From Pseudomonadales bacterium (GTDB lineage: Bacteria; Pseudomonadota; Gammaproteobacteria; Pseudomonadales; Azotimanducaceae), in contig JANQKS010000070.1 in the NCBI GenBank assembly GCA_028281005.1, positions 1 to 50,079 of the forward strand: 50,079 nt of DNA. Reading direction: 5' to 3'. Position 1 is the first letter of the stretch. Each line of letters starts with the position of its first letter. Under the pieces are notes generated by a model. It did not search any database. It saw nothing but the letters and a program-made list of their open reading frames with translations, and was not told where the DNA came from. Made by a program: the position numbers and the translations under genes. Of the stretch, positions 1 through 50,079 are shown piece by piece.

Positions 1-1
1 T

Positions 2-1216
2 ACCTACACGCTGCCGGGCAGTGCCATCGTCACTTACACTTACGATGCGGTGGGTAATCGTACGAGTGAGACTCAATCTGGTGTGACGCAAACGCACTCG
101 TACGGTACGACAGACAATCGACTGATCAATCAAGCCGGTGCTGTAGTCGGCCACGATGGCGCAGGCAATATCATCAGTGACCAGTCTGGCGTCAGGACGT
201 TTACTTACAATCATCACAATCGCTTGACCAGTGTTGTGGATAATTCAGTGACAGCCGGCACCTATACCTATAACGGCCTGGGACAGCGGGTGCGGAAAGT
301 TGCTGGTAGCAGTGATACGGACTACGTATACGATCTGAGTGGACAGCTTATTGGTGAGTATGCCAATGGGACACTGATCAGAGAATACATCTACCTGGAT
401 GGTGTGCCCCTTGCGCAAGTAGATGCCAGTCAATTAATTTACTTACATGCGGATCATCTCGGCACGCCGAGAGTGGGTACCGATACTAACGCAACGATTG
501 TATGGCGGTGGGACAGTGATCCGTTTGGAGAAGCTGCACCAGACGAAGACCCAGATGGAGACATGAACAATGTCACAGTTAACCTACGGTTCCCTGGGCA
601 GTATGTGGATATGGAAAGTGGGCATTACTACAACTACTTCAGAACGTACGATCCGAGCATAGGCAGATATACACAGAGTGATCCGATTGGATTGGAGGGC
701 GGACTTAATACCTACGCCTACGTTGGGGGGAACCCGCTTCGCTTTGTCGATCCTTATGGTCTATGTATTTTGGGTGGATCGCTGGTTAGTTGTGTCGAGC
801 CATATAGGGATCGTGCTCGGCAATCCGGAGCGTCCGCGGGGGCGGCTGCGGGAGCCGTTGCGGGAGGCGTCTTAGCTGGTGGATTGTGTTCGCCATCAGG
901 ACCTGGTGCATTGGTTTGCACGGCTGGCGGGGTTGTAGGCGGTGGCCTAGCGGGCGCGGCGGTAGGGGATGCGCTTGGTAATTTAACAGGTACTGTTGGT
1001 GGCGCGATTGCTTGTAGTATCGGTGGGGAGGATCAAGCCGAAAAAGAAGCTCGGTGCGATCATCAATACTACGAAGTCGACATCCCGGTGTGTAGGGCCA
1101 TAGCAAGAACTCGAGGAAGCCAAGCCGCGGAACGATGTTATGCAACAGCCGCTGCTAGATATGCCGCATGCCTGAACGATGACCCGATTCCTGATTTGGA
1201 TACTTACAACAATTAG
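2..1216 (+). CDS. Rhs-family polymorphic toxin, C-terminal part (5' end outside window)
   Basis: The reading frame is open from base 2, and the YTYD-type Rhs repeat before the GTG at 50 shows that the gene starts upstream of the window. It holds the last YD repeats and the full RHS-associated core: YDLSGQLIGEY, HADHLGTPR, WRWDSDPFG, the RYTQSDPIGL motif and the boundary motif DPYGL near residue 238 (counted from base 50). In this family the core forms a shell holding the variable C-terminal toxin, usually delivered by T6SS or a similar route. The tail here (about 150 residues) has a Gly/Ala-rich, probably membrane-active stretch and then a Cys-containing end (CDHQYY, CRAIAR, CYATAAARYAACL) of a type common in Rhs tails. 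No enzymatic motif is recognised. A small gene two bases downstream is the likely immunity partner. Confidence 0.85.
   Translation, partial: TYTLPGSAIVTYTYDAVGNRTSETQSGVTQTHSYGTTDNRLINQAGAVVGHDGAGNIISDQSGVRTFTYNHHNRLTSVVDNSVTAGTYTYNGLGQRVRKVAGSSDTDYVYDLSGQLIGEYANGTLIREYIYLDGVPLAQVDASQLIYLHADHLGTPRVGTDTNATIVWRWDSDPFGEAAPDEDPDGDMNNVTVNLRFPGQYVDMESGHYYNYFRTYDPSIGRYTQSDPIGLEGGLNTYAYVGGNPLRFVDPYGLCILGGSLVSCVEPYRDRARQSGASAGAAAGAVAGGVLAGGLCSPSGPGALVCTAGGVVGGGLAGAAVGDALGNLTGTVGGAIACSIGGEDQAEKEARCDHQYYEVDIPVCRAIARTRGSQAAERCYATAAARYAACLNDDPIPDLDTYNN
246..764 (+). repeat. Rhs core direct repeat, copy 1
   Basis: This is the block from GTYTYN to the DPYGL boundary. It recurs at 1835-2353 at a constant offset of 1589 bases with only scattered substitutions and no length change that I can see. 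Such shared cores allow recombination to swap toxin tips. Confidence 0.85.
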
Positions 1217-1218
1217 CT

Positions 1219-1500
1219 ATGGAAGTTTGGGTTGAAATAGCAGGCTTTGTTCGTGATAAAGAAGATTTGACGCCATTTTCACTAATAGTTGAAATGCCTG
1301 TTAAAACGAAGGGGTACGAGGAGTTCTCCTGCACGGTTCGAGCGCCAGCCTTACTGGAGAACGAGAAGCAAATATTTGGTGCTACTGAGGAACAAGCGCA
1401 GGAGTTGGCTGCCGAGTTTGTTCGTTCTCTGCTAAAGCGTATTGAATTGGTTGACAAAGATGGCAATCTACTCCCGCTGGTTATTCCACGGATTGCTTGA
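1219..1500 (+). CDS. Putative immunity protein for the first Rhs tip
   Basis: This 93-residue soluble acidic protein starts two bases after the rhs stop, in the usual position of an Rhs immunity gene. It begins MEVWVEIAG and has an alpha/beta pattern, with a helix rich in Ala/Glu around residues 55-70 (ATEEQAQELAAEFVRSLLKR). It resembles small uncharacterised proteins of the DUF6968 kind, but that assignment is from memory and weak. There is no signal peptide, so it would act in the cytoplasm. The immunity role rests on position, not on any recognised motif. Confidence 0.55.
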   Translation: MEVWVEIAGFVRDKEDLTPFSLIVEMPVKTKGYEEFSCTVRAPALLENEKQIFGATEEQAQELAAEFVRSLLKRIELVDKDGNLLPLVIPRIA

Positions 1501-1553
1501 AGTGCGCTGATACGAATTTGGTATCCCCATGACATTGTGCCAAACGCTTGCGT

Positions 1554-1700
1554 TTACCCGCGACCATCTACGTCTTCATGGATCTGTTGAAGGCTCGATG
1601 TAACAAGTAAGGGCACACACACGTCGTAGTCATTCAGCAAGATGCTGGATTCGTTGCTGACCATATCGATCAGCTTGCCATCGAACCCCCACTTTGTCAT
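1554..1700 (-). other. Unrecognised 48-codon open frame in the spacer between Rhs cassettes
   Basis: The 334-base spacer between the first immunity gene and the second Rhs core has no forward gene. On the minus strand a frame beginning MTKWGFDGKLIDMV reads like real protein, and the frame stays open for about a dozen codons upstream of this ATG. It may be the leftover of a displaced immunity gene or of a mobile element. No family is recognised and expression is doubtful. Confidence 0.2.
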
Positions 1701-1764
1701 GGCGGGTTTTACAATCTGTGTGGCTGTGGAGGCGATATGCGCGAGCTAGCGCCGCTTAGAGGTT

Positions 1765-2784
1765 TTGTTGGGGGTTGCGCGGTGTCCCCCACGGAGTAAG
1801 CACTTTAAACGCCTCTATGGGGCTCCAGCTGGCTCAGTGACGGTCGGCACCTATACCTACAACGCGCTGGGGCAGCGGGTGCGGAAAGTTGCTGGTAGCA
1901 GTGATACGGACTACGTCTACGATCTGAGTGGACAGCTTATTGGTGAGTATGCCAACGGGACATTGATCAGAGAGTACATCTACATGGATGGTGTCCCCCT
2001 TGCGCAAGTAGATGCCAGTCGATTAATTTACTTACATGCGGATCATCTCGGCACGCCGAGAGTGGGTACGGATACTAACGCGACGATTGTATGGCGATGG
2101 GACAGCGATCCGTTTGGTTCAGCAGCGCCGAATGAAGATCCGGATGGAGACATGAACAATGTCACAGTCAATCTGCGATTCCCTGGGCAGTATGCAGATA
2201 TGGAAAGCGGGCATCATTACAACTACTTCAGATCCTACGACCCATCCATTGGAAGATACACCCAGTCTGATCCGATTGGGTTATCGGGTGGGTTGAACCG
2301 CTATACCTATGTTTACGACAACCCGGTTAACTTTTTTGATCCATATGGTTTAAGGGTACGGGTACGTTGTGTAAATGTCGTTGGATTTGCAAAGCACTGT
2401 TATGTGGAAGTGGAACCCGATAACGGTGACGATCGTACTTCTTGGGTATTGCACGGAGATGCAAGAGACCATCGCAGTCAAGCTGGCTGGATAGTCCAAG
2501 ACGACGGATTCGATACTGGCGGGGCGGAGGGTGAATGGAACGAATCCTGCGGCGTTGACGATTGCGTTGAAGAAGCAGTTCGGGAGTATCCAAACGGTTC
2601 TGTTTATCGATTCTTCCGAGGACCAAACAGCAATACCTTTGCTGCCTACGTAGCTGCCAAATGCGGATTAAAAAAGGCTCGAGGATGGGCACCAGGGTGG
2701 CGGGCTAATCCGCCCGCGCAACAGGAAGGGCCGCAGTATCCACCAGGTAGTCAACCCTACTCTGTGGGGCATGCGAGAAGGTGA
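1765..2784 (+). CDS. Displaced Rhs C-terminal tip 2 (orphan rhs-CT)
   Basis: The protein-like part begins about residue 24 with SVTVGTYTYNALGQ, where the frame becomes homologous to the upstream Rhs. The first 23 residues of the frame are not Rhs-like, so this is a displaced tip without its own N-terminus, probably silent unless recombined onto the full rhs. The core ends at FFDPYGL. The tail of about 145 residues is new compared with tip 1. It contains CYVEVEP, WVLHGDARDH, a C..DCV pair and the motif FRGPNSNTFAAYVAAKCGL. The PNSNTF string also occurs in NlpC/P60- or DUF3750-like peptidase-fold proteins, so a papain-like activity is a guess. The stop overlaps the start of the next gene by GTGA, which points to translational coupling. 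Confidence 0.7.
   Translation: MLGVARCPPRSKHFKRLYGAPAGSVTVGTYTYNALGQRVRKVAGSSDTDYVYDLSGQLIGEYANGTLIREYIYMDGVPLAQVDASRLIYLHADHLGTPRVGTDTNATIVWRWDSDPFGSAAPNEDPDGDMNNVTVNLRFPGQYADMESGHHYNYFRSYDPSIGRYTQSDPIGLSGGLNRYTYVYDNPVNFFDPYGLRVRVRCVNVVGFAKHCYVEVEPDNGDDRTSWVLHGDARDHRSQAGWIVQDDGFDTGGAEGEWNESCGVDDCVEEAVREYPNGSVYRFFRGPNSNTFAAYVAAKCGLKKARGWAPGWRANPPAQQEGPQYPPGSQPYSVGHARR
1835..2353 (+). repeat. Rhs core direct repeat, copy 2
   Basis: This is the second copy of the block at 246-764. The two copies are nearly identical at nucleotide level across HADHLGTPR and WRWDSDPFG, and diverge sharply right after the DPYGL boundary codons. Confidence 0.85.
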
Positions 2785-3116
2785 GAGCGTCGATGTTCTT
2801 GTTGTTACTCACGCTTCTCTATGTATCGGGTTGTTCACACTCCAGGGCTGCACCGTGGGTCGAAGAATTGAGATTGCAATTGCAGTGCGGGATGACACTG
2901 GGAGAAGTCTCCGCGAAAAGTCCTATTACGCCGGAGCACCTGAAACAAGAGGACGGCAGAGATGTCTATCTTGTTCAATCTTCAAGCTTCTCAAATAGAA
3001 CCGATCTGCTGCTCTATTTTCACGATTCGGGCTTAGAAGCTACAAGAATTGGTTTGGGCGTCCCCCTGTCTACGGAAATCGAATACGATGAGATAAAAAA
3101 TCTCTGTGGAACATAA
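2781..3116 (+). CDS. Small lipoprotein, putative immunity protein for Rhs tip 2
   Basis: This 111-residue protein has a GTG start inside the rhs-tip stop (GTGA overlap). It opens with a lipoprotein signal, MRASMFLLLLTLLYVSGC, whose lipobox is VSGC, so it should be anchored in the envelope. The mature part has two more Cys (LQCGMTLGEV near residue 36 and the C-terminal LCGT). If it is the immunity protein, its location suggests that the tip-2 toxin acts in the periplasm or at the membrane. The end overlaps the next Rhs fragment by eleven bases in another frame. It has no recognised family. Confidence 0.6.
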   Translation: MRASMFLLLLTLLYVSGCSHSRAAPWVEELRLQLQCGMTLGEVSAKSPITPEHLKQEDGRDVYLVQSSSFSNRTDLLLYFHDSGLEATRIGLGVPLSTEIEYDEIKNLCGT

Positions 3117-3561
3117 GGGAGATTACAACTACTTCAGGACTTATGACCCGAGCATAGGGAGATACACCCAAAGCGATCCGATTGGGTTAGCGGGCGGACT
3201 CAACACTTACGCATACGTTGAGTCCAACCCCGTTCTGTTTACTGACTTGTTGGGGTTGGCGTCGGATTCCTTTACAAAGGCGGTAGCAAGCACAGCGGCA
3301 AGCGGAGACACAAGGGCACTAAAGAATCTTCTGCAAGCTGCACCCAGAGCGCAAAAAGACGCGATCAAACGAGCACTTGATGAACTAAACAGTAGTGCAG
3401 ACGACTTTATCGCGCAGAATTGCGAGGGATCGGTTCGTGGGGAGTTTCCAGGCCAATTCCTGAACAAGTCGCTTGCAGAGATAAGGAAGGCGGCACGATC
3501 TGGTGATCGACTGGCTCGGAAAGCTGACAAACTACTCAAAGACGGTCGTTTTAGGAAGTAG
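3106..3561 (+). CDS. Displaced Rhs C-terminal tip 3 (short orphan rhs-CT)
   Basis: Only the last 45 or so residues of the core remain (YNYFRTYDPSIGRYTQSDP through VLFTDLLGL), joined to a tail of about 100 residues. The only possible start (GTG at 3106) lies within the preceding immunity gene, so this is an orphan tip rather than a normally expressed gene. The tail ends EFPGQFLNKSLAEI, then ARKADKLLKDGRFRK, a compact basic C-terminus of the kind seen in Rhs and CDI toxin tips with proposed nuclease activity. I cannot name the toxin class. Its boundary motif LLGL departs from the usual DPYGL. A DUF4288-like gene follows after six bases. Confidence 0.65.
   Translation: MEHKGDYNYFRTYDPSIGRYTQSDPIGLAGGLNTYAYVESNPVLFTDLLGLASDSFTKAVASTAASGDTRALKNLLQAAPRAQKDAIKRALDELNSSADDFIAQNCEGSVRGEFPGQFLNKSLAEIRKAARSGDRLARKADKLLKDGRFRK
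3124..3259 (+). repeat. Rhs core direct repeat, copy 3 (shortened)
   Basis: Only the end of the core, from YNYFRTYDPSIGRY to the boundary, is present and matches 629-764. Nothing upstream of it resembles Rhs, which marks the left recombination edge of this cassette. Confidence 0.75.
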
Positions 3562-3567
3562 GTCGAA

Positions 3568-3870
3568 ATGTTTTACTCGGTTTCAGTGTTTTTACGAAAT
3601 CAGAGATCGGACGGGCAACGTGCTACTTTTGAAGAGCAGATTTTGCTAATCGAAGCAGACTCAGAGGAACAAGCAAAGGAGAAAGCGAGTTCGCTCTGTA
3701 AGCAAGATTGCACCTCATATCGTGCTGCTGATGGGGTAGAAGTCACGACAACAATTGAGGGTATCGAACGGGCTTTCGTGATTACCGATCCTTTGCAGGA
3801 TGGATCCGAAATCTTCTCAAGATTTCTCAGCTATGATGAAGCCATCAGTATTCTACGAACAAAGCTTTGA
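3568..3870 (+). CDS. DUF4288-like protein, putative immunity protein for Rhs tip 3
   Basis: This 100-residue cytoplasmic protein starts six bases after tip 3. It begins MFYSVSVFLRNQ, has the EEQILLIEADSEEQAKEKA helix region around residues 25-42, and ends with SEIFSRFLSYDEAISIL. That layout (YSV strand, EE..LIEA, SE.FSRFL) is what I recall for DUF4288, a family often found beside polymorphic toxins. The immunity role is inferred from that and from position. The cassette region 2780-3870 looks more AT-rich than the catabolic genes beyond it, as is common for exchanged tips. Confidence 0.6.
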   Translation: MFYSVSVFLRNQRSDGQRATFEEQILLIEADSEEQAKEKASSLCKQDCTSYRAADGVEVTTTIEGIERAFVITDPLQDGSEIFSRFLSYDEAISILRTKL

Positions 3871-4563
3871 GTATAAGCCAAAAGTGCATCGGGGATTGTA
3901 ACAAGTATACAACGATGACATCGGGGATCTGCGAGCTTAAGTGACTAATCGTGTGCAAGGTGAATTCCAAGTCACAGCGAAATCGGAATATGAAACAAGC
4001 CTCGGTAAAGCGATTGCAACCCAAAGTAGCTGAGGTCGTCGGATTTTCTCAATCCAAACTGGTCGGATATGGGTAGGCAGAGGGTGGCTTCCAGCCGTGC
4101 ATATTCTGTGGGTTTGGAATCCGCAACTAACTGGAAGTGCTGGGGCCCGCGCTGTAACCCGCAGTTTACGTGGGTCCGCCAATCGGGTCTGGACGCTGGG
4201 GGTCAAGTGGTCGCAGCAGCGGGACTGCCCGTTAAATCCTGCCGTCCCGACCAAAAATATCTATTTAAATCAGTGGGTTAGGCACCGATGGGTGCCCGTT
4301 TGATTCCTATTCCTGGTCGACTCGTAGGATATAGGTAGGGTTTGAAGTTGTCAGAATCCTACCAGTTTGGATGCTCAGGTTGGCATCCTAGTTGTTCTGT
4401 CCCACCTAGCTCAGATCGAATCATCGGGGCATAGAAGCGTCACAACCCCATAGCTGACAGTGGAAAAACCTATGGTGTACGACGCATCTGGCTTGAGATC
4501 TGTATTTCCCCTACATCAACCACCAGTACCACGCGCTAAATTGTAACCTCACGGTCGTAATCG
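3871..4563. other. Gene-poor stretch of about 700 bases
   Basis: No frame here reads like protein on either strand. It holds the tRNA-Pro-like 3' end at 4231-4253 and a small perfect hairpin (arms 4369-4374 and 4383-4388). It separates the Rhs array from the catabolic cluster and may be decayed mobile DNA. Confidence 0.5.
4231..4253 (+). other. tRNA-Pro-like 3' end, possible attachment-site remnant
   Basis: The segment holds TTAAATCCTGCC followed by GTCCCGACCA, which matches the T-arm and acceptor 3' strand plus CCA of a proline tRNA. A matching 5' acceptor half CGGGAC lies only 18 bases before the 3' half (4220-4225), so the tRNA body is missing. A complete tRNA cannot be folded here. Confidence 0.35.
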
Positions 4564-4583
4564 GCACTGCCAGCTGGCGGTGC
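4564..4583 (-). terminator. Hairpin downstream of the FAH-family gene
   Basis: This 20-base inverted repeat has ten-base arms with one mismatch, lying 20 bases past the stop of the FAH-family gene. No U-tract follows on the minus strand, so it could be a weak terminator or an RNA-stabilising hairpin. Confidence 0.3.
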
Positions 4584-4602
4584 AGCAGGCGTATGCGCAG
4601 CA

Positions 4603-5484
4603 TCAGTTGATCACGCAATGCGCCTGCTCGGGCACTACAGTGTTTTCAATGTGTCCGAGGCTATCGATTTCAACACGCACGACGTCTCCAGCTTTCAGAA
4701 ACTGCGGCGGCTTCATGGCGCCGCCGACTCCGGACGGTGTACCCATGAACAGCACATCTCCGGGATCTAAAGTAAACGCCTGACTCAGATGCGCGATGGC
4801 ATCATAACAGTCAAAAATAAGGTGTCTGGTGTTCGAGGACTGCCGTAGCTCGCCGTTAACGTAGCTGCGAATGTCGAGCTGATGTGGATCACCCAGTTCG
4901 TCCGGAGTCACCAGCCAGGGCCCGATAGGTCCGTGGGTGTCGAAGGACTTGCCGATCTGCATGGTCTGGACGCGTAGTTGCCAGTCCCGAACACTGACGT
5001 CGTTGCCTACACAGTAACCGCCAATCACTTCATGGGCTCGCTCCCGGGGCACGTGTTTGCAGCGTCTGCCAATGATCACACACAGCTCGGCTTCGTAGTC
5101 GAGATAGGTGGATACTTTTGGGAGCACAATATCGGCATAGGGACCATTCACACAGTTGTGCTGCTTGTTAAACCAGAGCTGGTGCTCTGGCCGCTGCATG
5201 CCGCTTTCTTCGACGTGATCAGCGTAGTTGAGCCCGATGGCGAGCATCTTTCCGGGTCGAGGGATTGGCGGTAATAACGTCACAGCGTCTAGGGGTATGG
5301 CATTTATAGCTGCTGCACCAATCTGCGTCGCCTGGGCAAGCGCCGGCCCCCCAGCATGGAGCAGTGCGGCCAGGTTTGCCGGTAACTGCGTGTCCCCATT
5401 GATAGGGACGATGCCATCGTCGCGGACCACGCCGATTGTTGGTTGTCCTTGGCCGGGCTGTTCGAGATAGGTTGCGAGCTTCAC
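4603..5484 (-). CDS. Fumarylacetoacetate hydrolase (FAH) family protein
   Basis: This 293-residue protein has the FAH/2-hydroxyhepta-2,4-diene-1,7-dioate isomerase C-terminal fold. The metal-binding acidic residues are in LDYEAELCVIIGRR (E131, E133) and GNDVSVRDWQ (D162). The substrate loop KSFDTHGPIGPW and the late motif MGTPSGVGGAM are also present. Members hydrolyse or isomerise C-C bonds in ring-fission products of aromatic catabolism. It is last in the minus-strand cluster, 58 bases behind an extradiol dioxygenase, so it probably acts on the product of that enzyme. Length is normal for single-domain FAH proteins. The substrate cannot be told from sequence. Confidence 0.88.
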   Translation of the reverse strand: MKLATYLEQPGQGQPTIGVVRDDGIVPINGDTQLPANLAALLHAGGPALAQATQIGAAAINAIPLDAVTLLPPIPRPGKMLAIGLNYADHVEESGMQRPEHQLWFNKQHNCVNGPYADIVLPKVSTYLDYEAELCVIIGRRCKHVPRERAHEVIGGYCVGNDVSVRDWQLRVQTMQIGKSFDTHGPIGPWLVTPDELGDPHQLDIRSYVNGELRQSSNTRHLIFDCYDAIAHLSQAFTLDPGDVLFMGTPSGVGGAMKPPQFLKAGDVVRVEIDSLGHIENTVVPEQAHCVIN

Positions 5485-5542
5485 GGGTCATCCTCCGTTC
5501 GTTAGTTAAGCAACGCATGCGGGTACTGTTGTGCCTGCACCC

Positions 5543-6451
5543 TTATGGTTGGCCTTGCGGGCCCCAGTGCACACCCAGCAATTGTTCCAGCGGTGCCTTG
5601 TGCGAGCCGAACTGGGCATTCACCAAGTCGCCATCGGTAAAATGTTCCAGGGTAAACCCAGCAGGGTCCTTCCAGTAATCGAACACCTGACTGCCCAGCA
5701 GATGTTTGCCCACGCCCCAGCGGTGTTCGTAGCCTTGTTGCTGCAGGCGGTCGTGGCCGATCATCAGCGTGTCCCAGTCGGCAACCTCGAAGGCTGCGTG
5801 GTTGAATTCCGGTGTGCCGGTGCCGACCAGAAACAGTGTGTGATGATCCACGTACTTAGCGCCGCGATCACAGCGCAAAAACGCACCCAAGGCATTGTCT
5901 TCGCTGCCAACAAAAACTTCATCGCTGGTGATCAGACCCAAGCGCGATTTGTACCAGTTTTCGCTGACCCGGAAGTCCGCAACGTTCAAAACGCAGTGCC
6001 CGAGGCGTTTCACCAGCTGCGGCTGTTGTGTCAATTCCACCCGGGTGCCCAGGCGACCACGCACACCGCCCATATTAAAGGGGGAGCGACTCGGTTCCGG
6101 CAAGGGCTCAAGGGGCGCAAGTCCCCACTGCAGCCGAACGGCGCGCCCGTCCGGGTCCGTCATCTCCAGGTGCCAGCCGCCGCCGGGCTCAATGCTCTCG
6201 ACGATGTCGAGGCCGTCAATGGCTGCGACGCGTTCCAGAGCGCCGCGATCCGGCGCGTGAAAGTCCAGTCCGAGAAATGCCGGATCACCTTCTTCAGCCA
6301 GGTAACACCAGCCAGCGGTATCCGTGCCGCGGGCGTAGAGGTGTTGGTTGTGCTGTTCCACCAGCAGCCCGAAGTCCGTAAGAAACTGTCGCTGCTTTGC
6401 CAGGTCGGGTACGGCGAAGCGAACACAGGCGAGGTCGATGGCATTAGTCAT
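5543..6451 (-). CDS. Extradiol ring-cleavage dioxygenase, two-domain VOC type
   Basis: This 302-residue protein consists of two glyoxalase/VOC domains, as in 2,3-dihydroxybiphenyl 1,2-dioxygenase and catechol 2,3-dioxygenase. The Fe(II) triad is visible in the second domain: H152 (RLGHCVLNV), H218 (EFNHAAFEV) and E269 (FTLEHFTDGD). The supporting residues H203/H204 and Y259 (FDYWKDP) are also present, so it should be active. It would open a catecholic ring by meta cleavage in the cytoplasm, feeding the FAH-family enzyme encoded next. The ATG follows a GAGAG Shine-Dalgarno-like stretch. A 19-codon frame ends two bases before the start. Confidence 0.88.
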   Translation of the reverse strand: MTNAIDLACVRFAVPDLAKQRQFLTDFGLLVEQHNQHLYARGTDTAGWCYLAEEGDPAFLGLDFHAPDRGALERVAAIDGLDIVESIEPGGGWHLEMTDPDGRAVRLQWGLAPLEPLPEPSRSPFNMGGVRGRLGTRVELTQQPQLVKRLGHCVLNVADFRVSENWYKSRLGLITSDEVFVGSEDNALGAFLRCDRGAKYVDHHTLFLVGTGTPEFNHAAFEVADWDTLMIGHDRLQQQGYEHRWGVGKHLLGSQVFDYWKDPAGFTLEHFTDGDLVNAQFGSHKAPLEQLLGVHWGPQGQP

Positions 6452-6453
6452 GG

Positions 6454-6513
6454 TCAGATCTCTCGGGCGATGGCCCGGGCGATGCCCCGGACCTGTTTGC
6501 GGGTACTCGCCAT
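6454..6513 (-). other. 19-codon frame abutting the extradiol dioxygenase gene
   Basis: A short frame (begins MASTRKQVRG, ends AIAREI) stops two bases before the dioxygenase ATG. It could be a coupled leader or the tail of a deleted gene. No clear Shine-Dalgarno sequence precedes it. Confidence 0.2.
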
Positions 6514-6590
6514 CGAGAGTGATCCCGTAGTGTACCGGTTGCCGATTGCGGCGAGTCGGGATGGCGAGGTCGTTTGTGCATGCACCCAGC

Positions 6591-8228
6591 TCAAGTCGCG
6601 CATTGAAATGTGTGCTCGTTGAACGGCGTCAGACGATCGATTGCTGCGGCGCCCATCTCAGGCAGCCAACGGAATTGTGAAACGGTCACCGCGTCCCTGG
6701 ATACGTCTATCAAGCTGAATCCGTTCTCTTCTACCGGCTCGTAGAAGTTCTCACCACCTAGCGTTCTTGACGTCTCGGCTCGCTGACCTCGCCCCCCTGA
6801 GGACGGCCAACCTATTCCAGCGGCACCGGGTGTGCCGGCAAGCACGGTTACGACTGTCCGACTGCCGAGAGATCTATCGGCCACCTCTGTGATCTGTCCT
6901 AGCGCAGTTGCGTGGATGTCCCCGCTGAGCACCATGGGAAGACCACGTCGTCTTTCAGCAATAGCGGACAGCCAGCGATCGTGCTGCGCCTTCCAACCGG
7001 CCGACCAGTACGGCTTTGCAGTCTTAACAGTCAGTTGGCCCGGCCGATCCAGCGAGCTTGTGTCTGGGTACCACTCTGCCCACTTACCAACAGTCCATTG
7101 CATGGGTGCGGAAGGAACGTTCAGGACTTGTGCTGCGTCGGATTTGTGCTGCCGGTTTAACAACCAGGACTCCGCGGCTTCCGGAAGGAAGCGGCCATTC
7201 GGGCCGAGGCTGAGGAAACGACGACAGTCCGCAAAGGCGACCTCGAGCAGATTCCCAAACCGCATTCGTCCAAAGTGACGACCCACCCTCTCGGACTTCA
7301 AAAAGCCTGGCACCTCAGGCGCATCGAGGAACTCTGGATAGTAGAGCCGTTGCGTCGCGGCGGCGGCTTCGCGCATGAACCTATCGACCGGGAAAGTCTT
7401 CAACGATTCGGAAGCGTAGTCGTTCTCAAAGTAGTCGTGGTCATCTTGAACGAAGTAAGCGGGTGTTGATCGAAGCAGGTTGCCATACACGGCGGGTATC
7501 TGACTTTCCGCCAGCTTTTTCAAGCGCGCTTCGTTCGTTCCTCCCAGCAACGTCTGATCGCGGTCCAACAGGCCGACTTGTTGTTGTGCTAGCGGAGACC
7601 GCCCCATTAGGGCGCTGGTTCGGCTACGAAGGTCCCAATAAACGTGATCGCCAATTGCCACCACCGCATCTGGATTGAATGCCAGCGCGCGGCGTAGCAG
7701 GTGGCTTCGGGCAGTTGAGTGGACAAACAGAGGAGAATCGTCGCGGATGTCTCTCAAAACGTCAGCACCACCCATACACGTAAACGCCAATAGGCGCACG
7801 GATGTTGTAGATTGATCCGGAGCTGGAAATGTACGCAGTGGCCACGAATCCGTCAGACCGACACCATTGGCATCCATGATCCTAAGCTCGTATTCGGTGC
7901 CTGCCTTCAATAGGCCGTGAGCGAGAGAATCGAATATGACGTGGCTTTGATCGCTATCGGTGAAGACTCCGGGCACGCTGGTGTGTCCGATCTTGAGTTG
8001 AGGTGCGTCACCCATTGGATGGCTGAAGATCACCTTCAAGCGAAGCCGGTCGTGCGTGGCTGAGGGGAGAATCATGTGGACCGGACCCGCCCACCAGGGA
8101 TCCTTCCAACCAGCCCAACCAGCCCAACCAGCACTGAGTTGCCTGTTGGCAAAGGTATTCCAGCCAAAGGTACCGGCGCCTGTGGCCACTGCTAGACTGC
8201 CCGCAGTGAGAATTGTGCGTCTTTTCAC
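6591..8228 (-). CDS. PhoD-like metallophosphatase, exported
   Basis: This 545-residue protein belongs to the PhoD-like (calcineurin-fold) phosphatases. Metal motifs are GDHVYWD at 193-199, then DDHDYFEND near 266 and GDIHAT near 446. An N-terminal Fn3-like domain covers about residues 45-135. The start MKRRTILTAGSLAVATGAG has a twin-arginine followed by a hydrophobic core, consistent with Tat export, as for known PhoD proteins. Residues 34-41 contain a short GWAGWAGW repeat. Family members cleave phosphodiesters or phosphomonoesters. A role next to aromatic-ring genes is unusual, and the substrate is unknown. It lies 20 bases behind the NAD(P)-binding protein gene, so it is probably co-transcribed. 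Confidence 0.85.
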   Translation of the reverse strand: MKRRTILTAGSLAVATGAGTFGWNTFANRQLSAGWAGWAGWKDPWWAGPVHMILPSATHDRLRLKVIFSHPMGDAPQLKIGHTSVPGVFTDSDQSHVIFDSLAHGLLKAGTEYELRIMDANGVGLTDSWPLRTFPAPDQSTTSVRLLAFTCMGGADVLRDIRDDSPLFVHSTARSHLLRRALAFNPDAVVAIGDHVYWDLRSRTSALMGRSPLAQQQVGLLDRDQTLLGGTNEARLKKLAESQIPAVYGNLLRSTPAYFVQDDHDYFENDYASESLKTFPVDRFMREAAAATQRLYYPEFLDAPEVPGFLKSERVGRHFGRMRFGNLLEVAFADCRRFLSLGPNGRFLPEAAESWLLNRQHKSDAAQVLNVPSAPMQWTVGKWAEWYPDTSSLDRPGQLTVKTAKPYWSAGWKAQHDRWLSAIAERRRGLPMVLSGDIHATALGQITEVADRSLGSRTVVTVLAGTPGAAGIGWPSSGGRGQRAETSRTLGGENFYEPVEENGFSLIDVSRDAVTVSQFRWLPEMGAAAIDRLTPFNEHTFQCAT

Positions 8229-8248
8229 CTCGCTGTCCCCATGCGGTC

Positions 8249-9007
8249 CTAGGCGGAGAAGTCCTTCTCGTCCGTTTCGCCTAGCGGTAAGGCCAAGCCT
8301 ACCCGGGCTCGGCTGAACGGACCTCCGGCGGCTAAGTTGTCGAGCACCACGCGAGCCATGTCTTCATAGGTCACTACCATCTCCGGCATTCGGGCTTGGA
8401 AGGCCGCGGCAACGCTTTCCGCGTCTCTAACCTCCGAGCCTTGATCCGCCTCAAGCGACTCGGACACATCCACAGGCCAGGCGTTGACGGAAACCCGCAG
8501 CGCTTTTCTAGGTGCGTCCGCATTTGCGGGATTCATCGGGCCCGGGCAGATCATGGACCAGTCGAGCGCGGTTCGTTGGAGCCGTTCGTAGTTCGTTTTG
8601 TGGGCCGCAAAAACCGGCGGCATGTTCGGCAGGTCTACGGTCAAGCCACCACCGGGTGCATCGAGCACTGCAGCGCCACCGAATACCCAGAGCCGACCAC
8701 CGTTGCCGAGCGCCGATTCTGCAGCATCGACTACGGTTTCTATAAGTGTGAGGAATGACTCCCCATCGAAGACACTTCCAGCGGCATTAATGACTGCCTC
8801 TTGATCGGTCATCGCCGCAATGAGGTCGTCGCGGTTCGTGGCATTACCTTCGATGACGATCAAGCCATCGGGGAGTTCTCCACTGTGTTGCTCGACTAAC
8901 TTGTCGCGGCTACGAACCAGCACGCTCACTTGGTGCCCATCGGCTAAAGCCATATCGGCTATGCGGCGACCAGAGTTGCCGGTGGCGCCGATTATGAGCA
9001 GTTTCAA
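8249..9007 (-). CDS. NAD(P)-binding atypical short-chain dehydrogenase (NmrA/SDR-a type)
   Basis: I place the start at TTG 9007 because AGGAGG lies five bases upstream. A longer in-frame GTG or ATG would add 13 unlikely residues. The resulting 252-residue protein begins with a Rossmann motif, KLLIIGATGNSGRRIADMAL (GxTGxxG), and continues VSVLVRSRDKL. It lacks an evident YxxxK pair of classical SDRs, placing it with atypical NmrA-like or NAD(P)H-binding SDRs. Such proteins act as reductases, isomerases or redox sensors. It sits between the PhyH and PhoD-like genes in one transcriptional direction. Confidence 0.8.
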   Translation of the reverse strand: MKLLIIGATGNSGRRIADMALADGHQVSVLVRSRDKLVEQHSGELPDGLIVIEGNATNRDDLIAAMTDQEAVINAAGSVFDGESFLTLIETVVDAAESALGNGGRLWVFGGAAVLDAPGGGLTVDLPNMPPVFAAHKTNYERLQRTALDWSMICPGPMNPANADAPRKALRVSVNAWPVDVSESLEADQGSEVRDAESVAAAFQARMPEMVVTYEDMARVVLDNLAAGGPFSRARVGLALPLGETDEKDFSA

Positions 9008-9069
9008 ATTATCCTCCTGGGTAGCGTCATGGTTGTCTGTCCGCAAAAAGTAGCTTCCTCAGAGTTTTG

Positions 9070-9924
9070 CTAGCAATTCTGAGAGTCGTACACCACCGGA
9101 AATGATCGGTCATCCTCCGGATACTCACCCGGTTCAACAGCGGGAGGGATTGGAATTGGCAACAGAAACAGATCACTACGAGGCATCCACTGCACGTCAT
9201 TACCGAAGTACCGGATTGACAGGCCGATGCGCGTCTGGTCGCCGAAGTTTTCGCTCGCGCCGTGGACTACCAATGGATGGTGACAAACTACATCACCTGG
9301 AGCCATGTCCCAGGACAGCATCCTGACGCTCGATCGAATTGCCGGATCGTTGTAGTCCGGACACCTCTCAAGGGACGCGTCACCGAAACTCTCGTCCAAA
9401 TCCGGCGTCTCGGGGCGGTATCGTTTGCCGTTGGTGTGGGAGCCGGCCACGTACTGCAGTCCGCTGGATTCCGCGTCAGACGGTGTCAGCGCAACCCACA
9501 TGGAGATGATGTCACCACCTTCGAAGGGCCAGAAGGTAAGATCATGATGCCACTTCGTGGTCTCCGACTTACCAGGCGTCTTCACAAAGAGCTGGTCGTA
9601 AAAAAACCGAACACGATCAGCCCGCATCAGCTGTCCAGCCACGGCTCCTAATGCAGATTTCTCTGCAAAAGCGCGGAAGTGTTCGTCCGTCTTACCCATA
9701 TACAGCGACGTGAAGAACCGGCCACCACCCTCAGCGCGTCGATCCATGTCTTTGATCGCTCCTTCTGAGCGTTCCATGAAGGCCAGTACCGCATCGTGCA
9801 TTGCCTGCACATCGTTCTGCCCTATAACACCTCGCAGGCAAACAACTCCATCACGCTGATAGGCGTCGATGTCGGCTGGGCTCACCTGGTAGTGTTCGTT
9901 ACTGGCTCTTTCTTTAATCATCAA
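9070..9924 (-). CDS. Phytanoyl-CoA dioxygenase (PhyH) family Fe(II)/2-oxoglutarate oxygenase
   Basis: This 284-residue protein has the facial triad on a double-stranded beta helix: H126-x-D128 in TKWHHDLTFWPF and H221 in PLVVHGASENF. An Arg in TRIGLSIRYFG is positioned to bind 2-oxoglutarate. The mid-protein motif GLQYVAGSHTNGKRYR is typical of PhyH members. The family hydroxylates or demethylates small molecules in the cytoplasm. In this operon it might hydroxylate or dealkylate a side chain before ring cleavage, which is inference. It lies 29 bases downstream of the TetR gene. Confidence 0.87.
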   Translation of the reverse strand: MMIKERASNEHYQVSPADIDAYQRDGVVCLRGVIGQNDVQAMHDAVLAFMERSEGAIKDMDRRAEGGGRFFTSLYMGKTDEHFRAFAEKSALGAVAGQLMRADRVRFFYDQLFVKTPGKSETTKWHHDLTFWPFEGGDIISMWVALTPSDAESSGLQYVAGSHTNGKRYRPETPDLDESFGDASLERCPDYNDPAIRSSVRMLSWDMAPGDVVCHHPLVVHGASENFGDQTRIGLSIRYFGNDVQWMPRSDLFLLPIPIPPAVEPGEYPEDDRSFPVVYDSQNC

Positions 9925-9953
9925 TGTTCTCCTTCTATCAAGCAGGTGCGCAC

Positions 9954-10580
9954 TTAACCCGCCTCCGAGTTGACAATGCGCAGACTCGATGTTTTCTTCA
10001 GGAGTAGGTCATAGACGCTCTCCACGTCGATACCACCGTTGTCTCCCACCAACTCAAGCACTGCACTTCCCATTCGGACCAAGGCAATCAGGTCCGCGAC
10101 TGCTTCCAGCTCCAGATCAGAGGCCAAAAGACCGGCGGCTTGGGACCGCAGCAACACCTTTCGATGCAGCGCAGCAGTGCTGCGCAGTCGATCCAGTCCG
10201 AGATGCTTAGCTTCCGTATCGCCGCGCGCACCAATCAAAGCCTCCACCATCATCGCATCGCTCTTGCGCGGCCACCCATCCGCCACGATTTGGTTGAGTT
10301 CTCTTAGAGTTTTCGGAAGCGTGTTTGCCTGCTCTGCCTCGTCCAACGCCCGGTCGATAGACGTCTGTGGTCGGGCTTCTAGAAGTGCCGCAAAGATCTC
10401 GGCTTTACCTCGAAAACGATTGTAGATTGCACCCGTCGACAATCCGGCCTCCGCAGCAATGTCCTGCATCCGGGTTGCACGGTAGCCATCGCGCAGAAAC
10501 ACCTTGCTCGCCGCCTGCAACAACGCCGCATGGATTTCGTCCTGGGCCATTGGTTTGCGCTTTATCCGCTCATCACTCAT
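9954..10580 (-). CDS. TetR/AcrR-family transcriptional regulator
   Basis: This 208-residue protein has an N-terminal helix-turn-helix at residues 15-65: ALLQAASKVFLRDGYRATRM, then AEAGLSTGAIYNRFRGKAEI. The C-terminal ligand domain is divergent. The start overlaps the end of the monooxygenase gene by eight bases (ATGAGTGA), so it is translated with the genes it probably controls. The likely operator is the palindrome at 12220-12234 between the monooxygenase and the transporter, which would make the regulator autoregulatory. The inducer is probably the aromatic substrate or an intermediate. Confidence 0.9.
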   Translation of the reverse strand: MSDERIKRKPMAQDEIHAALLQAASKVFLRDGYRATRMQDIAAEAGLSTGAIYNRFRGKAEIFAALLEARPQTSIDRALDEAEQANTLPKTLRELNQIVADGWPRKSDAMMVEALIGARGDTEAKHLGLDRLRSTAALHRKVLLRSQAAGLLASDLELEAVADLIALVRMGSAVLELVGDNGGIDVESVYDLLLKKTSSLRIVNSEAG

Positions 10581-12174
10581 TGTTTTGTCCCGTTAACCGG
10601 TCCCAGATTCCGTGTAACACCTCTGGCTCTAGCGCAGAGTCTCCGCACGCGGCAATGACTCCATCCGGGCGCATGATCCGCCAAGCTGGCAGGTCAGGCG
10701 CACCCAGAGGGCGGTGTACTATCGGTATTGATCGCTCTTTAGCGGTGGAGATCAGCGCTGCCGGATCATAATTGTTGGTCGTGATAGTGAAGTGCGGACC
10801 GTAGGCATCGAACAGAACACCCTGGTCGTCGACTATATGGGTTGCGCGCTGACCTGGTTCCGACGTCGTTGGTGTTTTCACCCAGTCCTCAGGGCCTCGC
10901 AAACGGGGTGTGCTGGTTTCGCTACAGATGACCGGGCTATGCCCGTAGTCAAATCCAAGCTCAAGCCCTGGTTTGTTGAATTCAAGCGCCCGATCCTCCA
11001 AAAGAATTTTTCCGGCTGCTTTTCTAGCTTCCACGCCGATCTGCGTCTCATCCAACATGTCCATGGGCAGCGATGGCAACGACAAACGCTGTCCAGTTAT
11101 CTCAAAACCGGAATCGCTAACGGTCATTCCCTGGTAACGCAAAACCTCTTCAGCACACACCATCCGTTCCGACTCGTAAGACTCCAGCAAGCCCTCATTG
11201 GCCCAGCCTTGATAGACTGCACCCAGCTTCCACCCGATGTTGCACGCATCCTCGATTCCGAGGTTCATGCCCATCCCACCGAAGGGTGTCACAACGTGAG
11301 CCGCGTCACCGATGAGCAGTGCATCACCACTTCGGTAGCTTGTGGCCAACCCCATTCTCGCCCTCCATGGAAAACGGGCTATTGGTTCGATGGGCCCGAC
11401 AAAATCAGTCAGGTAATCGTCGATGGTTCGCTCGCCAAGAGCCCGGGCGGGCACGTGTGCCCGCCAGATCTCCGCACCGTCAATGGTCACGATGGTTGCC
11501 GGGTGTGGCGGCAGGAACCAATACTGCACACCCCTGCCAGGTAAACGTTCAGACAGATTGGGGCACCGGAAGAGGAGGGACTCGACCGGTTCCGGCAACT
11601 CAGTTCCGATCAGCTCGATGCCGAGTTGGTCACGGGTTTCACTAGACGCACCTTCGGCCACTAGCAGGTAATCACCATCTACCGCGAACGCATCGCCAGA
11701 CTTGGTGTTCCCGCCAATCGATACCGAAGATTCCTTCACGGTTCGTGTCTCAATCTCCGCCCCGTGCAGCAGAGTTATCTCCGGGCAGGAACCGGCTTTG
11801 GCCAGCAACACAGGATCCAGAAACGGGCGCGGACACCAGAGGGTGGACTCCGGAGTGCGAGCCGCTTCAGCTGTCTCGTCCGCCACAAAGGACATCCTGG
11901 CGACGGGCTCGAAGTGCGGACCCGCTATAAAAAATATGTCCTCTGGGTAGGGTCGAGGAAATCCAGAATGCCTCACGTCATCTGCAATGCCCCACTGACG
12001 GAATATCTCCATAGTTCGAGGCGTGAGATGGTTGGCTGTTGGATAGACAGGTTGCTCTCGGGTGCGGCGCTCAACAATCACTGACTTCACTCCCCAGCGG
12101 GCCAGCTCGATTGCGGCACTTAATCCTGATGGTCCGGCACCTGCGATGACGACCTGTGTCTCAATCCTCTTCAT
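10573..12174 (-). CDS. FAD-dependent aromatic-ring monooxygenase (MhpA/PheA/TfdB type)
   Basis: From ATG 12174 this is a 533-residue protein that opens at the dinucleotide motif GAGPSG (residues 12-17). The frame is open to a TTG at 12219, but that start lies next to the palindrome and adds 15 unlikely residues. The second FAD motif, GDALLIGDAAHVVTPFGGMG, lies near residue 290, and a C-terminal thioredoxin-like domain follows. This is the layout of group A flavin hydroxylases acting on phenols. It would hydroxylate the ring at the expense of NAD(P)H, preparing a catechol for the extradiol dioxygenase. It is the first gene of the minus-strand cluster. Confidence 0.88.
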   Translation of the reverse strand: MKRIETQVVIAGAGPSGLSAAIELARWGVKSVIVERRTREQPVYPTANHLTPRTMEIFRQWGIADDVRHSGFPRPYPEDIFFIAGPHFEPVARMSFVADETAEAARTPESTLWCPRPFLDPVLLAKAGSCPEITLLHGAEIETRTVKESSVSIGGNTKSGDAFAVDGDYLLVAEGASSETRDQLGIELIGTELPEPVESLLFRCPNLSERLPGRGVQYWFLPPHPATIVTIDGAEIWRAHVPARALGERTIDDYLTDFVGPIEPIARFPWRARMGLATSYRSGDALLIGDAAHVVTPFGGMGMNLGIEDACNIGWKLGAVYQGWANEGLLESYESERMVCAEEVLRYQGMTVSDSGFEITGQRLSLPSLPMDMLDETQIGVEARKAAGKILLEDRALEFNKPGLELGFDYGHSPVICSETSTPRLRGPEDWVKTPTTSEPGQRATHIVDDQGVLFDAYGPHFTITTNNYDPAALISTAKERSIPIVHRPLGAPDLPAWRIMRPDGVIAACGDSALEPEVLHGIWDRLTGQNNE

Positions 12175-12219
12175 GGTTGAGTTTGTCGCTTCGATGTCAA
12201 ATATGCGGTCAAGGTACAA

Positions 12220-12234
12220 GAATAATCATTATTC
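12220..12234. promoter_or_regulatory. Palindromic operator candidate (TetR) in the divergent promoter region
   Basis: GAATAATCATTATTC is a perfect 7-1-7 inverted repeat between the monooxygenase (minus) and MFS transporter (plus) genes. Size and symmetry fit a TetR-family operator. A -10-like TGTATAGC follows at 12244-12251 toward the transporter. Binding by the regulator at 9954-10580 is inferred. Confidence 0.6.
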
Positions 12235-12306
12235 GTCTACAATTGTATAGCAAAACACCGCGCCACCAGCGCAAGTCGTGGGAAGGGTCGAGAAGGAGAG
12301 GACAAA

Positions 12307-13659
12307 GTGGAGGAAACGACGGGGCCGAAGGCGCGTTACACAACCGGTGTGCTCGCTGCGTTTTCTTCCCCCGCATTTGGTTTGGCGGCACTCGGGTTGC
12401 CGATCGTCGCGATACTGCCGCCTTTATACGCAGAGCTGGGGATGGGCTTGAGCGTTGTCGGCGCAGTCTTCATGACAGCACGATTCTTCGATGTGTTCAC
12501 CGATCCTGTCTTCGGCGTACTGGGCGACAAAGTGCAAACCCGCTGGGGAAGGCGCAAACCCGCCATAGCAGCCGGGCTACCTGTACTTTGCCTGGGTGTG
12601 TTTCTACTGTTTATGCCTTCGCCACCCATCACCGAAGCAAAGCTTCTCACTGCGCTGCTGACTCTTTACGCAGGTTGGACGCTTGTCAGCCTCGCACATA
12701 CTGCCTGGGCGAGCGAGCTGTCCGGCGACTACGACCAACGGTCTCGAATCATGGGTAGCCTGCAGGTTTTCGGGCTGATCGGCGTCGTAACTATTCTGCT
12801 GATACCTGCCGTCGCAGATGTCGTTCTGGACAACACAGGGATGGAACTCCGCACGTCCATAATGGGCTGGACGCTCCTGGCTTCACTGCCTCTTTTTACC
12901 GCCGTAGCGTTGATCGTCGCGCCTGAACCCCGAATTGTGCCTACTCCGAGACTGAACTGGCGGGAAGCATGGAGGTCCCTGGTAGCCAATCGAGTGCTGC
13001 GACGTCTCCTACTGGCTGATCTGCTTGTCGGTGCACAGGGTGGCATCAACGGTTCTGTACATTTTTTCTTTGTCGGCCACGTATTGTTGTTGCCGGAGTC
13101 AGCGAGCATCTTTCTTGTGGTGATCTTTCTAGCTGGCCTGGTGTGCGTTCCATTGTTCGTGAAGCTTTCCAGCCGATTCGGAAAACACAGAACGCTCTGC
13201 TTCTGCGCTTTTCAATCCTCTCTGGCCACTGCTAGCTTTTTCGTACTCCCGGCGGGATCCTTTTGGATCGCCGCCTTCGCCTATCTGATGGTGGGAGTGA
13301 CGTTCGGTGCGAAAGACCTGCTGATGAGGTCCATCATGGCGGATGTGATCGATCTGGACCGGGTTGAAGTGGGTGCGGAAAGGAGCGCCCTCTACTACTC
13401 TATGTTGACTTTAACCAACAAGGCCGGTGCAGCGTTGGCGGTTGGCATGATATACCCCGTTCTCGACTGGGTCGGATTTGATCCAGCAGGTGTGAACGAT
13501 GCGGCCACACTTGATGGTGTGAGAATCGTCGTTGCAGCCACACCGACCCTAGTCTTTCTGGCAATGGCGGTCATCATGTGGAATTTCCCTATCGATCGAA
13601 AGCGACAACAGCAACTGAGAGCCACGATTGAAGCGAGAATCGACATCAAACCGGACTAA
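12307..13659 (+). CDS. MFS transporter of the GPH/MelB (cation symporter) type
   Basis: This 450-residue inner-membrane protein has about 12 hydrophobic segments. The cytoplasmic loop DPVFGVLGDKVQTRWGRRKP near residues 66-85 is the signature of the glycoside-pentoside-hexuronide (MFS_2) group, and the start of the second half repeats a similar arrangement (RFGKHRT). The GTG start is preceded by AAGGAGA at a good distance. It is divergent from the catabolic operon across the palindromic site, so it probably imports the substrate, or a conjugate, and is controlled together with it. Confidence 0.85.
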   Translation: MEETTGPKARYTTGVLAAFSSPAFGLAALGLPIVAILPPLYAELGMGLSVVGAVFMTARFFDVFTDPVFGVLGDKVQTRWGRRKPAIAAGLPVLCLGVFLLFMPSPPITEAKLLTALLTLYAGWTLVSLAHTAWASELSGDYDQRSRIMGSLQVFGLIGVVTILLIPAVADVVLDNTGMELRTSIMGWTLLASLPLFTAVALIVAPEPRIVPTPRLNWREAWRSLVANRVLRRLLLADLLVGAQGGINGSVHFFFVGHVLLLPESASIFLVVIFLAGLVCVPLFVKLSSRFGKHRTLCFCAFQSSLATASFFVLPAGSFWIAAFAYLMVGVTFGAKDLLMRSIMADVIDLDRVEVGAERSALYYSMLTLTNKAGAALAVGMIYPVLDWVGFDPAGVNDAATLDGVRIVVAATPTLVFLAMAVIMWNFPIDRKRQQQLRATIEARIDIKPD

Positions 13660-13689
13660 CAAGTTTGTTCACAGTCGCAAAACTACGCA

Positions 13690-13933
13690 GCAGCTACAAG
13701 GTCTTGCTCACGACCTCTGGAGGTGTCGCCCCAGGCGGATCGGTGAGGGGTTCGAGGCCGGTCTGCTATACCTGCTTCTCCCAGCTCATCAAAGCGCTTT
13801 TTCCAGCGATAGAAAGCTGTACGTGAGATCCCGAAGTGTCGACATGTGCTAGCGACCTGCGCGGTTCGCCTTCGGCCCAATGCAGGACCTTCAATCGCCA
13901 GGCTAGGAGCCTTGCTTGCGCTGCCTTTGTCAT
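13690..13933 (-). pseudogene. IS481-like transposase N-terminal fragment, frameshifted
   Basis: The fragment reads MTKAAQARLLAWRLKVLHWA in one frame. It then changes frame near 13870 to RTAQVASTCRHFGISRTAFY and RWKKRFDELGEAGIADRPR. That is the helix-turn-helix N-terminus found in IS481-type transposases. The DDE catalytic domain is absent and no terminal inverted repeats were found. The flanking 13935-14151 contains no gene. Confidence 0.6.
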
Positions 13934-14151
13934 ATGCTCTACCCTAAAAGTGGTTTTTAGAAAAGAGTTGCGTGTGTCACGCATCTATTGGGATTTCGCA
14001 TCTAAGACCAGGTGCCGTCGGACTATCCTGAAGTCGCGGAACATCTGGTGCGGGTTGGGCATTGATTCCCTGAGCCTTAATCCTGACCGCGTCATGCCGA
14101 CAACGCTGGCCGTTGTCGAGTTAGAGAATAAACTGGACGCTGAACATTGAG

Positions 14152-16023
14152 TTACCAGTTAATGCGCAGCGACATCTCCCAGACGTCCGCATCGAAGTGT
14201 TCGATATCGTCTTCCGCATAGTCGATATTGCGATAACCGAAATCCAGGATGTAGTCCTGCGGCAAGGTGACAGAGACCCCTGCTCGAATGTCATCCCTTT
14301 CGACGTCAAAACTGCCGTCGTTGTCATACGCGCGAAAGCTGCCCTGCAGCCGCCATCTGTCATCGAGCGCGTAGGAGAGCGTTGCATCCCAGAAGCTGGA
14401 ATTCGCTTCGTAGCGGATGAGAAACAGATCCTGGCGGAACGCGAGTATGTCACCCTGCACCACCTGGTCGATTTCATGCTCGATATCGACCAGCGCAACG
14501 CCGGCGCTCGCCTGCAGCCGTTCGCCCGCATACGCAACACGGACATCAACCTGGTCCGTGGTCGACTCCCAGCCTGAGTTGTCGTTCTCAAAGTCCGTGC
14601 GGCTCAAAATAGCAGTCAGGCTGACGCCGTTGTCGAAGCGATAACTGCCACGCAGCCTGTATCTCTGCGAGTCCGTGGAGGAGGCCAGCGTATACGGGTC
14701 ATCTATGCGTCGTTCTTCCGCGCTCAGGGTAAGCCGCGCCCGCGGATTGGGCTGATAGTTGGCCTGCAGGTAGTAACCGTTGGCATCGGTGTCTTCGTCG
14801 CTCGCTAAACTGGCGCCGCTAGCAGTCTCAATAAAATCCACCTCGCGCTTCTCCATATGCCAGCCGAGGGTCAGCCGCAGATCATCAATTGCCTCAACTG
14901 TCGCCGTGAGATCCACTCCCAGATTGTCGATCTCCCAGCTACTGGCGGTTCTAACACCGTCAAAAAAGAGATCACCGTCCTGGGCGGTAGCGTAACGCCG
15001 CAGTTTCGCGTCCAGGCGCCAGCGTTTGGTCAGCGTGTAGCCCGCGCTGACATCGACGAGCGCGGTGTCCCGGTCGATGGCGCCGGCACCGCCTTCCGCC
15101 CGCGCAAACGGGGCACCTGTAAAATCGAGGCCCTGGGAGGATTCGTCCACGTTAATGTCCAGCTCCAAGTCAATGTCGCGGACAGCAACGGCCAGCTCCA
15201 GCTTGTCCGTCGGCCGCGCCAGCACATTGAGGGCATGTTCCCGTGCGTCACTGTCATAAGGTTGGCGCAGCAGAAAGAAATCCAATTCCGTCGGTTCGGC
15301 GGGTTCGCTGCCTAGAGAGAAGCCCGGCAGCAACCAGCGCATATCGTTCTCGTGGTGCTGCCAGCTTTCGCTGACCACCACCGTCACCCGATCCCAGGCG
15401 TACTCGAACCCGACTGTCGCCTCGCGGAAGCGTTCGTCGACAGGCTGCTCCATCTCGAACTCTTCACGCTCCACGTCAACCACCGTAGTGCTGTCACCCT
15501 CTTTGTCATAGCGGTGAAAGTCGAGGGTCAGGGACGAACGCTTGGACAGATCCAACGCCAGCGTCGCTTGTTCCCGCGTCCGCTCGAAATCGAATTGGTG
15601 GAAATCGCCGCCGGTTGAGCTTTCGACACTGGCATCCTTAGGCCGTATGAGGATGTCTTCATAAAAATAATCGGACTGCTGGCGCTGATAAGAGAAGCGA
15701 TACTTGTCGTATTTGCGCACCTCGGCGGCCATCCGCTCGAAAGGCTCGCCGCCAATACCGTAGGCCTCCAAGTTTACCAGATCCGGTGTGTTGCCGGTTC
15801 TTTCCTCGGGGCTGAAGCGCGCCTGCAGGCCGAAAACGCGGGCGCCGTCATCCAGATTGACGTACTGCTTGTACTTCGCCTCGTCGCCTTGCACGTCTGT
15901 CTCGCGAGCACCCACTTCGATGTGACCGCTGAAGCCGTCAGCTGCAACCGCCGTCTCGGCCAGCGTGGAAAGCATCAGGACCGTGCACAGTTGCCGCAAC
16001 ATGCCCGCCCCCCCTTTGCTCAT
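14152..16023 (-). CDS. MtrB/PioB-family outer-membrane beta-barrel of an electron conduit
   Basis: The start is ATG 16023, which shares one base with the cytochrome stop (TGATG), giving 623 residues. The signal peptide ends ...TLAETAVA before ADGFSGHIEVG. The mature protein is a long series of amphipathic beta strands with Asp/Glu/Arg-rich turns and ends in aromatic Trp (SLRINW), as expected for a barrel inserted by BAM. MtrB/PioB proteins sheathe a decaheme cytochrome to carry electrons through the outer membrane. I see no CxxC near the N-terminus, unlike some Shewanella MtrB proteins. The tight coupling to a DmsE-type decaheme cytochrome supports the call. It is the last gene of the four-gene operon. 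Confidence 0.82.
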   Translation of the reverse strand: MSKGGAGMLRQLCTVLMLSTLAETAVAADGFSGHIEVGARETDVQGDEAKYKQYVNLDDGARVFGLQARFSPEERTGNTPDLVNLEAYGIGGEPFERMAAEVRKYDKYRFSYQRQQSDYFYEDILIRPKDASVESSTGGDFHQFDFERTREQATLALDLSKRSSLTLDFHRYDKEGDSTTVVDVEREEFEMEQPVDERFREATVGFEYAWDRVTVVVSESWQHHENDMRWLLPGFSLGSEPAEPTELDFFLLRQPYDSDAREHALNVLARPTDKLELAVAVRDIDLELDINVDESSQGLDFTGAPFARAEGGAGAIDRDTALVDVSAGYTLTKRWRLDAKLRRYATAQDGDLFFDGVRTASSWEIDNLGVDLTATVEAIDDLRLTLGWHMEKREVDFIETASGASLASDEDTDANGYYLQANYQPNPRARLTLSAEERRIDDPYTLASSTDSQRYRLRGSYRFDNGVSLTAILSRTDFENDNSGWESTTDQVDVRVAYAGERLQASAGVALVDIEHEIDQVVQGDILAFRQDLFLIRYEANSSFWDATLSYALDDRWRLQGSFRAYDNDGSFDVERDDIRAGVSVTLPQDYILDFGYRNIDYAEDDIEHFDADVWEMSLRINW

Positions 16024-16883
16024 CAGCGAAGAAAATTGCGGTCGAGGTTCGACCCGTGAATGGTCACGTGGCAGTTGGTGCACACAGTGTCCGTGCCGAA
16101 ACGCGGTGCACCCGCCGGCGCAAATCCCACATGAAACTGCGGTACGGCGGCATGGCAGGTGTAGCACAAAGCCCCGTTGTCCTGATGCGTCAGCATGTGC
16201 CGATTGGGACTGCCATGCGGCACATGACAAGCCTCACAACCATCCACCCGGCTGGCACCGTGCTCAAATACAAACGGCCCGGCTTTGTCAGCGTGGCAAT
16301 CGCGACAGATTTCCTGCTGAAATCCGCCAAGGCGCATGCCCTGGCCGACATCATGAGCATCGTGGCAGGACAAGCAGGATACCGCACCTTGGGCCAATCG
16401 ATGCCCTTCGTTGAAGCTGAACTGGGTAAAGATCTCCTGATGACAGCTGTAGCAGGCGGCCGATGCGTCATCCACATCGCGGAACTCCGAGGGCAACGGC
16501 GCCTTTTGCGGCACTTTGTGCACGCTATGACAACTTAAACAGGATAGCCCTGCTTGGCTATGCACACTGCTGCCCTGATGGGTTTCTTGGTGGCAGGATG
16601 CACAGACGGCATTGACCTCCGTCGACGAGTCATCGCGAAACGCACGGATGTGTGCGGGATCGGTGGGTGCGGTGGGATGGGCTACGCCTTCGCCATGACA
16701 TGCGGCGCATGAGGCATCTGTCAGGCCGCCATCCACCAGCGCCCGCCCATGCGGGGTATCGGCGAAACGCTGCACCACATCTGCATGACAGGCGGTGCAG
16801 GGCACCGCTGATTCGCCGAAGGCGTGTGCCCATTGTGTCAGTAACAACAGCACCAGGAAAGCAGCTGCAAGACCCTTGCTCAT
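16023..16883 (-). CDS. Periplasmic decaheme c-type cytochrome (DmsE/MtrA-like)
   Basis: This 286-residue protein, counted from ATG 16883, has a Sec signal MSKGLAAAFLVLLLLTQWAHA. It has exactly ten CxxCH heme sites, at residues 29, 59, 94, 115, 144, 170, 193, 216, 240 and 268. Many additional His residues can serve as distal ligands. Length, heme number and the GFQQEICRDCHADK region match the DmsE/MtrA family, which fills the MtrB barrel and passes electrons outward. A TTG at 16898 is an alternative start. The gene overlaps the barrel gene by one base and follows the b5-like gene closely, so the products should be made together. Confidence 0.9.
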   Translation of the reverse strand: MSKGLAAAFLVLLLLTQWAHAFGESAVPCTACHADVVQRFADTPHGRALVDGGLTDASCAACHGEGVAHPTAPTDPAHIRAFRDDSSTEVNAVCASCHQETHQGSSVHSQAGLSCLSCHSVHKVPQKAPLPSEFRDVDDASAACYSCHQEIFTQFSFNEGHRLAQGAVSCLSCHDAHDVGQGMRLGGFQQEICRDCHADKAGPFVFEHGASRVDGCEACHVPHGSPNRHMLTHQDNGALCYTCHAAVPQFHVGFAPAGAPRFGTDTVCTNCHVTIHGSNLDRNFLR

Positions 16884-16931
16884 ATTGGAATGATCCAAGG
16901 TTAAGGTTGTTCCTACTATCCGGGTAAACCC

Positions 16932-17300
16932 TTATTCGGACTGTTCGAGTACACCCACTCGGTACTGCGGCAAAAGCGCGTCTGCGGCGGGACTGTGAGG
17001 GCGGCCGTAGCCTTTGGTACGATATTGTTGGGTTGCATCTTTGCCGCACCAATCTGTCATCACCACCGGCGGGGCTGGATGCCGAGGTATGTAAGTAGTG
17101 AAGTCGTAGACCACACCTTCGATGGCCATCCAGCAGTCATCAGTGCCAGCATGACGGGCGAGCTCTGCAGGGCTAATGCTAATGACCCGTTGTTCGGTGA
17201 CGCTGTCAGCCACGCCATCCGTGGCGAGCACGGCATAGGCCCAGATCGACACTACACTGGACCAGAAAGCCGCAAAGCAAATCAGCATAAAACGCTTCAT
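16932..17300 (-). CDS. Exported cytochrome b5-like heme protein
   Basis: This 122-residue protein has an N-terminal membrane or signal segment (MKRFMLICFAAFWSSVVSIW) and a cytochrome b5-like domain. The hallmark order is present: ISPAELARH, then DCWMAIEGVVYDFTTYIPRHP with the first heme His, then GKDATQQYRTKGYGRPHSP with the second His, then ALLPQYRVGVLEQ. The usual HPGG is replaced by HPAPP. It overlaps the flavocytochrome gene by ATGA. It probably carries electrons in the periplasm between the flavocytochrome and the decaheme cytochrome, which is inference from position. Confidence 0.8.
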   Translation of the reverse strand: MKRFMLICFAAFWSSVVSIWAYAVLATDGVADSVTEQRVISISPAELARHAGTDDCWMAIEGVVYDFTTYIPRHPAPPVVMTDWCGKDATQQYRTKGYGRPHSPAADALLPQYRVGVLEQSE

Positions 17301-18592
17301 AACAGATTAAACTCCTCCATATGGATGTGACGGCGCGACACGCCCTCACCGGTCAAAATTGTCTCAGCCAGGTTGAGCAGGCCCGATGGACCGCAGACGT
17401 AGCATACACGCTGCCTGTAATCGGCAGTGCAGCCTTCCAGAAAAGACGCGCTGAGCGCTCCCTGCTCGGCAAAATAGTGCGGATGAACCACAAAGCCTGG
17501 CTGGCGGGCCGCGATGTGCTCGAGCTCGGCCAGATAGTAGGCTCTGCTAGTATCGTTGGCGCAGTAGACGAGGTGCACGTCGACGCTTGCCGATTGAGCT
17601 GTAAAGGCCCGGGCAACGGACACAAAAGGTGTGATACCGATACCGCCACCGATCCATAACGCAGCGCCTTCATGCTGCGGCGGCACAAACCGACCGTAGG
17701 GGCCCTCTACAGTAGCTAAGGTGCCTTCTTTGACCTGCATGAGTGCGGCGCTGGCATCCCCCAGCTCCTTTATGGCGATGCGCAGATCAGGTTCATGCGG
17801 GGCGCTGACCAACGAGTAAGGATGTTCCTCACCCCGGCCAACCGGTAGGCTGGGATCAAGCGGCGTGAAGTAGACAAATTGGCCCGGGTCGTACTCTAGC
17901 GGCGGTCCCTCCAGGGTAATTTCTACCACCCGTGGCGCCAGTGCGTTAACCCGCGAGATGCGGTATTGACGTCGGGACAGCCATCTGGACAGCAGCAGCC
18001 GCCACAGGAAAGCGGCAGCGGTGACGGCGGCGAGCACCCCCCAGACCCAGCCCGCGGCTGCAGGTTTGAGCAGCCCGGCCAAGGCCAATGCATGCAACAA
18101 TGCCAGTATCAACACCGCCCCGGAGAAACGATGCAGCAGCTTCCAACGCTGATAATGGGGTGCTCCGAAGAAGGAAAATGAAGGCGCCAGGAATAGCATC
18201 ATGAACAGCAGCGCGGCCCATCCCGACCAGACGGTCCAGGCGTCAAGCGACGGCAACAGGGTGGCCAGCACAGCCTGCGGGCCAGCGGGGACGTTGGCCA
18301 ACGCGAGCAGAGGCGGATGCATCAGCAGCAAAACGAAACTGAAGGCCCCGAGCCAGTGGTGCATTCGCCACAGCGACAATAATCCGCCGAGTGCAAGATC
18401 AAAACGCGGCAGGCGTGCGGACAACGCCATCGCCAGTAGAAACCAGGCGAAACCAACCAGGCCGGCTGCACGGCCTAACCATCGCAGCCACGCAGCCGCG
18501 TCAGCCGGCGCACCTGCGTACAAATCCGCCGCCACAACGGCCAGCGGCCACGCGACCAGGGTGAATGTAACCAACCGTACCAGCGTAAACAT
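17297..18592 (-). CDS. Ferric-reductase-like transmembrane flavocytochrome (FRE/NOX fold)
   Basis: This 431-residue protein has an N-terminal half of about six membrane helices. His pairs for b hemes lie in WRMHHWLGAFSFVLLLMHP and WKLLHRFSGAVLILALLHAL. The C-terminal half is a ferredoxin-NADP-reductase module with the FAD motif EEHPYSLVSAP, the nucleotide motif GGGIGITPF and CGPSG. It would oxidise cytoplasmic NAD(P)H and move electrons across the inner membrane. It is the first gene of the operon with b5-like, decaheme and barrel genes, so it probably supplies that conduit in place of CymA. The ATG follows GAGGGCAC. Confidence 0.88.
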   Translation of the reverse strand: MFTLVRLVTFTLVAWPLAVVAADLYAGAPADAAAWLRWLGRAAGLVGFAWFLLAMALSARLPRFDLALGGLLSLWRMHHWLGAFSFVLLLMHPPLLALANVPAGPQAVLATLLPSLDAWTVWSGWAALLFMMLFLAPSFSFFGAPHYQRWKLLHRFSGAVLILALLHALALAGLLKPAAAGWVWGVLAAVTAAAFLWRLLLSRWLSRRQYRISRVNALAPRVVEITLEGPPLEYDPGQFVYFTPLDPSLPVGRGEEHPYSLVSAPHEPDLRIAIKELGDASAALMQVKEGTLATVEGPYGRFVPPQHEGAALWIGGGIGITPFVSVARAFTAQSASVDVHLVYCANDTSRAYYLAELEHIAARQPGFVVHPHYFAEQGALSASFLEGCTADYRQRVCYVCGPSGLLNLAETILTGEGVSRRHIHMEEFNLL

Positions 18593-18715
18593 GTGCCCTC
18601 AGGAGAATTTCAGGCGCGAGATACTAACACTCGCCGTGAACGGAGAGTCATAACGCAGCATTCCCTCCACGGCGTCAGCAATGGCCTCGAGGCACCCATC
18701 CGCATCCGTAGTCGC

Positions 18716-19165
18716 TTACTTCGCGCTTTCCAAAAGTCCCATATCTCGAACACCGGGTGGGCCACCAAACTCCCGCAGGAGCATGGTGTGGATTTTCAAC
18801 ACTTTCTCTAGCGTGAGGAATGCAACAGTGTCAGGCGGCGATTGACCCTCACTTGGCAAGCAGTTCTCCCAACTTGCGATTGGCGTCAATGGACTTGGCC
18901 AATGCAACGATAGAAACAGAGGTTCAACCTCTGGAAACAGTTCCGGGTTCAGCCACATGTGAATATGTGCAGGCGTCACCGCCAAAGTGAGCGCGATCAA
19001 TAGGTTACCTGCAAGTTGTCTTGTGCCTGGGAGTATCAGCATGGCGGCGAACAGAACCTCTAGGGCGCCACTGAGATACACGATCTCCAAATGCCAGGGT
19101 AGATATGGCGGCATAAACCAGATAAAGACGATCGTTAGGCCAAGATAACTTGCTGCTTTCTTCAT
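18716..19165 (-). pseudogene. DoxX-like membrane protein fused to a phd-doc toxin-antitoxin remnant
   Basis: The first 95 or so residues (MKKAASYLGLTIVFIWFMPP to LFLSLHWP) are a DoxX-type small membrane protein with about four helices and an early PAHIHMWLNPE loop. The frame then runs into unrelated sequence and ends LTLEKVLKIHTMLL-REFGGPPGVRDMGLLESA, which is the N-terminus of a Doc/Fic toxin, cut off by TAA at 18716. Between them, in another frame, SIDANRKLGELLAK with a stop at 18849-18851 reads as an antitoxin C-terminus. The DoxX end and most of the toxin-antitoxin module are missing, so the joined frame is unlikely to be functional as written. Confidence 0.65.
18849..18917 (-). pseudogene. 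Antitoxin C-terminal remnant (Phd-like)
   Basis: On the minus strand the frame reads ALAKSIDANRKLGELLAK and stops at 18851-18849, just ahead of the Doc N-terminus. This is the normal gene order of a phd-doc module with the antitoxin start lost. Confidence 0.4.
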
Positions 19166-19295
19166 CCTTCAACCCTATGAACAAGTAGTGGTTATGTCTA
19201 ATAACTCTCTTGTTAGAGACTGACGATCATCTGTGGTTGCTGGATCCAGGCGGATAGCGGCGGCGTTGTATGCATCCGTTGCATATGATGCATGT

Positions 19296-19926
19296 ATGGC
19301 CAAACCGTTCTTCTACTACTCCTCTATGAACGCGGGTAAATCCACCGCGTTGCTGCAAGCCAACTACAACTATCGCGAACGTGGCATGACCACGCTTGTG
19401 CTGGCACCGCAATTGGACAGTCGCTATGGTGTCGGCAAGGTGACCTCGAGGATTGGCCTGGAAATCCCCGCCACCACTATCACCCCAGACGCAGACCTGC
19501 TAAAACTGATCGCGCAGAGACCTGCTGAAGAATCCATCGACTGCGTACTTGTTGATGAAGCCTAGTTTCTCAGCAAAACTCAGGTGTATCGGCTCGGCGA
19601 GGTCGTCGACACACTTGCCATTCCGGTGTTGACCGTTGGCATCCGCACAGACTTTCAGGGTGAACCTTTTCCGGGTAGCCAGTACCTGCTCGCATGGGCT
19701 GATACGTTGAGCGAAATCAAGGCCATTTGCTTTTGCGGTAAAAAGGGCCACGATGATCATTCGCTTGGACGCCGAGGGAAACGCTGTCAGTCAGGGGTCA
19801 CAGGTAGAGGTCGGCGGTAACGATCGTTATGTATCGATGTGCCGTAAACACTTCAAAGAGAACTTCTATCGCAAAAGTCTGATACCGCAACACCACTTAC
19901 CCTTCGAAGTTCCTGAAGCTGACTGA
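19296..19926 (+). pseudogene. tdk: Thymidine kinase, broken by a nonsense codon and a frameshift
   Basis: The N-terminus MAKPFFYYSSMNAGKSTALL contains the P-loop of type II thymidine kinases. The catalytic motif DEAQFL is interrupted: TAG at 19563-19565 stands where CAG (Gln) is expected. The same frame continues [14 protein letters not shown] to KAICFCGKK near 19740. A single extra base then shifts the frame, which resumes [14 protein letters not shown] and ends YRKSLIPQHHLPFE-VPEAD at 19926. The zinc-ribbon Cys residues are present (CFCGKK, MCRKH). All parts of a roughly 205-residue protein remain, so decay is recent or these are two sequence errors. Confidence 0.85.
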
Positions 19927-20073
19927 TGCGCTTTAAAGACATAGTGTGTCGGTGAACGCATGCGCCGAGACTTTCTTGCGCGGGTATCGTTATCATGCAA
20001 TCTAGGCTCCTACATCCGCTCGTGATAAAACACTATCCAGCCTATCCCGTTGTTCATATTTAGGTACAAGCCA

Positions 20074-20688
20074 GTGAAAAATCTATCAACACTTTTGTGT
20101 GTCCCCGTCTTGTTTGTCCTCACGATGTTTGGCTGTGCCGAGGGGGCGGCACAAGGTCAAACCAATCCCGCCCGACAAGTGTCCACCAACGCGGAATTGG
20201 TGGTGGCAGGCGGCTGTTTCTGGTGTGTCGAGGCAGATTTCGAAAAACTGCCTGCAGTCGGCGATGTGTTAGCGGGATATGCAGGTGGGCAAAGCCAATT
20301 TCCCACTTACCAAAATCACGCCGATCATTTAGAAGTGGTGCAGATTCCCTACGACGCGCAAGCCGTGAGCTATCGTGAACTGGTTGATTACTTATTGCGC
20401 CATATCGATCCGCTGGATGACGCAGGGCAGTTTTGTGATCGCGGCCATAGCTACACCACAGCCATTTTTTACAGCAATTCCGAGGAACTCGAGGCCGCCA
20501 ATGCTGCGATTGCGGAGGCAGAAGCGGTCCTCGGTCAACCGGTTGTGACCGCAGTCATTGAGCTAGACAAGTTTTGGCTTGCGGAGGACTACCATCAGGA
20601 CTACTACAAGAAAAATCCGCTGCGCTATAAGTACTACCGCAACGGCTGTGGCAGAGATCAACGTGTGGCGCAGGTGTGGGGCGAGTAG
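20074..20688 (+). CDS. msrA: Peptide-methionine (S)-S-oxide reductase, lipoprotein form
   Basis: The catalytic motif GGCFWCVEADFEKL (C48) and the late motif DYHQDYYKKNPLRYKYYRNG-CGRDQRVAQVWG identify MsrA, which repairs oxidised methionine with thiol reductants. From GTG 20074 the 204-residue protein has a lipoprotein-like signal ending LTMFGC (Cys21), so it should work in the periplasm on envelope proteins. A TTG at 20050 is an alternative start. The genes around it are unrelated or broken, so it is probably transcribed alone. Confidence 0.9.
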   Translation: MKNLSTLLCVPVLFVLTMFGCAEGAAQGQTNPARQVSTNAELVVAGGCFWCVEADFEKLPAVGDVLAGYAGGQSQFPTYQNHADHLEVVQIPYDAQAVSYRELVDYLLRHIDPLDDAGQFCDRGHSYTTAIFYSNSEELEAANAAIAEAEAVLGQPVVTAVIELDKFWLAEDYHQDYYKKNPLRYKYYRNGCGRDQRVAQVWGE

Positions 20689-20722
20689 CACACGCCACAG
20701 TGATGTGCTTGTGCGTTAGGGG

Positions 20723-21592
20723 CTACAAATGTCGCTGCAGGAAGGCTGCCCCTTGATGCACGGCTGAACGGTTTAGCAAAAACATCGAAACATGGCCGTG
20801 ATAGGGCACCGTGTAGAGCTCAGCATGTACACCTGCGTCGTCCAATCTGGCTTTCAAGGCGTGTGCCTGTTCAACCTCAACCAATTGATCAAAGCCGCCG
20901 TGATAAAGAAAAAATGGTGGTGATGCCGGTGTGACGTGGGAGATGGGTGAGGCGGCAACCCATTTCTCGCGATTCTCTTTGATCCCTTCGCCAATAAACT
21001 GGTTCACCAACGAGCTTTTTGGCCATCGAGTCAAATCCGCAGGGGTACCGCCCGCGACGATGGCTTTCAGTCGATGGGGCCGATGACTGGCATCCCATTG
21101 TGGATCACTACCAGTTTCAAGCACTGCCAGCAGACTAACCAGATGTGCACCGGCGGAATACCCGAATGCACCGATCCGTTCAGGATCAATGTTCAGGGTT
21201 GATGCATTGCTGACTAGCCAGTCCAGTGCCTGGCGTAAATCCAGCAGCGGTGCCGGATAGAGGTAGTCAGGGGCCAGGCGATAAGCCACGTTAACTGCCA
21301 CAAAACCTCGAGAGGCCAGCGCTTTGCATATCCGCTGCATGTCTGCCGGTGAACGTCTTGCCCAACCTCCACCATGCACCACCAGCACGGCAGGTGCATT
21401 GTTTAATCCCATAGGTTGATACACCGACGCGGTGAGTGCTTGTGGCCAATCTGCGGGCGTATAGGTTTGCGCAGGGAGTTTCTGGTACTCCCATGCTCCA
21501 GGTTGTTGCTTAGCGGGCTCCCCCTCGAACCCACTGTGGTTTGCGCAACCAGAGAAGATGATTGTAGTCATAACTAATAGGTTCCGAAGCAT
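20723..21592 (-). CDS. Alpha/beta-hydrolase fold esterase (BD-FAE/HSL type), lipoprotein
   Basis: From ATG 21592 this is a 289-residue protein with a lipoprotein signal MLRNLLVMTTIIFSGC. It shows the oxyanion-hole motif VVHGGGWARR, the nucleophile elbow GAFGYSAGAH, an Asp in YHGGFDQLVEVEQA and a His in VPYHGHVSMF, giving a full Ser-Asp-His triad. The HGGGW motif places it with hormone-sensitive-lipase or BD-FAE-like carboxylesterases. It would hydrolyse small esters at the envelope. The natural substrate is unknown. It converges with msrA, and no clear terminator is visible between them. Confidence 0.85.
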   Translation of the reverse strand: MLRNLLVMTTIIFSGCANHSGFEGEPAKQQPGAWEYQKLPAQTYTPADWPQALTASVYQPMGLNNAPAVLVVHGGGWARRSPADMQRICKALASRGFVAVNVAYRLAPDYLYPAPLLDLRQALDWLVSNASTLNIDPERIGAFGYSAGAHLVSLLAVLETGSDPQWDASHRPHRLKAIVAGGTPADLTRWPKSSLVNQFIGEGIKENREKWVAASPISHVTPASPPFFLYHGGFDQLVEVEQAHALKARLDDAGVHAELYTVPYHGHVSMFLLNRSAVHQGAAFLQRHL

Positions 21593-21668
21593 AAAGACTC
21601 GACTTCTGTTTTTCTGGTGTATTTCTCTGCAATTCAAACACGGATGCTAACCGTTCCTGTCGGCGTCA

Positions 21669-21780
21669 CTATACGTTCACTCCGATCATGTTAAACAAAA
21701 AGTAAGCCGGCCAAGTCACAATTGCACCAAGTGCCAAGAGGGTGACATGGCAACGCCAAATAAGGCTCCGCCATCCGGGC
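21669..21780 (-). pseudogene. C-terminal fragment of an unrecognised membrane protein
   Basis: A short minus-strand stretch reads RSLIWRCHVTLLALGAIVTW then PAYFLFNMIGVNV and stops, which looks like one terminal membrane helix. Its upstream part is missing because the GNAT fragment on the other strand begins near 21790. Confidence 0.25.
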
Positions 21781-21811
21781 GCGTTTGCGGGTTTGCGGTG
21801 CGGCCCAGTTT

Positions 21812-22039
21812 CCAGCCTATCGCGGTTTGGGTATCGGTACGGATCTGATGTGGCGCGCAGAGAACCAGGCTGAGGCGGCGGGGCTGACAAAACTGAGTCT
21901 TATAGTGTTCGAGCAAAACCGGGGTGCGACCGCTCTGTATCAACGGCTGGCTTATCACGAGGTTGCGCTCGAACAGGTGGTGCCGCATCCAGTGCTTCAC
22001 TACACGGGGGATGCGTTGTTGATGGTTAAATCCCTCTAG
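21812..22039 (+). pseudogene. GNAT-family acetyltransferase, C-terminal fragment
   Basis: The frame reads AYRGLGIGTDLMWRAENQAE with the acetyl-CoA-binding RGxGIG motif, then LSLIVFEQNRGATALYQRLA and a normal C-terminus. The first half of a GNAT protein (about 80 residues) is absent and no credible start exists, so this is a truncated gene. Confidence 0.65.
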
Positions 22040-22051
22040 AAGAGAGCTGCG

Positions 22052-24739
22052 CTAGATTAAGTTAGGCCGTAACCACTTTTCAGCCTCATCGGCCGACATC
22101 CCCTTACGCTTGGCATAGTCTGCAACCTGGTCCATGCCGATTTTGCCAAGGCCAAAGTAGCGCGCCTCTGGGTGGGCGAAGTACCAACCGCTCACCGATG
22201 CTGCGGGCGCCATGGCGAAGTTGTCAGTTAAGCAACTGCCAATGTTTGCTTCGACATCTAGAAGCTCCCATAAGGTGCCTTTCTCTGTGTGTTCGGGGCA
22301 GGCGGGATACCCGGGCGCTGGTCGTATGCCCTGATACGCTTCTTTGATTAAAGCTTCATTGCTGAGTTCTTCTGACGGTGCGTAACCCCAATAGGTTTTG
22401 CGAATTTTTTCATGCAGCAATTCGGCAAAGGCCTCGGCAAAACGATCCGCCAGCGCTTTGACCATAATTGCGTTGTAGTCATCATGACTAGACTCGAATG
22501 TGTCAGCCATTGTCTCTGCGCCGAAACAACTCACGGCGAATGCACCCATGTAATCGCTAACACCGGAAGCTTTCGGCGCGACAAAATCTGCCAGCGATCG
22601 ATAGGGATTGGTTGCTGGACGATCCGCCTGTTGTCTCAGGTGATGAAGCGTTGCCAGGGGCTGACTGCGGCTTTCGTCGGCATAGATTTCTGTGCTGTCG
22701 TTAGCAATTCCATTAGCAGGGAACAACCCAAAAACGGCAGAACACTGGAAGCTCTTCTGCTCTACAATACTGCGCAACAACGCCTGGGCGTCGTTGTAGA
22801 GTGCGGTGGCCTCATCACCCACGACGTCGTCGTCTAAAATGTTTGGGTACTTACCGGCCAGCTGCCAAGATTTGAAGAAAGGCGTCCAGTCGAATCGCTC
22901 GATGATTTCGCTCAGCGGATAGTCGTGCAGGACGTGCACTCCGATCTGGTTAGGCGTGACGCTCCGATAGCTCTGCCAATCGAACTCAACCGCGTTTGCG
23001 CGGGCTAGACTGAGCGGTGAGACTGTTTTGTTCGCCCGGCGTTTGGCATTGTTTTCGCGTACTTTGGTGTATTCGCAACGCACGTCTTCGGCGAAGCGGT
23101 CCCTGCCATCCCCAGCCAACGCGGTCGCAACAGGGACCGATTTTGAGGCATCGAGAACGTGCACGACCGCCCCCGTGTACTCCGGCTCTATTTTCACTGC
23201 GGTATGCACTTTTGAGGTAGTTGCACCGCCAATGAGCAGCGGGACATCCATGTTACGCTCGTGCATCATCTGCGCAACCGTCACCATCTCATCCAACGAA
23301 GGGGTGATGAGCCCAGACAGTCCAATGATATCTGCGTTGACGGCTTGTGCTTCGTCGAGAATTTTTTCTGGCGGAACCATCACCCCTAGATCAATGACTT
23401 TGAAGTTGTTGCAGGAAAGGACGACGCCAACGATGTTCTTGCCGATATCGTGAACATCGCCTTTCACGGTGGCCATGATAATGGTGCCGTTGTTTTGTGA
23501 TTGGTTGCCGGAGGCCTTTTTCTCTTCCTCAATATAAGGCAGTAGATAAGCCACCGCCTTTTTCATCACGCGGGCGCTTTTCACAACCTGTGGCAAGAAC
23601 ATTTTTCCGGCACCAAACAAATCACCGACCACGTTCATGCCTACCATCAGGGGGCCTTCGATCACCTCAATGGTTTTGTCGGTATGCTGCCGCGCTTCTT
23701 CTGCGTCTTGCTCAACGAATTCCGCTATCCCTTTGACCAGAGCGTGAGTGATGCGTTCTTGAAGATCACCCTCTCGCCATTTGAGCTTGTCTGTTTCCTT
23801 GGCGCCCGCTGCTTGGTCTTTGACTTGCTCGGCAAAATCGATCAGACGTTCGGCTGCATCCTCGCGTCTATTTAAGACGACGTCTTCAACACGCTCTAAC
23901 AGGTCTTTGGGTATGTCATCGTAGACGGTGAGCATTCCGGCGTTCACGATGCCCATATCCATGCCGTGGTTGATCGCGTGATAGAGGAACACAGAATGCA
24001 TCGCTTCGCGCACAACGTTGTTGCCGCGGAAAGAGAACGACACGTTAGAAACCCCTCCGGACACTTTGGCCCCGGGTAGGTTACCTTTGATCCATTGCGT
24101 GGCGTTGAAGAAGTCGACCGCATAGTGATCGTGTTCAGGAATACCGGTGGCGATGGGGAAGATGTTGGGATCAAAGACAATATCTTGGGGCGGAAAGCCT
24201 ATGCCCACCAACAATTCATAAGAACGTTTGCAGATATCAATGCGTCTTTGATAGGTGTCCGCTTGGCCTTGTTCATCAAACGCCATAACCACCACTGCGG
24301 CGCCGTACATCAAGATCTTTCTGGCGTGCTGTATAAACTCTTCTTCTCCTTCTTTTAAGGAGATGGAGTTAACGATGGCTTTACCTTGAACGCATTGCAG
24401 TCCCGCTTCTATGATTTCGAATTTGGAAGAGTCGATCATAAAAGGCACGCGGGCGATGGAAGGCTCTGCGCTCAGCAGATTCAAATAGCGACGCATAGCC
24501 GCAACGCCATCGAGCATGGCGTCATCCATATTGATGTCTATGATCTGCGCACCGTCCTCGACCTGGACGCGTGATATCTCCACGGCCTCTTCGTAGTTTT
24601 CTTCACCGATCAGGCGCGCAAATTTACGCGAACCAGTGACGTTGGCGCGCTCTCCGACATTCACGAAGCCAGTACTGTCGCTCAATATGAGCGGCTCCAG
24701 ACCGCTCAATATCATGTCGGGGATAGATCCACTGGACAT
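22052..24739 (-). CDS. metH: Methionine synthase, folate-, cobalamin- and SAM-binding part (split MetH)
   Basis: The start is ATG 24739, sharing one base with the stop of the preceding gene (TGATG), giving 895 residues. Order of domains: pterin-binding ([16 protein letters not shown] at about 25-40 to 280), cobalamin cap (about 325-415), B12-binding with GDVHDIGKN (base-off ligand H430) plus [13 protein letters not shown] and [13 protein letters not shown], then the activation domain with [15 protein letters not shown] near 820. Everything except the homocysteine module is present. With the upstream gene it equals a normal MetH of about 1,236 residues. It transfers the methyl group from methyltetrahydrofolate through cobalamin to homocysteine. 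Confidence 0.93.
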
Positions 24740-25764
24740 CAGGCTGCTTGGTCTTTGTCGTTCAGTTTGCGCGGCGGATATCTGTCGGCCAACTGTCGTA
24801 AAGCAGCCATGTGTGCCGGTGTCGACCCACAGCAACCTCCAAGAATATTGATGTGACCACCCGCAACAAATGGCTCCAATTCGGCAACCATCTCTTCAGG
24901 GGTTTGGTCGTACTCACCAAACTCGTTCGGCAAACCTGCGTTCGGGTGTGCCGTGGTCAGCAGGGTTGAAACCTTATCAAGGCGCTTAATGTAGGGAAGC
25001 ATATCTCGAGCGCCGGTGGAGCAATTCAAGCCGATACTGAACAGTTGGCCATGCATCATGGAGACATAGAAGGCTTCTATGGTTTGTCCGGATAGAGTGC
25101 GTCCGCTTGCGTCCGTGATCGTGCCGGAAACCATCAGTGGGGCTGTTCTACCCTGCATCTGCATGGCTTCTTTCGCTCCAAAAATAGCGGCTTTGGCGTT
25201 CAGCGTGTCGAACACCGTCTCGATCATGAGAAGATCTGCGCCACCTTCGAGTAGGGCACTGCATGCCTGTTTGTAGGCGGTTCTCAAATCGTCAAAACTT
25301 ACCAGACGTTTGCCAGGATCTTCCACGTCGGGAGATATTGAAGCAGTGCGGTTGGTTGGACCCAGTGAACCAATCACATAACGCGGCTGATCCGGCGTCC
25401 TGTCTGACCATTCATCTGCTGCCCGGCGGGCACACCGCGCAGCGTGAAAGTTGATGTCATATACATGGTCTTCCAATTGATAGTCTGCTTGAGCAATGGT
25501 TGTGCCATTAAACGAGTTGGTCGTCGCAAAATCTGAGCCGGCTTCAAAATAGTCGCTGTGGATACCCTCGATAATCTCTGGACGGGTGATCGACAGCAGG
25601 TCATTGTCACCTTTGAGTGGCAGTGGGTGATTGTGAAAGTGATCACCGCGAAAATCATCTTCGACTAAATTGTGGCGCTGAATCATGGTACCCATAGCAC
25701 CATCGAGCAACATAATGCGTTTGGAAAGCGTTTCCGTAAGCTGTTTCGAGATGTCGCTTGACAT
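24739..25764 (-). CDS. metH: Methionine synthase, homocysteine-binding part (split MetH)
   Basis: This 341-residue Hcy-methyltransferase barrel has all three zinc Cys residues: C248 in [11 protein letters not shown] and C311/C312 in [13 protein letters not shown]. It begins [29 protein letters not shown] as a normal MetH N-terminus. Instead of a linker into the pterin domain it stops after KLNDKDQAA, and the next gene starts on the same bases. The clean overlap and full set of catalytic residues argue for a genuine two-gene enzyme rather than a frameshift. No cobalamin, SAM or SAH riboswitch was recognised in the 280 bases upstream. Confidence 0.92.
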
Positions 25765-26045
25765 ATTTTTTAACCCTTATCTTTTTAAAATCAATGACTT
25801 AGACAAGATTTCTGAGAAATGCTAGTGCTTTTTTCAGCGCCGTGCCATTCCTTGGGCGAGCGGTCCGGCCTGCTACTACTGACAGCGCACTTTAGATGCT
25901 GCGTGTATGAAAAAAACTGGTTTATTTTCATTGGTAGATGAGTATCGCTCATGTAGAGACCTTTTCCGACCACACCGGTTGAGCGGTTGACTCGCACGTC
26001 GGCCAACTTGGTGTGCGCTGGGATCTATGAAGCGCTCCTAGCAGT
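25765..26045. other. Intergenic stretch upstream of split metH
   Basis: No gene with a recognisable product is seen. A minus-strand frame (25791-26006, MADVRVNRSTGVVGKG...) looks partly protein-like but matches no family known to me. It may belong to the debris of the adjoining short-chain dehydrogenase. Confidence 0.35.
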
Positions 26046-26516
26046 TTAGGACCGTTCAGACCAGCTCTCACCGAACACGTCTTTGCCTTCCAGCGCCAGC
26101 GCCTTGGACAGCCCCAATATCGCGGCTTTGGCGGCGGAGTAGTGTGAAAAACCTGCAGCGGCATACAACCCGAACGGTGAGGAAGTGAACAGCAAGCGGC
26201 CAAAACCGGCCTCTAACATATGTGGCCACGCGGCATAGGTACATTGATAGCTACCCTCGATATGGACGTCGAGCATGCGGCGCCACAGCTCCGGCGTCAT
26301 GTCTGCAAACGGTGTGGCGTAGGCGATGCCCGCGTCGTTGAGCAGCACGTCCACGCGCCAGTGCCTCTGAGCTTTTGAGACTTATGCAGAGGCTCCCTAA
26401 TTCACCACCACTTTTGCGCCACGGCGAGCAAACTCATGAGCGTACGCCCGGCCGATGCCGTTACCGGCGCCGGTGACAATAACAACGCGATTCTCAAAGA
26501 TTAGGTTTCCGCTCAC
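26046..26516 (-). pseudogene. Short-chain dehydrogenase/reductase, interrupted by a 49-bp palindromic element and shortened
   Basis: From GTG 26516 (GAGG five bases upstream) the frame reads [31 protein letters not shown], a classical NAD(P)-binding TGxxxGxG start, then meets TAG inside the element at 26351-26399. It resumes VDVLLNDAGIAYATPFADM and carries the Ser (LLFTSSPFG) and YSAAK active-site region. It then leaves SDR homology after LALEGKD. About 40-50 residues between the first and second parts, and the C-terminal third, are missing. It cannot encode a working enzyme. Confidence 0.75.
26351..26399 (-). repeat. 49-bp palindromic element, copy A
   Basis: On the minus strand it begins TAGGGAGCCTCTGCAT and ends CAGAGGCACTGGCGCGTGG. 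GCCTCTG and CAGAGGC form the stem of a hairpin. It differs at one base from copy B at 49964-50012 and sits exactly where the dehydrogenase frame is broken. Confidence 0.85.
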
Positions 26517-26645
26517 AAAATCCTCAAGGTGCCAATGGGAGTGTCGGGAGATTATAGAGAGATTATAGGGGTTCCCCGTCTATCGTCGTATACTGGGCAA
26601 GCGTCATTCGACGCGGGAAAACCGGGGATTATTGGGGGTTATTGA

Positions 26646-27641
26646 ATGTTACGTTTGTTTTGTTTAAGTGTGCTTCTGGTTTGCGCAGCACCCCTGTTGG
26701 CCGCACCGGCACAGTCGCTTAACATTGTTTTAACAAACGATGATGGGTTTGAAACAGCAAACGTGCAGGCCCTGTATAGCGCCCTGCGCAAAGCTGGCCA
26801 TGACGTGATCTTATCCGCCCCTTATGCGGGTCAAAGTGGTACGGGCGGGATGATCCCTTTTCTGCGTCCCATCGGCCCCACGGCCGAAGATTCGCCCGGC
26901 GGTGCGTTGAAAAAGGGCTCTGCTGGAGTGGGTGAAACCGGGCTTGGGCCGCAGCAGTTTTATGTCGATGCCTCACCGGCGGCGGCGTTGTTGTATGGCG
27001 TTGATATTCAGGCGCAGCGGATCTGGGGCCAATTTCCAGACCTTGTTGTTTCCGGGCCCAACGAAGGTAATAACCTGGGCATCCTCACCCCGCATTCCGG
27101 TACCCTAGGCGCGACGGTAACGGCACTTAACAAAGGCCTGCCCGCCATTGCGGTGAGTGCGGACAACGGCGATGCGCAGCAGGCGGCCGTGGTAGCAGAT
27201 CTCATGGTGGTGCTCATTCAAGCGCTTAATCGCGACGGTCGTGTAAATTTGCCTGTGGGTGTGGGCTTAAATGTTAACACCCCGCCGATCGACACCACCC
27301 GTTCCAGCATCGCTGACTTCACCTTTCAGTTCACCCAACTGGGCAATAGCAGCAACGTCGGTCTACAGTTTGTTGAAGACCTAAGCAAAAGTGCCATCGC
27401 GCAAAGTGCGGGTATTCCCGAGGACCTGGGCCTGCCTGGCGTGGATGTTGCGATACCCGCATCCAGTGCGGGTTATCCGCAAGACAGTGAAGCCACTGGT
27501 GAAGCACGCGTGCTTAAGCCGCTCACGGTCACGGTGAGCCCGATACAAGGGACGTATGCGGCGGACCAACAAGTGGCCAAAGAGGTCGAAGTATTGCTAC
27601 AGGCTTTGTTCGATCACGGTGGTACCAACCGACAAGATTAG
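26646..27641 (+). CDS. Exported SurE-like 5'/3'-nucleotidase
   Basis: This 331-residue protein has a Sec signal (MLRLFCLSVLLVCAAPLLAA) in front of a SurE fold. Metal ligands are visible: VLTNDDGFE (N31-D32-D33), S64 in AGQSGTGG and N139 in SGPNEGNNLG. The SGTLGA motif follows. Cytoplasmic SurE is about 250 residues and lies near pcm and rpoS. This one is longer, secreted and unlinked to those genes, so it is a periplasmic nucleotidase or acid phosphatase, perhaps for phosphate or nucleoside scavenging. The C-terminal 100 residues differ from the classical dimerisation tail. Confidence 0.85.
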   Translation: MLRLFCLSVLLVCAAPLLAAPAQSLNIVLTNDDGFETANVQALYSALRKAGHDVILSAPYAGQSGTGGMIPFLRPIGPTAEDSPGGALKKGSAGVGETGLGPQQFYVDASPAAALLYGVDIQAQRIWGQFPDLVVSGPNEGNNLGILTPHSGTLGATVTALNKGLPAIAVSADNGDAQQAAVVADLMVVLIQALNRDGRVNLPVGVGLNVNTPPIDTTRSSIADFTFQFTQLGNSSNVGLQFVEDLSKSAIAQSAGIPEDLGLPGVDVAIPASSAGYPQDSEATGEARVLKPLTVTVSPIQGTYAADQQVAKEVEVLLQALFDHGGTNRQD

Positions 27642-27700
27642 GCCGCGAGCACTTTCCCTTCCTCGGCAGAGCGATGCGAACGGTTCTATTTGTTTGAGTG

Positions 27701-29191
27701 CTAACCAGCGTGTGGATCAGCGACTCGCGGCCACAGCGCGGCGTCTACATGCTTGTGGGGAAGGTTGGCGTAATCCATGGAACCTGTACCTTCCGCTGCC
27801 GCGTAGAGTACGTCTCTCGCGATAGGGCCAAAACCCGCATGAAAGTGCTGGGTGGACTTAACAATTAGGGTTTTGACGTTCATCGGGTCTAACCCAACTG
27901 CGGCGAAACAATCAGGGTGGAAGGCTTGCACGCGATAGTTGTTACATACCACATCGATGGCGTTGTCATCGTCATCTGCATCCCCGATGCGCAACCATGC
28001 CATGTCTCCCAGGGGTACAACAGCACCGCCGAAAGGTTGTTTACCTTTGTGCTTTAAACCCATAACAGTCACCGTTGTATCCACGGGTGCTCCGGACATC
28101 GGTCCCAGTTTGCCGCCGATCCGCATAGGTAAACTCGCACCCAGCCCTGCTTCAAAAGCCAAATCAACAGCGCCAGGATCCCATAGGGGTGAAATGGCGT
28201 AGCCGCCAACACCGCGGTCGATCAGCGCCTGCAACAAGAAGGTCGAGTCACCCGCCGCGCCGATGCCGGTATTGTCCGCGGTGTCGCCAATGACAAACGG
28301 CGCATCTCCCGGTGGTGCTTGTAACGTATGTGCTATCGCGGCGGCGGGCGTGACAAATGGCGCTAAAAGGTCATCACGATGGTCCCATACCCAGTTGCCG
28401 AGCTCAGCTGCGGTTTGCCGCGCAAGGGATTCATCGTTGTCTGTGACAACAACCACGCGGGTGCCAAGTTCTGGCGTATCACCCCAAGGAAACCCGTGTG
28501 CTAAGGATACCGATAGGACACCAGGTTCCTGCTCCAGCGCTTGCATACGTTTGACCAAACTAATCATCGGTTCACGTGTGGTTGGATAGATCCCCAGCAT
28601 TTTGCAATCGTACATGGCCATCGTTGGGCGCAAACCGTCCTCTAGCATTTGCTCTGCAATGTCGAACAGCTCATGCGAACGCTCCACTACGTCGATGTGC
28701 GGATACTCTTTGTAATAGACCAGGACATCAGCCGCGTCGAGTTTGCATTGGGTCTGGTGCCCGTGCAGGTCTAGTTCGGCGAGTAGGGGGATGTCAGGAC
28801 CAATACGCTCACGGATGCGGCGCAGCAGATCCCCTTCGGCGTCCAGGTAGCCATCCGCAATCATCGCGCCGTGTAAGTTGAGCAAAACGGCGTCCACGGG
28901 CAGGGCACGATCAAGATCTGCTAAGATTTCGTCTCGCAAAGTTTCATACGCCGTTTTAGTGGTGGTGCCAGCAGGGGTTGCAAAAGCGGCGAGTCCTTCC
29001 GCCACTGTCCACCCACGTTCTTGCGCTAAACGCTTCCACTCCACGAGGGGTAATGCAAATAAGCCAGGGTGTTCGCCGTGGTCACCGTTTCTGACCAACA
29101 TCGAGCGGCTAAACAGGTCTAACCCCGTGGGGATGGGGGAGAAAGAATTTGTTTCGGTACCAAGGCAGGCGGTAAAAAGCTTGCGGGCCAT
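27701..29191 (-). CDS. M81-family metallopeptidase (MlrC-like)
   Basis: This 496-residue protein starts at ATG 29191, with AGGG six bases upstream. A second ATG lies at 29197. Zinc-ligand candidates lie in LLNLHGAMI, AELDLHGHQT (D141, H143) and YYKEYPHIDVV (H165), matching the DUF1485/MlrC N-terminal domain. The MlrC C-terminal domain follows from about residue 310 (VIGDTADNTGIGAAGDS). The family is named for the enzyme that degrades linearised microcystin, but most members act on other small peptides. It starts just behind the M14 peptidase stop, so the two are probably one operon processing peptides. Confidence 0.87.
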   Translation of the reverse strand: MARKLFTACLGTETNSFSPIPTGLDLFSRSMLVRNGDHGEHPGLFALPLVEWKRLAQERGWTVAEGLAAFATPAGTTTKTAYETLRDEILADLDRALPVDAVLLNLHGAMIADGYLDAEGDLLRRIRERIGPDIPLLAELDLHGHQTQCKLDAADVLVYYKEYPHIDVVERSHELFDIAEQMLEDGLRPTMAMYDCKMLGIYPTTREPMISLVKRMQALEQEPGVLSVSLAHGFPWGDTPELGTRVVVVTDNDESLARQTAAELGNWVWDHRDDLLAPFVTPAAAIAHTLQAPPGDAPFVIGDTADNTGIGAAGDSTFLLQALIDRGVGGYAISPLWDPGAVDLAFEAGLGASLPMRIGGKLGPMSGAPVDTTVTVMGLKHKGKQPFGGAVVPLGDMAWLRIGDADDDDNAIDVVCNNYRVQAFHPDCFAAVGLDPMNVKTLIVKSTQHFHAGFGPIARDVLYAAAEGTGSMDYANLPHKHVDAALWPRVADPHAG

Positions 29192-29199
29192 ATGCATCC

Positions 29200-31860
29200 C
29201 TAGTTTTCCACTGGTGGGTCGAACGCCCTTGAGAAAAACAAGGCGTTTAGAAACAATTTGTTTGTACCGTACCAATAGCCGCGGAAATTTGGATTGTCGG
29301 CAAACAAGATGACACTGCCGCGACCTGACCTTTCTGCGATTAGAGCCGGGGTGCCAGCTAAGGCATCACGGTTTTCATCTGAGACATACCCCGAATAGAT
29401 CGGCTCGTCAGTATAGGCGATGACGGTGCCAAACGGATTTTCCGTGGCATCCATTGGTGTTTTGGTGTTCTTATGCAGGAAGATTGACCGGTCCTGATAG
29501 CCGAATCCTAGAGGGTGCGAATTGTCGAGGTCGGCTGCGAAGATCGCGCCGCCGATGACGTGCTCTGCTTCGTGGGTTGACTTGTCTTGATACGGCAGTC
29601 GCGCGCTTTCGTCAGGTGCTGCGTCTTCAGGTTCTAGTTCATTTTTCTCGCCCTGAACAATTGCCTCGAGGTCATGCGGATCGACCCAATCGATGGTGTT
29701 TGCGCGTAACCACGGCACCGCCTTGCGCATGCCAATCACGGTGCCGCCTTCAGCGACCCAGGTGCGCAGGCGCCCGGCCCACTCCGGCGCAAAGTTTTCG
29801 TAATCACCGGATGGGAAGATCATGTGTGTGTAGCGGTTCCAGTCAATGTCGACCAGCTTGTCACGTGGACGCAAAGTCAGGGGCATATTCATGCGCGCGT
29901 CGGCAAGGTGCCAAATCTCACCGGCGTCATAAAGATCGACTGTGTTACCGATGACAAGGAGGGCGTTGACGGGTTCAATCGGCCGTGTGGACGGCCCGCC
30001 GACATTGAGGTCAACTGGTCCGGTTGTGCTGCGTCCGGTAGTCATCGCATGCACCCTGATGCCGTCCTCGGCGGCGATACTCTGCATCAGTTTATGAATG
30101 TCGCTTGGCCGCCGTTCCTGCCGGTCTAGTGGGACAACAATGCTGCCTCGTGCGAGGTTGTGCTCACCGCGGGTGGTGGCCACGTTGAGTGGCCGGGTTG
30201 CAACTCGTGCTAGCAGTTCGTTTTCCAGTACACGTTGCAGGGCTCGCGGGGCAAAGTAAGGCTCCCATTCGAAAACGTAGGCATAAGTGGATACATCGGG
30301 TGGCTCAGCCACGGGCATGGGCGGTGCAAACGCTTCACCGATCAGCGTGCTTCGAAATTCCCGACCGGACAACGCGGTATAGTCCAGGCCGAAGGCGGGC
30401 GGCAACGTCCAGGTCGACACATCGTAGAAGGTGGAGTCTTCAAACTCGGTGAGGGTTTCAAAAAGGCTTCGAATCAAACGAAACTGCGTCTGGGAGACCG
30501 GCACGATGAGGGAGTCGCCGGAGTCGAATTGCACCCCGTTTGCAGCAATGTCACGGGACAGGCGATAAGTTTTGATGCGGTGGTCATTCAATAAGTCGGC
30601 AAAAAAGTGCAGCCGCGCTGGATCATCCGCAGCAGACACTACCCAAGCCTTGGTTTTGCTGTTGTTCGCTTCTTCCAGGGCGTTGGCATAAAACTCGCGC
30701 TGATAGGTGAGGTAGGGTTGCCGTAAGTCGACGGCCCCTTCGATACTTGCGACGCTGGTCCGGTAGTGTTTGCGGATGTTTTCGCGGTAGGTACGCAAAC
30801 CATTTCGGGTTTCTATCTCTCGCCCCAACGTGGCGGATGCTTCATACAAGACGCCGACCCCGCCATTTAGCAGCGGAAACGTTGAACCCTTGCCGACATA
30901 GAAGTTATCAAAGCCTTCGCCGTGGTAATAAAGACGGCCTTCGCTGTCGAGGAAATCTTGCGAGGTTCTGACTGTCTTCGCCAATAGTTCCTCTGCACGT
31001 TCGGGGACCAGTGGATTGGTTCGGGTCGAAACGCCCGGGTGAAAGTAGTAGGTGTTGGCCGGCCCCATTTCGTGGTAATCCACCGTCAGATTTGGGCGCC
31101 ACTCGTGCCACTTGCGCATCCAAGCGCGTGACTCGGGTTGGGTGAGTAGCAGCCACTGGCGATTTAAGTCAAAAAAATAGTGATTGGTGCGCGAAAAACG
31201 CCAGTCCAGCAGATGCTCCATATGTGCAGGATCGGCGATACGGCGCTTACCGCCATAAGCATCCACCCAGGCTATCCTCTGCGCGTTTCCATCCGGATTG
31301 AATACTGCGGTCACCAGCACCACAGAATCTGCCAACACACGTTCGATGGAATCACCGTGTGCGGCCGCCAGGTGGTAGATGAATGGCAACGATGCATCCA
31401 TTGCACTGGCTTCGGCACCATGTACCCCGTAGTTCACCCACGTCACCACTGGCATGTCTTTACTATCGATCTGCGTGCCGCCCGGCTCAGACAGCGCAAC
31501 ATGTTGCGTGCGTATCTCTTCAAGGCGTGCGTGATTGCCTGGCGATGTTGCGACCACAAACAGAATTGGGCGTCGTTCGTGTGAATAGCCGATGGTTTCA
31601 ACGCTCAAGCGATCGCTGAGTTCGGCTACTCGTTGGATGTAGCCAACCAATTGATGATGGCGAACTGGCTCGTCTCCAAGCTTAAAGCCGAGGAACGCCT
31701 CTGGTGTCGGAATGGTTTCGTCAAATGAGACATCCGGCGCGTACATGTCGATATCGGCAGCGCGCACGTCGAGCGTCAGCGTGGTGTGGGGTTGTGCATG
31801 TGTCACGCTGCCACAAGTCATAAGGATGGCGACTAAAGCCGTGAGCATTTGGAATCGCAT
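29200..31860 (-). CDS. Secreted M14-family zinc carboxypeptidase
   Basis: From ATG 31860 the protein has 886 residues and a signal peptide ending GSVTHA. The catalytic domain carries the HxxE motif in NYGVHGAEAS (H147, E150), a third zinc ligand in VDYHEMG (H263) and the general base in GVLYEASATLG (E340). The second half, about 500 residues, contains a ThuA/GATase-like region (ALLVIGNTVDLY, AEGGTVIGMRKAV, ARSGRGSVILFADNPNFRG) often attached to large bacterial M14 peptidases. It is expected to trim peptides in the periplasm or outside the cell, upstream of the M81 enzyme. Confidence 0.87.
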   Translation of the reverse strand: MRFQMLTALVAILMTCGSVTHAQPHTTLTLDVRAADIDMYAPDVSFDETIPTPEAFLGFKLGDEPVRHHQLVGYIQRVAELSDRLSVETIGYSHERRPILFVVATSPGNHARLEEIRTQHVALSEPGGTQIDSKDMPVVTWVNYGVHGAEASAMDASLPFIYHLAAAHGDSIERVLADSVVLVTAVFNPDGNAQRIAWVDAYGGKRRIADPAHMEHLLDWRFSRTNHYFFDLNRQWLLLTQPESRAWMRKWHEWRPNLTVDYHEMGPANTYYFHPGVSTRTNPLVPERAEELLAKTVRTSQDFLDSEGRLYYHGEGFDNFYVGKGSTFPLLNGGVGVLYEASATLGREIETRNGLRTYRENIRKHYRTSVASIEGAVDLRQPYLTYQREFYANALEEANNSKTKAWVVSAADDPARLHFFADLLNDHRIKTYRLSRDIAANGVQFDSGDSLIVPVSQTQFRLIRSLFETLTEFEDSTFYDVSTWTLPPAFGLDYTALSGREFRSTLIGEAFAPPMPVAEPPDVSTYAYVFEWEPYFAPRALQRVLENELLARVATRPLNVATTRGEHNLARGSIVVPLDRQERRPSDIHKLMQSIAAEDGIRVHAMTTGRSTTGPVDLNVGGPSTRPIEPVNALLVIGNTVDLYDAGEIWHLADARMNMPLTLRPRDKLVDIDWNRYTHMIFPSGDYENFAPEWAGRLRTWVAEGGTVIGMRKAVPWLRANTIDWVDPHDLEAIVQGEKNELEPEDAAPDESARLPYQDKSTHEAEHVIGGAIFAADLDNSHPLGFGYQDRSIFLHKNTKTPMDATENPFGTVIAYTDEPIYSGYVSDENRDALAGTPALIAERSGRGSVILFADNPNFRGYWYGTNKLFLNALFFSRAFDPPVEN

Positions 31861-31990
31861 CGTCGGAATCTCCCGGTACCGCGCAGGCAGGTTGTTTGTG
31901 TTTTTGTGAAAGACGAGTCTAACGCAGTCAACGCCACATGTTCGGGACACTAAGCTAAGATGAAGATTGAATTTGCCAACGGAGGCAGTG

Positions 31991-32737
31991 ATGCAATTTC
32001 TTATTCCACGCCTGATCCTTATTGCCATGGGTTTGTCCGTCGTCAATTTCGCTGCCTGTGGCAGCGATCCACAACAGCAGGCAAGCTCACAAGCGCCGGA
32101 AGTCGCCACCGAAACTATCGCTGAACACATGAATGAACACTTCATTCAGGCGAAGCAAATTGAAGCGGCAATTATTCGCGGTGAACTGCAAGACAGCAAA
32201 GCAGCCGCTCAATGGATGGCGGAACATCAACCTGTAGAGGGTTTACCGCAAGGTTGGGAACCTTATGTCGCTGCTATGCAGGGTGCAGCACAAGCGGTCG
32301 TCGAAGCGCAGAACATTGAAACGGCCGCGGCTAACCTGGCCGCCATGGCAAAAGCCTGCGGTGATTGCCACGCGGCGATGGGTGCGCAAATTCAGCCAGC
32401 ACCAGCAACGCCGCCGCCAGCTGATACAGGTACGGTGTCTCACATGATTGCCCACCTGTGGGCGGCGGAACGAATGTGGGAAGGTTTGACCACACCCTCG
32501 GACGAAGCTTGGGTAAACGGGGTTGAAATGCTGGCAAGCGCCCCGTTGCACACCGATGACTTAACAGAGCATGCGGAAATGCGGGGTGATCTAGAGACGA
32601 TGGAACACCGGGTGCATAATCTCGCGACCCAAGGTCGCGAAATCGTAGGCTTAGACGCCCGCGCCGAGCTTTACGGCCGCTTCCTCGCAACTTGCGGGTC
32701 CTGCCACCAGACGCTGGGCCAGGGTGGCCCGCAGTAG
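31991..32737 (+). CDS. Diheme c-type cytochrome lipoprotein
   Basis: The start is ATG 31991, with GGAGG five bases upstream, giving 248 residues. A lipoprotein-type signal ends NFAAC (C23). Two heme sites are present: CGDCH at 123-127 and CGSCH at 235-239, each following a helical region rich in Ala, Glu and His, which suggests two four-helix, cytochrome-c-prime-like halves. It probably shuttles electrons in the envelope. It stands alone between divergent and convergent neighbours and is 14 kb from the electron-conduit operon, so a link to that is speculative. Confidence 0.75.
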   Translation: MQFLIPRLILIAMGLSVVNFAACGSDPQQQASSQAPEVATETIAEHMNEHFIQAKQIEAAIIRGELQDSKAAAQWMAEHQPVEGLPQGWEPYVAAMQGAAQAVVEAQNIETAAANLAAMAKACGDCHAAMGAQIQPAPATPPPADTGTVSHMIAHLWAAERMWEGLTTPSDEAWVNGVEMLASAPLHTDDLTEHAEMRGDLETMEHRVHNLATQGREIVGLDARAELYGRFLATCGSCHQTLGQGGPQ

Positions 32738-32747
32738 TTTACTCCCT

Positions 32748-33818
32748 TTACTCCCCGCTGGCCCCAACCCGACCTTCCAGCAGGTCTTGCTCAAGAATCC
32801 GCGCACCACGCATGATATTGCCTAAGGCATAGTTGCCTTCGTGGCAGGCGTATTCGTAAACCTTGTCCGTACTGGCTTGCCACACATATTCACCCGTCCA
32901 CGGCTCGGTCCAGTGGCCGGGATCGTCGACGGTAAAGTTATACAGCAGGTTGCCGTCTTCCATCGGCGTCAGCCGTTCGGTGACGTACATCTCCTCGGTA
33001 CCCCCCATATAGCCCAAGGAATTGGGGAAAAAATTGGTGGTTTCGATCACCAACGTGTCGCCGTCCCAACGGCCGATGGAGTCACCCAGCCAGGAACGCA
33101 TGTGTGACGGCAGGTGTTCGCCATTCATGCGCACGATGCGGGCATCGTGAATCATCTCGATGAGGATCATGACCGTGTCCTCCGTCTGGATGACCCGCTT
33201 AAAGTTGTTGTAGAGGCTCGGAATGGAGGGAACAGCGCCGCTAAAGCTAGCCAGACAGCGTTCCGCGTTATTGCGCTGCTCCATATTGTCGTAGGGCCCG
33301 GGTCCTTCCTGATCTACCCACCAGGCCACCCCTTCGTTTTTACGCACAACCCCGCCAATGAGCGCCGCCATGGTTTGTTGGCCGCGTGGGGTATAGGAAG
33401 GCAGTTGACCGTTGGGTGGGTCGATGATGACCGAGGTACGGAACTTGCCGTCGATGGCAAACACTTCATCGCCGCGGTCGATCCAAAAGGCGTTGTAGCC
33501 ACCGACGTTGCCAGCCGCCCCGCCCGATCCATCACCGCCAGCAGGCGGGGCGCCGCGGTTTGGGTCGCTGGCTGCCGCTGCGGCTTCATTCATGGCGCGC
33601 GCCGTCGCGGTAATCCTCTCGGCTTCTTCCTTAGTGAGGTAACGGTTGTCCCCAAACTCTTCGGGGCGCGTGAGCGGCGTTAATGTGGCGCCGTCGTAAG
33701 TACCCGACAGGTCAGGATGACCCGCTTCGGTGCGTGGGAACTCCGCCAATGCTGATATAGAAAAGATAGACGTCAGAATGGCGACAGATACTGCGATATA
33801 TAGGTGTTTGGTGGTCAT
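32748..33818 (-). CDS. Secreted protein of unknown function
   Basis: From ATG 33818 (GGGAG upstream) the protein has 356 residues and a signal peptide MTTKHLYIAVSVAILTSIFS-ISALA. The mature part begins FPRTEAGHPDLSGTYDGATL. A Gly/Ala/Pro-rich linker lies near residues 75-100. The rest has the pattern RWDGDTLVIETTNFFPNSLG, ERLTPMEDGNLLYNFTVDDP and TEPWTGEYVW. This layout is common in exported hypothetical proteins of marine and soil bacteria, often several per genome. It has no catalytic motif that I recognise, and no function is assigned. Confidence 0.7.
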   Translation of the reverse strand: MTTKHLYIAVSVAILTSIFSISALAEFPRTEAGHPDLSGTYDGATLTPLTRPEEFGDNRYLTKEEAERITATARAMNEAAAAASDPNRGAPPAGGDGSGGAAGNVGGYNAFWIDRGDEVFAIDGKFRTSVIIDPPNGQLPSYTPRGQQTMAALIGGVVRKNEGVAWWVDQEGPGPYDNMEQRNNAERCLASFSGAVPSIPSLYNNFKRVIQTEDTVMILIEMIHDARIVRMNGEHLPSHMRSWLGDSIGRWDGDTLVIETTNFFPNSLGYMGGTEEMYVTERLTPMEDGNLLYNFTVDDPGHWTEPWTGEYVWQASTDKVYEYACHEGNYALGNIMRGARILEQDLLEGRVGASGE

Positions 33819-33999
33819 GGTCACGCTCCCGTTAACGACTACCACTCTATATACATTTGTTTGTTCGTGCAGCGCAAATTGTTTCATGAGTCTTTTGCGC
33901 CATGAAGCTGGATCGCTGCGAGTGGTGGGTTCTTGACAAAGCCTTGTAACGAGACGACTTTAGGTCAGTGGAGGCGGCACGGAGGAACCGAGGAACGTT

Positions 34000-35220
34000 A
34001 TGCCAGTCCCTAAGGAATTTACACGCGCAGCCGTTGCGGCTGCGTCGGAAGACATTGATGCGCCTTACCGAACGTTTGTGACCTCCACGGAGCCGTATCA
34101 TTCCCTCATGCAGGCCAATCCGTGGCTTAGGCCACCGAAGCGGGGGGAGCCGTTAACCTGGGGTGAAGGTAAGTACTACGACACGACAGTGGCGCGCAAG
34201 CATCCTTATTGGAAAGACAAACAGTTACCCACTCCGACCAAGGACATCCATCAACTCAGGCGTGATTTCCACCAGTGGGGCTACTGCCTCATTGACGAGG
34301 CCACTTCACCGGAACAGACAAAGATCCTACACGACAGAGTCAGCGACCAAGCCGCCGCAGAACGGGAGCTTGGCATCGCCTATTTGATGGAAGCGCAGCA
34401 ACACGTGTGGGCCCTGGTGAATAAAGGCGAGGTGTTTGTGCGCTGCATGTCTCACGACCCTTCCGCGGTGCAGGCGGGCCCCCTCATCGAACAGCTGCTG
34501 GATGAAGCGCTTGGCCCAGGGTGGACACATCTCAGCTTCATTTCCAACGTGTCTTATCCGGGGTGCCACCCCCAGGGGATGCACCTCGACCAGAGTCTAG
34601 CCGCACCTTACCTCATGCTTGAAGCGCCGTTGTTGGTGAACACCATTTACATCCTGCAGGATGTCAACGAAGCCAATGGCGGCACGTTAATCATTCCGGG
34701 TTCACACAAGCTGTACGTGGAAGGTGGCGGCAAGTTTGGTGAAGTGCCGCCGGCAATTAATCTCGAAGCCCCGGCGGGGACCATCATGTTGAAAGACGGC
34801 CGCGTGTTACACGGTGGTGCGGCAAACCGTTCTGATGAGCTGCGCTACATCATTACCAATTCCGTGGTACGTCCCTTCATTCGCCAGCAGGAATCCTTTC
34901 ATCTCACGATACGGCCGGATGTTTTGAAGCATGCCAGTGACAAGTTCCTGTGGCGGTGCGGATTTCAAGCCACGTCGACCCGGAGCATGGTGGAAGGCTA
35001 CGGCTATTTCGGCAACGGCAGGGTAGGAGATCCTAACGGATCTATTGTGCAGGCACGCATTGCCATGGATGAAGGGCGTTATCAGCGGGTGGGTGAGCTA
35101 TCCATGGCAGATCTTGACGGCCAATTAGAGGCGCTGACGCTTGCGCAGATTCAGAATGAGCACGAAACCACCAGGGATTATGCACGTGCTACCGGACAAA
35201 GAATCAACGAGGAGCAATGA
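34000..35220 (+). CDS. Phytanoyl-CoA dioxygenase (PhyH) family protein, second copy
   Basis: This 406-residue Fe(II)/2-oxoglutarate oxygenase has H195-L-D197 in GMHLDQSLAAP, H271 in DGRVLHGGAANR and R282 in ELRYIITNSVV. The motif NGGTLIIPGSHKLY is diagnostic of PhyH. It is about 120 residues longer at the N-terminus than the copy at 9070-9924, so the two are not recent duplicates. A TTGACA at 33933-33938 may be part of its promoter, and GAGGAACGTT precedes the ATG. The substrate is unknown. Confidence 0.87.
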   Translation: MPVPKEFTRAAVAAASEDIDAPYRTFVTSTEPYHSLMQANPWLRPPKRGEPLTWGEGKYYDTTVARKHPYWKDKQLPTPTKDIHQLRRDFHQWGYCLIDEATSPEQTKILHDRVSDQAAAERELGIAYLMEAQQHVWALVNKGEVFVRCMSHDPSAVQAGPLIEQLLDEALGPGWTHLSFISNVSYPGCHPQGMHLDQSLAAPYLMLEAPLLVNTIYILQDVNEANGGTLIIPGSHKLYVEGGGKFGEVPPAINLEAPAGTIMLKDGRVLHGGAANRSDELRYIITNSVVRPFIRQQESFHLTIRPDVLKHASDKFLWRCGFQATSTRSMVEGYGYFGNGRVGDPNGSIVQARIAMDEGRYQRVGELSMADLDGQLEALTLAQIQNEHETTRDYARATGQRINEEQ

Positions 35221-35251
35221 GAACTAGAGTCAGAGATATCTGATTCTCATA

Positions 35252-37069
35252 TCAAGTCGGCCGATACCAAATCGGCGAAGACCAGGCGCGTTCCTGATGG
35301 ATCGCTGGTAAGTCTGGGTTCGGCTCAATACCCAGCCGTATCGCGTCCCACGTTGACCAGCGGCAGCTCGGATTTTCCAGTACCCTCACGTAATAGAAGG
35401 CGTGTTCTTCGGCTTTGAACTCAGGATCTACCCAGTTGGTCATCAGCGACACCGCACCTTTGTCTCGGCTGACGCTGCAGTTTGTCAGGTTTACTTGAGC
35501 GCCGTTGTTCGGGCAGCGATGGTTGTCTGAGCTTGGTACCAGACCGTCTGAACAGGCCACGTCGTAGATTTTTTCTTGTGCCTCGCCATCTTCTACCCAG
35601 CCTTTGATGATTTGCGCACGTTGCAACCAACCTGCATGTGGGTCTCGGGCTGCCCACACCATAAAACGTGGTGAATTTGATCGTTTGCTATCGAGTGTGC
35701 CACCCATGGGTACCCCTTTTGCGTAACCAGCGGCGACGGGGTCGTCTAGCTCAGCGATATCGTCGGGCAAATCTCCCGCAAACAGGCGTACTCGAATTCT
35801 GGGCCCGGAAGTGGCAAAGGTTTCGCGCCGTCTCATGGCGTCGAAGAGGGCATCACGGGTATTTTCATCCGCCCAAACACCGGCCAGGCCGCCGGTGCCG
35901 TGTGTGGCCTGACGCGGCGTCCAAAAATCTTCCCAAGATTTGTCTGCGTCCGTGTAGTTGGGGTAAGCAGAACCTCGGGCAACGGGTGTGTTCCGTCCGC
36001 CGGTGAAATAGCGATCTTCTTCGAAAGGTGCTGCGGACAAATGGGTGTCGCTGGCCCCAATGACACCCAGCTGATACGGATTAAATCCGTTAGCGTCCTG
36101 CATCTTCAATCCCATCTTTAATGCATCACGGTAGTAGCCGCCCTTGAAGACAGAAATGGGGTTGGTGTTTTCCGTGCGGTTTAAGTAGTACTGCACAATC
36201 TGAAAGTTGGCCCATTCGTCGTTGGGGGAAAGGGAAGGGTGGGTCTCAGAGGTGCCTTTCTGCTGGCTGATCTCAGCGATTGGCTCATTGCGCATGCGTT
36301 TTTCCGCAAACTCGCGATCAATCGGTTCGCCGTAAAACGTGGCGGTTTGAAACGCCAGGCCGTCGCTCTGGTTCATGTTGTGGGGGATGGCCAAGGCATC
36401 GATCCCTTCCGCGCGCAAGCCGTCCAACCAGTTCCACAGATCTTCAGGGTTCATGGAGTCACCTGAACTGAATGGCCGGCTCGGTACCCTGCTGCCTTTA
36501 AACACCACGTTGCGGTGCAAGTGCCGGTTACCGGGCGTAGGTGTGTATTCGTAGCCGATGAAGGTTGTAAATTTACCCGGGTTGTTGTGCCGTTCGGCTG
36601 CATCAATGATCTTCTTCCAGGCGTACTTCCATATGGAAGGGCCCATATACACTGGATTACCCCGCTCAAGCGCCTGGAGTTTTCTCACCGTTCTGTCTAG
36701 GGGGCTGCCCGCGGGCACCAATTCCTGCGCGTCCGGATGGCCGAAGTACGGCGCCTGCGGATCGAGTTGGGCGGCAAACACGCCGAGATACTTGGCATGG
36801 TCGCTGACCATGAGAAAATCTAACGGCGCGCCGGTGATGCGCAGCTTCGACCCATCGGGATGATCTATCGCTTCTCCTTTGGCATACCGATAAGCATCGT
36901 CAGGTGTGGTGCGAACATTACCCATAAATGCATCGAAGGAGTACATCGTGTGAATGTGGGTATCTCCGAAGTAAGCACTACGCTGAGGAGTTTCAGCGGC
37001 CGCGCCTGTGGTCGCCAACAAGAATGCTAACGTCGCAGTGTAAAGGCTGTAGCGGTTCGTGAGTTGCAT
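35252..37069 (-). CDS. Exported DUF3604 protein (PHP-like metal-dependent hydrolase fold)
   Basis: This 605-residue protein has a signal peptide ending TTGAAA. The family start YFGDTHIHTMYSFDAF follows at about residue 33. Later family features are DFLMVSDHAKYLG, FIGYEYTPTPGNRHLHRNVV, ALAIPHNMNQSDG and GVIGASDTHLSAAPFEED. His and Asp residues in these motifs resemble the metal site of PHP phosphoesterases. DUF3604 proteins are frequent in marine gammaproteobacteria, often beside sulfatases or degradative genes, and their reaction is not settled. GGAGATGACTTT precedes the ATG. Confidence 0.85.
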   Translation of the reverse strand: MQLTNRYSLYTATLAFLLATTGAAAETPQRSAYFGDTHIHTMYSFDAFMGNVRTTPDDAYRYAKGEAIDHPDGSKLRITGAPLDFLMVSDHAKYLGVFAAQLDPQAPYFGHPDAQELVPAGSPLDRTVRKLQALERGNPVYMGPSIWKYAWKKIIDAAERHNNPGKFTTFIGYEYTPTPGNRHLHRNVVFKGSRVPSRPFSSGDSMNPEDLWNWLDGLRAEGIDALAIPHNMNQSDGLAFQTATFYGEPIDREFAEKRMRNEPIAEISQQKGTSETHPSLSPNDEWANFQIVQYYLNRTENTNPISVFKGGYYRDALKMGLKMQDANGFNPYQLGVIGASDTHLSAAPFEEDRYFTGGRNTPVARGSAYPNYTDADKSWEDFWTPRQATHGTGGLAGVWADENTRDALFDAMRRRETFATSGPRIRVRLFAGDLPDDIAELDDPVAAGYAKGVPMGGTLDSKRSNSPRFMVWAARDPHAGWLQRAQIIKGWVEDGEAQEKIYDVACSDGLVPSSDNHRCPNNGAQVNLTNCSVSRDKGAVSLMTNWVDPEFKAEEHAFYYVRVLENPSCRWSTWDAIRLGIEPNPDLPAIHQERAWSSPIWYRPT

Positions 37070-37224
37070 AAAGTCATCTCCGGCCAGCGTAGATAAAGAC
37101 TTTGGTCTGAATTGCCGGGTATGTCCACAAGCAAAACCAGCGCAACGCTTGGCTCTGTTTCTTTTTCTTTTTCTTTCTCATTCTTTTGCGAGAGTAGACA
37201 ATGGCGTTTCGAATTTAGTGACGC

Positions 37225-37665
37225 ATGGCCGAGATGATTCGTCACCGCAATTTGTTTTTCCTTTCACTGCTGTTGCTAGCGCCAACCCTGTTGGCTGCCC
37301 AGGCGGAGGGTGGGGTTTCGAGCTTTCGGCACGGATGTCCTGGAGCGTACGCTCGCTGCACGTGAGATCAGATTTGCCGAGGCCGTCGCACAGCGGCCCC
37401 TAAAAGTATTTGCCGGATACGGTGGCTCTGAGCAGACGGCCCCTTATCTCACCCAATACATTGAGCGCGGAGTAGCTCTTCTCAATCGGTTGCAATTGAG
37501 TGACCCCGAACAACTGTCCATCTTCCGCAACTTTGAACGGGAAACTCACGGCTCCGTGTTTGCGCACACTTTTTTCGAGCGGATTTCGTGAGCTATTTGG
37601 GACCGGGATCAGTTTTGTCGAAGCGGTAACGCAGTTGACCTCGGATCGATGGCTTGGACTACAAC
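37225..37665 (+). pseudogene. Alpha/beta-superfamily hydrolase remnant (COG2819/IroE-like)
   Basis: A signal peptide (MAEMIRHRNLFFLSLLLLAP then TLLAAQAEGG) is followed by a frame change near 37310. It then reads the C-terminal third of a predicted hydrolase: LKVFAGYGGSEQTAPYLTQY, LSIFRNFERETHGSVFAHTF and, after another shift near 37580, SGFRELFGTGISFVEAV. The GHSLGG-type catalytic centre is deleted. The pieces are in the right order, so this is the wreck of one gene. Confidence 0.55.
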
Positions 37666-37694
37666 GAACTAGCGTACCCCGTCAGCCTGGAGCG

Positions 37695-38291
37695 TTATCC
37701 TTCACTGGTGCGATCGCCGAAGTGACGCTCGGATTTTTCGTAGCGTTCCTGTGCTTCCAGGCACATGGTGGCGATAGGTCGTGCCTCGAGCCGGCTGAAA
37801 CCAATTTCTTCGCCGGTTTCCTCGCAGTAGCCGTAGGTACCTTGGGCAATTCTTTCCAAGGCAGAATCGATTTTCCGAATCAGCTTGCGTTCCCTGTCAC
37901 GGGTTTTGAGCTCTAGTCCAAACTCGGCTTCTTGGGTGGCGCGGTCATTGGAATCAGGAAAGGTGCCGGCTTCGTCTTGTAGATGATGTATTGTGCGGTC
38001 GACCTCCTCCATGAGCTCAAGCTTCCAGTTCTCAAGGATGGTGCGGAAATGCTCGAGCTGACCTTCACTCATATATGCTTCGTTCTTTTTGGGTTTATAA
38101 GGCGCCACGCCGTAAATTAGGTCGGACGGAGTGGCTTTGGCAGTGGTTGCCGCCTTCTTGCGCGCGCGTGTTCTGGCATTGCCATCTGACGCCTTGGTGT
38201 TTTTCGTGACCTTGGACTTGTCTTTGGCAGGCGCCTTGCTTTTTGTCTTGGTCGCACTTTTTTTGCGAGAGCCTTGGGTGGGTACTGACAT
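37695..38291 (-). CDS. dksA: RNA polymerase-binding regulator DksA, lacking two zinc cysteines
   Basis: This 198-residue protein has a Lys/Ala-rich N-terminal extension (about residues 1-55), then the coiled coil with catalytic tip FPDSNDRATQEAEF (D113 and D116 correspond to the essential tip acids). The globular end has C156-x2-T159 and C177-x2-A180 where canonical DksA has four Cys. DksA2 of Pseudomonas, described as zinc-independent, has a similar loss, although other lineages use such a DksA as their main one. DksA works with ppGpp at promoters. It starts directly after the 75-residue gene, which itself overlaps a Zur-box-controlled oxidoreductase gene. Confidence 0.9.
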   Translation of the reverse strand: MSVPTQGSRKKSATKTKSKAPAKDKSKVTKNTKASDGNARTRARKKAATTAKATPSDLIYGVAPYKPKKNEAYMSEGQLEHFRTILENWKLELMEEVDRTIHHLQDEAGTFPDSNDRATQEAEFGLELKTRDRERKLIRKIDSALERIAQGTYGYCEETGEEIGFSRLEARPIATMCLEAQERYEKSERHFGDRTSEG

Positions 38292-38519
38292 CTAATTCTC
38301 CTCGGTTTTCACAATCGCAGCGATATTAGCGGATAGCCACGCGGATGCAGCAAAAAGCTGGAGCCAATCTGCACTGGAACTCACTCCAGACGTGAACACA
38401 CTGGCGATCCAGCACAGGCTTGCCACGGTTTGTCCGAGCCGTTCCGCGCGGAACAAGTTACCTCGGACTCGTTGCCAGAAGTGCGGGCTGCCTTCTTTGT
38501 GATGGCTCGCGGTTAGCAT
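38292..38519 (-). CDS. Small protein between the oxidoreductase and dksA
   Basis: I choose ATG 38519 because GGGGAGGA lies six bases upstream inside the oxidoreductase gene. An ATG at 38525 is less well placed. The 75-residue product begins MLTASHHKEGSPHFWQRVRG and has one or two hydrophobic segments (TVASLCWIASVFTSGV, LQLFAASAWLSANIAAI), so it is probably a small membrane protein. It overlaps the upstream stop by seven bases, and its stop directly precedes the dksA ATG, which implies coupled translation of all three. Family unknown. Confidence 0.6.
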   Translation of the reverse strand: MLTASHHKEGSPHFWQRVRGNLFRAERLGQTVASLCWIASVFTSGVSSSADWLQLFAASAWLSANIAAIVKTEEN

Positions 38520-39640
38520 ACACATTCCTCCCCACAACAGGATAGGTCGTCTAAATACATACCCCATGCGCGATAAGTCTCTAACCCAATCGCGTCTAAG
38601 CCTAATGAGCTGGCTATGGCTTTAGCGACAACGGCGAAGCGTTGTCGAAACTTGTAGATGAAACAGAACACGTGCTGATCGTGGCGTACAGAAGGCCCGC
38701 ACAGAAACAATCCTGGTGTCAGCGTGGATTCATCATTTGCATTGAGCAGCGGGAAGCCGTCGTCTCGTAATTCAAACAGATTAGCCACCAGCATGTGGCT
38801 ACCTTCGAACCCACCCGCCCATAAAGGCGGCACATCAGTATAAAAAACAGCGCCGTCCCATGCGGTGACCGTGTAGCGATTGCCGGTGACCGTCACCGAG
38901 GTGATTGGGGTGTTTGGATATAGTTCCACCAATTCGAAAAACCAATCTTCACGCATACGTTCAAGGCTAAACGGCGACAACGCGATACTTGGATCGGAGC
39001 TGGTGTTCTCCCACGGACAAGTGCTGTCGAAAACCCGCACGCGTTTGTCGTGATAAGCCAGATGGTAAGCCGCATCCACGCCGCTTTCATAGCCGCCGAT
39101 GATGATGAAATCGTCTCCTTCCAGGTCTTCATAGCGAGGGATGGTGGCAGTGTGGCGGCATAACTCACTGCCGGGAAAGCCTAGTCGCTGTGGGTATTGA
39201 AATTCACCCGCCGCCCAGATGACGTGTTTTGTGTTGATGTCCCCAATTGAGGTCTGCAGGCGATAAGCACCTTCTTCCCGGGTCACGCGCGTCACGTCGA
39301 TTTGTTCGCGTACCGGTACTTCAAAATACCTCGCGACAATTCCCAAATGCCTGGCGAACTCTTCACCGGTTGGATGTTCAATCTCCATCATGAATCCTGG
39401 AGATGTACCAATGGCAACAGAGTTTAAATCCAGCATACCGAAAGAATTTGTAGGAAAGGATGGCGTTATAAAACGGGTTTCAGCGGGCCAGGCATTAAAG
39501 GATGCGCCAACGTGGTGACGTTCCAGGACAACAAAGTTCTCAATGCCAGCACTTTGCAGGGCGATGGCTACACCTACGCCAGCGGCGCCGGCACCCACTA
39601 CTACCACATCGTAGGTGTCTAAGGTGTTTTTGCTGTTCAC
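38513..39640 (-). CDS. FAD/NAD(P)-dependent oxidoreductase with a Cys-rich C-terminal tail, likely Zur-regulated
   Basis: This 375-residue flavoprotein resembles flavin-containing monooxygenases or YpdA-like reductases. The FAD motif is VVVVGAGAAGVGVAIAL, the second nucleotide motif IIIGGYESGVDAAYHLA, and the late motif GLFLCGPSVRHDQHVFCFIY. It ends SCCGEECVC, four Cys in nine residues, suggestive of metal or thiol chemistry. The start lies 24 bases from a 17-bp palindrome shared with the divergent zur gene, so expression should rise in zinc starvation. Whether it handles zinc-binding thiols or a metallophore is unknown. Confidence 0.75.
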   Translation of the reverse strand: MNSKNTLDTYDVVVVGAGAAGVGVAIALQSAGIENFVVLERHHVGASFNAWPAETRFITPSFPTNSFGMLDLNSVAIGTSPGFMMEIEHPTGEEFARHLGIVARYFEVPVREQIDVTRVTREEGAYRLQTSIGDINTKHVIWAAGEFQYPQRLGFPGSELCRHTATIPRYEDLEGDDFIIIGGYESGVDAAYHLAYHDKRVRVFDSTCPWENTSSDPSIALSPFSLERMREDWFFELVELYPNTPITSVTVTGNRYTVTAWDGAVFYTDVPPLWAGGFEGSHMLVANLFELRDDGFPLLNANDESTLTPGLFLCGPSVRHDQHVFCFIYKFRQRFAVVAKAIASSLGLDAIGLETYRAWGMYLDDLSCCGEECVC

Positions 39641-39663
39641 GGTGCTTGTCGTACAAAAAGATT

Positions 39664-39680
39664 ACGTTATAACATAACGT
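39664..39680. promoter_or_regulatory. Zur-box candidate between zur and the oxidoreductase-dksA operon
   Basis: ACGTTATAACATAACGT is a perfect 7-3-7 palindrome. Its core GTTATAACATAAC has the GTTAT...ATAAC form of gammaproteobacterial Zur sites. It lies 24 bases before the oxidoreductase start and 28 before zur, so it could control both directions. Confidence 0.75.
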
Positions 39681-39707
39681 TAAAACGCCGCAAGAGGAAT
39701 CGGCCCG

Positions 39708-40211
39708 GTGACAGAAGAGTCGATAAACCCCGAAGTCTTTCCTGAAAACAACAGGGGTGATTACAGCGCGGTCCAGCAGGTAGCGTACGCACGAGACATC
39801 TGTGATGCTCGCGGAGTGAGGCTCACCCACATCAGGCAGCAGGTATTGGCGTTGCTTTGGGAAAACAAACACCCCAGCGGTGCCTATGAGCTCATCGAGG
39901 CGCTAGAACTGCAAGGTGCGCGTCCTATCGCCCCGCCCACAGTTTATCGAGCGCTAGACTTCCTCATCGAGCAAGGGTTTGCCTGTAAAATAGAAAGTCG
40001 CAATGCGTTTGTTCCGTGCGCGTCACCCGAGCGATTTAACGAGCACATTTTCCTCATCTGCGACGATTGTGAGGCGTGGCTTGAACTGGAAGATCCGCAG
40101 CTTGAGCAGCAGCTTGCCGACGAGGCGACACACGCGGGGTTCAAGCCAAGCCGAAGGGTAGTTGAAGTGTTGGGGACGTGCGCAAAATGTTTGTTAACGC
40201 AGGAGGTTTGA
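39708..40211 (+). CDS. zur: Fur-family zinc uptake regulator Zur
   Basis: This 167-residue Fur-fold protein has a winged-helix DNA-binding domain (RLTHIRQQVLALLWENKHPS, then PIAPPTVYRALDFLIEQGF). The dimerisation domain has the structural zinc Cys pairs C118/C121 (ICDDCEAW) and C158/C161 (GTCAKC). Spacing and the PSGAYELIEALE region are closer to Zur than Fur. It is expected to repress zinc-acquisition and zinc-sparing genes when zinc is plentiful. The GTG start lies 28 bases past the palindrome at 39664-39680, suggesting autoregulation. The next gene begins four bases later. Confidence 0.88.
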   Translation: MTEESINPEVFPENNRGDYSAVQQVAYARDICDARGVRLTHIRQQVLALLWENKHPSGAYELIEALELQGARPIAPPTVYRALDFLIEQGFACKIESRNAFVPCASPERFNEHIFLICDDCEAWLELEDPQLEQQLADEATHAGFKPSRRVVEVLGTCAKCLLTQEV

Positions 40212-40214
40212 GAC

Positions 40215-40553
40215 GTGCCTTTATATGATGCGGAAGGTGTCCGTGCGCTGGTTGGACGCGATGCCAACGGCGAACATACGCTCGATCTGCGGGGTGATTC
40301 CCTGCTGGATGCCCAGGCAGCCATTACTCAACTGTTAGAAGAATGGCGGGTGGAACAGCCAACCAGCGTGGTGGTGCGGATTGATCCCGCTACGGCAACC
40401 AGTGGCGAGACCCTGTTCCTGCCGATTGGCCGGCAACTGCTACAGGCGCGTAAGCGGGGCTTGATTACTCATATGCATACCCTCCCGGAAGCAGATGGTG
40501 GTGGCTTCTTCATCTCGTTGCCGGGCCGCTCTGAACAGGGCAAGCCAGAGTAA
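40215..40553 (+). CDS. Small protein co-transcribed with zur, possibly Smr-like
   Basis: This 112-residue protein is encoded three bases after the zur stop (GGAGG within the last zur codons serves as Shine-Dalgarno). It reads LDLRGDSLLDAQAAITQLLE, VVVRIDPATATSGETLF and FLPIGRQLLQARKRGLITHM, then DGGGFFISLPG. The alternation of helices and strands and the LDLRG start recall the small MutS-related (Smr) domain, but the usual HGxG motif is absent, so that is a weak match. Any zinc role comes only from the linkage. Confidence 0.55.
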   Translation: MPLYDAEGVRALVGRDANGEHTLDLRGDSLLDAQAAITQLLEEWRVEQPTSVVVRIDPATATSGETLFLPIGRQLLQARKRGLITHMHTLPEADGGGFFISLPGRSEQGKPE

Positions 40554-40562
40554 CCAGGCGTA

Positions 40563-41777
40563 TTAGGGCCCTTGTTCCAGCTGCACGCTCACCACTCGAT
40601 CGCCATGTGCCGTGCCTAGATAAAGCTGGTTGCCTACCTTAAGCGCAACGGTTGCGTATCCCATGGGCGGGCCGTCATGATTGATGACGACGTTGGGTTC
40701 GACGTTGGATTCGAACGTGTCGGCGTCCGCAGACACCACCTGAAAAGGCAGCAGGCAGGGGCCTTCCGTCACCTGTGTGCAGGCTTGACTGATCGCTTCA
40801 TGCTGGTGAGAAGCGATCCATAAGGTGCCGCTGGCATCCACGCTGACGTTGTCAGGTTGGCGGAGCGCAAACTCGCCCACCCGCTGGCCCGTTTCGAGAT
40901 TCACTGCAAAAGTTTTGTTGCCGAAATAAACATTGACGTAGAGCATGGTGTTGTCGGGGTTGAGCGCCAAGCCGTTCGGCATCAGCGCATCCGTTTCAGC
41001 GACACGGCTGAAGCCTGCGGCAGGCGTCCAAGCCCATACCCAGCCGGTGGGTTGCCCGCCGGTGAGCATCGCGACAACTTCTTCAAAACCGGCCGATTTG
41101 TTCCACATATGTGTGACGTAGAAACCTCCATCGCTACGTGCGGCCACGTCATTGATAAACGGGTCTTCCGGCGGCAGCGCACAGCCGCGCCAGGTCAGGT
41201 CACCAGTTGCTTCGACCGCAAAAAACTCCACGGACTCCCGTTTGCCGTGGTTGACGACTAGCAGCGCCACGGCACCGTCATCCCGGGTCGTGAGATCTAT
41301 GCCGTGGGGGCTCAATGCGGCGACATCGGGGGCAGGGCAGTCGGGCTCACCCCAGTTTGTATCGCTCGCAGACCAATTGATCGAAAGCGTTTCGCGTTGG
41401 CCGGTGGTGGTGTTGAGCAGCGAGAGCTCACCTGGAGCGTCGGCCATAAACTCACCCATTTCGCTGACAATCAGTAAATCGGTGCCTGGGATCTGCACCA
41501 GATCTTCCGGGTTTTGAAATCCGCAGTGGGGTGTCATGCCATCCATCGGCTCGCAGCTTAGCAGTTCGGGGGCGTTGACCGGTTGCGGGAACTGGGATTG
41601 TGCGGCAAGGGCTGCACGTTCAGCTGCGTTAATCGGCTCAGATGTTCCCTCATCGGTGGCCCCTGCAGACTCGGGTGTACGCCCAGTGTCCATGGTTTCT
41701 GAGGCGTCAGGCGGCTGACGCTCACCGCTGCAACTCAGCATGAAACAAGCGCACACCAGTAGAGCTAACTTGCGCAT
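40563..41777 (-). CDS. SMP-30/gluconolactonase-like beta-propeller lipoprotein
   Basis: From ATG 41777 (GGGGAG upstream) this is a 404-residue protein with lipoprotein signal MRKLALLVCACFMLSC. After a Ser/Thr/Glu-rich linker (residues 18-55), a six-bladed propeller pattern follows: LVQIPGTDLLIVSEMGEF, LSPHGIDLTTRDDGAVAL, DALMPNGLALNPDNTMLYVN and QPDNVSVDASGTLWIASH. NG/DN residues in the last two match calcium-binding positions of SMP-30, paraoxonase and strictosidine-synthase-like proteins. It may be a lactonase or esterase at the outer membrane. The substrate is unknown. Confidence 0.75.
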   Translation of the reverse strand: MRKLALLVCACFMLSCSGERQPPDASETMDTGRTPESAGATDEGTSEPINAAERAALAAQSQFPQPVNAPELLSCEPMDGMTPHCGFQNPEDLVQIPGTDLLIVSEMGEFMADAPGELSLLNTTTGQRETLSINWSASDTNWGEPDCPAPDVAALSPHGIDLTTRDDGAVALLVVNHGKRESVEFFAVEATGDLTWRGCALPPEDPFINDVAARSDGGFYVTHMWNKSAGFEEVVAMLTGGQPTGWVWAWTPAAGFSRVAETDALMPNGLALNPDNTMLYVNVYFGNKTFAVNLETGQRVGEFALRQPDNVSVDASGTLWIASHQHEAISQACTQVTEGPCLLPFQVVSADADTFESNVEPNVVINHDGPPMGYATVALKVGNQLYLGTAHGDRVVSVQLEQGP

Positions 41778-41923
41778 ATCACTCCCCATGATTTGGTCTT
41801 TTGACACTAAAGCATCAAGTCACCTAAAAACGCAAGTGATGGCCAACTTCAACACAGACGTGCTCGATTCAAGTCACTGATGCTGTCACAATCTTGAGCA
41901 AAATTCAGATGAGGGTTTAAATC

Positions 41924-42673
41924 ATGTCAGGACCAATCAGCGTGTACTTCGTTTGTGGCGGTAAGTACCACGATATGGACTTTGTGCGCTTGGAAATGCT
42001 GAAGCTGTTTGCCGAAGACCAGCGCTTCCGCGTGAATGTCGGCGAAGACTACTCAAAGATAGATGAAATCACCGCAGCGGATATTCTGGTCACCTATACG
42101 GTGGATGTGGTCCCCACGGACGAAGAAACCGAGCGGCTGGAAGCGTGGTTGAAATCCGGGCACAAATGGTTCGCTTTGCACGCCACCAATTCAATTCTCG
42201 AATTTACCGACAAAGGGGTGGATTGTCCGCGCCGCGCACCCAAATTTATGAACATGTTAGGGAGCCAATTTACCGGGCATCCGGAAATTGATTACTACCC
42301 AGTCACTGTAGAACCTGGCAAAGAGGATCATCCTCTTGTAGCCGGTATCGATCCGATGCTGGTTGAAGATGAACTGTATGTGTCAGAGTTTTATGACGAT
42401 GTCGAAGTGCTGCTCAAGACTCGTTGGGGGGGCGATTGCGCGGGCTTTGTTGAAACACCGGTGGAAGAGCGTGATCACCCCATTATGTACCTGCGTCCGT
42501 ATGGCGAAGGAAAAGTGCTGTTTTTGACGCTTGGCCATGCACGGTCAAAATACGACATGCAGCCAATGGTGGAGGTATATCCGAAAATGGAGCGCGGCGC
42601 CTGGACCGTCCCGGATTTCTACGAGCTCCTGCGCCGCGGCCTCAGGTGGAGCACTGGGGAACTCGCGGCATAG
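41924..42673 (+). CDS. ThuA-domain protein (glutamine amidotransferase-like fold)
   Basis: This 249-residue protein begins VYFVCGGKYHDMDFVRLEML and continues ADILVTYTVDVVPTDEETER, KWFALHATNSILEF, FTGHPEIDYYPVTVEP and YGEGKVLFLTLGHARSKYDM. This is the ThuA family, whose fold resembles class I amidotransferases without the catalytic Cys. Some members act in trehalose or other sugar use, most are uncharacterised. It has no signal peptide. It lies between an SMP-30-like lipoprotein and a broken short-chain dehydrogenase, a mix typical of sugar- or lactone-degrading loci. Confidence 0.8.
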   Translation: MSGPISVYFVCGGKYHDMDFVRLEMLKLFAEDQRFRVNVGEDYSKIDEITAADILVTYTVDVVPTDEETERLEAWLKSGHKWFALHATNSILEFTDKGVDCPRRAPKFMNMLGSQFTGHPEIDYYPVTVEPGKEDHPLVAGIDPMLVEDELYVSEFYDDVEVLLKTRWGGDCAGFVETPVEERDHPIMYLRPYGEGKVLFLTLGHARSKYDMQPMVEVYPKMERGAWTVPDFYELLRRGLRWSTGELAA

Positions 42674-42739
42674 CCTGAGTTCCCAGGGCTTGGACTCATG
42701 ATCGAGCTTGTGCCGAACTGATAATTGGGTTGGGCTGAA

Positions 42740-43085
42740 TCAAAGGAAGTGCGTGCCGCCATCAACCATGATGGTTTGGCCGGACACAAACTTGCTCGCA
42801 TCGCTTGCTAAGAAGAGCAGCATTGTTCACCAGTGCATCGATACGCCCGAAGCGCTCAAGCGTTGCCGCAGCCATGGCTTCGCAGGAAGCAGTGTCTCCG
42901 ACATCGAGGTGAATGTTTAACGCCTTACCCCCGTTGCGCTCTATTTCTTTCACGGTGTCAGCGCAATCGCGCACATCGCCTGCCACCACGTCTGCGCCAT
43001 GTTTTGCGAGATGGATTGCATAAGCTTGTCCCAGACCTCGGGCGGCACCCGTGACGATTGCCACTTTGCCACTCATATCTGTCAT
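42740..43085 (-). pseudogene. Short-chain dehydrogenase/reductase with internal deletion
   Basis: From ATG 43085 (GAGGAG upstream) the frame reads GKVAIVTGAARGLGQAYAIH, DVRDCADTVKEIERNGGKAL and IDALVNNAALL, a normal SDR N-terminal half. A second frame then gives the usual C-terminus, LFLASDASKFVSGQTIMVDG-GTHFL with TGA at 42740. The middle 120-130 residues, including the Ser-Tyr-Lys active site, are missing, and the two ends are joined out of frame. Confidence 0.8.
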
Positions 43086-43169
43086 GCCTTGCTCCTCTAA
43101 CTGCTAATTTTGTAATTGTGGAAAGCTGAGCCTTGGTCTGCTGGCGTGTTGGCGATAGCGTTAACCTGA

Positions 43170-44828
43170 TTACCAGGGTGACTTGATGCGATATAGGGCG
43201 CGGGAGGTTTCTCCGGTGATGTACAGATGGCCTTCCGAATCCGTCGCTATGCCGTTAAACACCTGAGAGGGCGGTTGGCCTGGTGTCGCCATTGAACCAG
43301 CCGGGAATTCAGCCAATACACGGCGGTTGCCTTTGGCATCCACCGCCACCACGCGAGACGCTTCTGCTTCGACAACTACAATGGCGTCATCGGTGACTAG
43401 GAAACCTTCGGGCGCCTCTAGTCCGCTCGCAACAACGCCGGCTTCGGATAACGCCGTACCGGAACTTGCAATTTTAAGGATCTGACCGAGAGATCGATCA
43501 CTCACAAAAAGATCATCGTTGTGGACCGCCAACCCGCTAGGGGCAGGGAGATCAGTTGCGAGACGTATCGGCTCGCCTGAGCCGTACAGCGAGACGCTGC
43601 CTGTGCCGTGTTCTGTAATGGCCACGCCCGCCGCATAGCTGACAGCCGCTACCGGTCCAGCCAGATCTGGAAAGTGTGCGACTCGCTGCTGTGCATTCGG
43701 ATCCCACACCCGCACGTCACCGTCAAACCACGAAGTTAGAATCAGATTGTTGCCATCAGCCGCCAGGTTAATGGCGCCGCCCATTTCACCCACGCCAACA
43801 ACGTTTCGTTGTGCGGTGAGTGTTTCTCCGCTGGTACGATCGAAGCTGCGTATGGCGTGTATGTCCGCCACCCACACAGCATCGCCGATCACAGCGATGC
43901 CGCCGGGGTGCGCCATACCTCCGGGCTGCAAAGTCGTGAGTGATCCGTCGGCATTAACACGCTTAATAAATCCGTCTGCATAACTTGATACAAACAATGT
44001 GTCGTTGGCATCAAAAGCAAAGTTGTCGAGCCCGGTTCCGAGAGTGGTAACAACTTCGTTCCCATCATCCTCGCCATCGCCGACACGTAGGACCGTCCCA
44101 GCGCCGGTGTCCAACACGTAGAGGTTACCCTGGCTATCGAACTTCACTGCAGCCGGTGTGGCGAAGCCGTCTGCCTCCACGCGTCTTTCTCCGCTGTCGA
44201 CATCAAGGCTAATCACCTCGCCCGCAAACCAACGCGGGCCATACAAGCGGTCATCAGGCCCCCAGTCCATGCCATTGAGACCACAACCGGGTCCTAAGTC
44301 ATCAGCGATCATGCGTGGTTCTTTAACACCCGCTGGGTCGAGCTCGTAGACGTTGACACCCAAGAAACACTGCGACACAAACAATCTGTCGTCGTCGGAA
44401 AAGGTAATTGGATTGGGCCCGGGTGGCAGTTGTGCGGCGACCACTTTGTCCCCGGCAGCAGTAAAACCGGCCACTTCACCGGTGAGGATTGATGTCCAGA
44501 AATAAGCGCCGTCTGAGGCAAAAGCCACATCGTCTGGACCGATGACCCCATCCTCACTGGTGAGCCGCTGTGCAACTTCTCCCGTCTCCGGATTAAGGAC
44601 GGTTATGTCGGAGCCCATGACAGAAGTCACATACAGGAGACCGTCGGGGCCAAAGTGTATGCCGTTTGCCCCGGCGATGTTTGCGCCGCTTGCCAGTACT
44701 TCGAGCCTCTGTGTTTGGCTCTCTGGAGTTTGGGGCGATGGCGATGTCTCCGATGGGTTTGAACTGATATTCGATGGGTCGCCACAACCCGCCAGTAGGC
44801 ATGCAGCAAGCAATAACGTATAGCGCAT
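43170..44828 (-). CDS. NHL/SMP-30-type beta-propeller lipoprotein
   Basis: This 552-residue protein has lipoprotein signal MRYTLLLAACLLAGC and a Ser/Pro/Thr-rich linker to about residue 40. About ten propeller repeats of the form GIHFGPDGLLYVTSVMGSD, PAAVKFDSQGNLYVLDTGAG and PSGLAVHNDDLFVSDRSLGQ follow, enough for one large or two small propellers. It ends FNGIATDSEGHLYITGETSR. No catalytic residues are certain. It might bind or hydrolyse a small ligand at the envelope. It shares style, not sequence identity, with the lipoprotein at 40563-41777. Confidence 0.75.
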   Translation of the reverse strand: MRYTLLLAACLLAGCGDPSNISSNPSETSPSPQTPESQTQRLEVLASGANIAGANGIHFGPDGLLYVTSVMGSDITVLNPETGEVAQRLTSEDGVIGPDDVAFASDGAYFWTSILTGEVAGFTAAGDKVVAAQLPPGPNPITFSDDDRLFVSQCFLGVNVYELDPAGVKEPRMIADDLGPGCGLNGMDWGPDDRLYGPRWFAGEVISLDVDSGERRVEADGFATPAAVKFDSQGNLYVLDTGAGTVLRVGDGEDDGNEVVTTLGTGLDNFAFDANDTLFVSSYADGFIKRVNADGSLTTLQPGGMAHPGGIAVIGDAVWVADIHAIRSFDRTSGETLTAQRNVVGVGEMGGAINLAADGNNLILTSWFDGDVRVWDPNAQQRVAHFPDLAGPVAAVSYAAGVAITEHGTGSVSLYGSGEPIRLATDLPAPSGLAVHNDDLFVSDRSLGQILKIASSGTALSEAGVVASGLEAPEGFLVTDDAIVVVEAEASRVVAVDAKGNRRVLAEFPAGSMATPGQPPSQVFNGIATDSEGHLYITGETSRALYRIKSPW

Positions 44829-44881
44829 AGTTTTACCTCCCCCTTTAAAACCTTAGATAAGTAGCGCGCCCCTGAACTGAA

Positions 44882-45829
44882 TCAAGGAATGGGTAAATAA
44901 CCCCCCGCCACGCCTTTGGTAAATACGCTCACCGCATCGTGCGGGTGCAGGCTTTCCATATGTTCGACCCGCACCCAATAGTCGGTGTAGCGCGTATGTT
45001 GCTCCAGTGCGGCTTTGACTCGGCGCCCGGCGTCTTCACAGAACATCAGGTTGGCGGCGTTGCGTCGAGCAAATTCCTGCTCGTCTTCACGTTTGACGGC
45101 CGTTTGCACTGCGGTTTGAAGGATGTGTTCGATCTGATCAATCAGGCTTAAGATCGGGAACTCGACTATGCCTGGCTCCAGGCGGGTAAGGATGTGGACT
45201 TCGCTACGTTGCGAGTGTGGTGTGGCGGCGATACCTTCCTCTGTTCCTAGCCAGGCCTTGACGTCTTCCGCTCGGACGGTCGTCTGGCCGGCAAAATCTC
45301 TATCAAACTGGGTTTGAATGATTTGTCTTGCCAGCGCGGCTGAGCACGGGCATGTCGACGAATACTGCACCGTCACACCCAACTCAATGTGTAGTTCACC
45401 GTCAATAAACGTGCCCTTGAGATGTACAGGGTAATTGTTCCAACCCGCGTTGTCCGACAACAACGCGGGGCGCCGTAAGAGGTGATCAAAATCAAATTGA
45501 ATGAACGCCCGCGAACTTAGATCGCTGTGGGAATCAAGCATGTCGCCCAGCATTTTGGTCATGACTGCAGGCGTCAGCGCATGTGCACTGGCGCTGGCAT
45601 CCAGGATGAGATAGAGGCGAGACATGTGGATACCTTTTGCCTGTGGATCCTCAAGATCGACGTATATCTGCGCTCTCGCGGGCACGGCGTGGACCTCACC
45701 CTCGTCAGACACGCGGATGGGTACATGTACGTTGCTCATTCCTACCCAGTCCAGGGTGCCTTGTGGGTGCAAATGTTCGTGTGAGGCAATATCAGGGAGA
45801 TTTGTTGCCCCGGCGAGTGAAGTGGTCAT
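44882..45829 (-). CDS. folE2: GTP cyclohydrolase I type IB (FolE2)
   Basis: This 315-residue T-fold enzyme belongs to the FolE2/COG1469 family: WVGMSNVHVPIRV near residue 28, the metal-site Cys in VQYSSTCPCSAALA near 159, PHSQRSEVHI and FCEDAGRRVKAAL. It makes dihydroneopterin triphosphate from GTP for folate and queuosine synthesis. FolE2 works with metals other than zinc and is a known Zur-controlled backup for FolE in several bacteria. Forty bases before its start lies a sequence matching the zur palindrome core at 11 of 13 positions, so it probably belongs to the same zinc-sparing response as the dksA operon. Confidence 0.92.
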   Translation of the reverse strand: MTTSLAGATNLPDIASHEHLHPQGTLDWVGMSNVHVPIRVSDEGEVHAVPARAQIYVDLEDPQAKGIHMSRLYLILDASASAHALTPAVMTKMLGDMLDSHSDLSSRAFIQFDFDHLLRRPALLSDNAGWNNYPVHLKGTFIDGELHIELGVTVQYSSTCPCSAALARQIIQTQFDRDFAGQTTVRAEDVKAWLGTEEGIAATPHSQRSEVHILTRLEPGIVEFPILSLIDQIEHILQTAVQTAVKREDEQEFARRNAANLMFCEDAGRRVKAALEQHTRYTDYWVRVEHMESLHPHDAVSVFTKGVAGGYLPIP

Positions 45830-45870
45830 GTCAGCGCGTAAACTCCTAAAGCGGCGGCGATAAACTAAGT

Positions 45871-45883
45871 GATATGTTATTAC
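45871..45883 (-). promoter_or_regulatory. Zur-box candidate upstream of folE2
   Basis: Read on the minus strand this is GTAATAACATATC. It shares the octamer ATAACATA and outer bases with GTTATAACATAAC at 39666-39678 (11 of 13 identical). Confidence 0.55.
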
Positions 45884-45897
45884 TTAACGTGGCTGGC

Positions 45898-45927
45898 GCC
45901 AACGAGCGGCGTACTCCGCTCGCTGGC
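45898..45927 (-). terminator. Stable hairpin behind thrS
   Basis: Twelve-base arms with one mismatch (45898-45909 and 45916-45927) enclose a six-base loop, 33 bases past the thrS stop and before the folE2 Zur-box. There is no U-run, so it may be a Rho-linked or attenuating structure. Confidence 0.4.
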
Positions 45928-45959
45928 CTCCTTGCTGGCCCCCTTGCTGGCTACGAAGC

Positions 45960-47879
45960 TCAACGTAAGTGGCTGACGTCTGCTTCGACGTGGTTGATGA
46001 AGGCGTCAATGGACATGACCCCTAAATCTTCGCCGCGCTGCGTGCGCACGGCCAATTCTCTGTTCGCGACTTCCCGATCGCCCACCACCAATAAATAGGG
46101 GATGGCCTGTAGGGTGTGTTCGCGAATCTTAAAACCAACTTTTTCATTACGCAGATCAGAGATCACGCGAAGACCGGCAGATTTCAACTGTTCTTCCACT
46201 GCGTTTACATAGGCGTCTTGTTTGTCGGTGATGGTCATGACCGCTGCCTGCACGGGCGCTAACCATACCGGGAATTTGCCGACGTAATGCTCAATTAAGA
46301 TGCCGATGAAACGTTCCAGCGAGCCGAATAAGGCCCGGTGTAGCATCACAGGGCGCTTGTCCCGGCTGCCGCTTTCATCCACGTAAGAAATATCAAAACG
46401 CTCCGGCAGGTTCATGTCCACCTGCAAAGTGCCGCATTGCCAGTCTCGGCCAATGGCGTCGCGCAATACAAACTCCAGTTTGGGCCCGTAAAACGCACCT
46501 TCGCCCGGATACAGGACATACTCCAGACCCATGACGTCCAGCGCATTGCTGAGTGCACCTTCGAGTTTGTCCCACACGGCGTCGCTGCCGATGCGTTTTT
46601 CCGGCCGGGTGGACAGTTTGATGACCACGTCTTCAAAACCAAAGTCTTTGTAGATGTCCAAAACCAGGGCGACCACGTCGATACACTCCTGCTCCATCTG
46701 CTCTTCGGTGCAATAGATGTGTGCGTCGTCCTGAGTGAAGTGACGCACCCGCATCAAACCGTGCAGCGCGCCGGAGGGTTCGTAACGGTGGACTTTGCCA
46801 AATTCAGCCATGCGCAACGGCAGGTCACGATAGCTTTTCAGGCCTTGCGCAAACATGGAGACTGAGCCGGGACAGTTCATGGGTTTTAACGCAAACACAC
46901 GCGCATCTTCGGTTTGAGTTGAAAACATGTTTTCGCGGTAGTTGAACCAATGCCCGGATGTTTCCCATAAGCTACGATCCATCACATCCGGTGTATTCAC
47001 TTCGACGTAACCGGCCTCTTCCTGCCGCTTGCGCATGTATTCCAGCAGCTGCAGGAATAGGGTCCATCCCTTTGGATGCCAAAACACGGAACCTGGGGCT
47101 TCATCACTGAAGTGGAACAGATCAAGTTGCCGGCCGAGTTTGCGGTGATCGCGTTTTTCGGCCTCTTCCAGGCGGTGCAGATGGGCTTTTAGCTCTTTCT
47201 TGTCGCGCCAAGCGGTGCCATAAATACGCTGCAACATTTCATTGTCTGAATCGCCCCGCCAATAAGCGCCGGCCAGCTTCATCAGTTTAAACGCTTTGGG
47301 CAGCTTGCCGGTGCTGGGTAGGTGCGGTCCGCGACATACGTCGAACCAGTCACCTTGGCGATACACCGAAACCTCTTCACCTGCGGGGATGATGTCCTCA
47401 ATGATCTCGACTTTGTAGTTTTCGCCGATATCGCCAAATGTGCGTTTGGCCTGCTCCCGCTCCCAAACTTCCCGTTGTATGGGTAGGTCGCGAGCAACAA
47501 TTTCCTGCATGCGTTTTTCGATTTTCTCGAAATCATCCGGAGTAAATGGCTCTTGCCTTGCGAAGTCGTAGTAGAAGCCGTCCTCAATCGCAGGCCCGAT
47601 GGTCACTTGCGTACCCGGAAACAGTTCTTGTACCGCCTGCGCCATGATGTGCGCGGCGTCATGGCGAATGAGCTCCAGCGCTTCGTCACTTTTTGTGGTG
47701 ATGATGGCCAGTTCGGCGTCTTGTTGAATTAAAAATGAGGTGTCGACCAACTCGCCATCCACTTTTCCGGCCAGCGCTGCTTTGGCCAAGCCGGCACCGA
47801 TATCCGCGGCAACGTCATGCACAGTGATGGCTTGATCGTAAGACCGTGTAGAACCGTCGGGGAGGGTAATTTGAGGCAT
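45960..47879 (-). CDS. thrS: Threonyl-tRNA synthetase
   Basis: From ATG 47879 the enzyme is 639 residues, the normal length. Domain order: TGS ([16 protein letters not shown]), editing/SAD domain ([38 protein letters not shown]), class II core with motif 2 ([14 protein letters not shown]) and motif 3 ([20 protein letters not shown]), then the anticodon-binding domain. The catalytic zinc ligands Cys (MNCPGS), His (RVRHF) and His (MLHRAL) are present. It charges tRNA-Thr. In most gammaproteobacteria the housekeeping thrS precedes infC. Here it precedes folE2, so it could be a second copy, though no Zur-box was found upstream. Confidence 0.95.
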
Positions 47880-48093
47880 GTACAAACTCTCTGTCAGTGG
47901 CGACCCCAACCAAAGGCCGCGTGGTTACTTATCAAACATCTCGAGTATCGAGAGGCGCTGAGAAAGGCGCGCAGTATAGGGACTTCGTCACGCAAACGCA
48001 CCTGCTACGGGCCATCGCGCTGCGGGGCTCCGCACCGATTTTGGGTGCCTATGGTATAAAGTTGCGGGTCAGACTCTGGGGTGAAGCCTAACC

Positions 48094-49188
48094 ATGGATA
48101 TAGAAAGCTACTTCTCTGCGAACTATCAGCAGGCGCGCGGCAAGTTCCTTGAGCTCTGTGCTGCGCAGGGATTTGCCATGGATTCTTATCAAAACAAGCT
48201 TGCCCAAGCGCCCGACGGAAGTGACTTGTTTATGGATGTGGCAACACTAGGCGCAGCCGATGCTTCTCGTTTGCTTGTCTTGTTCAGCGGCACACACGGT
48301 ATAGAAGGGTATTGTGGCTCAGGCATACAGAATGCCCTGTTGGGTGAGTCGTACTTCAAAGACCTACACCCCGATTTGCAGATCGCGCTTATACATGCGG
48401 TGAATCCATATGGTTTTGCCCATGACCGCCGCGTTAACGAAGACAACATCGATCTCAATCGCAACTTCCTCGACTTTGACAATGAGGTACCCAGTGATAA
48501 CGGGTACAGCGACATCCATGCGTTTTTGGTCCCAGAAGCATGGGAAGGTGAGTTGCGCACACAGGCGGATGCAGGGCTGGCGCAGTATGCAAGGGACAAC
48601 GGCCCCGCAGCTTTGCAACACGCCGCTTCAGGTGGCCAATACACCCACCCAGATGGGCTTTTTTATGGTGGTGCAGCGCCGAGTTGGTCGGCCCAAACGA
48701 TAAGGCGGGTGTTAAAAGAGCTTGCCGCGAGCGCGAAACAAATCTGTTGTATTGACATACACACGGGTCTTGGACCGTACGGCTTTGGCGAGATGATTGC
48801 CGCCGGTTCCCCAGCGCAGGTGAAGAGAACCTTCGAGTTTTACAGCGGCTACGAGGTCACCGATCCGGATGCGGGGACGTCCTCATCGGCGCCGGTGCAG
48901 GGCACGATGGCGCATGGCGTGGAGCGAGATCTGCCGGGCATCGAAACACATTTCTTAGCCCTCGAATACGGCACCTTGCCGATGAAAGAAGTGATGACGG
49001 CACTGCGGGCAGACAATTGGCTGTACCAATCAGGGGTGGTCGATAGTCCTTTTGGCCAACAGATTAAAACTGAAGTGAGGAGTGCTTTCTATTGCGACGA
49101 AGTGCAGTGGAAAACCATGGTTTATGAACGGGCTTTGGACGTGGTGAATTTCACCATGAACAAACTATGCGCCACCGATAAAGGCTAA
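48094..49188 (+). CDS. DUF2817 protein, M14-like peptidase fold
   Basis: This 364-residue protein has an M14-type zinc site: HxxE in LFSGTHGIEGYCGS (H68, E71), a third His in CCIDIHTGLGPYG, and a Glu in FLALEYGTLPMKEVM that fits the catalytic base. NPYGFAHDRRVNEDNIDLNR is the typical NPxG...NExxxDLNRN stretch. This identifies the DUF2817 branch of carboxypeptidase-like proteins. It has no signal peptide, so it would act in the cytoplasm on small peptides or amino-acid amides. Its stop is immediately followed by the start of the Kelch gene. Confidence 0.85.
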   Translation: MDIESYFSANYQQARGKFLELCAAQGFAMDSYQNKLAQAPDGSDLFMDVATLGAADASRLLVLFSGTHGIEGYCGSGIQNALLGESYFKDLHPDLQIALIHAVNPYGFAHDRRVNEDNIDLNRNFLDFDNEVPSDNGYSDIHAFLVPEAWEGELRTQADAGLAQYARDNGPAALQHAASGGQYTHPDGLFYGGAAPSWSAQTIRRVLKELAASAKQICCIDIHTGLGPYGFGEMIAAGSPAQVKRTFEFYSGYEVTDPDAGTSSSAPVQGTMAHGVERDLPGIETHFLALEYGTLPMKEVMTALRADNWLYQSGVVDSPFGQQIKTEVRSAFYCDEVQWKTMVYERALDVVNFTMNKLCATDKG

Positions 49189-50043
49189 ATGCAGATGTTA
49201 TCCCGCCGTCAGTTTGTCGTCGCCGGTACAGCGGTTCTGGCGAGCCCAATTGCACGTAGCCAGGCGCCTGACCCTATGTTTATGGAGGCCAGGTGGCAGA
49301 CAGCCGCGCCTCTGCCGATCAACACCCAAGAACTATACAGCTGCGTGCATCAGGGACGCTTATGTGTCGCCGGAGGGATCGCCTCGCGTTTGGGTGTCCC
49401 TTATTTCACTGCTGCAAGCTTTGCTTACGACCCTAGTGGTGATCGTTGGGCGTCGCTACCTGACCTGCCTGAAGACCGCCATCATGCCGCCCTGGTGAGC
49501 ACCGGGGATCGGTTGTTCATGATCGGTGGCTTTAACGGTAGCTATACCAACGTCTGGCGTATGCGCGATACGGTGCATGAGTTGACCGAAGCCGGCTGGG
49601 TTAGCGTGGGTAATTTGCCCCAAGCGCAGGCGGAAGGTGTGTTGGCTTGTCATCAAAGCGGAGTGGTTCATTTGGTGACCGGGCAGTCGCCACGCGGCAG
49701 CGCAAATAGTGAACGCAGCGATCATCAAGAGGTAGCCAGCCATTGGCTGTGGGATGGAGTAGGGCAGTGGCAAACCGCGGCGCCCATACCCACACCGCGC
49801 AACAGCGCCACCGGCGGTTGGTTGGGAGACCAGCTCATTGTGACGGGAGGGCGCACCGCTGCGGGTAATCTCGCGGTGACGGAAGTTTATGACCGCCAAG
49901 AAGACCGTTGGCGTGAAGCCGCACCCCTGCCGCTACCCCAGGCGGGAACTGCAAGCGTGATGGTAGGGAGCCTCTGCATCAGTCTCAAAAGCTCAGAGGC
50001 ACTGGCGCGTGGGCTGGCAAGGCGGCGCTCGCAGGAAATGTAG
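49189..50043 (+). CDS. Tat-exported Kelch-repeat protein, C-terminus replaced by the 49-bp element
   Basis: The frame encodes 284 residues beginning MQMLSRRQFVVAGTAVLASP, a clear twin-arginine signal (SRRQF). Kelch blades follow: LPINTQELYSCVHQGRLCVA-GG, LPEDRHHAALVSTGDRLFMI-GG, ARNSATGGWLGDQLIVTGG-like (PRNSATGGWL) and LAVTEVYDRQEDRWREAAPL. The last blade breaks off at AGTASVMVG, where the repeat at 49964-50012 begins, and the final residues SLCISLKSSEALARG come from the repeat. About one blade and the propeller closure are missing, so function is doubtful. It was probably partner to the DUF2817 gene, to which it is directly joined. Confidence 0.75.
   Translation: MQMLSRRQFVVAGTAVLASPIARSQAPDPMFMEARWQTAAPLPINTQELYSCVHQGRLCVAGGIASRLGVPYFTAASFAYDPSGDRWASLPDLPEDRHHAALVSTGDRLFMIGGFNGSYTNVWRMRDTVHELTEAGWVSVGNLPQAQAEGVLACHQSGVVHLVTGQSPRGSANSERSDHQEVASHWLWDGVGQWQTAAPIPTPRNSATGGWLGDQLIVTGGRTAAGNLAVTEVYDRQEDRWREAAPLPLPQAGTASVMVGSLCISLKSSEALARGLARRRSQEM
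49964..50012 (+). repeat. 49-bp palindromic element, copy B
   Basis: It matches copy A (26351-26399, other strand) at 48 of 49 positions, the difference being C for A at 49980. The stem halves GCCTCTG and CAGAGGC surround about 16 bases. It lies at the point where the Kelch frame loses homology. Confidence 0.85.
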
Positions 50044-50079
50044 GTACCTTTTCAAGAGCGCCAACGCAGCCCAGCGCAC

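Follow-up and report, generated by a model that had tools for sequence, protein, structure and literature searches.

The conduits closest to the locus described here carry electrons across the outer membrane. In the MtrAB/MtrCAB system of Shewanella (6r2q), as in our operon, a ten-heme cytochrome goes with a 26-strand barrel, and the quinone pool supplies the electrons to the wire in the Mtr pathways described in the literature consulted. DmsEF is a two-part porin-cytochrome conduit that does without MtrC. PioAB and MtoAB are likewise presented as two-part porin-cytochrome conduits without MtrC (PMC5566968). These two-part systems use PioC, MtoD/CymA-like carriers or a DMSO reductase and are not known to include FRE–b5, whereas the operon described here has a membrane flavocytochrome (FRE) and an exported cytochrome b5-like protein (b5). 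The FRE architecture is that of the prokaryotic NOX, bacterial FRE and MsrQ-like systems, for which NAD(P)H input has been proposed or shown (PMC8238504, PMC5676040); the electron acceptors described for these systems are O2, MsrP and flavinylated FMN_bind proteins rather than a wire through the outer membrane. Among the open-licence PMC matches listed, we recognized no description of an FRE–b5 pair feeding MtrAB; prior mention elsewhere is possible.

The window, by which we mean the whole 50,079-nucleotide stretch of DNA analyzed, carries a four-gene operon on the minus strand, with the following members.

FRE, positions 17297..18592, minus strand: ferric-reductase/NOX-type membrane flavocytochrome of 431 aa (Pfam and PDB matches, invariant His).
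b5, positions 16932..17300, minus strand: exported cytochrome b5-like protein of 122 aa (PF00173, 1cxy).
DECA, positions 16023..16898 (alternative ATG start at 16883), minus strand: exported ten-heme c-type cytochrome of the MtrA/DmsE kind (CxxCH motifs, TIGR03508, 6r2q_A).
BARREL, positions 14152..16023, minus strand: divergent outer-membrane beta-barrel of the MtrB/PioB type, 623 aa (PF11854, 6r2q_B, 26-strand model).

The genes had originally been described as four tightly overlapping ones, which is accurate for FRE/b5 (4 bp) and for DECA/BARREL (1 bp, the ATG of BARREL lying over the stop codon of DECA), but is slightly loose for b5 and DECA, which lie about 33–48 bp apart. The identities assigned to them at that stage, namely a flavoprotein, an exported b5, a ten-CxxCH cytochrome and a barrel, were borne out by the domain, ligand and fold tests given below, as was the statement that no DMSO-type reductase adjoins them: a Pfam scan of the two flanking genes revealed no DMSO-type molybdoenzyme, one of them encoding an MFS-type transporter (PF13347) and the other a protein of 149 aa for which no Pfam family scores above cut-off. 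Neither is there an FMN_bind protein among the four operon and two flanking proteins scanned. We rejected the possibility that the contig is a binning contaminant, given that its ThrRS is 83–92% identical in 7 of the 20 other genus members searched; the matches of its ThrRS, dksA and zur genes fall within one 20-kb stretch of genome G007. Its split MetH, on the other hand, is just 56–60% identical in the longer genus matches.

The domain layout of FRE is that of the FRD superfamily (FRE/NOX). An N-terminal Ferric_reduct membrane domain (PF01794, 37.3 bits) is followed by C-terminal FAD and NAD(P) domains (PF08022, 30.1 bits; PF00175, 39.5 bits), all above gathering, and the two His pairs, His78/92/154/167, are invariant across 19 aligned proteins. 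Its top PDB chains are 8qta/8qq7/8qt6, which are those of the bacterial SpNOX. FRE is predicted to carry out NAD(P)H-driven transmembrane electron transfer. The b5 protein scores 67.1 bits against PF00173 (Cyt-b5) and begins with a hydrophobic segment that is either an anchor or a signal peptide. Its closest solved structure is 1cxy (E=7e-25), cytochrome b558 of Ectothiorhodospira vacuolata. It has both His ligands and the paired cysteines that mark exported b5 proteins of this type, the two Cys being aligned with those of 1cxy; His74, His102, Cys56 and Cys85 are invariant in a 6-row alignment. Among the loci found, the WCG motif is present in 86/86 and CWxxI in 84/86.

DECA and BARREL are divergent members of the Mtr families. 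DECA has ten CxxCH motifs, and 10 further His residues are invariant in 14 aligned proteins, as expected of an exported MtrA/DmsE-kind cytochrome with bis-His hemes. It falls 7 bits short of the formal name (TIGR03508, 185 bits against a cut-off of 192.2); its best PDB match is 6r2q_A of the Mtr complex (E=2e-23), which is also the best match of a profile built from the DECA proteins of four-gene loci like this one. Its single-chain AlphaFold model has a pLDDT of 50, and on the decaheme tree it forms, together with the protein of locus L017, a long, divergent branch. BARREL scores 40.7 bits against PF11854 (cut-off 23) and likewise misses its formal name, TIGR03509, by far (31.8 bits against 240). 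A 13-row profile matches 6r2q_B best, at 1.5e-107, and the AlphaFold model of BARREL alone has 26 strands and the MtrB fold, its best PDB fold match again being 6r2q_B (TM 0.69). A 26-strand barrel of the MtrB/PioB type is thus encoded beside a decaheme cytochrome.

For what the operon lacks by comparison with Shewanella MtrCAB, no match was found in its genome either. The MtrC family (TIGR03507) has no match there, which extends to the whole genome the earlier observation that no MtrC-type surface cytochrome lies next to the operon. The NapC/NirT family (PF03264) has none either in this 98.67% complete genome, and the E. coli control of that search matches; as regards the quinol oxidase whose presence elsewhere in the genome would, by the original prediction, count against it, none of the NapC/CymA family was thus found by PF03264, and partners of both families were rejected for the window's genome. 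In place of CymA/NapC, the operon has FRE–b5. Among the 14 genomes with what we call an island, a locus combining FRE, b5, DECA and barrel (the window included), ten have no PF03264 match and an eleventh matches only through the island's own decaheme; separate matches occur in three, strong for L017 and L022 and short for L021. TIGR03507 is above cut-off in only one of the 14, that of L017, and gives weak sub-cut-off matches in two more. Absences of this kind are soft, because several of the genomes are MAGs of unstated completeness.

The linkage itself is recurrent. We collected 86 loci through b5, some of them cut short, and b5 proteins of the present kind directly adjoin FRE in 84 of these. 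The DECA–barrel pair is also present in 14, in three gene orders, so that the four-gene co-occurrence anticipated for other genomes is indeed seen. Chance neighborhood can be rejected, because 13 further loci combine the same four parts, with three orders represented. On the FRE tree the island label needs 6 changes (14 islands versus 9 non-islands with full flanks), on the decaheme tree it needs 4, and a single clade receives a p-AU of 0.03; the trees need several joinings or losses of FRE–b5 with the decaheme–barrel pair. The decaheme tree was built from frames with 9–11 CxxCH and fewer than 430 aa plus one cut PioA-like frame, leaving out the truncated frame of L158 and the longer frame of L137, and the table of gamma and beta types omits four loci without an FRE match of more than 300 residues. 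In the 14 island stretches examined there is no further ORF with at least three CxxCH, whereas 21 of 25 regions around other decahemes of this kind do have one.

An FNR-like box (8 of 10 positions or better) lies upstream of DECA in nine of the ten loci led by DECA, against 1.4 expected, which suggests that low oxygen probably turns on the conduit in many relatives. Neither the window nor any other order-A locus has a good FNR box; the seeming boxes upstream of DECA at these loci resemble coding sequence of b5 and were excluded from the final tally.

The model that we propose for the direction of flow, the partner contacts, the acceptor and electron transfer itself is that of a self-contained, quinone-independent conduit that leads the electrons of cytoplasmic NAD(P)H out to the cell surface, serving venting or extracellular reduction rather than energy-conserving respiration, and we consider it probable. 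NAD(P)H would be oxidized by FRE on the inner side, electrons would cross the inner membrane via its FAD and two b-hemes, and the exported b5 would receive them. FRE–b5 would stand in for CymA/NapC and the periplasmic shuttle of Mtr systems, and with FRE–b5 in that position the quinones would therefore be bypassed. Outward electron flow through a NOX-type protein dissipates membrane potential, and since the FRE-type step should do so, energy-conserving respiration is unlikely. The role would probably be to vent reducing equivalents or to reduce an extracellular oxidant (Fe(III), humics, a flavin or O2). The original prediction, that the wire is fed from NAD(P)H through FRE and b5 with the quinone pool bypassed, is thus supported by the linkage, by the MtrB fold modeled for the barrel alone and by the lack of a NapC/CymA match. 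However, it had overlooked both the expected dissipation of membrane potential, which makes respiration unlikely, and the fact that FRE–b5 often occurs as a module without a wire, sometimes with FMN_bind-type domains fused to b5.

This latter fact invites the alternative that FRE–b5 is a separate inner-membrane module with a periplasmic task, such as the reduction of iron, of a repair enzyme or of a flavoprotein, and that the adjoining MtrAB-type pair is fed from elsewhere. DECA is not nearby in 72 of the 86 b5 loci (some cut short), and in five loci, a sister group, b5 is fused to FMN_bind-type domains, none of these five genomes having such a decaheme. Four gamma-type FRE–b5 genomes without a known fusion (G424, G177, G418 and that of L019) have no A2-type decaheme, with L014 of G418 ending at a contig end, and 49 beta-type loci, of which 29 have flanks of 4.5 kb or more to either side, have no decaheme nearby. 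FRE–b5 thus has other partners too; it is also a separate module. In favor of the conduit, genomes with unfused, unlinked FRE–b5 have a decaheme elsewhere in 10 of 14 cases (class background 25/369); in favor of the separate module, in most of the ten unlinked decaheme regions examined the decaheme has multiheme neighbors of its own. As an account of the islands, however, full separation is opposed by the linkage in 14 loci and three orders, the repeated joining or loss that both trees call for, the lack of other multiheme ORFs in the islands and the lack of a separate NapC match in 11 of their 14 genomes, and we therefore hold it to be unlikely.

Flow in the opposite direction, from an outside donor (Fe(II) or a cathode) through MtrAB, b5 and FRE to NAD(P)H, appears very unlikely to us: reduction of NAD(P)+ by such donors is uphill, the membrane potential opposes inward flow through a NOX-type protein, and the FNR-like boxes of relatives point to low-oxygen use. 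Its attraction is that MtrAB without MtrC resembles PioAB/MtoAB, which take up electrons (PMC5566968). The same boxes also speak against the idea of an NADPH-oxidase-like system that produces extracellular superoxide or peroxide, the wire serving to shift O2 reduction to the cell surface. FRE and NOX do share a domain superfamily, and the top PDB chains of FRE are those of SpNOX; yet a plain oxidase would need neither a protein acceptor (b5) of its own operon nor a conduit, and we hold this idea, too, to be very unlikely.

Returning to the NAD(P)H-fed conduit, it is conceivable, and in our judgment evenly balanced, that the four genes form a mobile cartridge allowing gammaproteobacteria of heterotrophic habit to discharge electrons from NAD(P)H directly to the outside, without quinones or a surface cytochrome and at a cost in membrane potential, an outlet of the “fermentation acceptor” kind that would have been built repeatedly from FRE–b5 and MtrAB pairs of different ancestry. 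If the conduit operates as proposed, two small proteins would connect NAD(P)H to a wire through the outer membrane and an orphan b5 family would gain a partner. It would also provide a minimal, testable cartridge for extracellular electron export, and the metabolic roles open to such wires would come to include redox balance without energy conservation.

The four genes of the operon lie together on the minus strand, and one further open reading frame, 13 kb from them, is the only other in the window with at least two CxxCH motifs:

17297-18592, minus strand: FRE, a ferric-reductase/NOX-type flavocytochrome (Ferric_reduct, FAD_binding_8 and NAD_binding_1 above the Pfam cut-offs)
16932-17300, minus strand: b5, an exported cytochrome-b5-like protein (Cyt-b5 above the Pfam cut-off)
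16023-16898, minus strand: DECA, an MtrA/DmsE-type cytochrome with ten CxxCH (TIGR03508 at 185 bits, cut-off 192.2)
14152-16023, minus strand: the barrel, MtrB/PioB-type (MtrB_PioB above the Pfam cut-off; TIGR03509 at 31.8 bits, cut-off 240)
31967-32737, plus strand: exported-looking frame of 256 aa with two CxxCH

The overlap is 4 bp between FRE and b5 and 1 bp between DECA and the barrel gene, and b5 and DECA stand about 33-48 bp apart. Because the TIGR03508 and TIGR03509 scores fall below their cut-offs, DECA and the barrel are both regarded as divergent. Sequence searches of the PDB led from DECA to 6r2q_A of the Mtr complex, from FRE to 8qta and its kin, which we take to be bacterial SpNOX, and from b5 to 1cxy, presumably the b558 of E. 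vacuolata; the barrel profile matched 6r2q_B alone (1.5e-107). Across 14 aligned DECA proteins all ten CxxCH motifs are conserved without exception, as are ten more histidines, the pattern expected of ten bis-His haems; in 19 FRE proteins His78, His92, His154 and His167 do not vary, in line with two ligand pairs for two b-haems. The six-row alignment of b5 likewise keeps His74, His102 and the two cysteines in every row.

Modelled with AlphaFold from a 13-row alignment (mean pLDDT 74, pTM 0.69), the barrel shows 26 strands and, between the first and second of them, a short helix; the excerpted text of PMC7198977 describes MtrB as having 26 strands and a small helix between strands 1 and 2. The top fold match of the model in the PDB was 6r2q_B (E 1.4e-16, TM 0.69 by query length); the second by E-value was a siderophore receptor (TM 0.44), and all other 49 matches listed had a TM of at most 0.50. 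PF11854, scanned on four relatives' barrels, gave 365 to 456 bits for L030, L034 and L074, and 32.7 bits for L017, the closest of the four to the window's. The predicted model of DECA was poor (pLDDT 50).

A b5 alignment search over one genome per species (84,980 species) found 176 relatives, the best 80 of which, together with five loci from a separate genome search and the window, make up a set of 86; all were reached via b5, and FRE without b5 thus falls outside these counts. The b5 motifs WCG and CWxxI occur in 86/86 and 84/86 loci, respectively. In 84/86 the gene immediately upstream of b5 is FRE, the remaining two loci (L026 and L069) starting at a contig edge. DECA is inside the locus in 14/86, and in all 14 a barrel gene adjoins it; these islands, as we call loci with FRE-b5 and DECA-barrel together, are the window, L012, L017, L018, L021, L022, L027, L030, L032, L034, L043, L050, L056 and L074. 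The order is FRE-b5-DECA-barrel in four (order A, that of the window), DECA-barrel-FRE-b5 in five and FRE-b5 convergent with barrel-DECA in another five; L021 and L022 are near copies of each other. Flanks of 4.5 kb or more on each side are available for 22 of the 33 loci with gamma-type FRE (more than 38% identity to the window FRE), and 13 of these 22 are islands, while none of the 49 beta-type loci is, 29 of which have flanks of that length, four loci without an FRE match longer than 300 residues being excluded from both counts. Two other neighbors recur: in beta-type loci a small exported-looking protein of about 106 aa (e.g. L031:8414-8734; a representative has no Pfam match), which is encoded no more than 8 kb from FRE-b5 in 21 loci, most of them from betaproteobacteria and Rhodopseudomonas, and an arginine-deiminase-like gene, named by eye, close to FRE-b5 or to the island in seven loci that are for the most part from Wenzhouxiangella (L034, L043, L050, L061, L068, L070, L074).

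In the DECA tree (41 rows), where the window and L017 pair on a long branch, the island label requires four changes (bootstrap 3-4), of which the starred branches by themselves force one. Forcing all 14 islands into one clade gave a p-AU of 0.030, and forcing 12 (minus the window and L017) gave 0.056. In the FRE tree, the comparison of islands with nine full-flank non-islands requires six changes, and gene order three. On its four changes and its two p-AU values, the DECA tree favors several joinings, a single origin followed by losses being less probable yet still tenable.

A decahaem protein matching the DECA profile alignment (A2, E<=1e-20) occurs in 25/369 genomes of the class, two of which hold islands (the window's and G344). 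The other 23 furnished a contrast set of 25 regions, each 3 to 20 kb long; b5 was matched in 0/25 and an FRE-like frame in 1/25, weakly (29% identity), whereas another frame with at least three CxxCH was present in 21/25 (at least two, 23/25), as compared with none of the 14 islands, covered over 10.7 to 50 kb (at least three CxxCH). Searches of the window's genome (98.67% complete) with PF03264 (NapC/CymA) and TIGR03507 (MtrC/OmcA) returned zero matches, and the DECA profile found one further protein there, an eight-CxxCH cytochrome of 755 aa with a TPR C-terminal half (L135:5457-7724, contig C131). PF03264 was unmatched in 10/14 island genomes, for which, where reached via loci, no completeness figure is given; it was strong in those of L017 and L022, short in that of L021 (33.6 bits), and in that of L056 fell inside the island's own DECA. 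TIGR03507 exceeded its cut-off in 1/14, that of L017, with two others weak and below it; besides its island, the L017 genome carries an MtrA-type decahaem at a second locus, together with genes of the MtrC and NapC families.

FRE-b5 is also found with other partners. In five loci b5 is joined in one protein to one or several domains of FMN_bind type (PF04205 clears its cut-off in L010, L081 and L088 and is weak, at 17 bits, in L095; L084 was named by eye), the FRE ahead of it being of the same kind as elsewhere, and 0/5 of these genomes hold an A2-type decahaem. These domains are an apparent alternative periplasmic acceptor. Of the gamma-type loci without DECA that are not known as fused, 10/14 have an A2-type decahaem elsewhere in the genome; those of L011, L013 (just a 24-bit match), L014 and L019 have none, and the b5 of L014, cut by a contig end, may be a fusion. 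With kinship ignored, differing E-value limits in the decahaem searches combined, and L020 and L037, both among the ten, labelled Elusimicrobia and hence outside the class, Fisher tests gave 9e-9 for 10/14 vs the class background of 25/369 and 5e-4 for 24/28 unfused vs 0/5 fused. Most of ten unlinked decahaem regions that we read have nearby multihaem genes (tetrahaem, MtrC-like or dihaem), and that of L024 has the decahaem and barrel alone.

Upstream of the ten DECA-led operons, the FNR-like box TTGATNNNNATCAA is matched at 8/10 positions or better in nine (1.4 expected) and at 9/10 or better in five (0.2 expected), with a perfect box at each of both promoters in L012 and L027. FRE-led operons reach 8/10 in 3/9 (1.35 expected), and the window's best promoter match is 7/10. 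Because the upstream boxes exceed expectation, low-oxygen control is likely at the ten DECA-led loci, a claim that leaves aside the window and the other order-A loci.

As regards earlier work, the excerpted survey of MtrCAB loci in PMC8805035 names CymA, NetBCD and MtoC as inner-membrane donors, and the term "ferric reductase" is absent from its main text. The covered part of PMC8238504 describes MsrQ-like proteins with NAD-binding domains clustered with FMN_bind proteins and lacks the terms "MtrA" and "decaheme", and that of PMC5566968 describes PCC3/PCC4 inner-membrane proteins with FRD-like HX13H motifs, possibly quinone-linked. The FRE-b5 plus MtrAB-type arrangement goes unmentioned in the covered parts of PMC5676040, PMC3591440 and PMC13390432.

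Elsewhere in the window lie:

22052-24835 and 24739-25764, minus strand: MetH in two overlapping frames, one of 927 aa and one of 341 aa that was identified by eye
45960-47909, minus strand: threonyl-tRNA synthetase (ThrRS), with 83-92% identity in seven of the 20 other members of the genus that were searched
50-3561: where the contig begins, several frames that look by eye like RHS/YD repeats

MetH has 56-60% identity to the longer matches in the genus, most of which come from frames of more than 1,000 aa; three of these matches share 68-74% among themselves. The window's MetH may be a natural split or an acquired gene. A second ThrRS, about 40% identical, lies on another contig of the window's genome, and the genus has two ThrRS types.

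Since b5 was found in 0/36 other members of the genus searched, the operon is accessory there. Electrons would pass from NAD(P)H to FAD, across two b-haems to b5, and through ten c-haems to the outside. Behind this path stand its parts, their ligands, the barrel fold and the linkage, with no match here to the usual quinol donor; electron transfer, docking, direction and acceptor are inferred. Outward electron flow through NOX-type proteins exports negative charge and lowers membrane potential, as is established for NOX, and because of this energy conservation is not expected; the role of the path would rather be regeneration of NAD(P)+ or reduction of an oxidant outside the cell.
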